DNA of 51,197 nucleotides, taken from contig JAGAEN010000015.1 in the NCBI GenBank assembly GCA_017613135.1, positions 1-51,197 on the forward strand, read 5' to 3'. Positions 1-51,197 of the stretch are shown here, piece after piece; position 1 is the first letter of the stretch, and each line of letters starts with the position of its first letter. A model generated the notes under the pieces. That model saw only the letters and a list, made by a program, of their open reading frames with translations. It did not search any database and was not told where the DNA came from. Source of the stretch: Candidatus Saccharimonadota bacterium. Lineage in GTDB: Bacteria > Patescibacteriota > Saccharimonadia > Saccharimonadales > Saccharimonadaceae. The position numbers and the translations under genes were made by a program.

Positions 1-1028
1 AAGCTAGAGCTTGCACAGGAGAATTCTTGAAGAGTACCGGAAGAGGCTACCCAGACTGGGTAGAGTATCATACCTTTTGTAGCGAGAGTGGTAGAAGGTA
101 CCGTGAGAGTTTCATTTGGGCCGTAAATAGTGCTGGCATTTGTAGCAGTGAAGTCTGTACTCCAGCCTGCAAAGCCGTAGCCAGAACGAGCGTAGTTTGG
201 TGCGATAAGGTTAATGGTGGTGGCGGAAGTGCCCACACTAATCTTTCCAGCAGTAGGTGAAGAAGAAATAGAGCCGAGTGAGGACATGGAGCCTTCAATG
301 TCTGATGCGTTAGGTGCATAGCAGACATAGCCGGCTGGACAATCTGAGTCTTTAAGTGGAGTTAAAGGTTTTCCAGCAGTGCTTGGATGAACGAGAGTAT
401 ATTTTACTTGACCTACATAGGTGCCGGCAGGTTGGGTGGGGGAGATGTAAGCCCGATAAGTCGTCGTAAGGTTAGACCCTGACGCTGTCGCCCCCATATC
501 TGTACTATTCAAATAATACGCCACTTTTGTATATTCTGCTGGTACTGCTGCAAAGCCTGAGAAATCTGGGTCACCTGTTTGTTTATTAGTATCGTCAGTA
601 GAGCCAGCAACAATAGGAAGATAAGTAGAGCCAGTCTTAGTGAGTTTCATAGCCCAGGATGAAGTACCAGTCGTAATGGTAGCTGCTGTTGCAATATCAA
701 AACTACTATCAATTGCTGAATTAACTAATACATTCTTGCCATATTCATTATCGGTATAGCCTATGGCGTATAGAGCATAGCCGGTATTATCATTGCAAAA
801 AATCTTAACCGTCGTCGTCCCAATTTGGTCATTGGTCTGGCCGTTATTTATTTCTGCATTATGCGAATTCACTCCGCTACTCGTCAACGTACACGACTCC
901 GGCACTGATACACTCATCGTGTCAATATGCGAATCATCCGCAAGTGCCAAGGGATTAGTTAGTATTATACTAGACAGCACTACAAGAGCTACTAGCCCTC
1001 CAGTCACTATTATATGCTTTTTAACCAT
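1..1028 (-). CDS. Secreted surface protein with InlB-like repeat, partial (C-terminus outside window)
   Basis: The frame opens at ATG 1028 and runs without a stop to base 1, giving about 342 codons of an incomplete gene. The start has an AGGTGAG ribosome-binding site. Residues 1-30 form a signal peptide (basic MVKKH, hydrophobic core, cleavage near ALADD). Residues about 120-235 contain a Thr/Ser-rich module (TGTSSWAMKLTKTG, QTGDPDFSG, SNLTTTYRAYIS, AGTYVGQVKYTLVHP) that is nearly identical in the protein at 50059-51197. After it comes an InlB/Listeria-Bacteroides-type repeat with the hallmark GYGFAGWST and ILYPVW. The protein is probably exported and surface-exposed, perhaps an adhesin. The signal peptide and shared module are seen directly; adhesion is inferred from the InlB-repeat family. 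Confidence 0.85.
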   Translation of the reverse strand, partial: MVKKHIIVTGGLVALVVLSSIILTNPLALADDSHIDTMSVSVPESCTLTSSGVNSHNAEINNGQTNDQIGTTTVKIFCNDNTGYALYAIGYTDNEYGKNVLVNSAIDSSFDIATAATITTGTSSWAMKLTKTGSTYLPIVAGSTDDTNKQTGDPDFSGFAAVPAEYTKVAYYLNSTDMGATASGSNLTTTYRAYISPTQPAGTYVGQVKYTLVHPSTAGKPLTPLKDSDCPAGYVCYAPNASDIEGSMSSLGSISSSPTAGKISVGTSATTINLIAPNYARSGYGFAGWSTDFTATNASTIYGPNETLTVPSTTLATKGMILYPVWVASSGTLQEFSCASSS

Positions 1029-1100
1029 AGCTATAATCTCACCTATTTAATATCCTTACTACCATCATAACACACTTTTTTCAAAATGCTAATGCAAATC

Positions 1101-2813
1101 TCATCTTTTTAAAGCCAGCCATAATAATACCGGCAGGAGATATATCTGCAACGCGTTCGGCAGCCCCGCAAAGAAAATAAGTGATACAGCATACGCCACC
1201 ATCAGAGATAATATCGCCAGACTAGCCGGGCTTTTTATCACCACTCTTAACACCATTATTAATAGCACCACTGCTAACACCACACCGACTAACCCCACTT
1301 CGAGCAGCAAACTTGCGTATTCATTCTGGACGATTTCTTTCGGCGAAGGCGTTAGCCCCGCTTCATACATCGCCTGCCCCGCACCGCCAATCCCCACGCC
1401 AAAAAGCACCGTCTTCACATCTCGCAACCACAGCGTCAAAGCATTTCTCGTCAACATCTTTCTTATTTCTGTCGATTCTTCCACGTAGCCATCGTATATC
1501 GATTCATTTCCTTCGGCGCTCTCTTCGCTACTCACGACCTCGCTCTCCGTCTCCCCCGCCCCACTTTCTACCACATTCTCATCTCGTTGCCGTATATCAA
1601 TAATCCCAAGCGATAAATGATTTAACACCTTCGCCACACCAGACTGATAAGTGTCATTCGTCGGGCTCACCTGCGCCAAAACCCCCTGCAAATTCAGTGT
1701 AAACAAAAACGAGAGAATGATAACTAGCCACATCTTGTCCACCGCCCGAAACACTTGTCTCGCTTTAAAACGGCATATCGTCGCGGCCGTCATAAACACC
1801 ATCGCGACAAAAAACGCATATATCGCCCCTCGTGAAAATGTGAGGAATAGCGTGGCAGAGAAACAAAAAAGTAAAAATTCAAAACCTAAAAAACGCGAAC
1901 CGGAGTATTTTTTACAACGGTCACGAAACGAGTCACGAAACTGAAATTTCGTGCGAGTTCCGACTGACCCGTTGTAAAAATTATCACCGCGTGAGCGTTC
2001 AAGTTTTAAGTTTTTACTATTTTGTTTCTTTAACACCAACCATCCACTCACTATCGCCGGTGCGAGAAGCAAGTTTCCCATAAATTGCGGTTCTATCGCA
2101 AACCCATTCGGGTGCGGAAACCCAAAACTCCGATACGTACATCCAAGACATATCAAAGTATTTTCTCTCGGCACCCCCACCACATCTAAAATACATTGTA
2201 TAAGGCACCACGCGCATATAACCAGCGACGACCCAAAGAACCACTTTAGAAACTTCCGCGAAAAATCTTTATTAAGTTCCGCCCTTAATCCCACCATTAT
2301 CATCACTGCGAACACGATTAGCCACATCACCCCACACGTCAAAACTCCACGTAGAGTATTCGCCGACCACAATATTGATAGCGTCACAAAAGCGGGGAAT
2401 AGTAGATACCGCCACTTTTTCAAGCATTTTCGCACCATTATCTTCCGCAGAAACATCACCACTCCGAAAACGTCAAACACCACCAGCCAAATCATCGGCA
2501 GGGAAAGCTCAAAATTCATCGTCCCATCCCCACCCAGCGATATCACCGGATGATATGAAAAGAAAAGGACTAATGGAAGTAAGTAGAGAAGATTAAGCAA
2601 AAAATTAGAACCTAAAAAGCCTGAACCGGAGGTGTTTTTTACAACAGTCACAGACGAGCGAGGAAACTGTAATTTCGGAGCGAGTCTGCCTGATCTGTTG
2701 TAAAAAACACGACCGCGTGAAGGCTCCTGTTCTAATTTTTTACTTAATCTTCTCATTGATACATTTCCACCGCGTGAGCGTTCAAGTTTCGATTTATTAC
2801 TTAATCTTCTCAT
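1101..2813 (-). CDS. O-antigen ligase/Wzy polymerase-like membrane protein carrying two in-frame palindromic insertions
   Basis: This 570-residue polytopic membrane protein has about ten or more hydrophobic segments and a large hydrophilic loop near residues 395-450 (RQRDENVVESGAGETESEVV), the arrangement of O-antigen ligase/Wzy-type enzymes that polymerise or transfer lipid-linked glycans on the outer face of the membrane. LTFSRGAIYAFF and VLFGVGIGGAGQAMYEAG match conserved loop regions of that family. Residues 24-73 and 266-315 are encoded by two 147-bp palindromic repeats and align with each other (SRGxxFYNxS, KxQF, SGSxFLGxxFLL). They have no place in a normal family member. The N-terminus (MRRLSNKSKLERSRGG, then MRRLSKKLE) is itself a repeat-derived duplication. 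The ATG at 2813 overlaps the upstream glycosyltransferase by 17 nt. Family assignment is good; the exact reaction is unknown. Confidence 0.75.
   Translation of the reverse strand: MRRLSNKSKLERSRGGNVSMRRLSKKLEQEPSRGRVFYNRSGRLAPKLQFPRSSVTVVKNTSGSGFLGSNFLLNLLYLLPLVLFFSYHPVISLGGDGTMNFELSLPMIWLVVFDVFGVVMFLRKIMVRKCLKKWRYLLFPAFVTLSILWSANTLRGVLTCGVMWLIVFAVMIMVGLRAELNKDFSRKFLKWFFGSSLVICAWCLIQCILDVVGVPRENTLICLGCTYRSFGFPHPNGFAIEPQFMGNLLLAPAIVSGWLVLKKQNSKNLKLERSRGDNFYNGSVGTRTKFQFRDSFRDRCKKYSGSRFLGFEFLLFCFSATLFLTFSRGAIYAFFVAMVFMTAATICRFKARQVFRAVDKMWLVIILSFLFTLNLQGVLAQVSPTNDTYQSGVAKVLNHLSLGIIDIRQRDENVVESGAGETESEVVSSEESAEGNESIYDGYVEESTEIRKMLTRNALTLWLRDVKTVLFGVGIGGAGQAMYEAGLTPSPKEIVQNEYASLLLEVGLVGVVLAVVLLIMVLRVVIKSPASLAILSLMVAYAVSLIFFAGLPNALQIYLLPVLLWLALKR
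1871..2017. repeat. In-frame palindromic element, copy B (147 bp)
   Basis: This imperfect palindrome has terminal inverted repeats (GTAAAAATTCAAAAC at the left, AAGTTTTAAGTTTTTAC at the right) and an inner inverted pair, TTTTTACAAC and GTTGTAAAAA. It aligns without gaps to copy A at 2597-2743 and is exactly 147 bp, or 49 codons, so the host frame stays open. It encodes a basic segment (KLERSRGDNFYNGS) lying between membrane segments. The arrangement resembles Rickettsia palindromic elements, although no sequence relationship to them is claimed. Confidence 0.8.
2586..2754. repeat. In-frame palindromic element, copy A with extended terminal inverted repeats
   Basis: The 147-bp core at 2597-2743 matches copy B without gaps. 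It is bordered by an extra inverted pair: GAGAAGATTAAG at 2586-2597 and its complement at 2743-2754. The inner inverted pair TTTTTTACAACAG and CTGTTGTAAAAAA is also present. The same GAGAAGATTAAG string recurs at the gene start (near 2801-2812). Confidence 0.8.
2755..2813. repeat. Partial third copy / duplicated end of the palindromic element
   Basis: Bases 2769-2789 repeat the right-hand part of copy B (CCGCGTGAGCGTTCAAGTTT). The following TTACTTAATCTTCTCAT repeats the right end of copy A. The start region of the Wzy-like gene is therefore built from repeat-derived DNA, and its first 20 residues echo the next 15. Confidence 0.65.
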
Positions 2814-3891
2814 CTATAAACTTCGTCAGCTCCTTATCAAATCTTTCCACCGCAAACTTCTTCGCGGTTTTCGACACCTTCTCACGATTAAATTTCATTT
2901 TCTCAAACTCTAGAATCGCCTCCGCAAGCGACTTCGCCGTCTGTTCTTCAAATAATAGCCCGTTTTTTCCATTCACCACATAATCTCGCGCCCCACCTTC
3001 ACAAAAAGCAATCACCGGGCACCCCGCCGCCAGCGCCTCCACCGGCGCAATCCCAAACGGCTCCATACTAGGGAATAAATACCCCTTCGCCTTTGCTACC
3101 CAGCCGGCAAGTTCCTTCTTCTTCATCAAAGGCTTAAACTCTATTTTTTCCGCCCCCTTCGCCATTTTCACCAACTTCTTATGTTCCGGCCCCTCGCCGA
3201 TCACCACCAGTCGCCTTTGGCTCATCTCACACGCCTTCACTGCCAAATCTATCTTCTTCCAATTCACTTGCCTTGATGTCACTATGTAAAAGTTTTCCAC
3301 AGGTTTTCCACAGGCCTTAGCAAAATCCTCAAACTCCACCGGCGGATGAATTACCACTGATTCCCTCCCATAGCATTTCTTGATCATCTCCTTCGCATAA
3401 TCCGAAATCGTCACAAAATAGTCTACTTTTCTCGCCGCCTTCAAATCTGCTCTTTTAAGTGGCTTCACTAGCAACTTAAAAAACGGCCGTACTAGAGGAT
3501 TTAACACCCCAAACCCCGGATTTTTCACGTAATCATTATACATTTGCCAATAATACTGCGTCGGCACGTGACAATATGAGACATGTGTCCCATTTGGCAC
3601 TTTTACCGCCTTCGCTTCCGCCCCCGTCACCGAAATCACCAAATCATATTCCGACAAATCTAGATGCGAAAAATACCTTTGCCGGAAAGGCCCTAACGCC
3701 CTTCGCCACGAAGCCGGCATTTTCTGCATCCATCCCGTCCTTATATCTGCATCAGAAAACCAGTCAATTCCCTTCGGGTCATACTGGGAAGTATAAATCG
3801 GCGCATCCGGATATAAACGGTGAATTTCAAGCAAAACCTTCTCGGCTCCGCCCACATTCGTCAGCCAATCACAGACCAAAGCAACTTTCAT
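2797..3891 (-). CDS. Glycosyltransferase family 4 (GT-B fold, mannosyltransferase-like)
   Basis: The protein has 364 residues. The N-terminus MKVALVCDWLTNVGGAEKVL is typical of GT4 enzymes that act on lipid-linked oligosaccharides. The C-terminal half carries the sugar-nucleotide-binding E-x7-E motif (EPFGIAPVEAL, about residues 283-293), followed by GCPVIAFCEGGARDYV. The length matches the family. It sits between the priming transferase, which it overlaps by 4 nt, and the Wzy-like gene, which it overlaps by 17 nt, so the three are translationally coupled. It should add a sugar, probably mannose or a similar hexose, to the polyprenyl-linked intermediate on the cytoplasmic side. The fold is clear; donor and acceptor specificity is inferred. 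Confidence 0.85.
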   Translation of the reverse strand: MKVALVCDWLTNVGGAEKVLLEIHRLYPDAPIYTSQYDPKGIDWFSDADIRTGWMQKMPASWRRALGPFRQRYFSHLDLSEYDLVISVTGAEAKAVKVPNGTHVSYCHVPTQYYWQMYNDYVKNPGFGVLNPLVRPFFKLLVKPLKRADLKAARKVDYFVTISDYAKEMIKKCYGRESVVIHPPVEFEDFAKACGKPVENFYIVTSRQVNWKKIDLAVKACEMSQRRLVVIGEGPEHKKLVKMAKGAEKIEFKPLMKKKELAGWVAKAKGYLFPSMEPFGIAPVEALAAGCPVIAFCEGGARDYVVNGKNGLLFEEQTAKSLAEAILEFEKMKFNREKVSKTAKKFAVERFDKELTKFIDEKIK

Positions 3892-5312
3892 TTTGCTCCG
3901 TCCCGTTTTAGCACCGTCGCAATCGTCTTAAAGAAAATCTGCGCATCCATCATCAAAGACCAGTTCATCACATAATAAATATCCAGCGCTCTTCTCTCTT
4001 CAAATGGAATATCTCGTCTCCCAGAAACCTGTGCGAGTCCCGTCAATCCAGACTTCACCGTAAGAATCAGCGACCTATCACCGTAATTACGTAGTTCCCC
4101 CGGCAGTAATGCCCTCGGCCCAATCAGCGAAATATCTCCCTTCAAAATATTAAACAGTTGCGGCAATTCATCTAGCGAAGTCTTTCTAATAAAATGCCCC
4201 AATTTCGTAATTCGTGGATCATTCTTCATATAATCTCCATCCGCACGATATTTTTTGATTAGCTCCGGCTTTCCCATCTTGGTAAACGCCTCTTCTGCCG
4301 TCATCCCACTATATTCCGGCTTCATCGAGCGAAACTTATAACATCTAAACTTCCGATTATATTTCGTCAATCTCTCATCCGTATAAATCGGCGAATGCTT
4401 CGGATCAGAAATCTTCGAAATCAGCCAAATCACCGCCATCGGTATCGCCGCAAGAATTATCGCCACTAAAGAAAACACAATATCAAACGCTCTTTTCACC
4501 GCCGCATAGCCACCCGCAAGTGGCGTTGTCATCACCATCACCGCCGGCGCATTACCGATCAGTTCCATCTCGCCAAAATGCGACGAAAGCGACGACTCGC
4601 TCGGCACAAAATAATACACCATATGCCTCTGCACCGCCTGCTTATACACATATTCCGTATTTTTCTCATCCGTTTGCAAAATCACATCCGCCTTAGCCTT
4701 TTTCAAAGCCTCTTTTAACGACGAATACTGTGATACCTTCAAACCCTTTGGAATAAACTTTTTCCCCGCTACCACGCCAGCCAGTCTGAGGCCTGACTCC
4801 GGCGTCGAAGTAATATAATCCGCCAAGTACTCCGTATTTTTGCTATTCCCAATAATTATTACTCGCCTTACTCCGTAAGCTTTTCTAAAAATTTGACGCA
4901 CCACAAATCTTACAACAATCCGTTCAAGTAGCAAAAACACAAACGACAGCACCATCGCCATTAGCGCCATAACCCTCACCGGGAACACATTATCGCCTTT
5001 GAAAAAATCATAAACAATCAAAGACGACACCGACAGCACCGCCGCAAGTAGTAGCCTCCCTCGCTCCGGCAATCTCGTCCGCCCCAAAAAAATCGATTTC
5101 TTATACAGCCCCAGCGCCGCGAGAATCACGAGCATCACCGGCACCAAAGTCGCCACCGTCAAAGTAAAATCAAGTAGTTGTGATTCAAATTCATACGGTC
5201 TCGGATCCACGTGTACCCGAATAAAATACGCCACCGCAAAAGACAATATCAGCGCTAACGCATCCCCCACCATCAAGCATATTCTAAGAATCAAATTAGA
5301 TTTCTGTCTCAT
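3888..5312 (-). CDS. Polyprenyl glycosylphosphotransferase (WbaP/ExoY-type initiating enzyme)
   Basis: This 474-residue protein starts with four or five membrane segments (about residues 10-140) and a Rossmann-like region (RRVIIIGNSKNTEYLADYI). The catalytic bacterial sugar transferase domain follows from about residue 275: KRAFDIVFSLVA, YKFRSM, KTSLDELPQLFNILKGD, SLIGPR and LTGLAQVSGR. Such enzymes move a hexose-1-phosphate from a UDP-sugar onto undecaprenyl phosphate and so start exopolysaccharide or O-unit synthesis. It is the first gene of a three-gene operon. A TATAAT lies 9 nt upstream of ATG 5312, so the message has almost no leader. Confidence 0.92.
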   Translation of the reverse strand: MRQKSNLILRICLMVGDALALILSFAVAYFIRVHVDPRPYEFESQLLDFTLTVATLVPVMLVILAALGLYKKSIFLGRTRLPERGRLLLAAVLSVSSLIVYDFFKGDNVFPVRVMALMAMVLSFVFLLLERIVVRFVVRQIFRKAYGVRRVIIIGNSKNTEYLADYITSTPESGLRLAGVVAGKKFIPKGLKVSQYSSLKEALKKAKADVILQTDEKNTEYVYKQAVQRHMVYYFVPSESSLSSHFGEMELIGNAPAVMVMTTPLAGGYAAVKRAFDIVFSLVAIILAAIPMAVIWLISKISDPKHSPIYTDERLTKYNRKFRCYKFRSMKPEYSGMTAEEAFTKMGKPELIKKYRADGDYMKNDPRITKLGHFIRKTSLDELPQLFNILKGDISLIGPRALLPGELRNYGDRSLILTVKSGLTGLAQVSGRRDIPFEERRALDIYYVMNWSLMMDAQIFFKTIATVLKRDGAK

Positions 5313-5330
5313 ATAAAGTATATTATATCA

Positions 5331-5367
5331 AAAAAACGAACCGGAATTCACTTCCGGTTCGTTTTTT
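5331..5367 (-). terminator. Rho-independent terminator after glmS
   Basis: A 16-bp perfect stem, AAAAAACGAACCGGAA with its complement, encloses a 5-nt loop TTCAC and ends in a run of T on either strand. It lies 1 nt past the glmS stop and insulates glmS from the polysaccharide operon. Confidence 0.93.
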
Positions 5368-5368
5368 A

Positions 5369-7195
5369 TTATTCCACCGTCACCGACTTCGCAAGATTGC
5401 GTGGTTGATCCACATTGTACCCCTTCGCAATCGTCATATAATATGCGAACAGCTGCGATACCAGATTCATCAAAATTGGCGTAAATATCTCTAGAGATGT
5501 AGTAATTTTTACAACACTCTCTACTGGTAAATCAAAATTCTCCACATTTGTCACCGCAATAATATGCCCACCCCGCGCCAACACTTCCTGCACATTTGAC
5601 ACCGCCTTATCATAGAGATCTCCTTCCGGCAAAAGCGCCATCTCAAAGAACCGATCATCAATTAGCGCGAGAGGTCCATGTTTTAATTCACCAAATGCAT
5701 ATGCATTAGCATCCACATACGAGATTTCCTTAAGCTTCAACGCCCCCTCCATCGCCGTCGGGTAAGCCGTATCCCGTCCGAGATAAATCGCATGGTCATA
5801 ATCCTTGTGAGCCTCAGCAATCTTCTTCACATCTTCTACTACTGTATCCAGCACCGAGTGAATCTCTTCCGGCAACTTTGCAATCTCTTCTACATATGGC
5901 CTAAGTGTCCCAGGTTTCACACCTTTTGCCTGCGCAATAGTTAAGCCAAACATCACCATCGCCACCACTTGCGAAGTGAAAGCCTTGGTCGAAGCCACTG
6001 AAATCTCTGGCCCCACGTGCACATAAGTCCCACCATCCACTTCCCGTGCAATCGTCGAACCAATCGCATTCACAATCCCAATCGTCTTAATCCCCTGTTT
6101 CTTAATCTCGCGAAGACACGCCAAAGTATCCGCCGTCTCGCCCGACTGCGACACAATTAACGCCACCGAATCTTTCGGAATATAAGCATTACGATAGCGG
6201 TATTCCGAGGCAATCACCGTCTCTACTGTAATCTCCGGCGTAAACTGCTCAATATAATATCCCGCGAGCAATCCCGCATGATAAGCCGTACCACAACCCA
6301 CAATCACCAAGTGTTTTATCTGTCTAAGTTCCGCCACCGACAACCCAGGACCACCTAAATGCACCGTCCCCGCCGCTAAATTCACCCGGCCACGCAAAGT
6401 CTCCTTCAAAGATTCTGGCTGTTCCATTATTTCTTTCAACAAGAAATGGTCATATCCACCTTTCTGAATAGCCGCCAGATTCGTCTCAATCTCTTCCACT
6501 TTCGCCGACACCGGCTCCGCATTGAGGGTCTTGATTTCCACGCTATTTTTTGTTACGTGCGCCACTTCGCCATCATTTAAATAAATCGCCTGCTTAGTGT
6601 GCCCTACTAGCGCCGATGCATCTGACGCAATCAAAGTCTCATCATGCCCCACACCGATCACCAGTGGCGACCCACTTCTTGCCACCACTATCTCGTCCGG
6701 CGTCTTGGTCGACACCACCGCAATCCCAAAAGTCCCCTTCACTAGTTTTAGCGCCTGTACCACTGCATTCGACAAAGGGTATTTTCCATCTTTATAGAAA
6801 GACTCAATCAGCGCCGCTAGTACTTCTGTATCCGTCTCCGATTTAAACTCGTGTTCCTTAAGCGCCGCCTTTAACTCTTTATAATTTTCAATTATTCCAT
6901 TATGGACTACATAAATATTCCCAGCCTGATGCGGATGTGCATTAGTCTCACTCGGTTCGCCATGTGTCGCCCATCTCGTATGCCCAATCCCAATTTTGTC
7001 GTCGCGTTTATTCTTCGCAAGCTTCTCTTCCAAATTCGCGATTTTCCCTTTCGCCCGAAGAAGCGTCGGCTCACCATCAGCACTTAGAGTCACAATACCC
7101 GCCGAATCATACCCCCTATATTCCAATCTTTTCAACCCTGAAATCAAAAAATTCTGCGCATTTTTATTCCCCACATACCCCACGATTCCACACAT
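5369..7195 (-). CDS. glmS: Glutamine--fructose-6-phosphate aminotransferase (isomerizing)
   Basis: The protein has 608 residues, the usual GlmS length. It makes glucosamine-6-phosphate from fructose-6-phosphate and glutamine, feeding UDP-GlcNAc and peptidoglycan synthesis in the cytoplasm. The N-terminal class II glutaminase domain begins MCGIVGYVG, where Cys2 is the nucleophile, and has RGYDSAG, HTRWATHG and HNGIIENY. Two SIS isomerase domains follow (VGCGTAYHAG, SQSGETADT, SVASTKAFTSQ), and the end PRNLAKSVTVE is canonical. The ATG has a strong AAGGAGG ribosome-binding site. The leader is only a few tens of bases, too short for a glmS ribozyme. Confidence 0.97.
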   Translation of the reverse strand: MCGIVGYVGNKNAQNFLISGLKRLEYRGYDSAGIVTLSADGEPTLLRAKGKIANLEEKLAKNKRDDKIGIGHTRWATHGEPSETNAHPHQAGNIYVVHNGIIENYKELKAALKEHEFKSETDTEVLAALIESFYKDGKYPLSNAVVQALKLVKGTFGIAVVSTKTPDEIVVARSGSPLVIGVGHDETLIASDASALVGHTKQAIYLNDGEVAHVTKNSVEIKTLNAEPVSAKVEEIETNLAAIQKGGYDHFLLKEIMEQPESLKETLRGRVNLAAGTVHLGGPGLSVAELRQIKHLVIVGCGTAYHAGLLAGYYIEQFTPEITVETVIASEYRYRNAYIPKDSVALIVSQSGETADTLACLREIKKQGIKTIGIVNAIGSTIAREVDGGTYVHVGPEISVASTKAFTSQVVAMVMFGLTIAQAKGVKPGTLRPYVEEIAKLPEEIHSVLDTVVEDVKKIAEAHKDYDHAIYLGRDTAYPTAMEGALKLKEISYVDANAYAFGELKHGPLALIDDRFFEMALLPEGDLYDKAVSNVQEVLARGGHIIAVTNVENFDLPVESVVKITTSLEIFTPILMNLVSQLFAYYMTIAKGYNVDQPRNLAKSVTVE

Positions 7196-7262
7196 CTTTA
7201 CTCCTCCTTAATTATACCCATTATATCACAAGTGTATTATAATAATTATAATAAGGAGGACT

Positions 7263-7523
7263 ATGGAAGATACTAAAATTTGTCAAAGCTGTGCAATGCC
7301 ACTAACTTCAGAAGATATGTACTCTACTGAAAAAGACGGCAGTATCAATTCGGACTATTGCAAATGGTGCTACAAGGACGGCGAATTCATCGACAAATGC
7401 ACGATGGAAGAATATATTGACAAATGCGCTCAGTTCGGCGAACAAGCCGGCATGACCAACGAGCAAATGAAAGAGTATTGCACAAAAATATTCCCAACGC
7501 TCAAAAGATGGAAGAAAGCATGA
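7263..7523 (+). CDS. Small zinc-ribbon protein (putative zinc ribbon domain family)
   Basis: This 86-residue protein has two Cys pairs, CQSCAMPL at residues 8-15 and CKWC near 36-39, that should bind one zinc. The sequence resembles the widespread small zinc-ribbon family whose members start with a CxSCxMP motif. AAGGAGG lies just upstream of the ATG. The gene is divergent from glmS, with the promoters of both (TATAAT-like repeats at 7230-7255) between them, and the TfoX-like gene follows after 1 nt. The molecular role of the family is unknown. Confidence 0.75.
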   Translation: MEDTKICQSCAMPLTSEDMYSTEKDGSINSDYCKWCYKDGEFIDKCTMEEYIDKCAQFGEQAGMTNEQMKEYCTKIFPTLKRWKKA

Positions 7524-7524
7524 C

Positions 7525-7815
7525 ATGACAAGTACCAAAGAGTATCGCGATTTTATATTAGAACAATTATCGGAAGTGCCGAATGTTTCCTGCCGCCCGA
7601 TGATGGGTGAGTTTTTACTTTACTCCGACGGCGTATTATTTGGCGGTATTTATGATGATCGTCTGCTCGTAAAAAGGGTGCCGGAGAATGCAAAATATAA
7701 TATGGACGAAGTAGTTCCGTATAAGAACGCCAAACCTTTCTACTTTGTGGGAGATGTTGATGACAAAGAAAAGCTAGCAGAAATAATTATTAATACCGTT
7801 AAGGGACTAAAATGA
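7525..7815 (+). CDS. TfoX N-terminal domain protein
   Basis: This 96-residue protein matches the N-terminal domain of TfoX/Sxy competence regulators, with RPMMGEFLLYSDGVLFGGIYDDRL, split here as RPMMGEFLLYSDGV then LFGGIYDDRL, and VPYKNAKPFYFVGDV. It consists only of this domain, as in many stand-alone TfoX_N proteins of uncertain function. It lies 1 nt after the zinc-ribbon gene, so the two are probably cotranscribed. A role in competence is possible, given comF at 45547 and the natural competence of some Saccharibacteria, but the sequence does not show it. Confidence 0.8.
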   Translation: MTSTKEYRDFILEQLSEVPNVSCRPMMGEFLLYSDGVLFGGIYDDRLLVKRVPENAKYNMDEVVPYKNAKPFYFVGDVDDKEKLAEIIINTVKGLK

Positions 7816-7892
7816 ACAAAGCAATGTTCGAGAAAAAGAAAGATAAATACTTCCAAATGCTAGAAAAGAAAGGTGCCACTTTCATCAGCTAG
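7812..7892 (+). CDS. Possible 26-residue peptide coupled to the TfoX-like gene
   Basis: ATGA overlap with the preceding stop opens a 26-codon frame (MNKAMFEKKKDKYFQMLEKK, then GATFIS). It is short and Lys-rich with no recognisable family. It may be a genuine translationally coupled peptide or the residue of a decayed gene. The overlap geometry is seen; coding status is uncertain. Confidence 0.3.
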   Translation: MNKAMFEKKKDKYFQMLEKKGATFIS

Positions 7893-7937
7893 CTAATACC
7901 GCTCCAACGAGCGCACCTCTAGCCGAAAAGAGGCAAC

Positions 7938-8159
7938 ATGGCGAAACGCCACATATTCAAGAAGACGAAGCCGGGAGAGCCAATACCGGTCACCGCTCGG
8001 CAACTTGAAAGTTTTATGCTCGAACACAACGGCAGATTTAATTCGCGCGATTACGATAAGTTTGAGCGCATGGAGCTAATGGAATCGCCTGTTCACGACG
8101 CAATCCACGAATTAAAGACTTACTCCCTAGAGATTCTAACAAAACATTCTAGCAAATAG
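7938..8159 (+). CDS. Hypothetical protein, 73 residues
   Basis: The frame begins MAKRHIFKKTKPGEP and is preceded by AGAGG about 6 nt upstream of the ATG. The N-terminus is basic and the remainder looks like a small helical protein (TARQLESFMLEHNGRF). I do not recognise a family. It follows two small genes in the same direction and may belong to their transcript. Confidence 0.5.
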   Translation: MAKRHIFKKTKPGEPIPVTARQLESFMLEHNGRFNSRDYDKFERMELMESPVHDAIHELKTYSLEILTKHSSK

Positions 8160-8342
8160 TCAATAAATAGCATCCACTTGATTACAATCGGGTTTTGAAA
8201 GTTATTGTGCAGAAAATATGGGTGGGATTTTTTCTCGACGCTAAAAGGTAAATTATGCTGTGGTAAACTCTTATAAAGAGTCCTAATCTTTTCAAGAAGT
8301 CTTTCGAGTGTTATACTATACACAATAATAAGGATATTTTTT

Positions 8343-8840
8343 ATGGACCAAAATGAATTAGAGGGCGTTAAAAAAATAGTAACCCTAATAAGTGAAGCCC
8401 AGGATATTGGTACAAAGCTTGGTTACACTAATCTTCTACAACCAGGATTAGTTAAGGAGCTTATCGTCGGTTCAATTCTTGGACATGCAGTTCACAAAAC
8501 AAAACACGATGCAGATGCTTTTGACCCAATCGATAGAACCATAGAATATGAATACTTGTCATGCTTTGAAGACGGGACATTTCAATTGGATAGAATGTTC
8601 AAATTTCCTGAGGAAGAGCACCAAAAATCAATGCATCGCATAACGCGGAACAAGTATTTTTATTGTGCAGTTTTTGCAAGAAAAAACCCTCTACACGTTA
8701 AAGCAATTTACCAGGTGCCAGTACAAGCAATATATGATGAAACAAACCGACAATTAGCAAACAGTAAGAATAATATTTCTCACGTAGGTTTTACCATTCC
8801 ATGGGTAAAAGAAAACGGAAAAAAAATTTATGGAGAATAG
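8343..8840 (+). CDS. Probable type II restriction endonuclease-like protein
   Basis: This 165-residue protein contains KELIVGSILGHAVHKTKHDADAFDP, readable as KELIVGSILGHAVH followed by KHDADAFDP, then TIEYEYLSC. That order of conserved Glu, Asp and Glu resembles the metal-binding core of PD-(D/E)XK nucleases, although the usual E-x-K is E-x-Y here. A basic region follows (HRITRNKYFYCAVFARKNPL). It lies tail-to-tail, 3 nt from a large adenine methyltransferase gene, the usual companion of a restriction enzyme. Upstream are TATACT and AAGGAT. The nuclease role is an inference from the motif order and the neighbour, not a firm family match. Confidence 0.5.
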   Translation: MDQNELEGVKKIVTLISEAQDIGTKLGYTNLLQPGLVKELIVGSILGHAVHKTKHDADAFDPIDRTIEYEYLSCFEDGTFQLDRMFKFPEEEHQKSMHRITRNKYFYCAVFARKNPLHVKAIYQVPVQAIYDETNRQLANSKNNISHVGFTIPWVKENGKKIYGE

Positions 8841-8843
8841 CCC

Positions 8844-10940
8844 CTACCAGTATTCATCTAGTATCTTATCCATCTTTTTGTAAAGATGTAAAGCGTCTGC
8901 TTCATTTTGAGAATCAAATATTTCTTTTTGTATTTTTGATATATTGCTATGAATAGTATTTGCAGCATCGTACTTATCGATTTTTATCTTCTTAATAGAT
9001 CCAGCTGGAAACGTCCAGTTTGATGAAGATTCAATCTTTGCAGCTACGTCGTGACTGTTTAATAGGGCATAAAGGTAAAACGCTTCGTCATAATCGCTGA
9101 GTGGGATGAACATTACGTTTAAATCTGGTATGATTTTTTCCGCATGATCAATAATGAATACTCTAAATTTTTTAGATATAAATTGCCAGCATAATTTAAT
9201 GGGTGCTCTTGTATAATCGCCTATATTGTAAAGACTAAAGAAGGGTTTCCCAACAAGAAATTTCCCATATCCACTTCTAGCCAAGAGATCATCCTTAAAT
9301 AATGAAAAATAATTCATCGCAAGCGGATAATTTTTAGAAAAATGGTCTTCATCAATTGGTTTCGAAAAGTCTTCCCTTAGTTGAGGTACGATAATATAAT
9401 TTTCGAGTACGGGTGAAAAATCTTTTAAATTTCGTGCCCTTAAACAGTTGTAGAGTAAATCGTTTTCAATCTCTGAGTCAATAATTTTAAGTTTTTTCTT
9501 TCCGCATTTCCCAAGATTTCTTATCTTTGACGTATTATCAGATACGGAACCAGCACTTTCGTTATCAATCTTATCTACCCAATAAACGCCATTCAACCAC
9601 GTACAAACACCGGCGCGTGCTTTATAGAAGTTTTTACCGTCAACGTTTCTTCCATTGATATCTTGTTTTATTTCTAAGGCACTATTCCTTTCGTTCGTTT
9701 TATATGCATAGGTTTCCTTATTGTCCCGCACAATCAAATATTTGATAGGATAAGTGTTGGTTTGACCTTTAACTGCAACAAATGCGCAATAAGTATTAGT
9801 GACACCAGGAAAAATTTTGCACCCATCATAATCTATTATTTCTTCAATTTTAAAAGGGGTATTGCTCTTTCTTATAAAATATTTTCTAAATTTTTCTCCA
9901 GAACTTTCGCTTCTGAATAATGTCAGATTAACAAGATAATTAAGAATGCCACGGTCTCTGATTAGGAAATCGATTGTTTTGTAGATATAGTAACTAGATA
10001 TGTCATCATTGCACGCCCCATATGATGATCTAGTAATTTTTGTATTAAATAAGTCATAACTCCTCCAATCATCGCCTATCATTTTTTGATAAGAATCTGA
10101 AAGCGATTTCCATGCGACCCAAGGTGGATTACCAATAACTACTGAAAAGAGATTTTGGAATTTTGAAAAGTCGTCAATTTGAATAATCTTCCGATTTCTG
10201 TAACAATATTGTTCCCCTAATAGGAAATCCCCCCAGATAACATTTAAACGTTTTGCGTATTCGATGCCAAATAGTTCAATGAAAATCATTTTTATTATTA
10301 ATACCGACAATGGATTAACTTCGAAGCTGTAAAAGTCGCTAACTTTGTCTGGCGAATAATAATCACAAAAAGCAAGCAAAAAAACACCAAACCCAGCCGC
10401 ATTATCCGACCATAAACCAGAACACCTTTCGTGTTGATTTTTATCAAGTTTAGAGACCATATTATGGGCTACTGCAAAAGGAGTAAAATATTCACCTAAT
10501 GATTTTCTGATTTCGCTAGGCAAAACGCTTCTATACGTTCTTTCCAAAAAGTCATAATAATTCTCATTATTTTTGACTTTATAGTTTGATACGACAAAAT
10601 TACGAATATGGTTATATTCGTTTTGATTTATATTACTAATCGCATCTTCGAACAAGTTTTCGCCTAATAGCTCTTTTAGTTCACTATCTGTGTATGTTCC
10701 CAGTGCGAACTCTCTTGCAATGATATAAACTAGGAGATGTGAGGCGAATACTATTTCGTATACATTCGAATTATATCTTTGAGATAATTGGTCAAGAACG
10801 TCTTTTTTTCTTGAAATAGTTTTTAACGAAATATACTTGGACATAAACTCACGCCAGGCATCGTATACTAATTCATAACTTGTTTTGTTATGAATAATAC
10901 TACTCAGAGCTGCATCCAGTATCTCGTCATTCTTCTTCAT
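8844..10940 (-). CDS. N6-adenine DNA methyltransferase (Eco57I/type II-like)
   Basis: The protein has about 698 residues. SLGEYFTPFAVAHNMV (about residue 145) is the typical entry to the N6-adenine methylase fold. AAGFGVFLLAF is the S-adenosylmethionine-binding motif, and VIGNPPWVAW (about residue 275) is the catalytic NPPW motif. The C-terminal 300 residues (RNLKDFSPVL, FISKKFRVFIID, ALLNSHDVAAKIESSS) resemble target-recognition domains of type IIG/BREX-like methylases. No nuclease domain is obvious, so cleavage may depend on the convergent gene at 8343. ATG 10940 lies 6 nt from a TATAAT and is preferred over ATG 10943. It should protect host DNA by adenine methylation. Confidence 0.85.
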   Translation of the reverse strand: MKKNDEILDAALSSIIHNKTSYELVYDAWREFMSKYISLKTISRKKDVLDQLSQRYNSNVYEIVFASHLLVYIIAREFALGTYTDSELKELLGENLFEDAISNINQNEYNHIRNFVVSNYKVKNNENYYDFLERTYRSVLPSEIRKSLGEYFTPFAVAHNMVSKLDKNQHERCSGLWSDNAAGFGVFLLAFCDYYSPDKVSDFYSFEVNPLSVLIIKMIFIELFGIEYAKRLNVIWGDFLLGEQYCYRNRKIIQIDDFSKFQNLFSVVIGNPPWVAWKSLSDSYQKMIGDDWRSYDLFNTKITRSSYGACNDDISSYYIYKTIDFLIRDRGILNYLVNLTLFRSESSGEKFRKYFIRKSNTPFKIEEIIDYDGCKIFPGVTNTYCAFVAVKGQTNTYPIKYLIVRDNKETYAYKTNERNSALEIKQDINGRNVDGKNFYKARAGVCTWLNGVYWVDKIDNESAGSVSDNTSKIRNLGKCGKKKLKIIDSEIENDLLYNCLRARNLKDFSPVLENYIIVPQLREDFSKPIDEDHFSKNYPLAMNYFSLFKDDLLARSGYGKFLVGKPFFSLYNIGDYTRAPIKLCWQFISKKFRVFIIDHAEKIIPDLNVMFIPLSDYDEAFYLYALLNSHDVAAKIESSSNWTFPAGSIKKIKIDKYDAANTIHSNISKIQKEIFDSQNEADALHLYKKMDKILDEYW

Positions 10941-11377
10941 CATTATATTATAGCTTACTTCAGTTAAAATGTCTGCTGTATTTAAGCTTAGGTTAACGAC
11001 AATTGCGAGTTCGAACTCACCAAATAGCAGATATGGACAACGCAGTTCATATATCTCCCCACTCTGCCAAAATGCTTATGCTTGGAGTTTTCGAACTCGC
11101 TAAATTCGCTAATTAACAGGCTAGAAAAAGGAGATCTCGTTAGCCTTCGGCTATTCGCGTCCCAAGGGGCGAGCGAAAAGGACATTTTGGTCAGAAATAT
11201 GGTTTCGAACCTCGATAAAACGAGAAGACGAGCAAAAATAAAATGTTTACATTTTATTTTTCGAGACGACGAAGTTTTTTCTCGTAGAGAAATTGATGCA
11301 CAAAAAAGGGTGGTTTTTGAGATTAAATCACCATTTATTTTCATCTTCGAACCTGAGTTTTCCACAGGTTCCCCTGT
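10941..11377. other. Non-coding interval rich in inverted repeats
   Basis: No convincing gene is visible in these 437 nt. It contains a perfect 12-bp palindromic arm, AAAAATAAAATG at 11234-11245, loop TTTA, and its complement at 11250-11261. Around it are repeated CTCG/CGAG strings (ACCTCGATAAAACGAG, CGAGACGACGAAG, CTCGTAGAG) and a pair GGTGGTTTTT...AAATCACC at 11309-11333. It separates the methyltransferase gene from tRNA-Lys and may be remnant mobile DNA or an undescribed structured RNA. Confidence 0.5.
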
Positions 11378-11454
11378 TGGTGAGCCGGGAGGGACTCGAA
11401 CCCTCGACACCAAGCTTAAGAGGCTCGTGCTCTAACCAGCTGAGCTACCGGCCC
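11378..11454 (-). tRNA. tRNA-Lys (anticodon CTT)
   Basis: On the minus strand the acceptor stem GGGCCGG pairs with CCGGCTC. D arm: GCTC...GAGC. Anticodon stem: CGAGC/GCTTG around loop CTCTTAA, giving anticodon CTT. T arm: GAGGG TTCGAGT CCCTC. Discriminator A and an encoded CCA end. Length is 77 nt. Confidence 0.95.
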
Positions 11455-11505
11455 TCACCATTCACTAATTATACCACAAAACCCAAATTTTGAAAACCCC
11501 AAAAT

Positions 11506-12390
11506 CTAGTCCAGTTCCACCAGCTTGTATTCCCTACTTCCAAGCCCCAACTTCTCCGCGTACGGCAAAATCTCTCGCCCCAATCTCGAATCAATTCTTT
11601 CACGTAGCTCAGCCGCTCCCGGGTCCTTACTCGCCCATACCATATCAATAAACGCTTGGTCATTCGCCACCGGATCTAAAGACCCCACAATCCCAAGATC
11701 CTCCATCACCGGATCGCCCTGCTCTGAATCACAATCACACGACACCGACAGCGCATTCATCACTGTAATATAGACAATCGGCCGGCCATTTTCTCGCAGA
11801 TAATCCGAAACTGCCGTCGCCGCCTCCGCCATTGATTCAATGAAATTAATCTGCGGGTGTTTCAGCATCCAACAAAGCCTCGGGCTTTTCGTTTTTCCAC
11901 ACGAATGAATATACGCTTTACCGTTTCGCGACGCAAACCCAATCGACTGATTTTTCAGATTCGCCCCAAATCCACCCATCACATGTCCCTTCCCATGTGC
12001 CAAATTGACAAACGCATCATAATTATCAAAATGTGACCCCACCAAATCATATTTAAGGTGCTTCCCATGCAAAACCGGAATCTTCATCTCGCCTTCCGAA
12101 TCCATAATATCCACTTCCGCAAACGACGTAAAACCATGTTCTTCCGCCACCTTCATATGATCAGATACCGTATTTCTCGCACCAGGATAAGCTGTATTAC
12201 ACTCCACAATCGTCCCATTCAATGATTTCACAAACGGCCCAATCAAATCAGCCTTCAAATACCCCTTCGCACCCTTCTCGCCCGTCGACACCTTCACTCC
12301 CACCCTACCAGACAGTTCCACGCCTAGAGCTTCATAAACCTTCTTCAGCCCATCCGGACTAATCTCCTTCGTAAAATAAACCTTCGCCAT
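11506..12390 (-). CDS. DUF362 domain protein
   Basis: This 294-residue protein belongs to the DUF362 family: VEVNTAYPGARNT-like IVECNTAYPGARNT, DLVGSHFDNYDAFVNLAHGKGHVMGG (read as two adjoining motifs, VGSHFDNYDAFVNLA and HGKGHVMGGFGANLKN) and VMNALSVSCDC. Many family members carry ferredoxin-like clusters; this one shows only the core domain and a few Cys residues (CGKTKSPRLC, CDCDSEQGD). The biochemical function of the family is not established. A strong AAAGGAGA ribosome-binding site precedes the ATG. It is the last gene of a three-gene minus-strand run (13957 down to 11506) with an 11-nt gap to the gene before it. Confidence 0.75.
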   Translation of the reverse strand: MAKVYFTKEISPDGLKKVYEALGVELSGRVGVKVSTGEKGAKGYLKADLIGPFVKSLNGTIVECNTAYPGARNTVSDHMKVAEEHGFTSFAEVDIMDSEGEMKIPVLHGKHLKYDLVGSHFDNYDAFVNLAHGKGHVMGGFGANLKNQSIGFASRNGKAYIHSCGKTKSPRLCWMLKHPQINFIESMAEAATAVSDYLRENGRPIVYITVMNALSVSCDCDSEQGDPVMEDLGIVGSLDPVANDQAFIDMVWASKDPGAAELRERIDSRLGREILPYAEKLGLGSREYKLVELD

Positions 12391-12401
12391 ATTTCTCCTT
12401 T

Positions 12402-13307
12402 CTATTTCCCCAACGTCTTAATTTTTCTAAAATTCACCTTTTCCACCGCTACGCGCAGAGCCTCCTCCGAACCATAATGTGTCCGTGTACCCGGCGCGTC
12501 CGACAGCATATGTTGAGCATATGGAAAACTAACCACTGTGTCAAGAATCCCGCCTAGTTTTCCCGTCCCACACAAAATCTCCGCCACTCGCACCTTTTCC
12601 AAAGGCACATCAAGCGCCTGTTTCATCTCCTCCGGGAAAAACGTCAAAGAAAACAAATCACCATCTGCCTCTCCCGCCAATGGTCCATAAGCAATTGAAG
12701 TGTTCCCTTCTATCCACATCCGAGCGTCTAATGCTCGCATCTTCGCATCATTCAAATTCATCTCACACTTCACATATTTCTTCCCGCTTCCGTCTTTCAT
12801 ATCGCACACAAAATCACCCTCGCAAGTTGTAGTCATCACCACCGCTTTCGCGTCCGGTGATTTCAGCCCGTGCTTTTCATCATACGAAATCGTATCACTA
12901 ATGTAATCACAAATAATCCACGACAAAAGTCCCGTCCTTTCATTTTCCGCCATCAAATAAAATTCCGTTCTCGCGCCCCAAAACACACTTGTGTGAATCC
13001 GAAACATCGTCACCACACCATAATATTTCTCCGGCCCACCTTCAAACACCGCAGTTTTCGCCGGCCGAAACCCTTCCGGCAAAAACTTCTGCATTTTTTC
13101 ATGCTCCATGATTTCATAAAACATTAGTGTACAATACGGCTCTACCACAAAAGGCATTTTACTTGCCTTCTTTGCCGCCGAAGTTACAATTTTACGCTGC
13201 AAAAACACTGGCAAATGCTTCATTTTAGTCTGAAGATATAGTACTTTCCCAACCTCCATCGGATCTACTAATCTCTCCACCCCCTTCGCATATTCCAAAA
13301 TATTCAT
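12402..13307 (-). CDS. Uncharacterised protein, possibly acetoacetate-decarboxylase-like fold
   Basis: This 301-residue soluble protein includes PYCTLMFYEIMEHEKMQKFL, LPEGFRPAKTAVFEGG and YGVVTMFRIHTSVFWGARTE. The pattern of a short N-terminal helix followed by long beta-rich stretches recalls the acetoacetate decarboxylase superfamily, but I cannot place the catalytic lysine, so the assignment is tentative. ATG 13307 is preferred over GTG 13310, with CAGGAG upstream. It is coupled to the CmpB-like membrane gene ahead of it (TAGTGATG junction) and lies 11 nt before the DUF362 gene. Confidence 0.5.
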   Translation of the reverse strand: MNILEYAKGVERLVDPMEVGKVLYLQTKMKHLPVFLQRKIVTSAAKKASKMPFVVEPYCTLMFYEIMEHEKMQKFLPEGFRPAKTAVFEGGPEKYYGVVTMFRIHTSVFWGARTEFYLMAENERTGLLSWIICDYISDTISYDEKHGLKSPDAKAVVMTTTCEGDFVCDMKDGSGKKYVKCEMNLNDAKMRALDARMWIEGNTSIAYGPLAGEADGDLFSLTFFPEEMKQALDVPLEKVRVAEILCGTGKLGGILDTVVSFPYAQHMLSDAPGTRTHYGSEEALRVAVEKVNFRKIKTLGK

Positions 13308-13309
13308 CA

Positions 13310-13957
13310 CTAAAACTCCTGATACTTACACCCAATCGACCGATAAAAATCCATCGCCGTTGGCTCACCTAGATTTTTCAAAATCAAATTGCCAAGCTCG
13401 TCCACCATCACCAACGAGAATAAAGTAATCGCCAACGCCAAAAACGCTCGCCGAGACATCCTCAGCGCCAAATAATTCAAAAATGGCATAATTAAATAAA
13501 TGAGCGCCAGCGCCCCAATCCCAAAAAACGTCACCGAAAGCGGACACACAAACCCATTAATACTTCCCCACGCCCATAGACCGTGATCGTAATTCCAATA
13601 TCTCGTCCCATTGCCAATTGTATAAACTAGCCACCCACCGACTAATTCCAATACTCCCGTCACCAGCACTGACATCAAAAACACCGCCCACGGATATTTT
13701 TTGAATTTATAAACTGTCGGCAAAATCAACATTGCCCCAAACGCATAAATATTTATCCACGGCAAAAAATCTCCGCCCACCATATATGGCTCACCGTTTT
13801 CGATCAGTCCCACAAAAAATTCATATACCCAACCAACAAATCCCGAAATCACCCACACCAGCATCAAAATCCCCACCCACTGATACCTCTGCAATTTAAT
13901 TATATTTTCAATATAATCGTGATAAATTTGCTTAAAAGATTTTTTCTTCTTTACCAT
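13310..13957 (-). CDS. Putative ABC-transporter type IV / CmpB-like membrane protein
   Basis: This 215-residue protein has about six membrane segments. WVISGFVGWVYEFFVGLIENG, readable as VGWVYEFF and LIENGEPYMVGGDFLPWINI, together with TGVLELVGGWLVYTIGNGTR and WNYDHGLWAWGSINGFVCPL match the CmpB-like family found in many Gram-positive and CPR genomes. Despite the family name, no ATPase or substrate-binding partner is adjacent, so transport is not demonstrated. TATAAT sits 6 nt from ATG 13957, pointing to a leaderless message. It is the first gene of the operon 13957-11506. Confidence 0.75.
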   Translation of the reverse strand: MVKKKKSFKQIYHDYIENIIKLQRYQWVGILMLVWVISGFVGWVYEFFVGLIENGEPYMVGGDFLPWINIYAFGAMLILPTVYKFKKYPWAVFLMSVLVTGVLELVGGWLVYTIGNGTRYWNYDHGLWAWGSINGFVCPLSVTFFGIGALALIYLIMPFLNYLALRMSRRAFLALAITLFSLVMVDELGNLILKNLGEPTAMDFYRSIGCKYQEF

Positions 13958-13975
13958 AAGCTCATTATATCACAG

Positions 13976-14428
13976 CTAGTCTTCTTCGTCTTTTTTCTTA
14001 CGTTTACCAAACAGTTTCCCAAGATGCATCGCATAGCTCGCCTTCTCAGAAATATCAATCGCATTACCAAGCCCTGGCACTTTCCGCACTTCATCATAGG
14101 CTTTTTGATGCACCGCCGCTCGCGTCGGCACCACGTTACGCAATGCTTGCTCCGCCGCGCTCTGCACCGCACCAACCGCCGCACCTTTCGCCACCGTCTT
14201 CGCCGTCGCCCCAGTCGCAATTTCCGTAAACATATCCATATATTTTTGATTTAGCGGACTCTTAGAAAACTCCGCTTCAAACTCCCCCACATCCTTACAT
14301 TTCGCGCCCAGCTTTTCAATCTCAGCAAACAGCGCGTCAATCTTTTCCTGCATCTTAGCGCTTATTTCAAAACTTGCGGAAAACGCATTCCGCCGCGCAT
14401 CGATGCTTTGTTTTATATATTCATCCAT
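13976..14428 (-). CDS. Hypothetical protein, 150 residues
   Basis: The protein is mostly helical: MDEYIKQSIDARRNAFSASF, an Ala/Gly-rich middle (ATAKTVAKGAAVGAVQSAAE) that could associate with a membrane, and a basic end (LFGKRKKKDEED). I do not recognise a family. A TATAAT lies 6 nt upstream of ATG 14428, so it has its own leaderless promoter, 18 nt ahead of the CmpB-like gene. Confidence 0.6.
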   Translation of the reverse strand: MDEYIKQSIDARRNAFSASFEISAKMQEKIDALFAEIEKLGAKCKDVGEFEAEFSKSPLNQKYMDMFTEIATGATAKTVAKGAAVGAVQSAAEQALRNVVPTRAAVHQKAYDEVRKVPGLGNAIDISEKASYAMHLGKLFGKRKKKDEED

Positions 14429-14449
14429 ACCATTATTATATCATCTAGT

Positions 14450-14935
14450 CTAAATTTTAATCACTTCCTTCCGCTTTTTAAATTTCGGCCAATGTTGCAA
14501 CTTACTCGGAATCGTAGTCCGAATCCCGTTTGGTGAAAGCACTGCCTGATTTATTTCTCTAGCTAGTCTCAAAGCCAGCGTCGCATTCTTGCGCGGCATT
14601 CGCCCATAATCCAAAATATTAAATCCGCTAAAGCTATTACTCCGTTCTCCATCCGAAAACACAAACGAATATTCGCTCCCTCCCAGCATCTTATTCGGTT
14701 CAAGAAACTCCGGTATTTCAAATACCTCAGGCAACTTCCGAATAATCCTTTTAGTAAGCTCGATATCCTTCTCCGAAATCGTATAAACAGATTCTTTCCC
14801 CCGAAACCTTGTCATCACATTGTCTTTCAAAGCGTCCGTCATTGTCACGCAAAAAACCTCATCATCAAGTGCGCCACATACCGGCCGAACCATGTATTTA
14901 AAAATCAAAATGGCCATATTACGATAATAACACAT
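14450..14935 (-). CDS. Hypothetical protein, about 161 residues
   Basis: The frame is open from TTG 14941; ATG 14935 or ATG 14917 (MAILIFKYMVRPV) are more likely starts. GGAGGT lies 10 nt upstream of 14935. The product is soluble, with MLGGSEYSFVFSDGERSNSF and RKNATLALRLAREINQAV. No family is recognised. It is divergent from the gene at 15061. Confidence 0.55.
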   Translation of the reverse strand: MCYYRNMAILIFKYMVRPVCGALDDEVFCVTMTDALKDNVMTRFRGKESVYTISEKDIELTKRIIRKLPEVFEIPEFLEPNKMLGGSEYSFVFSDGERSNSFSGFNILDYGRMPRKNATLALRLAREINQAVLSPNGIRTTIPSKLQHWPKFKKRKEVIKI

Positions 14936-15060
14936 CGACAATCACACCTCCACTTCTCATAATTCCCACATACTAGCGCAAAATGCAAATATATGCTATA
15001 ATAATATACGACCACACTGTAAAATCAAATCACAGCAATTATTCTAACCAAAGGAGGCAT

Positions 15061-16260
15061 ATGTTTAATAACAAATCAATTATCCCGGCCTCGTACGAAT
15101 ATCTTTTCGATGACGTGGCCAACAAAGTCTTTACGGAGTATCTTGCAAGGTATGTTCTTTTCGACGAGAAACCCGTCACTACGCCAGCACTCTGGCAAGA
15201 CGTTGCCATCTATATCAGATACAAAAAACGTGACGTCTGGTCCTTAAGCGACGAACAACTAAACTGCGCTAGATACGCAATCGTAATCTACCAAGTAAAA
15301 TATATTACCGAACACCTTAAAAAACCCGACATCCTCCAAGCGCTCAATCAGTTTTTCACCCAAACACCAGAAGAATATTATCCTCTCATGCACTTTCTCG
15401 AGAAAAAGCTCCACGCGTCCATCGATTCCCTTCTCTTCACTCAAGAAAAATTAGTCATCACCAAAGAAATGGCAAACGACTTTGACCAGATCTTCGCGTA
15501 TCCATGTTGGCCAGAGTTTACTGGCGAAGCCAATCAACTAATCTTCGACAAAATTTTAAATGGCGAACTTTCCGACGAACAAATTGATTATTACCTAGGC
15601 GCAAGCGACGACATTACGCATTACGATCAATGGTTCAAAATCATCAAACACGTTCTCACGACGACTCACGACTCCCACGTTTTTTGGATTGCCGGAGACA
15701 TTCTCTCCATCATCTGGAAAGCCATCCCGACAACCGACAAAAAATCACAAAAATGGTTCCGCGACCAAGTTTTCGAAATCTTCTGGCCTCGCGTCGGCAG
15801 CGTCTGGCCACTCAAAAATGAAGATGCTATCGATTTCAATAAAGACGAAGATGCCAAAATTCTCAAAGATTCCATCGGCTGGCTCCGAGTCCTAGACGAT
15901 TTAAAAGAGCGTCTCCCAGAACTCGGCGATGACTATGAGACATATGATCACGAAGCCGACAAAGCAAATTTTGCTTATTACAAAAGATCGTTCCAGGATA
16001 GGATTAAATCTAGCAATAAAACCATAGATGAAATGATGGAACTATTCTTCAATCTTGCGGATTGTGCCTACAACAATACAACTGTCGAAGAGCTAAAGGA
16101 CATCGCCAAAGACCAACTAATCCCACTCGTCAACAAATCACTAATCAACTCAACCGACACCATCAAACTAATCAATCGCGCCGTAAAGCACGCCGAGACC
16201 TTCATCAAAACTCTCGCCCACGAGCACGAAAACCTCAGCACGTTAATCAACGACATATAA
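15061..16260 (+). CDS. Uncharacterised helical protein, 399 residues
   Basis: The start at 15061 is set by a strong AAAGGAGG 5 nt upstream of the ATG; a longer frame from 14983 lacks such a site. TGCTATAAT occurs at 14995-15003. The protein is highly helical and rich in Asp, Glu, Lys, Trp and Phe, with no signal peptide or membrane segment. Noticeable strings are DEKPVTTPALWQDVAIYIRY, WIAGDILSIIWKAIPTTDKK and a C-terminal helical stretch (LINRAVKHAETFIKTLAHEH). I recognise no enzyme motif. It sits at the edge of the restriction/toxin region, but no role can be assigned. Confidence 0.6.
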   Translation: MFNNKSIIPASYEYLFDDVANKVFTEYLARYVLFDEKPVTTPALWQDVAIYIRYKKRDVWSLSDEQLNCARYAIVIYQVKYITEHLKKPDILQALNQFFTQTPEEYYPLMHFLEKKLHASIDSLLFTQEKLVITKEMANDFDQIFAYPCWPEFTGEANQLIFDKILNGELSDEQIDYYLGASDDITHYDQWFKIIKHVLTTTHDSHVFWIAGDILSIIWKAIPTTDKKSQKWFRDQVFEIFWPRVGSVWPLKNEDAIDFNKDEDAKILKDSIGWLRVLDDLKERLPELGDDYETYDHEADKANFAYYKRSFQDRIKSSNKTIDEMMELFFNLADCAYNNTTVEELKDIAKDQLIPLVNKSLINSTDTIKLINRAVKHAETFIKTLAHEHENLSTLINDI

Positions 16261-16317
16261 TTCACCGATTACCGACAAACAGATTAATTCTGGTTACAAA
16301 CATACAGGCTCGGCAAA

Positions 16318-16605
16318 CTATTTACTAAATCCGTCACCTACGATATGCTTTGGCAAAATCATAGCCATTGCCGAATCGTAATAATCAACAATACGCTGAT
16401 TTCTCTTTTCTAGAAACTCTACTTCGTTTTTAATAAAAATGAGATACTCTTTTGCTATTCTCGGAATCGGGTCGTCGTCAAAACTATGTCACGTGGTAAA
16501 AAATTTCACTCACGAATAGTTCTCCGTCACCAATCCAATATTATTCTCCCAAAAATGATACCAGTATCCTGGAATGATGTCAGGAAAACTATAGTATACA
16601 TCTAT
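16318..16605 (-). pseudogene. Decayed gene fragment upstream of tRNA-free interval (C-terminal remnant)
   Basis: The minus strand encodes a protein-like string broken by stops: FPDIIPGYWYHFWENNIGLV then TENYS and a TGA, followed after another TGA by DDDPIPRIAKEYLIFIKNEV and LEKRNQRIVDYYDSAMAMIL ending at TAG 16318. Composition and continuity look like one former gene with in-frame stops. The parent family is not recognised. It lies directly after the stop of the sigma/RpoA-CTD-like gene. Confidence 0.5.
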
Positions 16606-17556
16606 CTATTTCCAATCATCTTTTCTTTTCTCCGATAACATTTTACTAATAACATCATAATTGTGTTTTGAAGTGATAAAACCATCTCTTTCAAATACGC
16701 CATCTAAAGCCGAAATCATTTTTTCGCCAATCAGATATCTCCGTTTAATTTCCTCAAACGAAAACGGCTTAAAACCATATTTCAAATCATCTATTAACCA
16801 CATTAATCTATCCTCTATATTGGATTCCTTCTTTACGAACCATGCACCATGTATCATCCTCCCTTTAATAATCCTATACCGATCTGGATACATAGCTGCA
16901 AACAAATAAGCAATCCCTGAATCTGTAAAAAACTTATCCCCAATTTCCAAAGAGTTCACTTCGGTTTGGTTATTGGCAGCAAGCTGAATCTTGTAAAGTG
17001 CATCTCTATCTGCAAAATCACAACTTGCTAACCCCCTTAGTTTATTTGTTCCATTTTCGACAATCTGTCGTACTCTTTCTCTTGATATTCCATAATGTTC
17101 CCCAAACAATCGTAAATTTATTGTTTCGTAATTATTGTAATAATTAACAAGGATGCTAAAATTTCTTCGTGATTTGCTAATATCCTTCCATAATACCCCG
17201 ATGGTCATCTTTGAATTGGCTTCGGAATCATCATTTTGTTGCTGTTCAACCTCAGAAGGATTCTCTACTATATTGTCCATGCCCCCTAATTTCTTACAGA
17301 TTCTTCGTAATTCTCTATGGTAACTCTCGTCATATTCACTTGTGGACAACAAACCTAAATCGTATTGTATCCTCAACTCCTGCAAAGTATTAATACCATC
17401 TTTCCTTAGTTGCTTCTTTAATCCTTTTGATATACTCAAAGAGTCAAAATCTTTATTTAGACACGAATAGCCCTCTTTCTTGTTGTATTTATCTGTTCCC
17501 TTCATCTGCCGACTATTGTATAACAAAAACCTAATCGCAGCAACACGACTATCCAT
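16606..17556 (-). CDS. RpoA C-terminal-domain / sigma-70 region 4-like regulator
   Basis: The protein has about 316 residues from ATG 17556; GTG 17571 and ATG 17505 (MKGTDKYNKK) are alternatives. Near residue 45, SISKGLKKQLRKDGINTLQE resembles the helix-hairpin-helix of the RNA polymerase alpha C-terminal domain. Further on, LFGEHYGISRERVRQIVENG followed by TNKLRGLA is a sigma-70 region 4 helix-turn-helix. No region 2 is present, so it is not a complete sigma factor. It probably binds DNA and may touch RNA polymerase, perhaps regulating nearby defence genes. The motifs are seen; the role is inferred. A decayed gene follows it. Confidence 0.65.
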   Translation of the reverse strand: MDSRVAAIRFLLYNSRQMKGTDKYNKKEGYSCLNKDFDSLSISKGLKKQLRKDGINTLQELRIQYDLGLLSTSEYDESYHRELRRICKKLGGMDNIVENPSEVEQQQNDDSEANSKMTIGVLWKDISKSRRNFSILVNYYNNYETINLRLFGEHYGISRERVRQIVENGTNKLRGLASCDFADRDALYKIQLAANNQTEVNSLEIGDKFFTDSGIAYLFAAMYPDRYRIIKGRMIHGAWFVKKESNIEDRLMWLIDDLKYGFKPFSFEEIKRRYLIGEKMISALDGVFERDGFITSKHNYDVISKMLSEKRKDDWK

Positions 17557-17682
17557 TATCCGCCAGCGCACTTTGCAAAACTAAGCATAACTGTTATAAT
17601 AAAGGCATAGAAAGGTTATACATATTTACAAATTACAGATAATGCATTATAATAAGCAAACTAAATCAGGGAGTTATATTAT

Positions 17683-18147
17683 ATGGCAACTGCAATAAAA
17701 AAACAGCCTTCCATCGAAGACCTTGCTCAATGGTTTTTATCCAAGGTACCAATGACACACAAAAAATTGCAAAAACTATGTTATTATGCCGTAGCATGGG
17801 GCTATGCATTATATGGAAAACAAATTTTTAAAGATGATTCTTTTGAAGCATGGATACATGGCCCAGTATCACCAACACTATATCAAAAATACAAAAACAA
17901 TGGCTGGGAAATAATAAAACAATCAAAGAAAACGCCGAGCTTTTCAGAAGAAACCACTTATCTGTTAGAATCTGTTTGGAAAACCTATGGAGATAAAAAC
18001 GGTGACGAATTAGAAGCTATCTCACACAAAGAAGCCCCCTGGAAAGAAGCTAGAAAAGGCCTTGCCGAAGACGAACGAGGATCAAATACAATTAGCCCCA
18101 AAATAATGACAACCTTTTATAAAAGCATTTATACTGGTGAAGATTGA
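17683..18147 (+). CDS. Panacea (SocA/DUF4065) antitoxin-like protein
   Basis: This 154-residue protein has the family pattern: IEDLAQWFLSKVPMTHKKLQ, KLCYYAVAWGYALYGKQIF, FEAWIHGPVSPTLYQKYKNN and ISHKEAPWKEARKG. Panacea domains neutralise very different toxins encoded next to them. It overlaps or abuts the following gene (ATG 18150 lies 2 nt after its stop), as expected for a toxin-antitoxin pair. Upstream lies GGGAGTTATATTAT before ATG 17683. The domain is clear; antitoxin activity is inferred from the family and the context. Confidence 0.85.
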   Translation: MATAIKKQPSIEDLAQWFLSKVPMTHKKLQKLCYYAVAWGYALYGKQIFKDDSFEAWIHGPVSPTLYQKYKNNGWEIIKQSKKTPSFSEETTYLLESVWKTYGDKNGDELEAISHKEAPWKEARKGLAEDERGSNTISPKIMTTFYKSIYTGED

Positions 18148-18149
18148 AT

Positions 18150-18626
18150 ATGTCTGGCAAAAAATTAACCGATGTAGGTAACAGAATTTTAATCCCTAAG
18201 AAAGCTGCTATGAAACTGGCAGAAAACAATCGTGCATATTTTCGTTGCCAATTCGATAGTAACATCCAAGAAGGTTATAATATCATGTCGCTAGACAATA
18301 TTAATCATCCTGACCTAGGTAGGCCTTTTAACGAGCAGGAGAAACAAACCCTCCTACGCGCACTATGTAGTTTCATAGATAAAGCTATTGCACTACCAAT
18401 CACTGAAGTCGAAAAACGATATGGGCGACCTCACGACGATAAAATGGATTTCACAAAAGATATTGATGGTGATGGAGAAAAAGTTCAAATCAAGCATTAT
18501 GCAATCGGCAAAGGAAAGCTTTCAAAAATAACAAGAATACACGGGTTCTTCAACAGCCAAGATGTATTCGTTATTAGCAGAATTGATTGGAATCATAGAT
18601 TTCATCAAAAACAAACAAAAACCTAA
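18150..18626 (+). CDS. Candidate toxin partner of the Panacea protein
   Basis: This 158-residue protein (from ATG 18150; TTG 18144 is less likely) starts MSGKKLTDVGNRILIPKKAA. It contains RPFNEQEKQTLLRALCSFID, EVEKRYGRPHDDKMDFTKDI and HYAIGKGKLSKITRIHGFFN. I do not recognise a toxin fold. Because Panacea antitoxins pair with very diverse toxins, an unknown protein directly downstream is the natural candidate. It is convergent with hsdR, 16 nt apart. Confidence 0.55.
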   Translation: MSGKKLTDVGNRILIPKKAAMKLAENNRAYFRCQFDSNIQEGYNIMSLDNINHPDLGRPFNEQEKQTLLRALCSFIDKAIALPITEVEKRYGRPHDDKMDFTKDIDGDGEKVQIKHYAIGKGKLSKITRIHGFFNSQDVFVISRIDWNHRFHQKQTKT

Positions 18627-18642
18627 TTCCTTCGCAACAAAG

Positions 18643-21600
18643 CTATATCGCCCCAAAATACTTTTCAAAGAATTGCAACAACCTCGCAATCACGCTCTTT
18701 TTCTTTTGCGTCCTTTCTCCGCTAAACCTAGAAATCGCAGGCATAATACGATCAACATCCGTTCCGGTTGTCTTCATCACCCCATCGCGAAACGAATTAG
18801 TTACAAGGCGTTTTGTTTCTGCGGGGTTTAAGTTATTCTCTTCAATAATAGTATTAAGTTCATTATCTCTTTCGAAATTTACAAACTTATGCCACGCATC
18901 ATGTATTTCGTTATCCCTTCGCGCCGAATAAAGAACAATAAAGTTATGGATGAGCTCTTTCTTGCTTCTAAGTTCAATGCTAGAATCAACTGCTTTATCG
19001 ATGCTAACAAGAATATCCTTATTAGTGCAATTAGTTTCATGATACTTTGCTACAAGCGCTAGTATATAATCAACATTTACTTCGGCCTGGCGGACTAGCT
19101 CTATTTCAAACACTAAATCGTCATCAATCACTTCTGTGTCTATACCATCTCGTCCTCGGAAATCTTGATACATATCAAGATAGATACTTTGATAATCTTG
19201 TAAGTCGCGTGGCGAAAGAATATCATCCTCAGCAAATTTGTCAAAGGACATTAAAATATTCCTAAGCCTAAGTACCTTACCAAACAGTTTCACGAAATCC
19301 TTTTGATTTTGTTCACCCTCAATAGCTTCTCCTAGCGGATACTTTTCAGATAATTCAGCAATATAATCTTTGTATCCATTTTTATGCACGCCATTTTCAT
19401 CGTAACCATTAAAGTATTCATCGTAACTTTTTAGTAGCACAATTCCGGATGCATCTTTATCGCCAAATAGACCGACAGCTTCATCCACTTTTTTTGAAAG
19501 ATTACGGAAACAGATTATATTACCATATTGTTTAACAGAATTCAGGATACGGTTAGTCCGAGAGAACGCCTGAATTAGTCCGTGCATCCTCAGCTCTTTG
19601 TCTACCCATAAAGTGTTAAGCGTAGTAGCATCAAAGCCAGTAAGGAACATATTCACAACAATCAGAAGATCAATTTCTCGGTTCTTTACACGTAGTGATA
19701 AATCCTTATAATAGTTTTGGAAGGCATCACTTGAGGTATCATAGTTGGTATTAAATAACTTATTGTAATCATCAATAGCCGAATCGAGAAAATCACGAGA
19801 TGGCCGATCGAGACCAGATGTATCAAAATCTTCATCTGGAAAAATATCATCCGGATCATCCTCATTAGCTGAAAAACTGAAAATAGTAGCGATCTTAAGC
19901 TCGCTTCCCCTTTCTGCTAGTTGTTTTTTAAATTCTAGATAATAACGTTGCGCGGCCGGAATAGAAGCAGTAGCTAAAATAGAATTGAATCCATTAATAC
20001 GTCCGTTCAACACCTCTCTTTTTGCATCACCATACTTAACCACATCGGCAACATTCAGAGTTCGACTAAATGAGTAAAAGCGATTGCGTATAGTTTTCTG
20101 ATCAAAATGGTCCAAAATATATCTTACAACTTGAGAAATACGCTCAGGAGCTAATAACGCTCGCTCGCGATCAATAGAACTTACCTGTTTATCAACAATA
20201 TCGTCACGCTCCTTAATAGTGTTAAGGTAATCTATCCGAAACGGCAAAACATTTTTGTCGTTAATCGCATCCACGATTGTATAAGTATGTAGCTTTTCGC
20301 CAAAAGCTTGCTCTGTTGTGCGAAGTTGTGGATTACCACCGCTACCAGCATTCGCCGCGAAAATCGGCGTTCCGGTAAATCCAAAAATGTGATAGTTTTT
20401 AAAAGTCCTCGCAATGTCAGTATGCATTTCACCAAACTGAGAACGATGGCATTCATCAAAAATAATTACCACATGTTTCTGGTATACTTCATGTACCGGA
20501 TTTTTATGAATAAATACCCCAAGTTTCTGAATTGTTGTCACGATAATCGAATACTTATGCGGATTACCATTCTTATCTTTATCTTCCAATTGATTTTGAA
20601 GAATCCTCGTTGATTTGTTTCCATTCGCCGCACCTTTCTCAAAACGATCGTATTCTTTCATTGTCTGGTAGTCCAAATCCTTCCGATCAACCACAAATAA
20701 TACTTTGTCGACACTAGGTAATTCAGCAACTAGCTGCGCCGTTTTAAACGAAGTCAAAGTTTTACCAGAGCCAGTAGTGTGCCAAATATAACCACCTGCC
20801 TTAACAGTCCCTAACCACTTATAATTTGTAGCTATTTCAATCCTATTCAAAATCTGCTCTGTCGCAACTATTTGGTATGGCCTCATGACTAAAAGCTTGT
20901 TATCAGAATCAAAGACGCAATACTTGGTTATCACATTTAGTATAGTAGGCTTATTAAAGAAAGTCTTTGTAAAATCAACTAAATCAGGAATTGTCTTATT
21001 CTTGGCATCTGCCCAATAACTTGTAAATTCAAAACTATTACTAGTTCTCTTAGATTTCTTACGAGCAATCTCACCAAGTTCTTTAACATGACTAATACGG
21101 GTTGTGTTAGAATAATACTTCGTATGAGTACCATTAGATATTACAAAAATCTGAATATACTCAAACAAACCAGAACCAGCCCAGAAACTGTCGCGAGCAT
21201 AACGCTTTATCTGGTTAAACGCTTCGCGAATCTGTACGCCACGGCGCTTAAGTTCAATATGTACCAGAGGCAAACCGTTTACGAGAATCGTCACATCATA
21301 ACGATTATCTCTCGCGGCACCCACATCTGTCCCATTTGTATATTGGTTAATAACTTGAAGGCGATTATTATGGATATTCTTCTTATCAATCAAATAAATA
21401 TTCTTCGTTAATCCATTATCCTGTTTAAGAACTTGCACATGGTCTTTCTGAATTTTTCTAGTTTTCTCAACTACGCCTTCCGAATTTCCAACTATGTTTT
21501 CTGAAAAGAATCTTCTCCATTCTTCATCCGAAAAGGTATAAGCATTCAAATCCTGCAATTGTATCCTTAAATTATCCTCAAGATCATGCGCGTCATGAAT

Positions 21601-21762
21601 AGATAAATATTCATATCCTTGCCCTTTTAAATTCTCAATAAATTCTTTTTCAAGTTCCGCTTCACTTTGATATGACTGCGAATTTCTTTTTTCAGGCTTG
21701 TACTCTGCCAATACAGTAGATAACCCACTCTCAACTACCATATTGTATTTTTTTTCTTGCAT
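18643..21762 (-). CDS. hsdR: Type I restriction enzyme, R (motor and nuclease) subunit
   Basis: The protein has 1039 residues, normal for HsdR. The PD-(D/E)XK nuclease core is near residues 156-172 (YDVTILVNGLPLVHIELKRR, with Asp156 and E170-L-K172). The superfamily 2 helicase motor follows: Walker A HTTGSGKT at 328-335, DECH at 436-439, then GFTGTPIF and a C-terminal RecA-like domain (NMFLTGFDATTLNTLWVDKE, QAFSRTNR). It translocates DNA and cuts unmodified molecules in a complex with HsdM and HsdS. It is the last gene of the operon, 2 nt after the prrC-like gene. Confidence 0.96.
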   Translation of the reverse strand: MQEKKYNMVVESGLSTVLAEYKPEKRNSQSYQSEAELEKEFIENLKGQGYEYLSIHDAHDLEDNLRIQLQDLNAYTFSDEEWRRFFSENIVGNSEGVVEKTRKIQKDHVQVLKQDNGLTKNIYLIDKKNIHNNRLQVINQYTNGTDVGAARDNRYDVTILVNGLPLVHIELKRRGVQIREAFNQIKRYARDSFWAGSGLFEYIQIFVISNGTHTKYYSNTTRISHVKELGEIARKKSKRTSNSFEFTSYWADAKNKTIPDLVDFTKTFFNKPTILNVITKYCVFDSDNKLLVMRPYQIVATEQILNRIEIATNYKWLGTVKAGGYIWHTTGSGKTLTSFKTAQLVAELPSVDKVLFVVDRKDLDYQTMKEYDRFEKGAANGNKSTRILQNQLEDKDKNGNPHKYSIIVTTIQKLGVFIHKNPVHEVYQKHVVIIFDECHRSQFGEMHTDIARTFKNYHIFGFTGTPIFAANAGSGGNPQLRTTEQAFGEKLHTYTIVDAINDKNVLPFRIDYLNTIKERDDIVDKQVSSIDRERALLAPERISQVVRYILDHFDQKTIRNRFYSFSRTLNVADVVKYGDAKREVLNGRINGFNSILATASIPAAQRYYLEFKKQLAERGSELKIATIFSFSANEDDPDDIFPDEDFDTSGLDRPSRDFLDSAIDDYNKLFNTNYDTSSDAFQNYYKDLSLRVKNREIDLLIVVNMFLTGFDATTLNTLWVDKELRMHGLIQAFSRTNRILNSVKQYGNIICFRNLSKKVDEAVGLFGDKDASGIVLLKSYDEYFNGYDENGVHKNGYKDYIAELSEKYPLGEAIEGEQNQKDFVKLFGKVLRLRNILMSFDKFAEDDILSPRDLQDYQSIYLDMYQDFRGRDGIDTEVIDDDLVFEIELVRQAEVNVDYILALVAKYHETNCTNKDILVSIDKAVDSSIELRSKKELIHNFIVLYSARRDNEIHDAWHKFVNFERDNELNTIIEENNLNPAETKRLVTNSFRDGVMKTTGTDVDRIMPAISRFSGERTQKKKSVIARLLQFFEKYFGAI

Positions 21763-21764
21763 TA

Positions 21765-22886
21765 TTACTCCTCCGGCCTAAACTTTGCCGTATATTTTTC
21801 AAACGCCTCTACAAAAATCTCTTTCTCTCTGTCCGTTAACTCAGCATATTCAAACTCTGAAAAATGGCTAAGTTTATTCATTAACCGAATTGCTTCTTTT
21901 CTGTCACGAAATTCAGGCATACATTCATCAAAATTTCTATACCCAAAGTAAAGCTTTGTCTTTTCCAGCAAAACCCTGAACATATTGTAATGACTTTTTT
22001 CCAAAGCATTACTCTTAATTGCTTCTTCAATTTTTTTTCTCAAAAATAAGTGATACCCAAAGACATTTCGCGAATTATCTGTCAGCAAATATTTTTGTTC
22101 TTTTGTTCTTGATAGTATATATGATTTAAGTTTCAAATTCTTATCCCCTCTATCAATCACATTACAAATTTCATTAAAGAATAAAGCGTGATGAGTAGTT
22201 ATTAGTATATCAATACCCGGCTTTTTACTGTTGTTCGCAAAGTTTTTTAATAAATCATAAATTGCCAAAGATATTTTTATGATGGCGGCATCATCAATAG
22301 ATGACACTGGATCATCAATTACAACATATTCTAAGTTGTTAAAAATTTCAGTGCTACGATTATCTTCAATCTCCTGAAGTTCAGCAAATGCTCCTGCCAG
22401 AATAGTATAAAAAACTGACCATACAAATATCGTTTCTTCCGCTTTAGAAACCTTTATCGGTTCAGTATAATCTTCTCCAGTTTCAGTATCTGGCTCTAAT
22501 AGTCTAGCCCTAAATGTTACCTCGTGACTATCTGATGAGAACTGCGGATAGATAAAAACATCACTATAAAAATTTTGGAAGTTCTCTACTATTTGTTTTT
22601 GGAGACCTTGCTCGTTTATAAATTCCACTACCCAAGACATTTTATCTATGTTAAGTACGCAGTTTTCATTGTCCCAAGTAAAATAATCCTGAAAGATAGC
22701 ATTGAAGCACAAACAATTATTTTCTTCAGATTCCGAAATCAGCCTAGATAATCTGGTTTTTCCAGTACCATTAAATGCGAAAATCACACTCACCGTGGTT
22801 TTTTGAGTATTTCTTGTAGCAAAGAGTTCGTTTGCGACTTCTTCTATACTGTTTAATTCTCTATCCCTATCAGAATCAGGTGTCAT
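21765..22886 (-). CDS. prrC: PrrC-like anticodon nuclease (tRNA-Lys ribonuclease)
   Basis: This 373-residue protein is near the size of E. coli PrrC (396). The N-terminal ABC-type ATPase has Walker A FNGTGKT at residues 38-44, Walker B YVVIDDPVSSIDD around 187-199 and an H-loop ITTHHALFFNE near 229-239. The C-terminal domain carries R304-V-L-L-E308 and H341 in MNKLSHFSEF. This spacing (R-x3-E, then 33 residues to H) matches the catalytic Arg320-Glu324-His356 of E. coli PrrC. The gene sits between hsdS (4-nt overlap) and hsdR (2-nt gap), as in the prr locus. In that family the type I enzyme holds the nuclease silent until phage anti-restriction frees it. Motifs and order are seen; tRNA-Lys cleavage is inferred. 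Confidence 0.88.
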   Translation of the reverse strand: MTPDSDRDRELNSIEEVANELFATRNTQKTTVSVIFAFNGTGKTRLSRLISESEENNCLCFNAIFQDYFTWDNENCVLNIDKMSWVVEFINEQGLQKQIVENFQNFYSDVFIYPQFSSDSHEVTFRARLLEPDTETGEDYTEPIKVSKAEETIFVWSVFYTILAGAFAELQEIEDNRSTEIFNNLEYVVIDDPVSSIDDAAIIKISLAIYDLLKNFANNSKKPGIDILITTHHALFFNEICNVIDRGDKNLKLKSYILSRTKEQKYLLTDNSRNVFGYHLFLRKKIEEAIKSNALEKSHYNMFRVLLEKTKLYFGYRNFDECMPEFRDRKEAIRLMNKLSHFSEFEYAELTDREKEIFVEAFEKYTAKFRPEE

Positions 22887-24118
22887 CTTTTTATCTCCTC
22901 AAAAGTTAAAAGCTTATCGCGATAATACTCATATTGTTTATGCCGTGCTTCAATTTCCGCAGGCAAACCACAATAGATGTCATTTGCCAAAGCATCCATA
23001 TTCTCTAATCTATCGTTAATTTCAATCTGTTTATTCATAGCCGGAACGGGAACCTTGATTTTGTCAAAACTACTCTGGTTAAGGTTGCTTCGGTCACTTA
23101 TCGTCATTGTCGCTATTTGTTTTTTACAAATCGCAGAGTTTAAATAATTACAAAGATATTGTGGCGAAATCATACTATCGTTCCTAACTCTGGTCGTTAT
23201 AGTAGTAAAACCAATTGCTCCATCATATTTATCATCTATAATCGCCGATGTCCCAACATCACCAGTATGAACGGTTATAATATCATTCTTATGTAATACT
23301 TTGCTTAAATTTCTAGAAACTAATTCATCAGAAACATATTCATAGTTCTTTATTACAATCCTATTTGGCTGAATGTCTGAATTATGAAGAAGCAATACAC
23401 CCGAGTCTGTTTTGTATTTTGTTACAGAAGTTGCTAAACCTATATTAGTATCAGCAATTTGAGAAATAGTCATCCATTTTATATCCTCATCAGCAAAGCT
23501 AAAAAAGTAGTTATGGTAATATTCAAATTGCTGTTTTCTCTTAACCAGCTCCGCTTCCAGCTCCGCTTCCAGCTCCGTAAAACTGTCTAGCATCCTGACA
23601 ATTTCTTGTTGCACCTCGAGTGGTGGAACCGGAATTGATAGGTCGAGAACTTTAGTCATATTGGGATGTTTAATCCCTGAGCCACGATAGAATGAACTTA
23701 TCTCATCAATCTTATTAGCAAGAACATAATAAAGAAACTTAGTGTCTAGTTTACTCTTATCATTAACTACTGCAATACGGTTGTCTGCTGTCACGAATTT
23801 ACCCTTGAAATATTGGACAACTGGATTACCACCCCAAGGGATTGCTACAACCTCAGCATCAGCTATAGTGTCTGGTCTTAAATCACTGCTATTGGCGAAT
23901 AATTCAGAAATATTTGTTGTAAGAACTTTTATATCCCCTTCTTCAGAAATATACGGTTTCAGGTCATTAGCTAAGTAGTAATAATATTTTTCCACTTTTG
24001 GTTGTTTAGAATTATCGACAGCATTAAATCTTTTATCCCAAGTAGTTAACGACCACAAGGGCTCGAATTTTACGCCGTCTAGACAATTTTCTTTAATTAA
24101 TTCATCAATCTTGTTCAT
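22883..24118 (-). CDS. hsdS: Type I restriction enzyme, S (specificity) subunit
   Basis: ATG 24118 (MNKIDELIKENCLDGVKF) gives 411 residues, the usual HsdS size; a frame from 24238 lies inside the upstream gene. Two target-recognition domains are present, about residues 15-160 and 215-360, each followed by a conserved helical spacer (PPLEVQQEIVRMLDSFTELE and PAMNKQIEINDRLENMDALA). The first spacer has a short tandem repeat, ELEAELEAEL, made by a 12-bp unit. HsdS chooses the bipartite target for methylation and cutting. It overlaps the GIY-YIG gene by 14 nt and the prrC-like gene by 4 nt. Confidence 0.95.
   Translation of the reverse strand: MNKIDELIKENCLDGVKFEPLWSLTTWDKRFNAVDNSKQPKVEKYYYYLANDLKPYISEEGDIKVLTTNISELFANSSDLRPDTIADAEVVAIPWGGNPVVQYFKGKFVTADNRIAVVNDKSKLDTKFLYYVLANKIDEISSFYRGSGIKHPNMTKVLDLSIPVPPLEVQQEIVRMLDSFTELEAELEAELVKRKQQFEYYHNYFFSFADEDIKWMTISQIADTNIGLATSVTKYKTDSGVLLLHNSDIQPNRIVIKNYEYVSDELVSRNLSKVLHKNDIITVHTGDVGTSAIIDDKYDGAIGFTTITTRVRNDSMISPQYLCNYLNSAICKKQIATMTISDRSNLNQSSFDKIKVPVPAMNKQIEINDRLENMDALANDIYCGLPAEIEARHKQYEYYRDKLLTFEEIKR
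23545..23577. repeat. 12-bp tandem repeat inside hsdS (2.75 units)
   Basis: The unit CCAGCTCCGCTT occurs at 23545-23556 and 23557-23568, with a partial copy at 23569-23577. It encodes the ELEA repeats in the helix between the two recognition domains. In EcoR124 a similar 4-residue repeat changes the spacing of the recognised site by 1 bp per unit. Confidence 0.85.
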
Positions 24119-24770
24119 CCGCTTGCTCCTCATAATCATTCGCAATGTCAACCAGTTTCTTCCCTTCGTAACTAAAATGCAAAGTGCCCTGCACGGAACT
24201 GTTTCTATGCAACAATCTCTGCGCCAAACTAGACACACTTGTCACCTCATCTTCATATTTAATATGTTTAGCGTCAATAACCTTGGCTTTTATATTCTTA
24301 TCATGGACATACTCTATTTCGGCTCCCTCTGGAATACCATACTTAAAGAAATCAAAAGCAGGTTTACGAATTCTATCTTCCTCGGCCTCAGTTTCGTTCT
24401 TGATTTCCGCCTGAGTGGCTTTATATTTAACAAGTCTATCGCCAGTACCACTAATTTTTGCTATTGCTTCCAATAAAGAATATGCTTGCTCCGCCGACAT
24501 TTTATAAAATTCCCGCATCCTAGTCTTTCCTTTGAAAGTCTCAATACTCCTAATGTCCGGATCAAGCGTATCAATTAACGAGTGTAGTAGTTTATCAGAT
24601 AATTCATGACTAACGCCATAGCTAGCGTATATTCTAAAAGCAAAAGGCACCGCACTTGAACGATTAAGCGTCTCAACCCTGTTTTGCACATCATCTGCAT
24701 AACCAATTTTCACATATTGAGGAAATGAAGGGTTAGTTAATATGTAAATATATCCTTTGATTTCACTCAT
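24105..24770 (-). CDS. GIY-YIG (T5orf172) nuclease-like protein with RAMA/DUF4357-like C-terminus
   Basis: In this 221-residue protein, GYIYILTNPSFPQYVKIGYA at residues 6-25 is the GIY-YIG/T5orf172 core (GYIYIL...VKIGYA), with NRVETLN after it and REFYKM near residue 88. The C-terminal part (YGIPEGAEIEYVHDKNIKAK, IKYEDEVTSVSSLAQRLL) resembles RAMA/DUF4357 modules often found with restriction genes. It sits inside the type I operon between hsdM (2-nt gap) and hsdS (14-nt overlap), so it is cotranslated with them. Whether it cuts DNA or helps recognition is unknown. Confidence 0.8.
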   Translation of the reverse strand: MSEIKGYIYILTNPSFPQYVKIGYADDVQNRVETLNRSSAVPFAFRIYASYGVSHELSDKLLHSLIDTLDPDIRSIETFKGKTRMREFYKMSAEQAYSLLEAIAKISGTGDRLVKYKATQAEIKNETEAEEDRIRKPAFDFFKYGIPEGAEIEYVHDKNIKAKVIDAKHIKYEDEVTSVSSLAQRLLHRNSSVQGTLHFSYEGKKLVDIANDYEEQADEQD

Positions 24771-24772
24771 AA

Positions 24773-26332
24773 TTATTCTCCAATCTCCTCAATTATTTTA
24801 TCAATTCTCACACGCAACTCCTGTTCATGCTCTACAATTTTTTTAATCTCGCTATTTAGCACTTTTATATCAATTTTTTCTTTCGTATCTTCCGGCTCAA
24901 CATATGTAGAAACCGATAAATTATAATTCTGCTCAGCTATTTCCGAATTCGGCACCAAACGCACTATATTCTCAACATCACTTCTCTCTGAATAATACTT
25001 CATTATTTTTTCTATATTTACATCACTCAACTTATTGCTGTTCGTAACTTTTATGCATTCTTTGCTTGCATCAATGAATAGTGTAGAATTCTCGGATTTG
25101 TTTTTCCTAAGCACCATTATGCAAGTCGCAATGCCAGTACCATAAAAGAGATTATCGGGAAGCTGTATCACTGCATCCACAAAGTTATTGTCCACTAAGT
25201 ATTTACGAATTTTCTGCTCCGCTCCGCCCCGATACATAATACCTGGGAAACAAACAATCGCCGCTGCCCCATTTGTTGCAAGCCAAGAAAGCGAGTGCAT
25301 AATAAATGCAAGGTCTGCTTTAGATTTCGGTGCAAGTACGCCAGCAGGAGCAAAACGCGGATCGTTAATTAATGTAGTATTGTCGTCCCCTTCCCAATGA
25401 ATAGAATATGGTGGATTAGACACTATGGCTTCAAATGGCTCATCATCCCAGTGCTGTGGGTCAATTAATGTATCACCATGAGCAATATCAAATTTGTCAT
25501 AATCAATGTCGTGCAAGAACATATTGATGCGGCAAAGATTATAAGTAGTGATGTTGATTTCTTGCCCAAAGAACCCATTGCGAACTTTATCTTTTCCGAG
25601 AATTTTAGCCGACTTCAAAAGAAGTGACCCAGAACCGCAAGCCGGATCATAGACCTTATTTATTTCAGTTTTACCAAAAGTAGCCAGTCTAGCCAATAGC
25701 TCTGAAACTTCCTGTGGAGTAAAAAATTCACCGCCAGATTTACCAGCACTTGATGCATACATGCCCATTAAGTATTCATAAGCATCACCAAAAGTGTCAA
25801 TCGTATTATCCTGGTAGTTCCCTAACTTCATTTCCCCAACACCATCCATTAACTGAATCAGTCGTTTATTACGATTAGCCACCGAATTTCCAAGTTTTAT
25901 ACTATTCACATCTAAATCATCAAAGAGCCCTTTCATATCATCTTCTGATTCATGACCTTTTGCAGAATCCTCAATGCTATTTAATGCTCTTTCCAATGTT
26001 TCGTTTAGATTATCATCATTCTTTGCCCTTTTCCGAACATTCTCAAACAACTGACTTGGAAGAATAAAGAAGCCCTTAGTGTTCACCATGTCTTCACGAA
26101 TAGTTTCTGCCTGCTCATCAGAAATATCAGCATAATTGAAATTTTCGTTACCAGCCCGATGTTCTTCATTGTTTATGTAGTTAGTTAGATTTTCGGAAAT
26201 AAACCGATAGAATAGCATACCTAGGACATACTGCTTAAAATCCCAACCATCAACAGAACCACGCAAGGTATTGGCCATCGCCCATATTGTCCGATGGAGC
26301 TCAGCTCGCTCCTGCTCTTTTCTAGAATCCAT
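24773..26332 (-). CDS. hsdM: Type I restriction enzyme, M (methyltransferase) subunit
   Basis: The protein has 519 residues, normal for HsdM. N-terminal domain: [20 protein letters not shown]. Methylase core: [16 protein letters not shown], then the S-adenosylmethionine motif [10 protein letters not shown] at 229-238 and the catalytic NPPY at 306-309, which marks N6-adenine methylation. It is the first gene of the operon hsdM, GIY-YIG, hsdS, prrC-like, hsdR, all junctions being overlaps or 2-nt gaps. Its promoter region carries an 8-bp inverted repeat around the -10 box. Confidence 0.97.
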
Positions 26333-26669
26333 AATTCTTCTTTCTGTAAAGTGTTATTATCCTTATGCTTCTATTATAACACTCTTTTTTTATTTAGCCT
26401 TATCCGCTATCATTTTTTAAATACCATCTTGAAAACAACGATTATTCCAAAGAGTCAAATTAATCCTTCAGCTTCTCTGTCTCTTTCAAAAACTTCTATT
26501 AGTCTTCATGAGCACGCTTCAAAGCACAGTCATAAATCACTATCATCAACGGCCTTTTTATTTCTCGACATCAAACCGCTTGTTCTAATATGAACTTGTC
26601 TCAATACTATTTTATACTCCATCAATACAATCAATAGAAGGCCAGGCAAAAATACGCATATTATTGTCT
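26333..26669. promoter_or_regulatory. Upstream region of the hsd operon with inverted repeat over the -10 box
   Basis: On the minus strand TGTTATAAT gives an extended -10 at 26373-26381. Inverted arms AGTGTTAT (26350-26357) and ATAACACT (26376-26383) flank it, 18 nt apart, and could be an operator. The remaining roughly 280 nt show no convincing gene; fragments such as VFERDREAEGL-like text on the minus strand are broken by stops. Confidence 0.5.
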
Positions 26670-27227
26670 CTATTCTCCAAACACCTTCCCCACCATCTCC
26701 ACATACTCCCGGTACGCAAACGTATCAGACAGCTCCCCCAGTCTCTCCGCCACGCCCCAATAATACCACGCGTGCTCATTTTTATCCTTCTGATTAAACC
26801 GTTCCCACACCCCATCTCCCAAAGTACTATAATCCCGATAAATCGCCCGAATATTAGACAATTTATCACCCAACGTAATCATTTTCGCTTCCACCGGCGC
26901 ATGCTCAAGATGATCCAAAGTCTCCTGCTTCCGAATCTTCCAAGTCTCACTAGACGGCAAATCCTCCCTCTTATTCTCACTCTCGCTCGCCACCAAAGCA
27001 GCCACCTTGTCCCCAAACTCCCGCCTAATATCTTCAATAGTATATTCTGTATCTTCCACCACGTCGTGTAGAACCGCCCCTGCCAACACAGAAGCATCGT
27101 TCGTCATCGTCGTCACAATCGCCGCCACTTCCATCGGATGCACAATATACGGCGTCTCCGTCCCCTTCCGCACAGCACCGCTATGCGCCTTCACCGCAAA
27201 CTCAATTGCTCTATCAAACAAATCCAT
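26670..27227 (-). CDS. HD-domain alarmone hydrolase-like protein (small MESH1/SpoT-type)
   Basis: The 185 residues include the HD metal motifs of ppGpp hydrolases: AVKAHSGAVRKGTETPYIVH, HPMEVAAIV, GAVLHDVVEDTEYT (HD pair), GDKVAALVASESENK and LGDKLSNIRAI. It lacks a synthetase domain. It may hydrolyse (p)ppGpp or a related nucleotide. AAGGAGGG precedes the ATG, and the MBL gene ends 9 nt upstream of it, so the two are likely cotranscribed. Confidence 0.8.
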   Translation of the reverse strand: MDLFDRAIEFAVKAHSGAVRKGTETPYIVHPMEVAAIVTTMTNDASVLAGAVLHDVVEDTEYTIEDIRREFGDKVAALVASESENKREDLPSSETWKIRKQETLDHLEHAPVEAKMITLGDKLSNIRAIYRDYSTLGDGVWERFNQKDKNEHAWYYWGVAERLGELSDTFAYREYVEMVGKVFGE

Positions 27228-27236
27228 ATCCCTCCT

Positions 27237-27800
27237 TTATCCTTCCATTATCTTTACCTTATCCCCCAACCCCGCCTTCTCTGCTAACCCCACAAACTCT
27301 TCCACCCCCGCGAGCTCCGGATATCCCGACGTAGCCGTCCTATAATGCATCGGAATAATACATTTTGGCCGACACGCCTCACAAATCTTCACCGCCATCT
27401 CCGCATCAATCGTATAATATCCACCCACCGGTATTAGCAAATAATCCGCATCGGAAATCGCCGCCAGTTGCTCGTCATTCGGAAAATGCCCCAAATCCCC
27501 CAGATGCACCAATTTCTCACCAGAATCAGAAGTAATCACAAAAATCGTATTCGGCCCCCTCAACGCCCCACCACGGTCATCGTGAAAACTCGGTACCTCA
27601 ATAATCTCAAGCTCACACTTCCCCGGCACAATCTCAACACACTCTCTCCCGCTATGATCCGCATGGCTATGCGAGCAAATCACCTTCACCGCCGACATTC
27701 TCAGCGGACCAAGCCCTGGCACCGACCCATCCTTATAGGGGTCAATCACCAGACAATCATCAATCAAGAAACACGAATGCCCCAAATATTCAATTTTCAT
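27237..27800 (-). CDS. MBL-fold metal-dependent hydrolase (UlaG/UPF0173-like)
   Basis: This 187-residue protein has the metallo-beta-lactamase motif HSHADH near residue 48, with MKIEYLGHSCFLIDDCLVID at the start, VHLGDLGHFP and PMHYRTA supplying further metal ligands. Related stand-alone proteins are poorly characterised and some act on phosphodiesters or lactones. AAGGAGG favours ATG 27800 over 27803. TATAAT lies on the minus strand near 27819-27824. Confidence 0.8.
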   Translation of the reverse strand: MKIEYLGHSCFLIDDCLVIDPYKDGSVPGLGPLRMSAVKVICSHSHADHSGRECVEIVPGKCELEIIEVPSFHDDRGGALRGPNTIFVITSDSGEKLVHLGDLGHFPNDEQLAAISDADYLLIPVGGYYTIDAEMAVKICEACRPKCIIPMHYRTATSGYPELAGVEEFVGLAEKAGLGDKVKIMEG

Positions 27801-27845
27801 CATTCCTCCTTAATTTGATTATATCAAATATGCTATAATAATCCC

Positions 27846-28070
27846 ATGAGCAAACACGGTTACACCATCTACGAAATCGAAGAACTCGGCATGGAAGACG
27901 GTAACTTCGACAAAGACAACCACATGCCATACCAATCAAGTTATGGCTCATCAATAGACGTTGATGACCTTGACGACGAAGAACGCGAAGCCTACAATCT
28001 CGGCTATTATAATAGCGCCGAAGATTACGACCTCTTTGACGATGACGAAGACGAGGAGGAAAACTGGTAA
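27846..28070 (+). CDS. Acidic hypothetical protein, 74 residues
   Basis: TGCTATAAT at 27831-27839 places the -10 box 6 nt before ATG 27846, so translation is probably leaderless. The product is very acidic at its C-terminus (DDLDDEEREAYNLGYY then LFDDDEDEEENW). No family is recognised. The next small gene starts inside its stop codon (TAATG). Confidence 0.6.
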   Translation: MSKHGYTIYEIEELGMEDGNFDKDNHMPYQSSYGSSIDVDDLDDEEREAYNLGYYNSAEDYDLFDDDEDEEENW

Positions 28071-28192
28071 TGGACCACTCATCCCCAATCGCAACTTGCG
28101 ACATCTGTGGCGCACCACTTGCACCCGAAGACAAATCAATCCATCTTTGCAAAATCTGTCAATCTATGCAATACGAAGACGAGCATAACTAA
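28070..28192 (+). CDS. Small zinc-ribbon protein, 40 residues
   Basis: The TAATG junction couples it to the preceding gene. Two CxxC pairs (CDICGAPLAPED and HLCKICQSMQYED) predict one zinc site, as in short zinc-ribbon or zinc-finger proteins. The function is unknown. Confidence 0.6.
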   Translation: MDHSSPIATCDICGAPLAPEDKSIHLCKICQSMQYEDEHN

Positions 28193-28225
28193 TTTATGCT
28201 ATAATAACTCTAAAGGAGTTATAAA

Positions 28226-28936
28226 ATGAAACAACTAAAACCAATCATCTGGGGTATCGCCATCATTGCCCTAGGTGTAATTTTCGGTGGCAACGCTCTC
28301 GGGCTATTCAATCTCGACATCTTTTTCGACGGCTGGTGGACTCTCTTCATCATCGTCCCAAGCGTCATTAGTCTCTTCACCGACAAAGAAAAGCTCTCGA
28401 GCCTCGGTTTCATCGCCACCGGCGTCATCCTGCTTCTCGCCGCCCAAAAAGTCTTCACCTATGAAGTCGCCTGGCAAGTCATCCTCGCCGTCTTCCTTGT
28501 CATCGCCGGTATCACTCTTATCATCAAGACCACTTTCCATAACAAAAACGATGCCGAAGTCATGAAAAAAGTCAAAGAAGCCGAAAAAGACCCCAGCAAA
28601 ATGGATTCACAAGTTGCCATTTTCTCTGGTAGCGAACGAGCCTATAAAGACGAAGTCTTCCAAGGCGCCAATCTCGCCGCCGTCTTTGGTGGTGTCGACC
28701 TAAATCTAAAGAAGGCTAAATTCGCTAGTGACACCGTCATCAAAGCCTTTACTCTATTTGGCGGCATTAACATCGTCGTACCAAGTAATATCAAAGTCAA
28801 ACTAAAATCCGGCTTCATTTTTGGCGGCTTTTCCGATGACCGCAAAAACCCCACTGAAGATTCTAAACATACTATTTACATTGACGCAGCCGGCGGCTTT
28901 GGTGGCATCACCATCACCGACAAAGACGAAAAATAA
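28226..28936 (+). CDS. LiaF-like membrane protein
   Basis: The 236 residues start with four membrane segments (LKPIIWGIAIIALGVIFGGN, WWTLFIIVPSVISLF, LGFIATGVILLLAA, WQVILAVFLVIAGITLII). The C-terminal half has the repeated glycine-rich beta motif of LiaF/VloF-type proteins (NLAAVFGGVDLNLKKAK, TLFGGINIVVPSNI, AGGFGGITITDKDEK). In Firmicutes such proteins sense or damp cell-envelope stress; no Lia two-component genes are near here. TGCTATAAT at 28197-28205 and AAAGGAG before the ATG give promoter and ribosome-binding site. Confidence 0.8.
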   Translation: MKQLKPIIWGIAIIALGVIFGGNALGLFNLDIFFDGWWTLFIIVPSVISLFTDKEKLSSLGFIATGVILLLAAQKVFTYEVAWQVILAVFLVIAGITLIIKTTFHNKNDAEVMKKVKEAEKDPSKMDSQVAIFSGSERAYKDEVFQGANLAAVFGGVDLNLKKAKFASDTVIKAFTLFGGINIVVPSNIKVKLKSGFIFGGFSDDRKNPTEDSKHTIYIDAAGGFGGITITDKDEK

Positions 28937-28960
28937 CTTTTGGAACCAGAATCCTACTAC

Positions 28961-30166
28961 TTATTTTTCGAATCTTTTCTTATTAAATTCTTTCTGCACT
29001 TTTGAAAAACCCTCCGGTGTCCTTGTAATCTCTTCCACCTTAATCAACATCTTTTCAAAACTCGGGTCCTTAAAATACATCGTCTTCGCCGCATAACCAT
29101 CCGGCGCATATTTCTCACGAAGATGCACTCTCACGTCTTCAATCAACTCATTCTCACTATAATCCGGATGAAGTAGTTTATTATAATCATACGCTCTCTC
29201 GAGCATACTTTCCACCGATGGGTTCCTATCCGCCGACGACACAATCTTTCCATAAATACTTCTCGGTTCATGCCCAAGTGATGCTCGGTGGTCCTCCACC
29301 GCCTCTACCATCGCTTCCACTTCTTCCGCAGAAAAATTCTTTAGCAAAAACTCATCTTTTCTCATCATTTTTGCGGATTCGATATTATGCGTTTCATTAT
29401 CCACTAATCTCCCGAGATCATGATACGCCGCCACTACATATACCATATCCACATTTACCCACGGCACCTGTTTCGCAAACTCCAAACTCCGCCGTATCAC
29501 TTCCGCAATATGCTCAACAGTATGTCCCTTCAGCTCATCGTATCGTGGCAAAATCTTCTCGTTCGCATATTTCTTTACCTTCGCGCTCACCTTTTTCTGC
29601 GTCCATTTTGGTGGCTCCATCTCAAAATTGACTATAGGCGTATCAAAATTAAACACATCAGTATCTATACCATAATAGTATTGATAAGTCGAATCCACCG
29701 AACCAAACTTCGCCTTCTCACGCTTAAGACCCAACCTTTTAGCTGTGTTCCACACAAGCTCTTCGCTCGGTCCCTCAATTTCAATAAACGTCGGAAGCCA
29801 CGGCCAAGTATCAATACAAATTTCCACTTCACCAATCGTCCAGGTCTCGCGATATGACTCCTCTTCTGATTTTGAAATTAACCCACAGCTTTTAAGCAGC
29901 AAAATCCCATTTTCATAATCATCAATCACTACATTCACTTCCTTTGTCCCGAGTATCGATTTTTCATCCGACACATTTTTATAAGTCATCACGATTTTAC
30001 CGGCGCCCTCATCACGCACTCTCGCAAAACAATGCTGACCTAAGTCAAACACTACACGTTTCATCAAAACTTCCGGCTTCACGCACTTCGCGCCAATCGC
30101 CTTCAATTTCTCCCGCATCTCGTCTTTGTTGATGTCTAAGAATTGTGCCTCTATCTCGTTATTCAT
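28961..30166 (-). CDS. CYTH-domain and HD-domain fusion protein
   Basis: ATG 30166 (MNNEIEAQFLDINKDEM) lies 6 nt from a TATAAT and is preferred over 30184. The protein has 401 residues. Residues 1-190 form a CYTH/triphosphate tunnel domain (NEIEAQF is a form of the ExExK entry with Gln for Lys, then RVRDEGAGKIVMTYK, EVEICIDTWPWLPTFIEIEG). Residues about 225-400 are HD phosphohydrolase-like (VDMVYVVAAYHDLGRLVDNE, VEAVEDHRASLG, VSSADRN). CYTH enzymes act on triphosphates, HD domains on phosphate esters or nucleotides. The fused protein may process a nucleotide or polyphosphate signal; that is inference. Confidence 0.8.
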   Translation of the reverse strand: MNNEIEAQFLDINKDEMREKLKAIGAKCVKPEVLMKRVVFDLGQHCFARVRDEGAGKIVMTYKNVSDEKSILGTKEVNVVIDDYENGILLLKSCGLISKSEEESYRETWTIGEVEICIDTWPWLPTFIEIEGPSEELVWNTAKRLGLKREKAKFGSVDSTYQYYYGIDTDVFNFDTPIVNFEMEPPKWTQKKVSAKVKKYANEKILPRYDELKGHTVEHIAEVIRRSLEFAKQVPWVNVDMVYVVAAYHDLGRLVDNETHNIESAKMMRKDEFLLKNFSAEEVEAMVEAVEDHRASLGHEPRSIYGKIVSSADRNPSVESMLERAYDYNKLLHPDYSENELIEDVRVHLREKYAPDGYAAKTMYFKDPSFEKMLIKVEEITRTPEGFSKVQKEFNKKRFEK

Positions 30167-30190
30167 ACCCCTATTATACACCAAGAAGAC

Positions 30191-30442
30191 CTATTTTTTA
30201 TTCTTGCTCTCAATCTCCTGCAATTCAAATCTAAGCTTTTGCAAAACGTCCGGATATTTCTTATGGTCCACTTCAGAAAGAAACATTTCAATCGGTCTCG
30301 CATACAACTTCCCATCACCATAAAGCGCCCGATACAAAACCAGCTTCTCTCCAGTCTCAGAATGCTCACATACATCTTCCACCAAATACAAATCCCCTTT
30401 GAAGTGCCGGTACACTCTTCCTTTATGAATTTCTCTTTTCAT
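30191..30442 (-). CDS. DUF1653 protein
   Basis: This short protein (83 residues from ATG 30442; GTG 30454 adds four) begins [20 protein letters not shown] and carries [12 protein letters not shown]. The pattern Y-x-H-F-K-G...V and the D/E-rich C-terminus match the DUF1653 family, whose role is unknown. It starts inside the 3' end of the 71-residue gene, so the two are coupled. Confidence 0.75.
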
Positions 30443-30638
30443 TTTTTTCCTCACTGTTACCAGTCAAATGCCAATGGTCACCATACTCACACTTATATAC
30501 TGACAGCCCAGAAATCCCGTGCTCATACTCTGCCACCCTTGCTGCCACTTCTGCCTCGTCGCGCGTAGCATAACAAATCTTCTGGCTCTCCCCTACCCAG
30601 CACTTTTTCGGCTCGTACGCCACATATTTATTTGGCAT
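30423..30638 (-). CDS. Hypothetical protein, 71 residues
   Basis: The sequence [20 protein letters not shown] then [20 protein letters not shown] looks like a small folded protein with several Cys and aromatic residues. No family is recognised. Its start overlaps the end of rny by 11 nt and its end overlaps the DUF1653 gene, so it belongs to the rny operon. Confidence 0.6.
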
Positions 30639-32145
30639 ATTCTACTGCCCGAGTCTCGCGAATTACATTCACCTTAATTACACCCGGATACGACATCGTC
30701 GCTTCAATCTTGTTTGCAATATCACGCGCCAATTTAAGTGCCGACAAATCATCAATTTGCTTTGGCTCCACAATCACACGCACCTCGCGCCCTGCCGAAA
30801 TCGCATAAGCCTTATCGATGCCTGGGAACGAAGTCGCAATGTTTTCAAGATCGCGCATTCTCTCAGCAAAGTTCTCCGCCGAAATATTTCTCGCGCCTGG
30901 ACGAGCAGCTGACATCGCATCACAAATCTTCACGATAATTGCTTCTGGCGTGGTTGGCTCAATATCATCATGATGCGCCGCCATTGCATGCACTACTGGC
31001 TCCGGCATCCCGTATTTCTTCGCAAGCTCCGCACCAATCTCCGCGTGCTTTCCTTCAATCTTATGAGTCACTGCCTTACCCACATCGTGAAGCAAAGCCG
31101 CCGTCTTCGCTACTCTTTTATCTGCCCCAATTTCTTCTGCAATCATTCCAGCCACATGCGCCATTTCGATAGAATGAAGTAATACATTCTGTCCATAAGA
31201 AGTCCTGAATTTCAGTTCACCAAGTAGATGCACTAGTTCGCGTGGAATCCCGACGAGTCCCACTTCGCGCACTGCATCTTCACCAGCTCGGACCACTTCC
31301 TTTTCAATTTCTTTTTCACCTTTTTCTACTGCATCTTCAATTGAAGCTGGGTTAATCCGTCCATCTTTCATCAAGCGTTCAAGCGCATACCGTGCCACTT
31401 GCCGACGAATTGGATCAAATGAAGATAGCACCACCATCCCCGGCGTATCATCAACTAGAATATCTACACCAGTCGCTCGTTGCAAAGCTTGAATATTACG
31501 ACCTTCCTTACCGATAATTCGCCCCTTCATATCATCATCCGGAAGCCGAAGTGCCGTCACTGTCCGATCTGCCGTCACCTCAGACGACATCCTTTCCATT
31601 GCCGTGAGAAGTAACGCCTGTGCCGCTTCATCTACATCGTGCTTAATTTCCTTCTGCTCTTTCGCCACCAAATTTACCAAGTCTTGCTTAATATCATTCT
31701 CGGTCATCTTCATCAACTTATCACGCGCTTCTACTTTTGACAGCCCTGCAATCTTCTCTAACTTCTCGTGTTGCTTCTCGCGAATCTCCCGAATCTCACC
31801 CTTTAAGGCTTCGATTTCCTTCTCTTCACGCGTGAGTTTCTCCGACTTTTTCTCTAGTTGGTCCAACTTCGAATCCAGCGTCGTTTCCCTTTCCGCCAAA
31901 CGGTTCTCAGTCTTCTTCCATTCACGACGACGTTCATTTTCTTCTACCTGAGCTTTCTCCGCCACTTCCGTCGCTTCTTTTTTAGCCGCGAGAACTATAT
32001 CCGAAGCCTCGCGCTTCGCTTTCCTGACCAAATCCTCAGCCTTATCCTTCCCCCCATTCTCGTTTTTCTTATTGTATGCAAAAAGACCTCCCGCGCCGAC
32101 TGCCAGACCAGCAATCGCCGCAATAATTGGGATAGCAATTTCCAT
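30628..32145 (-). CDS. rny: Ribonuclease Y
   Basis: The 505 residues have the RNase Y layout: an N-terminal membrane anchor (MEIAIPIIAAIAGLAVGAGG), a long coiled coil (about 30-180, EATEVAEKAQVEENERRRE), a KH RNA-binding region (GRIIGKEGRNIQALQRATGV) and an HD domain (HSIEMAHVAGMIAEEIGADK, AALLHDVGKAVTHKIEGKHA). It starts mRNA decay by endonucleolytic cleavage at the membrane. GGGAGATT precedes ATG 32145. Confidence 0.96.
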   Translation of the reverse strand: MEIAIPIIAAIAGLAVGAGGLFAYNKKNENGGKDKAEDLVRKAKREASDIVLAAKKEATEVAEKAQVEENERRREWKKTENRLAERETTLDSKLDQLEKKSEKLTREEKEIEALKGEIREIREKQHEKLEKIAGLSKVEARDKLMKMTENDIKQDLVNLVAKEQKEIKHDVDEAAQALLLTAMERMSSEVTADRTVTALRLPDDDMKGRIIGKEGRNIQALQRATGVDILVDDTPGMVVLSSFDPIRRQVARYALERLMKDGRINPASIEDAVEKGEKEIEKEVVRAGEDAVREVGLVGIPRELVHLLGELKFRTSYGQNVLLHSIEMAHVAGMIAEEIGADKRVAKTAALLHDVGKAVTHKIEGKHAEIGAELAKKYGMPEPVVHAMAAHHDDIEPTTPEAIIVKICDAMSAARPGARNISAENFAERMRDLENIATSFPGIDKAYAISAGREVRVIVEPKQIDDLSALKLARDIANKIEATMSYPGVIKVNVIRETRAVEYAK

Positions 32146-32342
32146 AATCTCCCTTTCTAATTGTTTTTGTCGATATTTTTCTTATACCAACGGGTTAACA
32201 AATAACATCAAATTTAAATTTCCACTATCTATTATACCACAAAACGGAAAAATCAAAAATTCTTATGATTGCATTTTTTCTTCATGTGCACTAGACTAAA
32301 AGTGAATAGTTATTTTTTTAATATAAAGTGGAGGAAATCCCG

Positions 32343-32570
32343 ATGGGATACTTAGAAGAAATGCTTTTAAAAAATGGCGTCATTTATCATTCGCCGGATG
32401 GCTCCAGTTCTTATATTGAGGGGAGCTTATTATCAAATACTTTAGTCGTGCGAAATTCTGACGGCTGGGTCACTCACCGCATAGAACGCTCTTCTAATGG
32501 TGTCGATCTCATCGTCAGAAACACCTCCACTGGTCTAGTGGAAATGCGTTTAGCATCTTCGCTATTCTAA
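32343..32570 (+). CDS. Hypothetical protein, 75 residues
   Basis: GTGGAGG lies 9 nt upstream of ATG 32343. The sequence MGYLEEMLLKNGVIYHSPDG and DGWVTHRIERSSNGVDLIVR suggests small repeated beta strands. No family is recognised. It is tail-to-tail and directly adjacent to dnaJ (stop codons at 32570 and 32571). Confidence 0.55.
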   Translation: MGYLEEMLLKNGVIYHSPDGSSSYIEGSLLSNTLVVRNSDGWVTHRIERSSNGVDLIVRNTSTGLVEMRLASSLF

Positions 32571-33485
32571 TCAGCCCCAAAACCCGCGCTTTTTAGCGCC
32601 CTTAAACTCTTCCAACAATTCTTTCTGTTTTTTCGACAAATTCTTTGGCGTCTCCACAATAATTGTCACAATATGCGGTCCTCTATCACCATCTGCCCTA
32701 AATGGTACACCATGTCCAGACAGCTTAAATGGCGTCCCCGACTGTGTCCCTGCCGGCACTTTCATCGTCACCGTACCATCTACTGTAAGCACATCCACTT
32801 CGCATCCCAGCGCCGCATCCACCATATCAATCTTTTGTTCTGACAAAATAATCGCACCTTCTCGCGTCAAAGATTTATGTGGCTTCACTCGTATCTTCAC
32901 ATACAAATCACCCCGCTCCGTCCCGCCTTCTGGCGCCGGCCCACCTTTTCCGCGCAGTCTAATCGACATTCCATCATCAATCCCCGCCGGAATCTTAACC
33001 TTCAAATCAGAACCATCTACCGACACCGTCTTTGTCGTGCCAAAAATCGCTTCCTCAAAATCTAACGTCACTGAAGTCTGATAATCCGCTCCCCTTCTCG
33101 GCCTTCTCGCCCTACCAGGACCTCCAAATCCGAACAAACTCCCCAGAATATCATCGAACGGCGACCCTCCGCCAAAATCAAAGTTAAATGTCTGCCCATT
33201 GAAATTGAAGTTCCCGCCAGCAAACGGATTTCCACCATAGGCTCCGCCACTGGCTCCCCCCACGCCCGCGTGACCAAACTGGTCATACCGCGCCCGCTTC
33301 TGTTTGTCCGACAGCACATCGTGCGCTTCATTGATTTCCTTAAACTTCGCTTCCGCTTCCTTATCCCCCGGATTTTTATCTGGATGATATTTCACGGCTA
33401 GTTTGCGATAAGCCTTCTTAATTTCATCATCTGACGCATTTTTAGATACGCCAAGAACCTCATAATAATCTCGTTTTTCTGCCAT
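32571..33485 (-). CDS. dnaJ: DnaJ-type co-chaperone (class II, no zinc finger)
   Basis: The 304 residues begin [20 protein letters not shown] with the J-domain HPD at 34-36, followed by a Gly/Phe-rich linker ([18 protein letters not shown]) and two C-terminal beta domains. The CxxCxGxG zinc finger of classical DnaJ is absent, so this is a CbpA-like class II J protein. It stimulates DnaK ATPase in protein folding. ATG 33485 is 7 nt from a TATAAT; the CIRCE element at 33504-33530 lies behind it. No dnaK or grpE is adjacent. Confidence 0.92.
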
Positions 33486-33503
33486 AATATATATTATATA
33501 CAA

Positions 33504-33530
33504 CTAGCACTCAAAATGCAAGAGTGCCAA
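33504..33530 (-). promoter_or_regulatory. CIRCE element (HrcA operator) of dnaJ
   Basis: The arms CTAGCACTC and GAGTGCCAA with a 9-nt spacer differ from the consensus TTAGCACTC-N9-GAGTGCTAA at two positions. The element ends 5 nt from the -10 box (33493-33498), so HrcA would block the promoter. Confidence 0.88.
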
Positions 33531-33544
33531 ACCGCCAACCTTTT

Positions 33545-34267
33545 CTAGAAATTCCCCGCTCTGTTGATATATTCAATTTTATATTTTTCAGAACCATCAC
33601 CTAGTTCTTCAATTTTCTTAAGACCATTTTCATAATTACCACCGCTATAATCATTGATTACCACCACCAATTCACCTTCATCATTAAAATATCCCCTAAT
33701 CTCGTAGTGGATACCTTTCCTATCCACAAAATCAAAATCATCCACAATGATTGGCAAACTATTATACAATGGATTTTCTTCAATCTCCTTTAAATCTTGC
33801 GAATCATCATACATCGCAATACAATCCGCTTCCGGATACTTCATCAAGGACTTTTCTGGGCATGATATCAATATCCCATCAGACACTTCAACCGTATCCG
33901 ACCAATTCATTATCACCGAATATGTTTGTTTATAATCATCAATATCCACCAAAAAACTCGCCGTCACTATCTCATTTTCATCAATTGTATACGCATCATT
34001 CCTAATCTTGGCTGATATCAACGCATCTCCTGGCGCATTAAAATTCAAAGCCAGCAATCTTCTTAGCTGCATTTCAAGATTTTCTCTCATATCACTAGGC
34101 AAAGCACTTGGATAGTTAGAAACCTCCACCGTCTCCAATCTGTATAAATGACGCTGATAAACCATCAAAATAATAATCACTATAATTAACAACAGAAATA
34201 CACCAGCCGCCACCCCAACGAACCTTTTATTCTTTTTTGATAAATTCTTAAAAGAATACTCACCCAT
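33545..34267 (-). CDS. Membrane-anchored hypothetical protein of the secretion cluster
   Basis: The 240 residues have a cytoplasmic basic start (SFKNLSKKNKRF), one membrane helix (VGVAAGVFLLLIIVIIILMV) and a large external domain (SNYPSALPSDMRENLEMQLR, DFVDRKGIHYEIRGYFNDEG). No family is recognised. Its ATG shares the A of the preceding stop (TAATG), coupling it to the peptidoglycan hydrolase gene. It may be an accessory subunit of the type IV secretion-like apparatus, judged only from its place. Confidence 0.6.
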   Translation of the reverse strand: MGEYSFKNLSKKNKRFVGVAAGVFLLLIIVIIILMVYQRHLYRLETVEVSNYPSALPSDMRENLEMQLRRLLALNFNAPGDALISAKIRNDAYTIDENEIVTASFLVDIDDYKQTYSVIMNWSDTVEVSDGILISCPEKSLMKYPEADCIAMYDDSQDLKEIEENPLYNSLPIIVDDFDFVDRKGIHYEIRGYFNDEGELVVVINDYSGGNYENGLKKIEELGDGSEKYKIEYINRAGNF

Positions 34268-35553
34268 TAAAATCCTTTCAATACGTTATCCGTATAAGCA
34301 TACGTCGGACCATAACTACTTGAATTATTCGTATATTGCTTTAAACTATATGCCTTTGCTCTTGGAGCATAATTTCTTTTCCCGTTACTCATACCACAAC
34401 TCGCCTCGCCAATTATAATTCTGTTATTTGCTTCATCAATACCTAAAACGATACCTGTATGGTTGGACCAACCGTCTGCTTTGCCGGTCTTCGGCCCCAT
34501 ACTTACTATCGCATAAACCCTCGGAGTTTTACCACCATCCGTCAAACTTGAAAACTTATTAAGATAATTACTAACCGCCAGTGAACCCTGGCTAATTGGT
34601 ACTTTGTTCTGAGATTCTCCGCCAAGTGTAGTATAACGGTTCAGAAACCACTGTACAAAAGCAGAACAATTATTCATTGTCCCACTTGGACACCCACTAT
34701 CATGTATAAATGCTCCATCGTATCTTAAGTTACCCTTAGCCATTTTATCGGCTTCATTTCTATACCCGCTCATAAACTTTTCTGCTTCAGCTAGGGTCAT
34801 CCCACCCGAAGACAAACTCCCACTTCCTCCGCAAAATCTATAAGTAGAATCGCCTGTCGCATCGGGTTTTGCGCCCTGACGATTTCTTTCGGCATTTGTG
34901 TACCACTCTGGGTGCTTTCTCGCTAAACTCAAAGAACTATCCCAACCATTTTTCTTTGAATAACTCTCGATTTCTGCAATAATCGGCGAAACATTCTCCA
35001 CATAGCTTGGACTAGTTGCATACCCGGCCGCCTTAATGGCTATTAAATAAGCGTATGGATTCGTTACCGTATCACCAGCAAATACACCATGATTTCTATA
35101 AGTTGGAGTCGCCTGAATATTCTTATAATATCCTTCCCAACCTTCCTCTGGAGTAGCATAAGAATAGGCATTATTTGGATTGCTATCAAAAGCTCCTATT
35201 CCGAAAAAATTGTTCCGCGTAATCGCAAAAGTTGAAGTCCCTGCAGCTGATTCCAAAATTCCTTGCGCCATAACAGTCTCCCAAGGAATACCATAATTAA
35301 TACTATTAACCACCGCAATATTGTGATAAGTGTCTATAAAACGTACCTGTTCAGCTGAAAGGTTTTCATATGACGACGAACCTGTAGCATATTGCACCTT
35401 TCCATCTATACACCCACTACCTGGATCATAAAAAAGTATATTGTTCTGCGCAAACATATCTAGCTGTTCCGCTGAAATCGCATGCGTCGATAACGGCATC
35501 GCCATTGTTAGCAACACCGCCATAGTCAATATATTCAGACCAAGTCTTTTCAT
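34267..35553 (-). CDS. Secreted bifunctional peptidoglycan hydrolase (glucosaminidase plus CHAP/NlpC-like)
   Basis: The 428 residues start with a signal peptide (MKRLGLNILTMAVLLTMAMP, cleavage near STHAIS). An N-acetylglucosaminidase/FlgJ-like domain follows (VMAQGILESAAGTSTFAITR with the catalytic Glu, NNFFGIGAFDSN, TPEEGWEGYYKNI). The C-terminal part looks like a Cys/His amidase or peptidase (CSAFVQWFLNRY with Cys, WSNHTGIVLGI with His). Such enzymes open the wall for conjugation machines (VirB1-like role). TATAAT 6 nt from ATG 35553 suggests leaderless translation. It lies after the VirB4 gene. Confidence 0.8.
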   Translation of the reverse strand: MKRLGLNILTMAVLLTMAMPLSTHAISAEQLDMFAQNNILFYDPGSGCIDGKVQYATGSSSYENLSAEQVRFIDTYHNIAVVNSINYGIPWETVMAQGILESAAGTSTFAITRNNFFGIGAFDSNPNNAYSYATPEEGWEGYYKNIQATPTYRNHGVFAGDTVTNPYAYLIAIKAAGYATSPSYVENVSPIIAEIESYSKKNGWDSSLSLARKHPEWYTNAERNRQGAKPDATGDSTYRFCGGSGSLSSGGMTLAEAEKFMSGYRNEADKMAKGNLRYDGAFIHDSGCPSGTMNNCSAFVQWFLNRYTTLGGESQNKVPISQGSLAVSNYLNKFSSLTDGGKTPRVYAIVSMGPKTGKADGWSNHTGIVLGIDEANNRIIIGEASCGMSNGKRNYAPRAKAYSLKQYTNNSSSYGPTYAYTDNVLKGF

Positions 35554-35565
35554 GTTTTAATTATA

Positions 35566-37383
35566 TCACGCTTTTTTAGTGTTCGGATTCGTCGTAATTA
35601 GTCCTTCTTCCGTTTCCGACGCAATTATTTGAATATGCACGTGGTTCTGTCCCGCAAAGAATAACCCTTGCCCCACTGGGAAATTTGCTAATCTCCGTTT
35701 CTCTTCTTCCGTCAATTTAAACACGTCCGACAATACATCCACCGCTGATGCTGATTGCTTCAAAAGCAATTGCATTGATGAGTTTGCCACAATCGCCCGA
35801 CCCATCTTTGAAGTCATAAAATCTTCCACATCTTGTGTAATCGTCGTAAGACCTAGATAATACTTTCTCGCCCTTTTTGCTAGCGAAAACAAGAAGTTCG
35901 CCGAATCATCATATTTCATCAACTGCCATGCCTCATCCACAATGAGAAGCCTTTTCTTCTGCTCCGCCCGCACAGTATTCCAAATATGCGAAAGCACAAT
36001 GTACATCGCCACTGGCCGAAGTTCATCTTCAAGATCACGAATATTAAACACTACCATTTGATTATTAATATCTACGTTCGACTGTTGCGAGAAAATACCC
36101 GCAAAAGTCCCCGTCGTATATTTTCGCAAACGCTGCGCTAGTTGTGGACCAGTCCCTTCCATATGAAGCAAAGTATCATACAGATTCAAAATTGTTGGGG
36201 GTGTGGATTGATGTGTCAACGGATCTGCTGTAATTCCCGCTCTTGCATATGTATCAATCAACGCCTGGTCGAGATCTGCTTCTTCATTAGCCGTAAGAGC
36301 CGGCACCATCTGCCCACCTGCCGTCATTTGATTCCCGCCAAGCATCAATCTAAATAATCCGTGCAGAGTTACCAAATTAGCGCGTAAAGCATCGTTTGCA
36401 TCTTCCTTGTCTACCACCTTTGGCAAATCAAATGGGTTAATTCTTACATCTGAATTGAGCGACAATCTGATATACGACCCACCTACTGCATCACATAGTT
36501 TCTGATATTCATTTTCTGGATCGATAATAATGATTTCCGCCCCAACCATCATCGAACGAAGAGCCTCTAATTTCACTGTAAAAGATTTACCTGCACCAGA
36601 TTTTGCGAACACTACCATATTTGCATTTTCAAGCGAAAACCTATCGAAAATCACTAGCCCATTATTATGCATATTCACGCCATACAAAATTCCCTTGTCT
36701 TGCGTGAGATCCGCCGAAGTAAATGGAAACGACGTCGAAATCGCTCCCGTATTCATATTCCGCCGAATCTGCAACTGGTCCGAACATTGTGGCATCGTCG
36801 AATTCATACCTTGTTCTTGTTGTGAAGCCGCCACTTTCGAAAAAATCATTTGCTGCCCGAAAATCGTTTCAATTTTTTGTTGCACAAATTTTAGTTCATC
36901 TAGAGAATCCGCCCAAATCGTCACATAAAGTCCAAATCGGAAAAACCTCTCCGCCCCAACCTGCAATTTGTCACGTAATTCTTCCGCATCGTTAATCGCC
37001 GCTTCAAGCTCCGGATCGCGCACTTTGCCCTTTTCCGCATTTAAGCTAAGTGAGGCCTCTAATTGCGTCACCTTCGTTCGCAAATTTTTCATCACTACTG
37101 CCGATTCTACCGGATAAATATACATTGATACATCAATCACTTCGTCCATATTAATAATCGGCGAAATCCATCCAGTATAAAGCGATCTAGGATAACCATA
37201 CACATACAACGTCCGCCCATACTTCGTTCCCAATCTAAAATAATCTGAATGTATTTCAATTGCCGACGGCGAAATCAAATCACGTAAAGTATTTGTCCCT
37301 TGCTCAAATGCCTGCTGAATTTCTGCCGCTTCCATCGCTTCGGCCTGTGCCGCAATTTGTGCTGGTGTCAATTTCCTAGCCAT
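35566..37383 (-). CDS. virB4: VirB4/TraC-type secretion ATPase (C-terminal, nucleotide-binding part)
   Basis: The 605 residues carry a domain with RTLYVYGYPRSLYTGWISPI, typical of the middle of TraC/VirB4. Walker A FAKSGAGKSF is at residues 259-268 and Walker B LLIVDEAWQLM near 479-489. RARKYYLGLTTITQDVEDFM marks the VirB4/HerA-type ATPase. It powers the type IV secretion channel at the inner face of the membrane. The N-terminal beta domain expected in VirB4 is encoded separately by the gene before it, which overlaps by 8 nt. AAAGGGAGA precedes the ATG. Confidence 0.9.
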   Translation of the reverse strand: MARKLTPAQIAAQAEAMEAAEIQQAFEQGTNTLRDLISPSAIEIHSDYFRLGTKYGRTLYVYGYPRSLYTGWISPIINMDEVIDVSMYIYPVESAVVMKNLRTKVTQLEASLSLNAEKGKVRDPELEAAINDAEELRDKLQVGAERFFRFGLYVTIWADSLDELKFVQQKIETIFGQQMIFSKVAASQQEQGMNSTMPQCSDQLQIRRNMNTGAISTSFPFTSADLTQDKGILYGVNMHNNGLVIFDRFSLENANMVVFAKSGAGKSFTVKLEALRSMMVGAEIIIIDPENEYQKLCDAVGGSYIRLSLNSDVRINPFDLPKVVDKEDANDALRANLVTLHGLFRLMLGGNQMTAGGQMVPALTANEEADLDQALIDTYARAGITADPLTHQSTPPTILNLYDTLLHMEGTGPQLAQRLRKYTTGTFAGIFSQQSNVDINNQMVVFNIRDLEDELRPVAMYIVLSHIWNTVRAEQKKRLLIVDEAWQLMKYDDSANFLFSLAKRARKYYLGLTTITQDVEDFMTSKMGRAIVANSSMQLLLKQSASAVDVLSDVFKLTEEEKRRLANFPVGQGLFFAGQNHVHIQIIASETEEGLITTNPNTKKA

Positions 37384-38278
37384 TTTGTTTCTCTCCCTTT
37401 CTCACATACAATGTAGATAGTTTAGAAAAATCCACTAACGGCTCCCTCACTGCCGTATCTGGGTTATTGTAATTATAATAAAGCTCTGCCAACTGCCTAG
37501 TATTTAATCTCACTGATTGAATCCCAATTTGGAATAACCCTGAAACCACCGAATCCACTCGGTTATTCATCTCCGACAATGCTTTATCGTAAGTCGCTCG
37601 ATCTATTCTTGTTACTTCTGGAGCCTTCGCCTTCGAAAAAGTCTTAAAAAAGTTTTTCGTCTGTTGTAAAACCTTTTCTGCATCTGGTGAAGTATAATAT
37701 GGAATAATAATGAAAAACGATTTATCCATAATATTTGCTTCCTGCGACAAAATATCAATGAAATTAATGTAGTCATCCATTAATACACCAAGTAGCATAT
37801 TATCATTATTGCGACGAATCTCCGATAGTTTTTCAATATATGGCCCTATATCCACTCGCTGTGACCTTACTAAAATCTGCGTCGTAAACTTTAAAGAATT
37901 CAAGAAATTCTGATATGAATACTCAACTGCTTCTCGCTCCACATCACTCATTAAATCAAAGTTAATCGACTTACACGCAACCACTGCTCTAAATGACCCG
38001 TCTTTCATAATTACCACATTGTCGCGAAGTTCCGAAATGAGAAGAGTCGCCTGCGTCGATGTCGGCAAATCTTTATTCGGTGATACCGGCATCGCTTGCT
38101 GTGCCATCATTGCCGCTGAACCCATCATCTGTGCATTCTGTGGCGCCATCTGCTGTGGCATTATTTGTTGTGCCATCTGCTGACCACCCATTACTTGGTT
38201 TTGTCCTGGCAAAATCATCTGTGGCGCACCCGCACCGCTATTACTTTGCCCATTTTGTTGATATTGTTGTGGATTCAT
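37376..38278 (-). CDS. VirB4/TraC N-terminal domain-like protein (split VirB4 half)
   Basis: Of 300 residues, the first 70 are Gln/Met-rich and disordered (MAQQIMPQQMAPQNAQMMGS). From about 75 comes a VirB4-type N-terminal domain: ATLLISELRDNVVIMKDGSF, RAVVACKSINFDLMSDVERE and YSYQNFLNSLKFTTQILVRS. Its ends meet the C-terminal gene by an 8-nt overlap, so the two halves are made together and probably assemble. It follows the PrgI gene after 3 nt. Confidence 0.75.
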   Translation of the reverse strand: MNPQQYQQNGQSNSGAGAPQMILPGQNQVMGGQQMAQQIMPQQMAPQNAQMMGSAAMMAQQAMPVSPNKDLPTSTQATLLISELRDNVVIMKDGSFRAVVACKSINFDLMSDVEREAVEYSYQNFLNSLKFTTQILVRSQRVDIGPYIEKLSEIRRNNDNMLLGVLMDDYINFIDILSQEANIMDKSFFIIIPYYTSPDAEKVLQQTKNFFKTFSKAKAPEVTRIDRATYDKALSEMNNRVDSVVSGLFQIGIQSVRLNTRQLAELYYNYNNPDTAVREPLVDFSKLSTLYVRKGEKQNG

Positions 38279-38281
38279 CTT

Positions 38282-39340
38282 TTAATGCAAGGAGACAAAT
38301 ACTTCCCCTTCTTCCTTTCCTTTTATTCGATTTGCTTCTTTTGCAATCGTCGCCACCGTATAGTCAGTATTATTCGCTAATTCCATTATACTATTTTTTG
38401 TCATTCTTGTGGAGCCTTTTTTAGTTTCTATTTCACCAGTACCAATCGAACCTCGCTGATTTTTAATTGTCGTATCGCCTATTTCAATCTCGCTACTCTT
38501 TGCAATCGCTCCGCGCATTTTTTCAATTTCCGCCGCATGCTCAGCCTTTTGTCGCGCTAATTCTTCTTCATACTTTTTCCTCTCTTCCTCAAATTTACGA
38601 CGTTCTTCCGCCAATCTCACCTGTTCCTCTTCAATTCTTTTCCGTTCTTCTTCCTGAATCCTCTGCTCTTCTTCGCGCAATCTCTTTTCTTCTTCAACTT
38701 TTCTTTGCTTTTCTTCAGCCTTTTTTTGTTCTCTTTCATTTCTCTTAGCTTCTCGTCGATCAATTTCCGTTTGGACGTTTTCACGTGCCACTTGTTGTTG
38801 TGCCGCTTGGCTCTCATTAATTGCACGTTCCAAATTCTTCGACTCATAACTCTCAAACATATCCGTTGTCGCATTCGCTTCCGCAATCAAATCTTCTCGC
38901 ATCGAATTATTACCCGCCCCCTTAATCGCATACCCTTCCGTATCCACAATATCTGCCAGAAAGGACAACCTATGCGTTGCTTCCTCACTCGAAATATTTC
39001 TCGTTCTCACTTCTTCTATAATCTTCGGCGCGGTAATTAAAATTGTTGATTCTCTCTGCCCCGGCGTCCAAATTCTCGTACGCGGCTTTAAATAATATGA
39101 CACTATTGCCGCAAGATATGTCTCCATCGGTTGGTCTTTTTTAAGTGGTAAAGCAAGCGTCAAAAAGAATAAAGCAAACGGTACCGGAATAATCGCAAGC
39201 AATGGGAAAAGCTGAAACAGCCCCACCGCTAGCGCTACTAGCCCACCGACAATCAAAAGATATACAAACTGCCGGAAGCTAAACGGTCCGATTAATTTGT
39301 CGTCCGCCTCAACATCCTGAGGCACTTTATATTGCGCCAT
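38282..39340 (-). CDS. PrgI-family membrane protein with long coiled-coil tail
   Basis: In this 352-residue protein, residues 1-95 match PrgI (MAQYKVPQDVEADDKLIGPF, two membrane helices VYLLIVGGLVALAVGLF and LAIIPVPFALFFLTLALP, YLKPRTRIW). A coiled coil rich in Glu, Arg and Gln follows (about 185-275, AKRNEREQKKAEEKQRKVEE). PrgI proteins sit with VirB4 in Gram-positive and CPR type IV secretion loci. TATAAT is 8 nt from ATG 39340. Low-complexity coiled-coil DNA is visible as repeated CTT/TTC runs at 38530-38760. Confidence 0.85.
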   Translation of the reverse strand: MAQYKVPQDVEADDKLIGPFSFRQFVYLLIVGGLVALAVGLFQLFPLLAIIPVPFALFFLTLALPLKKDQPMETYLAAIVSYYLKPRTRIWTPGQRESTILITAPKIIEEVRTRNISSEEATHRLSFLADIVDTEGYAIKGAGNNSMREDLIAEANATTDMFESYESKNLERAINESQAAQQQVARENVQTEIDRREAKRNEREQKKAEEKQRKVEEEKRLREEEQRIQEEERKRIEEEQVRLAEERRKFEEERKKYEEELARQKAEHAAEIEKMRGAIAKSSEIEIGDTTIKNQRGSIGTGEIETKKGSTRMTKNSIMELANNTDYTVATIAKEANRIKGKEEGEVFVSLH

Positions 39341-39383
39341 ACATTTATATTATAACATATCCCTGCATAATTATAATCATAAG

Positions 39384-39411
39384 AAAAACCGCCAAGTTTC
39401 ACACTCGGCGG
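39384..39411 (-). terminator. Rho-independent terminator after the 124-residue gene
   Basis: On the minus strand a 9-bp stem, CCGCCGAGT paired with ACTTGGCGG (one G-T pair), encloses a 5-nt loop and is followed by five T. It lies 13 nt past the stop of the gene at 39424. Confidence 0.85.
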
Positions 39412-39423
39412 CATCAATACATA

Positions 39424-39798
39424 TTAGCAATCTGGATAGAGATCACATAAGAGATCTTCCCAATCACCATGCGCAATAATCTGTGCTGGTCTATTGCGAA
39501 TAGCTACAAACACAACCCCATCCTCACAATACTCATCCATCAAATCCTCGTCATTGCAAATAATCCTGATACCCATATATTTATCAGTATACTTCTCTAT
39601 ACATACACCATTATACTCAAGCTTTCTCCCAACTTCTTTAGTTAGAACGTCTCGCATATCACAGCCCGGATTATCTCTCAGGGCCCGATAATAAGCTTCT
39701 GTAAGTTCACTACCTGTTCTCATTTCTTCCAAGGCCGTTGTTTCGTAATAGTCCATTATTCTCTCAGCAATTGCAAGAATTTCGTTTCCAGAATACAT
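39424..39798 (-). CDS. Hypothetical protein, 124 residues
   Basis: The soluble acidic product starts MYSGNEILAIAERIMDYYET and ends AHGDWEDLLCDLYPDC. No family is recognised. ATGGAGG precedes the ATG. It has its own consensus promoter (39884-39912) and its own terminator (39384-39411), so it is a single-gene unit set within the secretion cluster. Confidence 0.65.
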   Translation of the reverse strand: MYSGNEILAIAERIMDYYETTALEEMRTGSELTEAYYRALRDNPGCDMRDVLTKEVGRKLEYNGVCIEKYTDKYMGIRIICNDEDLMDEYCEDGVVFVAIRNRPAQIIAHGDWEDLLCDLYPDC

Positions 39799-39853
39799 AA
39801 ATACACCTCCATAATAATCTAGTAGTAGTGTTTTCTTGCTAATTCAAAAACTG

Positions 39854-39879
39854 CTAGAAGGGTTAAAAACCCTCTCTAG
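39854..39879 (-). terminator. Hairpin with T-tract between the VirB6-like gene and the 124-residue gene
   Basis: CTAGAAGGGTT and AACCCTCTCTAG form an 11-bp stem with one bulge and loop AAA. On the minus strand it is followed by CAG and TTTTT. It can end the VirB6-like transcript, but it lies at the predicted start point of the promoter at 39884-39912. Confidence 0.7.
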
Positions 39880-39883
39880 TATA

Positions 39884-39912
39884 ATTATAGCATATAATAC
39901 AGTTATTGTCAA
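39884..39912 (-). promoter_or_regulatory. Consensus sigma-70 promoter
   Basis: On the minus strand TTGACA at 39907-39912 and TATAAT at 39884-39889 are separated by exactly 17 nt, with TGC before the -10. It drives the gene at 39424. Confidence 0.85.
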
Positions 39913-39930
39913 CGCACGCTAAACCAAGTT

Positions 39931-42900
39931 TTAGCTATTGAACCCACCAAAGAACTTATTAATAATATCTCTGTACATATCCGCCAAGCTCGTACGTTGA
40001 GAAATACCATTCTCAAATTCCTCTATATCCGCACTCCGTCCAAACATCGATGGGTCTGAAATGATGACGTCTTTGACTTTCTTCCAAAATCCTTCGATGT
40101 CATCTGATTTTTCACTGCTAAATGTTCGGTACATATCCTCAACATTCTTTCTGGCTTCGTTATAAATCGGGCTACCACTATCTCTACCACTAAAATCAGC
40201 TGGCATACCATCATCGTCATCTTCATCGTCATAGTTAGTTAAATTTCTCTTTTTCTGATTATTGCCTTCTCCATTTGGAAAATACTTCTTATAAAGCGCA
40301 TCTGGATCGAGCAATTTGATAAGTCCATCTTTGGCCTCACCTTGATAACCTTTGTGATGCATTTTGACAAAACCTTTAAGCGCATCTGGCGCAAAGGATT
40401 CTTGGAATCTCTTCTTTACTGCATCGCGTTTCTCGCCCAAGAAATGCTTATAGCTTTCTTCATCTTCTTCATTACCATCAGTAAATACTCTCTCCTCCAA
40501 ATTCTTCAGTTTTTCCAAATCAACTACTTCTTGCCCTTCTTCGTTTATACTCATTACCTCATCAAGCAAAGCATACTGCTTTTCGATAGCTTGCAACATA
40601 TCGGTCTTGCTTCTCGCGATTTGAGCAGGTACATGTCCCCTCAAAAATGTCTTCATTAAATTACGTGACCTTACAATATATTCTGCCTTTTGTTCCAAAG
40701 TTGGTTTGCTTAATTCGTCGCCAAAAATATACTTCCAGTCCCATTTACCATCTTTACCCACACCAGTAAGATCTTTCGCCAAAGAAATTATTTGTTCGCT
40801 ACCACTCAAATATGAAAACTGGTCGCCAATAATATTCGCCAAAGTTGCATTATAAAGACCATCCATATTATCAAAATATCTCTTTAAACTAAACTCTGGC
40901 AACAATTCACCATCCGGGCCAACATCATACGACGCTGCTCTGACGCCCTCTCTCTGCGCCTGATATGCAGTACGCTCTACCTTAGAATATGAAGTACCCA
41001 GCAACAATTCCCGCATACCTCTCGTCTTTTTAATAATCACGTTACCATCTCCATCGCGCGCCACGTTACCATTTTCATCACATTCAACATAACCACTATT
41101 GACATATTCCCACCATGACACGTCTTTTCTAACACGACGCTTCTCCGGATCCTTATCGTCATATAAAGCAGCCGTCTGCATATTAATATATTTACCCAAT
41201 CTACGCAACACTGGATCATTGCCGCCCACATCAAATAATGTATAATTTGAAATCGCCTGCGATGCATAGGTCCCCAACTCAATAACTCCATCATTAAGAA
41301 GAGTCCCCATTAGGTTATGTTCTAATTCTTTTGCAACCTTATCGGTATCACCACGCATATTCAAAACGCGCAATCCGCCAATAATGGCATCGATATTCTT
41401 AACTATGCTATCCCGATTCTGCAACAAATCATTAATATGATCTACCACATTTTGAGTCGCCGGAGTCAGTTCTGAAGCCGTCTGGAATTTATTGCGGCGT
41501 ATCTGTGCCTGCGCATTCATCGAACTAGCCGCACCAGCAAGCACAGTCTGCACTCCTTCATCTTCGCTCTCCATTATCCTCTTGAAGCGTTCATAGCGTG
41601 CCAAATTCTCAGGATCGTCCAGTAACCCAGGATGCATCTTGTGCAAACTATCACCCGCTTTGAGCGCCCTAAAATCACCTTCTGCAAGTTTAGCATTAAG
41701 AGTTCGCTCGAAAAATCCCTTATTATTATAATAGTCAATTTCAGCCTTACGCTCTATTTCAGCCTTCAACTCATCAGATGCATCCATATTGGCCTTATCC
41801 AACACCTTTACGCGTTCTTCATATGTTCCACCCTTAATCATTGGCGCATAAACGCCTCTCGATCCTAGTAAATCATTCCTATCCTTGGCAATGGTTTCTT
41901 TATATTCCGGATTAACACCACTGAAACCTTTTTCTAGATTATCCGTATGCATTTGTGAAAATCTCTTGTAACGCATTGTAAGAGCTTGGCGATTATATCT
42001 CTCTAACCCACGCCTTGAAAGATTCCCGTTTTTATCATAATCTTTCGCATCGCTCATTGCCGTATATTTCGATTTGAGATGCGTATTTATTGAATCTGTT
42101 TCATTTTCACGAGCTGCCTTGCGATATGCCAAAAAATTCATTAACCTTGCTGATGGCATCTGATTACGTTCAAGATGTCTCGCACGTGTAAGCTGTCGGT
42201 GTGAATCCGCCCACGCTCGGTTTGTCGCGAGAGGTTTCGCTGCCAAAGCCCGCATTTTCGCGTTGATATCCCCAAGGAATGTCCCACTCATTTGCATCAT
42301 CTTCCACGAGAAGAACAGCGGGAAAATCTGCACCGCCACACCAAGAAGCACCCCGAATCCGCTCTTCGCACTAGTAATAATCGCCCAACCTGCCAGATTC
42401 GACGCCCCAAACAATAGTGAAAACATCGGATAAAATACCAACATCTTCGTAAGCAATTGTCGCCATTTTTTAAACCACTGCTCCGTATTTGGCAACATAA
42501 ATGCCACCATCGCTAGTGGCGAAATCATAATGAGAAGCGCCACCACCGCTTGACGCAATGCAATCGTAATCAGACCCGTCACCACCGACACCAACGCCCC
42601 CAGTAACACCGGTATCAACATCCAAATCGCACCCGTCTCAAACGCAATCACCCCACCGGCAATCCCTAGCGCCAACCCATCCTGCATCGCTCCGTATATT
42701 GATACCGTCGACAAATTCGATCCCACTCCAATTTCCATCGATGCCATCGTCGACTCTTCAATCGAAGTAAACACCCCTCGGAGGCCATTTCCTACAATAT
42801 TCGAAAAATCCACCGCTAGCGAACAAACAATAAAACTTAAATTCACCAGTATCGCCACCACAATCATCTTTGGCAAAATTTTCTTCACCCCGTAATTCGA

Positions 42901-43344
42901 AATCCCCACTCCAGTTAGTTGCGAATAAATCACCACCAAGAACAGTATAATAAATACAATGTTCGTTATCCCTCTCACATACTTCCAAATCTCGTAAATC
43001 GGCGACCCGTCCTTCATTTCCACCGGATTGATTACCAATATATCCTCAATTTGCTCATAAAGCCAATCTGTCGCCTCGGCAATCTTACCAGTCGTCGGAC
43101 AAACCAACCACCCCAAAGCCCCCAAACTATCCTCACAAGATACCGAAGTCTGTTGCTCTGTCTGTGTAGTCTCCGACTTTGTAGCCGTAGTCGCAGTACT
43201 AGTTGTAGCCGTACCTGTCGACGGCTCTGCATAAACATCCGCACTCGGCTCGACCATCAAAATACCAAACATCCCTATAATAGCAAAAAGACAGCCAAAA
43301 ATGGCATTACCCAGTCGATTTTTTGTCCATTTTCTTACTATCAT
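39931..43344 (-). CDS. VirB6/TrbL-like membrane protein of the secretion cluster
   Basis: This 1137-residue protein starts with a signal/anchor (AIFGCLFAIIGMFGILMVEP), a Thr-rich segment, then about six to eight membrane helices between residues 105 and 350 (NIVFIILFLVVIYSQLTGVG, MIVVAILVNLSFIVCSLAVD, QAVVALLIMISPLAMVAFML). The remaining 750 residues are hydrophilic and charged. The membrane part resembles TrbL/VirB6 channel components common in CPR secretion loci. The long tail is unusual. AAGGGAGGCGGG precedes the ATG. It has a perfect TTGACA-17-TATAAT promoter. Confidence 0.75.
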   Translation of the reverse strand: MIVRKWTKNRLGNAIFGCLFAIIGMFGILMVEPSADVYAEPSTGTATTSTATTATKSETTQTEQQTSVSCEDSLGALGWLVCPTTGKIAEATDWLYEQIEDILVINPVEMKDGSPIYEIWKYVRGITNIVFIILFLVVIYSQLTGVGISNYGVKKILPKMIVVAILVNLSFIVCSLAVDFSNIVGNGLRGVFTSIEESTMASMEIGVGSNLSTVSIYGAMQDGLALGIAGGVIAFETGAIWMLIPVLLGALVSVVTGLITIALRQAVVALLIMISPLAMVAFMLPNTEQWFKKWRQLLTKMLVFYPMFSLLFGASNLAGWAIITSAKSGFGVLLGVAVQIFPLFFSWKMMQMSGTFLGDINAKMRALAAKPLATNRAWADSHRQLTRARHLERNQMPSARLMNFLAYRKAARENETDSINTHLKSKYTAMSDAKDYDKNGNLSRRGLERYNRQALTMRYKRFSQMHTDNLEKGFSGVNPEYKETIAKDRNDLLGSRGVYAPMIKGGTYEERVKVLDKANMDASDELKAEIERKAEIDYYNNKGFFERTLNAKLAEGDFRALKAGDSLHKMHPGLLDDPENLARYERFKRIMESEDEGVQTVLAGAASSMNAQAQIRRNKFQTASELTPATQNVVDHINDLLQNRDSIVKNIDAIIGGLRVLNMRGDTDKVAKELEHNLMGTLLNDGVIELGTYASQAISNYTLFDVGGNDPVLRRLGKYINMQTAALYDDKDPEKRRVRKDVSWWEYVNSGYVECDENGNVARDGDGNVIIKKTRGMRELLLGTSYSKVERTAYQAQREGVRAASYDVGPDGELLPEFSLKRYFDNMDGLYNATLANIIGDQFSYLSGSEQIISLAKDLTGVGKDGKWDWKYIFGDELSKPTLEQKAEYIVRSRNLMKTFLRGHVPAQIARSKTDMLQAIEKQYALLDEVMSINEEGQEVVDLEKLKNLEERVFTDGNEEDEESYKHFLGEKRDAVKKRFQESFAPDALKGFVKMHHKGYQGEAKDGLIKLLDPDALYKKYFPNGEGNNQKKRNLTNYDDEDDDDGMPADFSGRDSGSPIYNEARKNVEDMYRTFSSEKSDDIEGFWKKVKDVIISDPSMFGRSADIEEFENGISQRTSLADMYRDIINKFFGGFNS

Positions 43345-43379
43345 AGTAAAACCCGCCTCCCTTTTAAAGGCGTGTAACT

Positions 43380-43408
43380 ATTATAGCACACATAAGCACT
43401 TTTGTCAA
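43380..43408 (-). promoter_or_regulatory. Consensus sigma-70 promoter of the VirB6-like gene
   Basis: On the minus strand TTGACA (43403-43408) and TATAAT (43380-43385) are separated by 17 nt, with TGC before the -10. It lies in the divergent interval shared with the triple VirB2-like gene. Confidence 0.9.
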
Positions 43409-43500
43409 CAACATATCCACCTAATTTTTATCTGTCAACCGAGCTTGGTTTTTTTTGCAAAACATGCTACTATTAAAATAACTTAAACATGGATTTTTAA

Positions 43501-44505
43501 ATGAAAAAACTATTCAAGCATCTTCTCATCATCAGCCTTATGCTGACAACCTTCGCTTTCGCAACGGTCCCTACAAACACCTATGCCGCCGATAGCACCA
43601 GCAACAAGCTTGGTAGTTGCCGCTATTTTCTCGGTATGCCATCCTGGGACTGCGGCATCGACGAAGACTGGACTAGCGAAGAAAAACTAAGTTCTAATAT
43701 ATGGCAAATCGCTAAAAACATCGCTGACGCCATCACCAAGATAGTAACCTACCTCTTAATCGGCTACGTTATCTACGGTGGCTATCTTTATATTTTCTCC
43801 TCTGGCGACCCCACCAAAGCCGCTGCTAGCAAAAAAACCATCACGCGAGCCTTCATTGGGCTAGCCGTAGTTGTGTTCGCCAATATCATCATCAGTTCAG
43901 TAGGTATTGCCATGCTTGGCAGCAGTGGCGCCTTCGATGCAAACTGTATTGCCGACAAAAACGTAGAATGCGTCAAGCCAGAAACCCTTATTACCAATGT
44001 CATCAACTGGGTTATTGGTATTGCGGGTGTCGTTTCCGCCGTCTATGTCGTCATCGGCGGTATCGGCTATATTACATCAGCTGGTGACCCAAACAAACTT
44101 CAAAAAGCCAAGACTACCATTGTTTATTCACTTATCGGTCTCGCCATAGTTGGTCTCTCTCTCATCATCTCGAATTCTGGTTATAAGATCATCGAGGCAG
44201 CCAATACTGGCAACGATATATCTGAGCCTATTCTAAATCTTCTCAATTCTATTATTGGTTTTCTCAGTGTTATATCGGTCATCTTCATTATTAAAGGCGG
44301 TTTCGGTTACATGACTTCAAGCGGTGACCCCGGCAAGCTAAAGTCCGCAAAGGATACTATCCTTTACGCCTGTATAGGTCTCATCGTCTGCGTCCTCTCC
44401 TTCGCCATCGTCAATTGGGCAATTGGCGTAATTGGAAAATCCACTACTGAACAGCCACCAGAAGAAACATCTATCACCCAGCCAATAACAATTGCCGACG
44501 TCTAA
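43501..44505 (+). CDS. Three tandem VirB2/TrbC-like domains in one secreted membrane protein
   Basis: The 334 residues have a signal peptide (HLLIISLMLTTFAFATVPTN, cleavage near TYAAD). They then repeat one module three times: YVIYGGYLYIFSSGDPTKAA, VIGGIGYITSAGDPNKLQ and IKGGFGYMTSSGDPGKLK, each followed by (A/S)K-x-T and a second helix ending IGL. The motif GG-x2-Y-x2-S-x-GD-x2-K is shared with single-domain proteins at 44584 and 46216. VirB2/TrbC-like proteins form type IV secretion pili. A three-domain fusion is unusual. An extended -10 (TGCTACTAT) is at 43466-43474. Confidence 0.82.
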   Translation: MKKLFKHLLIISLMLTTFAFATVPTNTYAADSTSNKLGSCRYFLGMPSWDCGIDEDWTSEEKLSSNIWQIAKNIADAITKIVTYLLIGYVIYGGYLYIFSSGDPTKAAASKKTITRAFIGLAVVVFANIIISSVGIAMLGSSGAFDANCIADKNVECVKPETLITNVINWVIGIAGVVSAVYVVIGGIGYITSAGDPNKLQKAKTTIVYSLIGLAIVGLSLIISNSGYKIIEAANTGNDISEPILNLLNSIIGFLSVISVIFIIKGGFGYMTSSGDPGKLKSAKDTILYACIGLIVCVLSFAIVNWAIGVIGKSTTEQPPEETSITQPITIADV

Positions 44506-44583
44506 CCATTATCTTCAAAAAAGTCTTGCATTTTTTAAAAGATAATTATAAAATAGAATTAACTTATAAACAAAGGATTAAAA
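44506..44583. other. Intergenic hairpin between the two VirB2-like genes
   Basis: Arms ATTATCTT (near 44511) and AAGATAAT (near 44540) enclose nested A and T runs (AAAAAAG, TTTTTT). This may dampen or process the transcript between the triple and the single gene, or hold a promoter (TATAAAAT at about 44548). AAAGGA precedes ATG 44584. Confidence 0.4.
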
Positions 44584-44913
44584 ATGAATAAACTATTAAC
44601 TATTCTCGCTGAAGAAACCACAGTACCCGGCACTAGCACTAATCCAACGCCAGACCCAATAGGCCAAGGTGGCGATTTAAGCTCCTCCATTATTGGTGTC
44701 TTAAATGGTATTATTAGCATTCTCGGCATTGTCGCCGTAGTCGTCATTATTATTGGCGGTATTGGTTATATGACCTCTGCTGGCGATGCTGGCAAAGTCA
44801 AAAAAGCCAAAGATACCATCCTTTACGGTGTTATTGGTCTGATTATCGTTGTTCTGTCTTTCGCCATTGTTAATTTTGTTATTTCAAACGTTATCGGCGG
44901 CACCAGCTCTTAA
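44584..44913 (+). CDS. Single-domain VirB2/TrbC-like protein
   Basis: The 109 residues contain one two-helix module: SIIGVLNGIISILGIVAVVV, IGGIGYMTSAGDAGKVKKAK and DTILYGVIGLIIVVLSFAIV. No clear signal peptide is present; the start is MNKLLTILAEETTVPGTS. It follows the three-domain gene by 78 nt, and a strong terminator ends the unit. Confidence 0.82.
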   Translation: MNKLLTILAEETTVPGTSTNPTPDPIGQGGDLSSSIIGVLNGIISILGIVAVVVIIIGGIGYMTSAGDAGKVKKAKDTILYGVIGLIIVVLSFAIVNFVISNVIGGTSS

Positions 44914-44924
44914 AAAGCAAACCC

Positions 44925-44955
44925 AAAATATCTCCCTTCTGGGAGATATTTTTTT
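44925..44955 (+). terminator. Rho-independent terminator after the VirB2-like gene
   Basis: AAAATATCTCCC pairs with GGGAGATATTTT around loop TTCT, followed by more T. The stem is nearly perfect and ends in T runs on both strands, so it also serves the convergent hsp20 gene. Confidence 0.92.
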
Positions 44956-44991
44956 AGTTACAAGAACCCTGCGAGGCCACCCGCCTCGACC

Positions 44992-45483
44992 TTACTGTAC
45001 AGCAATCTTCTTTGGAGCTTCAGTCTTTTCCTTTTCAAAGGTAATCGTAAGCACACCGTCTTTGAGCTCTGCTTTTACGCTATTCTCATCCTCGCGCACT
45101 TGCACTGGAAGCGCAATCGTTCGCGAAAACTCGCCCCAATAGCACTCTTGAATATGCCATCTAGTCGTCTGCTCATCCTCACCACCGGAAAGCACGCCCG
45201 AAATTGTCAAAATATTATCGGAAATACTGACATCAAGATCAGATTTCGAAATGCCGGCAGTCCGGGCTTTAACTACTAATTTGTCGGCGGTTTCGTAGAC
45301 ATCTACAGCGAGTTGTCCAGGAAAATCGTCGGCAGTTTCCCACTCATCTTCTGTTGATTCGCCTGATTCTTGAGGCAAATCTTCAGCCGCTTCTTTTGGT
45401 GCCGCGAGATCATCATCTCCTCCCAAAAACGCAGCAGCGAGATCATCCTCCATCAGCAAATCGTCACTGTTTGTACGAGCCAT
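44992..45483 (-). CDS. Small heat-shock protein (Hsp20/alpha-crystallin)
   Basis: The 163 residues from ATG 45483 begin MARTNSDDLLMEDDLAAAFL, an acidic tail (about 1-55), then the alpha-crystallin domain (QLAVDVYETADKLVVKARTA, DNILTISGVLSGG, EFSRTIALPVQV, AELKDGVLTITFEK). It binds unfolded proteins. GGAGG lies upstream and TATAAT (45512-45517) overlaps a palindrome at 45505-45523. No CIRCE is present. Confidence 0.92.
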   Translation of the reverse strand: MARTNSDDLLMEDDLAAAFLGGDDDLAAPKEAAEDLPQESGESTEDEWETADDFPGQLAVDVYETADKLVVKARTAGISKSDLDVSISDNILTISGVLSGGEDEQTTRWHIQECYWGEFSRTIALPVQVREDENSVKAELKDGVLTITFEKEKTEAPKKIAVQ

Positions 45484-45504
45484 ATTTCCTCCACTTATAT
45501 TGTT

Positions 45505-45523
45505 ATGCTTTATTATAAAGCAT
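45505..45523. promoter_or_regulatory. Palindrome in the hsp20-comF divergent interval
   Basis: ATGCTTTA and TAAAGCAT are perfect inverted arms with a 3-nt centre. The hsp20 -10 box overlaps it, so it could be an operator. Confidence 0.5.
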
Positions 45524-45546
45524 CTTTTATGTAAAATCAAGATATT

Positions 45547-46239
45547 ATGCCGATTATTGTAAAAAATACAACATTCCCGAGTCTTCTCGACCTTCTTGCA
45601 CCCCATACTTGCAGGGGTTGCGGGCGACTTGGCACTCCACTTTGCGACTGTTGTAAAAAATACATTATCAAAAATAGCATCAATTTTTGCCCACGTTGTA
45701 AAAACCCAAAAACCACCAGCAAATGTAAAAAATGTCAAAATCTCCCACCAACCTATTTTATCGACGAGCGGAGCGGCCTTCTAAACCAACTTATCCACGA
45801 TTATAAATATCACTCCATTCGCGCTCTCGCACCTATCTTAGCCGAGCTTCTCGCCACCAAATTGCCACAGAATCTACCTATAAACACCGTCATCGTTCCC
45901 CTTCCCACCGCCACCAATCACATTCGGAGCCGCGGCTTTGACCATACCGCAAAAATCGCTAAATCTCTCGCTAAACTCAAGCATTGTAAAATTCAACCCA
46001 TTTTCCTCCGTACTAAAAACACCGTTCAAGTCGGTTCCGACAAGAAAACCCGTCTCACCCAAGCCGAGCACGCTTTCACTTTGAACCCTAAAATCAAAAT
46101 CAACCCCTCCGCAACCTACCTTCTTTTTGATGACGTTTGGACCACAGGCGCCAGCATTAATGCCGCCGTAAAAAAACTCCGGCAAGCCGGAGCAAAGAAA
46201 ATCATTATTGCACTTCTAGCAGTTAGCCGACTGGATTAA
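45547..46239 (+). CDS. comFC: ComF family amidophosphoribosyltransferase-like protein
   Basis: The 230 residues have an N-terminal zinc-finger region (CRGCGRLGTPLCDCC and CPRCKNPKTTSKCKKCQ) and a C-terminal phosphoribosyltransferase domain (RSRGFDHTAKIAKSL, TYLLFDDVWTTGASINAAVK). ComF proteins support natural transformation in Firmicutes and Proteobacteria. Here it is divergent from hsp20 and its last 24 nt overlap the antisense VirB2-like gene. Competence use is plausible given the secretion locus and TfoX-like gene, but is not shown by sequence. Confidence 0.9.
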   Translation: MPIIVKNTTFPSLLDLLAPHTCRGCGRLGTPLCDCCKKYIIKNSINFCPRCKNPKTTSKCKKCQNLPPTYFIDERSGLLNQLIHDYKYHSIRALAPILAELLATKLPQNLPINTVIVPLPTATNHIRSRGFDHTAKIAKSLAKLKHCKIQPIFLRTKNTVQVGSDKKTRLTQAEHAFTLNPKIKINPSATYLLFDDVWTTGASINAAVKKLRQAGAKKIIIALLAVSRLD

Positions 46240-46641
46240 AGAAGTCTCGGTCTTATCATCCTTATTCTTATCCGAAGATGGCAACGCCGAAATCACGAAA
46301 TTAATAATCGCAAATGACAAGAAACAAATCACCAATCCAATAATCGCATAAAGTACCGTATTTTTTGCATCGGTCACTTTCTTCGAATCACCACCCGACA
46401 CCACATATTTAATACCGCCAATGATTAGCATAATCACCGCAATAATACCCACGATATAAAGAATCGTATTCGTCACCTGCTTAAATACCCCAGTATTTCC
46501 AAACAAATCCGACGGACAACCATCACATTGTGCCGCCTGCGCGCCTTCCTGCAAAGTTAGCGCCGACACGTTGGACACCATCGCCACAGCAAAAATCCCA
46601 CACATTAATATTGGTATAATAACTCTCAAAATCTTTCTCAT
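46216..46641 (-). CDS. Secreted single-domain VirB2/TrbC-like protein
   Basis: The 141 residues begin with a signal peptide (MRKILRVIIPILMCGIFAVA, cleavage near NVSALT) and include CDGCPSDLFGNTG and the VirB2-like module: IIGGIKYVVSGGDSKKVTDA then KNTVLYAIIGLVICFLSFAI. The same GG-x2-Y-x2-S-x-GD-x2-K motif is found in the genes at 43501 and 44584. TATAAT lies 6 nt from ATG 46641, so translation is probably leaderless. The 3' ends of this gene and comF overlap by 24 nt. Confidence 0.85.
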   Translation of the reverse strand: MRKILRVIIPILMCGIFAVAMVSNVSALTLQEGAQAAQCDGCPSDLFGNTGVFKQVTNTILYIVGIIAVIMLIIGGIKYVVSGGDSKKVTDAKNTVLYAIIGLVICFLSFAIINFVISALPSSDKNKDDKTETSLIQSANC

Positions 46642-46675
46642 ACCCTAATTATATCACACTCTTTAATAAAAATCA

Positions 46676-46698
46676 ATGGCGGAGGGTGGGAGATTCGA
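46676..46698. repeat. Second copy of the tRNA-Ser 3' end (23 bp, att-like)
   Basis: The 23 bases repeat exactly at 46751-46773, which is the 3' end of tRNA-Ser with its CCA. The copies are in the same orientation, 52 nt apart. Such a duplication is typical of an attachment site left by an element, or of slippage. Confidence 0.85.
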
Positions 46699-46751
46699 TT
46701 CGAACGAAGCGAGAACGATATCTCTCTTTTGTGTGCTTCCCTCCGGAAGCA

Positions 46752-46844
46752 TGGCGGAGGGTGGGAGATTCGAACTCCCGCTCCAGATCACTCCAGACTA
46801 ACGATTTAGCAAACCGTCCCCTTCAGCCACTTGGGTAACCCTCC
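46752..46844 (-). tRNA. tRNA-Ser (anticodon GCT)
   Basis: On the minus strand the acceptor stem GGAGGGT pairs with ACCCTCC. Anticodon loop TTGCTAA gives GCT. There is a long variable arm, a T arm with GTTCGAATC, discriminator G and encoded CCA. Length is 93 nt. Confidence 0.95.
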
Positions 46845-46902
46845 ATTCATTCCATTCTACCACACTTTCTCATTTTTTGTAAAATCGTGTTATAATCAAC
46901 TT

Positions 46903-47370
46903 ATGGCAAAAGCATTACAGCCAGTCTCCTGGCAAGCCGAAGAATACATTATAAGAGATCATAATCTTTGGTGGTATATCGGTTTATTTGTTGTCGCCGC
47001 GGGTCTTTCTGCACTTGCTATTCTCTTCAAAGGCTGGACTTTTCTCATTCTTATTATCCTTAGCGTCATTACTATTTTAATCTATTCCCTCCGCCCGCCT
47101 CGTAAAATACGTTATCACCTAGATAGCAAAGGTCTCACCGAAGAAAACAAACTTCACAGTTATGATGATTTCCGCGCCTTCGGCATTTTAAAAGAAGGCG
47201 AACATTACTCTGCTATTCTAATACCTAAAAAACGCTTCGGCCTTCAAGTCAAAATTTATTTCCCTGAAGGCAGTGGCGAAGAAATCGTCGATCAACTCGG
47301 TAATCATTTACCAATGGAAGAAGTGAAGCCAGACTTTCTTGATAAAATCGTAAATTTCTTGCGCATTTGA
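46903..47370 (+). CDS. Two-helix membrane protein, 155 residues
   Basis: ATG 46903 (MAKALQPVSWQAEEYIIRDH) lies 6 nt after TATAAT (46891-46896), so translation is probably leaderless; a frame from 46831 would run through the tRNA. Two membrane helices, WWYIGLFVVAAGLSALAILF and FLILIILSVITILIYSL, are followed by a soluble domain (IRYHLDSKGLTEENKLHSYD, VKIYFPEGSGEEIVDQLGNH). The arrangement resembles small CPR membrane proteins of unknown role. Confidence 0.75.
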   Translation: MAKALQPVSWQAEEYIIRDHNLWWYIGLFVVAAGLSALAILFKGWTFLILIILSVITILIYSLRPPRKIRYHLDSKGLTEENKLHSYDDFRAFGILKEGEHYSAILIPKKRFGLQVKIYFPEGSGEEIVDQLGNHLPMEEVKPDFLDKIVNFLRI

Positions 47371-47419
47371 AAAATCTGTGCTACAATTAACATAAGTATA
47401 ATATTAAAAGGTGGGCAAA

Positions 47420-48082
47420 ATGGACCAAAATCAAACCGTAGATAACGATCTACAAAAAGCAATTGACAATATCACTAACACGACTAATGCTGATCCGGTA
47501 TTTTCTGATCCGGTAGCAGCGCCTTCTTCTATTCCTGAAGGTGACACCGGCGAACTCGCCGAGCCAGTCGGGCCTTTCCCGGCACCAGAGCCAGAACCTA
47601 AAGTCGAAATGGTGATGCCTGCTCCTGAGCCGATTGCTCCGCTTGAGCCACTTACTCTTCCTGATTTAAATATGCCAGAAGCCCCGGCCCCAGAAATGCC
47701 GGCACCTGCTCCTGAGCCAATTGCTCCGATTCCGCCGATGCCACAAACCGCTCCAGCACCAATGCCTGCTCCAGAGCCAATGCCACAGCCAGCCGCTCCC
47801 GCCTACGAACCAGCTTTCGCTCCTGCACCTAAATTCAATATGCCAGCCGGCAATCTCAATATGCATCAAGTAAAGGAAGCCGCTCTCCGCGATCTCGTCC
47901 CACTACTTGACCATCTCAATATGAATCCTTCACAAAAGTTCAATATCTATCGCAATATCTTTGAAGATCTCCGCGATTACACTATTTTAGAGCCAGCCTA
48001 CCGCGCTGCTACTGAAATACCAAATGACCAAGAGCGCGCCGAAGCTCTTCTCTACCTCGTCGAATCCATCGACAAGATGTAA
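47420..48082 (+). CDS. Pro/Ala/Glu-rich protein with folded C-terminal domain
   Basis: AAAGGTGG lies just upstream of ATG 47420; GTG 47411 is less likely. The 220 residues have a long low-complexity middle (PAPEPIAPLEPLTLPDLNMP, MPAPAPEPIAPIPPM) and a helical C-terminal 70 residues (HQVKEAALRDLVPLLDHLNM, YRNIFEDLRDYTILEPAYRA). No family is recognised. Pro/Ala-rich linkers of this type keep domains apart or bind partners. A bidirectional terminator separates it from groEL. Confidence 0.7.
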   Translation: MDQNQTVDNDLQKAIDNITNTTNADPVFSDPVAAPSSIPEGDTGELAEPVGPFPAPEPEPKVEMVMPAPEPIAPLEPLTLPDLNMPEAPAPEMPAPAPEPIAPIPPMPQTAPAPMPAPEPMPQPAAPAYEPAFAPAPKFNMPAGNLNMHQVKEAALRDLVPLLDHLNMNPSQKFNIYRNIFEDLRDYTILEPAYRAATEIPNDQERAEALLYLVESIDKM

Positions 48083-48110
48083 AAATAACCCCCTCAAGGG
48101 GGTTATTTTT
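48081..48110. terminator. Bidirectional Rho-independent terminator
   Basis: AAAAATAACCCCC and its complement GGGGGTTATTTTT form a perfect 13-bp stem with loop TCAA. It is shared by two convergent genes (47420 and groEL). Confidence 0.95.
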
Positions 48111-49723
48111 TAGTATCCCATACCCATATCCGGTGTTGCCGGCTTCTCTTCCGGTATTTCACAAATCAGCGCCCCCATCGTAATCGCCGTCGCCGCAATA
48201 GAAGTCGCATTTTTCACTGCTTCCTTTGTCACTTTTGCCGGATCAATCACGCCTGCTTTTTTCAGGTCAATCAAACCTTTTTCTGGCGCCATCACATTTA
48301 CGCCAAATCCTGGCTTTGCCTTCTCCACTTCCGATAATAACGCTGGCGCATTCAGTCCAGCATTCTCCACGATATGCAAGAACGGAGTTTTCAGCGCATT
48401 CTTCACAATCCGTGCCCCTGGCTCACTATCAGGAAGCACCGCTGCCGCATTGACCAGCGTCACCCCACCACCCGTCACAATACCTTCAGCGAGTGCCGCC
48501 TTAGTTGCCGCTACCGCATCATCCACACGGAATTTTTTCTCATCAATCTCAGTTTCCGTCGCTCCACCGACCTTAATCACTGCTACCTTGCCCAGTAGAG
48601 CTGCTACACGTTTTTCAAACTCTTCTTTCTCATAATCCGACTTTGCCATTTCAGCTTGCGAACGAATTAATTCAATCCTATCCGTCACCGCCTTCTTATC
48701 GCCAGCACCCTTAATGATCGTCGTACCGTCTTTCGTCGCAATAATCTTCCCTGCTGAACCAAGCACTTCAAGCCCCACTTCTTCGAGCTTCAGGCCTTTA
48801 TCTGCCGATACCACCGTCGCATCCGTAAGAATCGCAATATCTTCCATAATTTCCTTACGACGGTCACCAAATGACGGTGCTTTTAAGACTAACGAATTAA
48901 ACACCCCCTTCAATTTATTGAGAACTAGAAGCGACAACGCTTCCCCACTCACTTCCTCGGCAATAATCACGAGATCTTTTCGTCCCGCCTGTGCACATTT
49001 TTCAAGGAGTGGCAAAATGTCGTTCGCCGCCGAAATCTTGTTTTCTGTCACTAAAATCAACGGCTTATCAAACACCGCCTCTTGCCGATTCACATCAGTC
49101 AGGAAAAACGCCGACGCATACCCCTTATCATACGAGAAGCCTTCCACGATTTCCTGCTCCATTTCAAGTCCTTGTCCTGCTTCTACCGTCACTACACCGT
49201 CTTTGCCAATCTTCGAAATCACTTCTGCAATCAGTTTACCAATCTCTGCATCTCCCGCCGAAATTGTCGCGACTTCCGCCACCTTTTTAGAATCGCCCTC
49301 AATCTTCTCCGACGACTTTTCAATTTCTTTTACAATCTCCGCCCCAGCTTTCTCAATTCCACGCCGAAGTTCCATCGGGTTCATCCCCGCCGCAATCAGT
49401 TTATTCGCTTCATTCAAAATATTATAAGTTAAAACCGTTACTGTAGTAGTTCCATCACCCGCTACCTTATTTAATTTCTGCGCCGCAGTTTTAATCAACT
49501 TCGCCCCCACTGCTTCACCCAGACGTTCGTCTTTATTTGGCAGTTCCACTGCTTCAGCTACCGTCACCCCATCGTGCGTAATCACCGGTGCACCATATTC
49601 CTTTTCAATAATGACGTTCTTACCCTTCGGGCCAAAAGTTACTTTTACCGCATCATACAATTGTTTCGCACCAGACAGCACCTTTTCGCGTGCCTCTGTC
49701 TCATAATAAATCTTTTTTGCCAT
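48110..49723 (-). CDS. groEL: 60-kDa chaperonin GroEL
   Basis: The 537 residues have the GroEL pattern: FGPKGKNVIIEKEYGAPVIT, AGDGTTTVTVLTYN, GMNPMELRRGIEKA, KAPSFGDRRKEIMEDIAILT, EGIVTGGGVTLVNAA and the Gly-Met tail (ATPDMGMGY). It folds proteins in a double ring with GroES. The gene follows groES after 3 nt. No second copy is in the window. Confidence 0.98.
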   Translation of the reverse strand: MAKKIYYETEAREKVLSGAKQLYDAVKVTFGPKGKNVIIEKEYGAPVITHDGVTVAEAVELPNKDERLGEAVGAKLIKTAAQKLNKVAGDGTTTVTVLTYNILNEANKLIAAGMNPMELRRGIEKAGAEIVKEIEKSSEKIEGDSKKVAEVATISAGDAEIGKLIAEVISKIGKDGVVTVEAGQGLEMEQEIVEGFSYDKGYASAFFLTDVNRQEAVFDKPLILVTENKISAANDILPLLEKCAQAGRKDLVIIAEEVSGEALSLLVLNKLKGVFNSLVLKAPSFGDRRKEIMEDIAILTDATVVSADKGLKLEEVGLEVLGSAGKIIATKDGTTIIKGAGDKKAVTDRIELIRSQAEMAKSDYEKEEFEKRVAALLGKVAVIKVGGATETEIDEKKFRVDDAVAATKAALAEGIVTGGGVTLVNAAAVLPDSEPGARIVKNALKTPFLHIVENAGLNAPALLSEVEKAKPGFGVNVMAPEKGLIDLKKAGVIDPAKVTKEAVKNATSIAATAITMGALICEIPEEKPATPDMGMGY

Positions 49724-49726
49724 ATT

Positions 49727-49981
49727 TTATAATGTCGCTAGGACATCCTCCTCTTTTACAATAATATAATCTTTATCTTCCAACTTAATCTCAGTCGTAG
49801 AATACTCTTTATACACAATCTTGTCACCTTTTTTTACAGCCTTTACTTCCGGGCCTACCGATTCTACCACTGCATAAGCCGGCTTTTCCTTTGCCTCACC
49901 AAGCAAAATCCCCGATTTCGTCTTCTCTAGCGGCTTTTCTACTACCGCTACAATTCTATCTTTAAGTGGTTTTAAACCCAT
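49727..49981 (-). CDS. groES: 10-kDa co-chaperonin GroES
   Basis: ATG 49981 (MGLKPLKDRIVAVVEKPLEK) has AAAGGAG 7 nt upstream; a frame from 50005 is not needed. The 84 residues carry the mobile loop region (EKTKSGILLGEAKEKPAYAV) and KGDKIVYKEYSTTEIKLEDK. It caps the GroEL ring. -10 TATAAT is at 50005-50010 and the CIRCE operator lies behind it. Confidence 0.97.
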   Translation of the reverse strand: MGLKPLKDRIVAVVEKPLEKTKSGILLGEAKEKPAYAVVESVGPEVKAVKKGDKIVYKEYSTTEIKLEDKDYIIVKEEDVLATL

Positions 49982-50019
49982 ATTATCACTCCTTTTCTGT
50001 CCCAATTATAGCACAAAAA

Positions 50020-50046
50020 TTAGCACTGTAAAGCCTCGAGTGCTAA
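50020..50046 (-). promoter_or_regulatory. CIRCE element (HrcA operator) of groES-groEL
   Basis: TTAGCACTG, 9-nt spacer, GAGTGCTAA differs from the CIRCE consensus at one base. It ends 9 nt from the -10 box (50005-50010) and covers the -35 region. Confidence 0.95.
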
Positions 50047-50058
50047 TTAATCCGCAGT

Positions 50059-50238
50059 CTAGCGAGCCACGCAACGCACCGAGTTGCCGTAGCTGCGTTC
50101 GCCGCTGCTCTGCGGGAACAAGAAGCCATACCGATCGAAGCTCAGAATGTACGCGACGCCGCTATCGTGCACTACCGAAGACCAATAGACCCCGCTGCCA
50201 CCAACGCTGACTGAGCTACCGTACCAGCCCCCGCCATA
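50059..50238 (-). other. Candidate variable region of a diversity-generating retroelement target
   Basis: The last 60 codons encode GWYGSSVSVGGSGVYWSSVV, then AYILSFDRYGFLFPQSSGER and SYGNSVRCVAR. Hand counting gives about 59% GC at 50101-50220 against about 38% at 50281-50400. Few A remain on the coding strand. YWSS...SVRCVAR is the pattern of known retroelement-diversified lectin-fold ends. No reverse transcriptase or template copy is in the window. Confidence 0.45.
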
Positions 50239-51197
50239 AGCAAAGTAGACTGGCGAGTTTTGAATATTGCCAGAAGTACCAGAGGTAAGGCTAAGTTGAT
50301 TTTTAAGATAAATAAATGAACCAGAACCAGTAAGAGTAGTACCACCCTTTGGTAACATCCAGCCTGCTGGACAGATAGATTGGTTTACATTAGTATTGTC
50401 TGCTGTGTAACTAGAAGAGTCTGCCATGGCTACTGCGGCAGTCCAGTTGTAATAGTTGCCGATGTGGTAGTGTTTATCATTACCACAGGCCACTGTGCTA
50501 TTGGCTATTGTACCATCCAAGTCATTTCTAATGGTTCCATTCCAACATAAATCTCCTGGGTCGTAAGACTCTGGTGTGGTGTTAGAACTATTCCAGGTCG
50601 TAGTACCTGTAGCATAGGTATTAGTAAGTGTATCGCTCCAGTTACTTGGAACATCAGTATTGGTGGAATTATAGTCATAAGAAGAATCTACGTCGTGGTC
50701 TAGGTTTTGCGTCATCCAAATGTTGCCGTCGGCGAGTTTGGCTACAGTGTATTCTTTGCCATCACGAGCATCTTTTACGGTGACTTCTTGGCCAGTGGTT
50801 ATTTTGTTCTTCCAGTTTGCTACGTTCTGCATGGTATAGACTGGAGTAGGAGCGGAGGCAGTATTTGGGTGGACTAGGGTGTATTTAACTTGCCCTACAT
50901 AAGTACCAGCCGGTTGAGTCTGCGAAATATAGGCCCTATAGGTAGTAGTAAGGTTAGAACCAGAAGCACCTGAACCTATGTCAGTAGAAGATGGGAAGTA
51001 GGCAACTTTGGTGTATTCTTCTGGTACTGCAGTATAGCCTGAGAAATCTGGGTCACCTGTTTGTCTATTAGTATCGTCAGTAGAACCAGCAATGATTGGA
51101 GTATAGCTGTTGGTAGTTTTAGTGAGTTTCATCGCCCAAGAAGATGTACCAGTAGTAACAGTAGTTGCAGTAATGATATCGTGAGTAGAACCTAGTG
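50059..51197 (-). CDS. Surface protein with FISUMP/C-type-lectin-like C-terminus, partial (N-terminus outside window)
   Basis: The frame stays open past 51132 (the codons before it read THDIITATTVTTGTSSWA) to the window edge, so the start is missing. Residues after that repeat the module of the protein at 1-1028 (SSWAMKLTKT, QTGDPDFSG, SNLTTTYRAYIS, AGTYVGQVKYTLVHP). A FISUMP (Fibrobacter major paralogous) domain follows: DGKEYTVAKLADGNIWMTQN, NLDHDVD, CPAGWMLPKGGT, then the C-terminal WYGSSVSVGGSGVYWSS, AYILSFDRYGF and NSVRCVAR. This domain has a C-type-lectin-like fold in several families. The last 180 bases are distinctly GC-rich. The role is probably surface binding. Confidence 0.85.
   Translation of the reverse strand, partial: LGSTHDIITATTVTTGTSSWAMKLTKTTNSYTPIIAGSTDDTNRQTGDPDFSGYTAVPEEYTKVAYFPSSTDIGSGASGSNLTTTYRAYISQTQPAGTYVGQVKYTLVHPNTASAPTPVYTMQNVANWKNKITTGQEVTVKDARDGKEYTVAKLADGNIWMTQNLDHDVDSSYDYNSTNTDVPSNWSDTLTNTYATGTTTWNSSNTTPESYDPGDLCWNGTIRNDLDGTIANSTVACGNDKHYHIGNYYNWTAAVAMADSSSYTADNTNVNQSICPAGWMLPKGGTTLTGSGSFIYLKNQLSLTSGTSGNIQNSPVYFAYGGGWYGSSVSVGGSGVYWSSVVHDSGVAYILSFDRYGFLFPQSSGERSYGNSVRCVAR

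Follow-up and report, generated by a model that had tools for sequence, protein, structure and literature searches.

The window analysed here is a stretch of 51,197 nucleotides, positions 1 to 51,197 of contig JAGAEN010000015.1 (assembly GCA_017613135.1), from a Candidatus Saccharimonadota bacterium whose genome measures 0.73 Mb and is 97% complete. Its minus strand carries a type I restriction-modification (R-M) operon of five genes in the order hsdM - T5orf172 - hsdS - prrC - hsdR. The hsdM gene (24773..26332) encodes a methyltransferase of 519 aa (TIGR00497, 3.9e-223) and is followed by T5orf172 (24105..24770), which encodes a GIY-YIG-like accessory protein of 221 aa matched by Pfam (3.3e-12) and by the PADLOC candidate PDC-S57 (1.2e-89). 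The specificity subunit, of 411 aa (Pfam Methylase_S, 2.2e-28), is encoded by hsdS (22883..24118, ATG start at 24118), and the restriction subunit, of 1039 aa (TIGR00348, 7.1e-165), by hsdR (18643..21762). Since HsdR matches the Pfam family EcoR124_C (1e-64), we describe the enzyme as EcoR124-like, or type IC-like, a class also reported for EcoprrI (PMC2610378).

Between hsdS and hsdR lies prrC, an uninterrupted minus-strand frame (21765-22886) that begins with an ATG at 22886 and encodes 373 aa; translation of the plus strand over 21765-22886 gives no open frame and many stops. The start of prrC and the stop of hsdS share 4 nt (ATGA), and prrC ends 2 nt ahead of the hsdR start. An earlier note on this DNA had recognized the gene order of the prr locus, with prrC between hsdS and hsdR, and the coordinates bear this out. 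The arrangement recurs in relatives: at 69 of the 80 homologous loci prrC has hsdM before it and hsdR after it, all three on one strand, and annotated plasmids show this order with hsdS next to prrC.

PADLOC, Pfam, sequence alignments and an AlphaFold2 model all contribute to the assignment of the prrC product as a PrrC-family anticodon nuclease, with an ABC ATPase and a C-terminal HEPN-like RNase domain. The PADLOC PrrC model spans residues 11-370 with E=5.5e-82, and Pfam reports AAA_13 (1.3e-13); the NCBIfam scan assigned no family. A tblastn search matched 112 plasmid records, several of which bear the annotation ‘anticodon nuclease’; the homologues so named have 34-36% identity over ~90% of the length. 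The Walker A motif FNGTGKT (residues 38-44, 22755..22775) and the residues R304 (codon 21975..21977), E308 (21963..21965) and H341 (21864..21866), all named in the earlier note, are found in the translated ORF at the positions it gave. For comparison we used the E. coli PrrC on CP057689, a protein of 396 aa in which D287, R320, E324 and H356 stand at their published numbers (PMC2610378; PMC3014915). R304, E308 and H341 align with Arg320, Glu324 and His356 without variation, both in a 13-sequence alignment and in an 80-sequence alignment of homologues (80 of 80 for each residue). The spacing is close to that in E. coli, as had been claimed, with R to E at +4 in both proteins and E to H at +33 here versus +32.

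Other functional positions are similarly conserved. Within Walker A, G42, K43 and T44 are invariant in the 13-sequence alignment, and K43, S147, E150, D191 (Walker B) and H232 (switch His) are invariant in the 80-sequence one. The ABC signature reads VSKAEE, with Ala at the signature Gly position, where 73 of the 80 sequences have Gly, six Ala and one Ser. R334 (21885..21887), an Arg in 73 of the 80, completes the Rx6H motif of HEPN domains as R334-x6-H341; this motif and the HEPN assignment have been published (PMC3710099). The length fits the range of ~350-440 aa for PrrC, and DSSP of the model gives no long coiled coil. Judged by its sequence, the protein is a full-length, true PrrC, which would be expected to cleave tRNA.

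The full-length protein was modelled by AlphaFold2 on a 64-sequence alignment with a pLDDT of 87.9 and a pTM of 0.83. The N-terminal two thirds of the model form an ABC domain for which Rad50 heads are the best match (VIA-align Z 13.1, 210 residues). Searched by sequence, the PDB yielded no match to the single protein and only a Rad50 to the profile, and hence no solved PrrC structure. The C-terminal 101 residues were also modelled alone (pLDDT 87.6). The earlier note had called for structure prediction of the C-terminal region, and the outcome is divided: VIA-align places a HEPN toxin first (Z 8.7, 100 residues, 3.5 A) and lists other HEPN entries among its first 13, whereas Foldseek on the C-domain alone returned nothing at E < 0.001 and ranked HEPN low. 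Because of this low, non-significant rank, and because the Z score sits in the range where helical bundles can match by mere arrangement, support for the fold is moderate. With the VIA-align match, the Rx6H motif and the published assignment taken together, we identify the C-domain with moderate confidence as a predicted HEPN RNase.

The E. coli PrrC/EcoprrI system (prr locus, CTr5X) shares with the window an ABC ATPase fused to a C-terminal nuclease, the R-x3-E...H triad, the hsdM-hsdS-prrC-hsdR order and a type IC-like HsdR (EcoR124_C). The two PrrC proteins are ~35% identical, and that of the window is shorter in its N-terminal part. They differ in the signature (SKAEE in the window, SKGEE in E. 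coli), in the stretch that reads FNAIFQDYFTWDNE in the window and YNAFTEDLFYWDND in E. coli, and in the recognition loop (DNSRN versus GDSNK), and in the window operon T5orf172 is an additional gene separating hsdM from hsdS. A further relative, PrrC170 of Klebsiella quasipneumoniae, is R-M-linked, is ~35% identical to EcoPrrC, targets tRNA-Lys in E. coli and restricts T1 and T7 (PMC11555353); its genes are ordered differently, as hsdR-hsdS-prrC-hsdM.

Members of the PrrC family are held latent on the Hsd complex and are freed when restriction is blocked; they need GTP hydrolysis and DNA, and they cleave tRNA on the 5' side of the wobble base (PMC3014915). We think it quite likely that the window encodes a latent anticodon nuclease of this kind, co-translated with type IC-like HsdM/S/R, acquired by horizontal transfer in the gut and kept by selection. 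PrrC would be made along with HsdM/S/R and would combine a Rad50-like ABC nucleotide sensor with a HEPN RNase domain; by homology, it would sit docked and inactive on the Hsd complex. A phage block of restriction, or an equivalent signal, would lead to nucleotide hydrolysis and unlock the HEPN domain, whereupon R304, E308 and H341, together with R334, would cut the anticodon loop of a host tRNA, most likely tRNA-Lys, and translation would stop. The operon would most likely have reached the Saccharibacterium by horizontal transfer in the gut, ultimately from Bacillota-like donors.

PrrC loci are common: a scan of one genome per species gave at least 533 relatives. Among the best 80 of these, the closest, at 96% identity, comes from Candidatus Saccharibacteria bacterium RGIG2476 (L079) of goat jejunum, and the next, at 49%, from a Bacillales MAG (L080). 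When 295 genomes of the window's family were scanned, no true PrrC was found in the 294 others; four genomes of genus g11 gave weak matches that appeared chance-like on inspection. No other true PrrC was found among 380 genomes sampled across the phylum, where the remaining matches were RloC-sized ORFs of ~720-880 aa, and phage records and viral contigs yielded no relative. Of the 295 family genomes, 25 have an HsdR relative, and we read 12 related hsd operons in the family, including that of same-genus G116 (HsdR 79% identical), none of which contains prrC.

The earlier note had rightly placed the system in a small-genome CPR bacterium: the host is a Saccharibacterium of 0.73 Mb, probably parasitic. 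Its view that such a system is unexpected in small genomes stands only in part: the horizontal acquisition of type I R-M systems on islands by Patescibacteria is already known (PMC12455944), and a second CPR-like genome among the hits carries prrC. This is a 1.1-Mb MAG (QKEV01000015.1, isolate SZUA-485; L083) with prrC inside a full hsd operon, in which neither MnmG above cut-off nor a ribosomal protein L30 match was found; it is possibly a second, independent CPR case, by inferred placement. We found no report of PrrC together with Saccharibacteria or Patescibacteria among the open-access papers searched. The enzyme is of a known type, in a lineage where it is rare. R-M-coupled tRNA suicide would thereby be extended to Saccharibacteria, and a genome of ~0.73 Mb would be able to acquire and maintain a second-line defence.

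The earlier note held that the organism ‘keeps’ the system, and here the evidence points the other way. Because no true PrrC was found in the 294 other family genomes or in the 12 related hsd operons, the operon was most likely acquired by the host lineage rather than retained from an ancestor. Its genes have 33-38% GC against 43% in their surroundings, and hsdM, prrC and hsdR are ~93% identical to those of RGIG2476, compared with ~76% for the shared flanking genes, which together point to recent acquisition. GC content alone was rejected as proof of foreign origin, the whole operon being AT-rich and prrC only slightly more so. In the tree, the window and RGIG2476 proteins group with the Bacillales copy (SH-aLRT 97) outside the proteobacterial and Bacteroidota bulk, but through a long-branch join, which counts against the proposed donor. 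The simplest reading, we infer, is that the cassette has spread in the gut and passed recently from one Saccharibacterium to another, although the relatives may instead have lost prrC.

The low GC content and the Bacillales MAG as the source of the next-best PrrC could also be explained if the contig were a binning artefact and the operon came from a gut Firmicute. This is very improbable, given that HsdR and HsdM are 79% and 85% identical to those of same-genus G116, and that an independent assembly of a Saccharibacterium has the 96%-identical prrC in the same operon, on a contig of 89 kb where flanking genes match window genes. A little less improbable, though still a poor prospect, is that prrC is a functionless, decaying passenger of the R-M operon, as its rarity in the family and its absence from the related hsd operons might suggest. 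The frame is intact and all catalytic motifs are present, and the 96%-identical copy differs from it by 55 synonymous versus 16 non-synonymous changes; the resulting dN/dS of 0.058 (hsdR 0.034, hsdM 0.021) leads us to conclude that prrC is maintained by selection. An RloC-type nuclease, autonomous, zinc-hook-bearing and wobble-excising, would share with PrrC the ABC and HEPN anticodon nuclease domains and the same triad, and it draws some encouragement from the AAA_13 match and from weak matches to the PADLOC PDC-S06 models (~730 aa). RloC proteins, however, have 658-897 aa with a coiled coil and a zinc hook (PMC2610378) and are mostly not linked to R-M genes. The architecture of the window protein, with its 373 aa and neither a long coiled-coil nor a zinc-hook CXXC insert, refutes this identity, the locus is hsd-linked, and in PADLOC the E-value of the PrrC model is more than 60 orders of magnitude better than that of any other model, so that RloC has the slightest probability of all.

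The substrate calls for a closer weighing. The host genome has two tRNA-Lys genes, tRNA-Lys(CUU) within the window (11378..11454, minus strand), a potential substrate, and tRNA-Lys(UUU) at G000:C8:3955-4028. The latter has the loop CUUUUAA, which is identical to its E. coli counterpart and speaks for an unchanged target; by homology, tRNA-Lys is most likely what the enzyme would cut, and PrrC170, which is about as diverged, targets tRNA-Lys. The host genome has MnmA but lacks MnmG, and it gives no match that passes the MnmE cut-off; none of 40 relatives of the host has MnmG above cut-off, and MnmG is present in 38 of the 41 PrrC-bearing genomes tested. EcoPrrC cleaves tRNA-Lys poorly when either wobble modification is missing, an effect reversed by the substitutions D287Q/H/N (PMC3014915). 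With MnmG absent and no convincing MnmE, tRNA-Lys in the host therefore probably lacks the mnm5 group that EcoPrrC needs for efficient cutting.

The region of E. coli Asp287 corresponds to the loop D270-N-S-R-N274 (22065..22079, minus strand), which matches the tRNA-recognition loop and in which the counterpart of Asp287 is ambiguous. The loop reads YLLTDNSRNVFGYHL in the window protein and YSLNKKGDSPFGYHL in its nearest outside homologue, the Bacillales protein, whose Asp falls on R273 in an ungapped alignment; the RGIG2476 protein also has Arg in this column. D270 lies three residues before R273, the loop varies in length among homologues, and D270 may take the place of Asp287 when DNSR of the window is set against DSNK of E. 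coli. We also considered whether loss of MnmG goes with loss of the Asp287 counterpart and found the coupling unsupported, because the genomes in which L083 and L087 lie have no MnmG above cut-off and both PrrC proteins keep the Asp. The missing MnmG and the Arg at R273 leave room for an active PrrC whose main target is not an E. coli-like mnm5s2U34 tRNA-Lys but a hypomodified tRNA-Lys or another tRNA; in view of D270, the two Asp-keeping genomes and the tRNA-Lys(UUU) loop, we hold this to be rather unlikely. Slightly more doubtful is the specific proposal that the enzyme has been re-tuned to a lineage without MnmEG wobble modification and acts on tRNA-Lys with a hypomodified s2U34, or on another tRNA; if true, it would be nature's equivalent of the Asp287 mutants made in the laboratory. 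The window protein offers a concrete test of PrrC recognition where the mnm5 wobble modification is missing.

Several observations concern the rest of the operon. RGIG2476 shares the five-gene layout, including T5orf172, and has another hsdS specificity. Between the two operons, hsdS (22883-24118 in the window, 6811-8004 in L079) and T5orf172 (24105-24770 and 6162-6824) diverge far more than hsdM, prrC and hsdR, T5orf172 having 48% amino acid identity versus 96-98%; this looks like the pattern that an exchange of the operon's middle part would leave. Across the hsd operons of the family (L189-L200), the slot between hsdM and hsdS varies, holding T5orf172/PDC-S57 (L189), PDC-S18 with DUF5655 (L193, L194), Bro-N PDC-S13 (L200) or a GajA/GajB-like pair (L198), and the hsd operon resembles a hub at which defence genes can be swapped. 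Between hsdS and hsdR, at the position of prrC in the window, L190 has an ORF of 223 aa (L190:8732-9403, plus strand) and L195 one of 195 aa (L195:3910-4497, minus strand), neither with a convincing match in Pfam or PADLOC. Next to the window operon (17683-18626, plus strand), a SocA/Panacea-domain gene overlaps a gene of the MAG6450 family; the two converge on hsdR and are possibly a toxin-antitoxin pair. By eye, a seemingly similar pair occupies the same place in L079 (12953-14075, plus strand).
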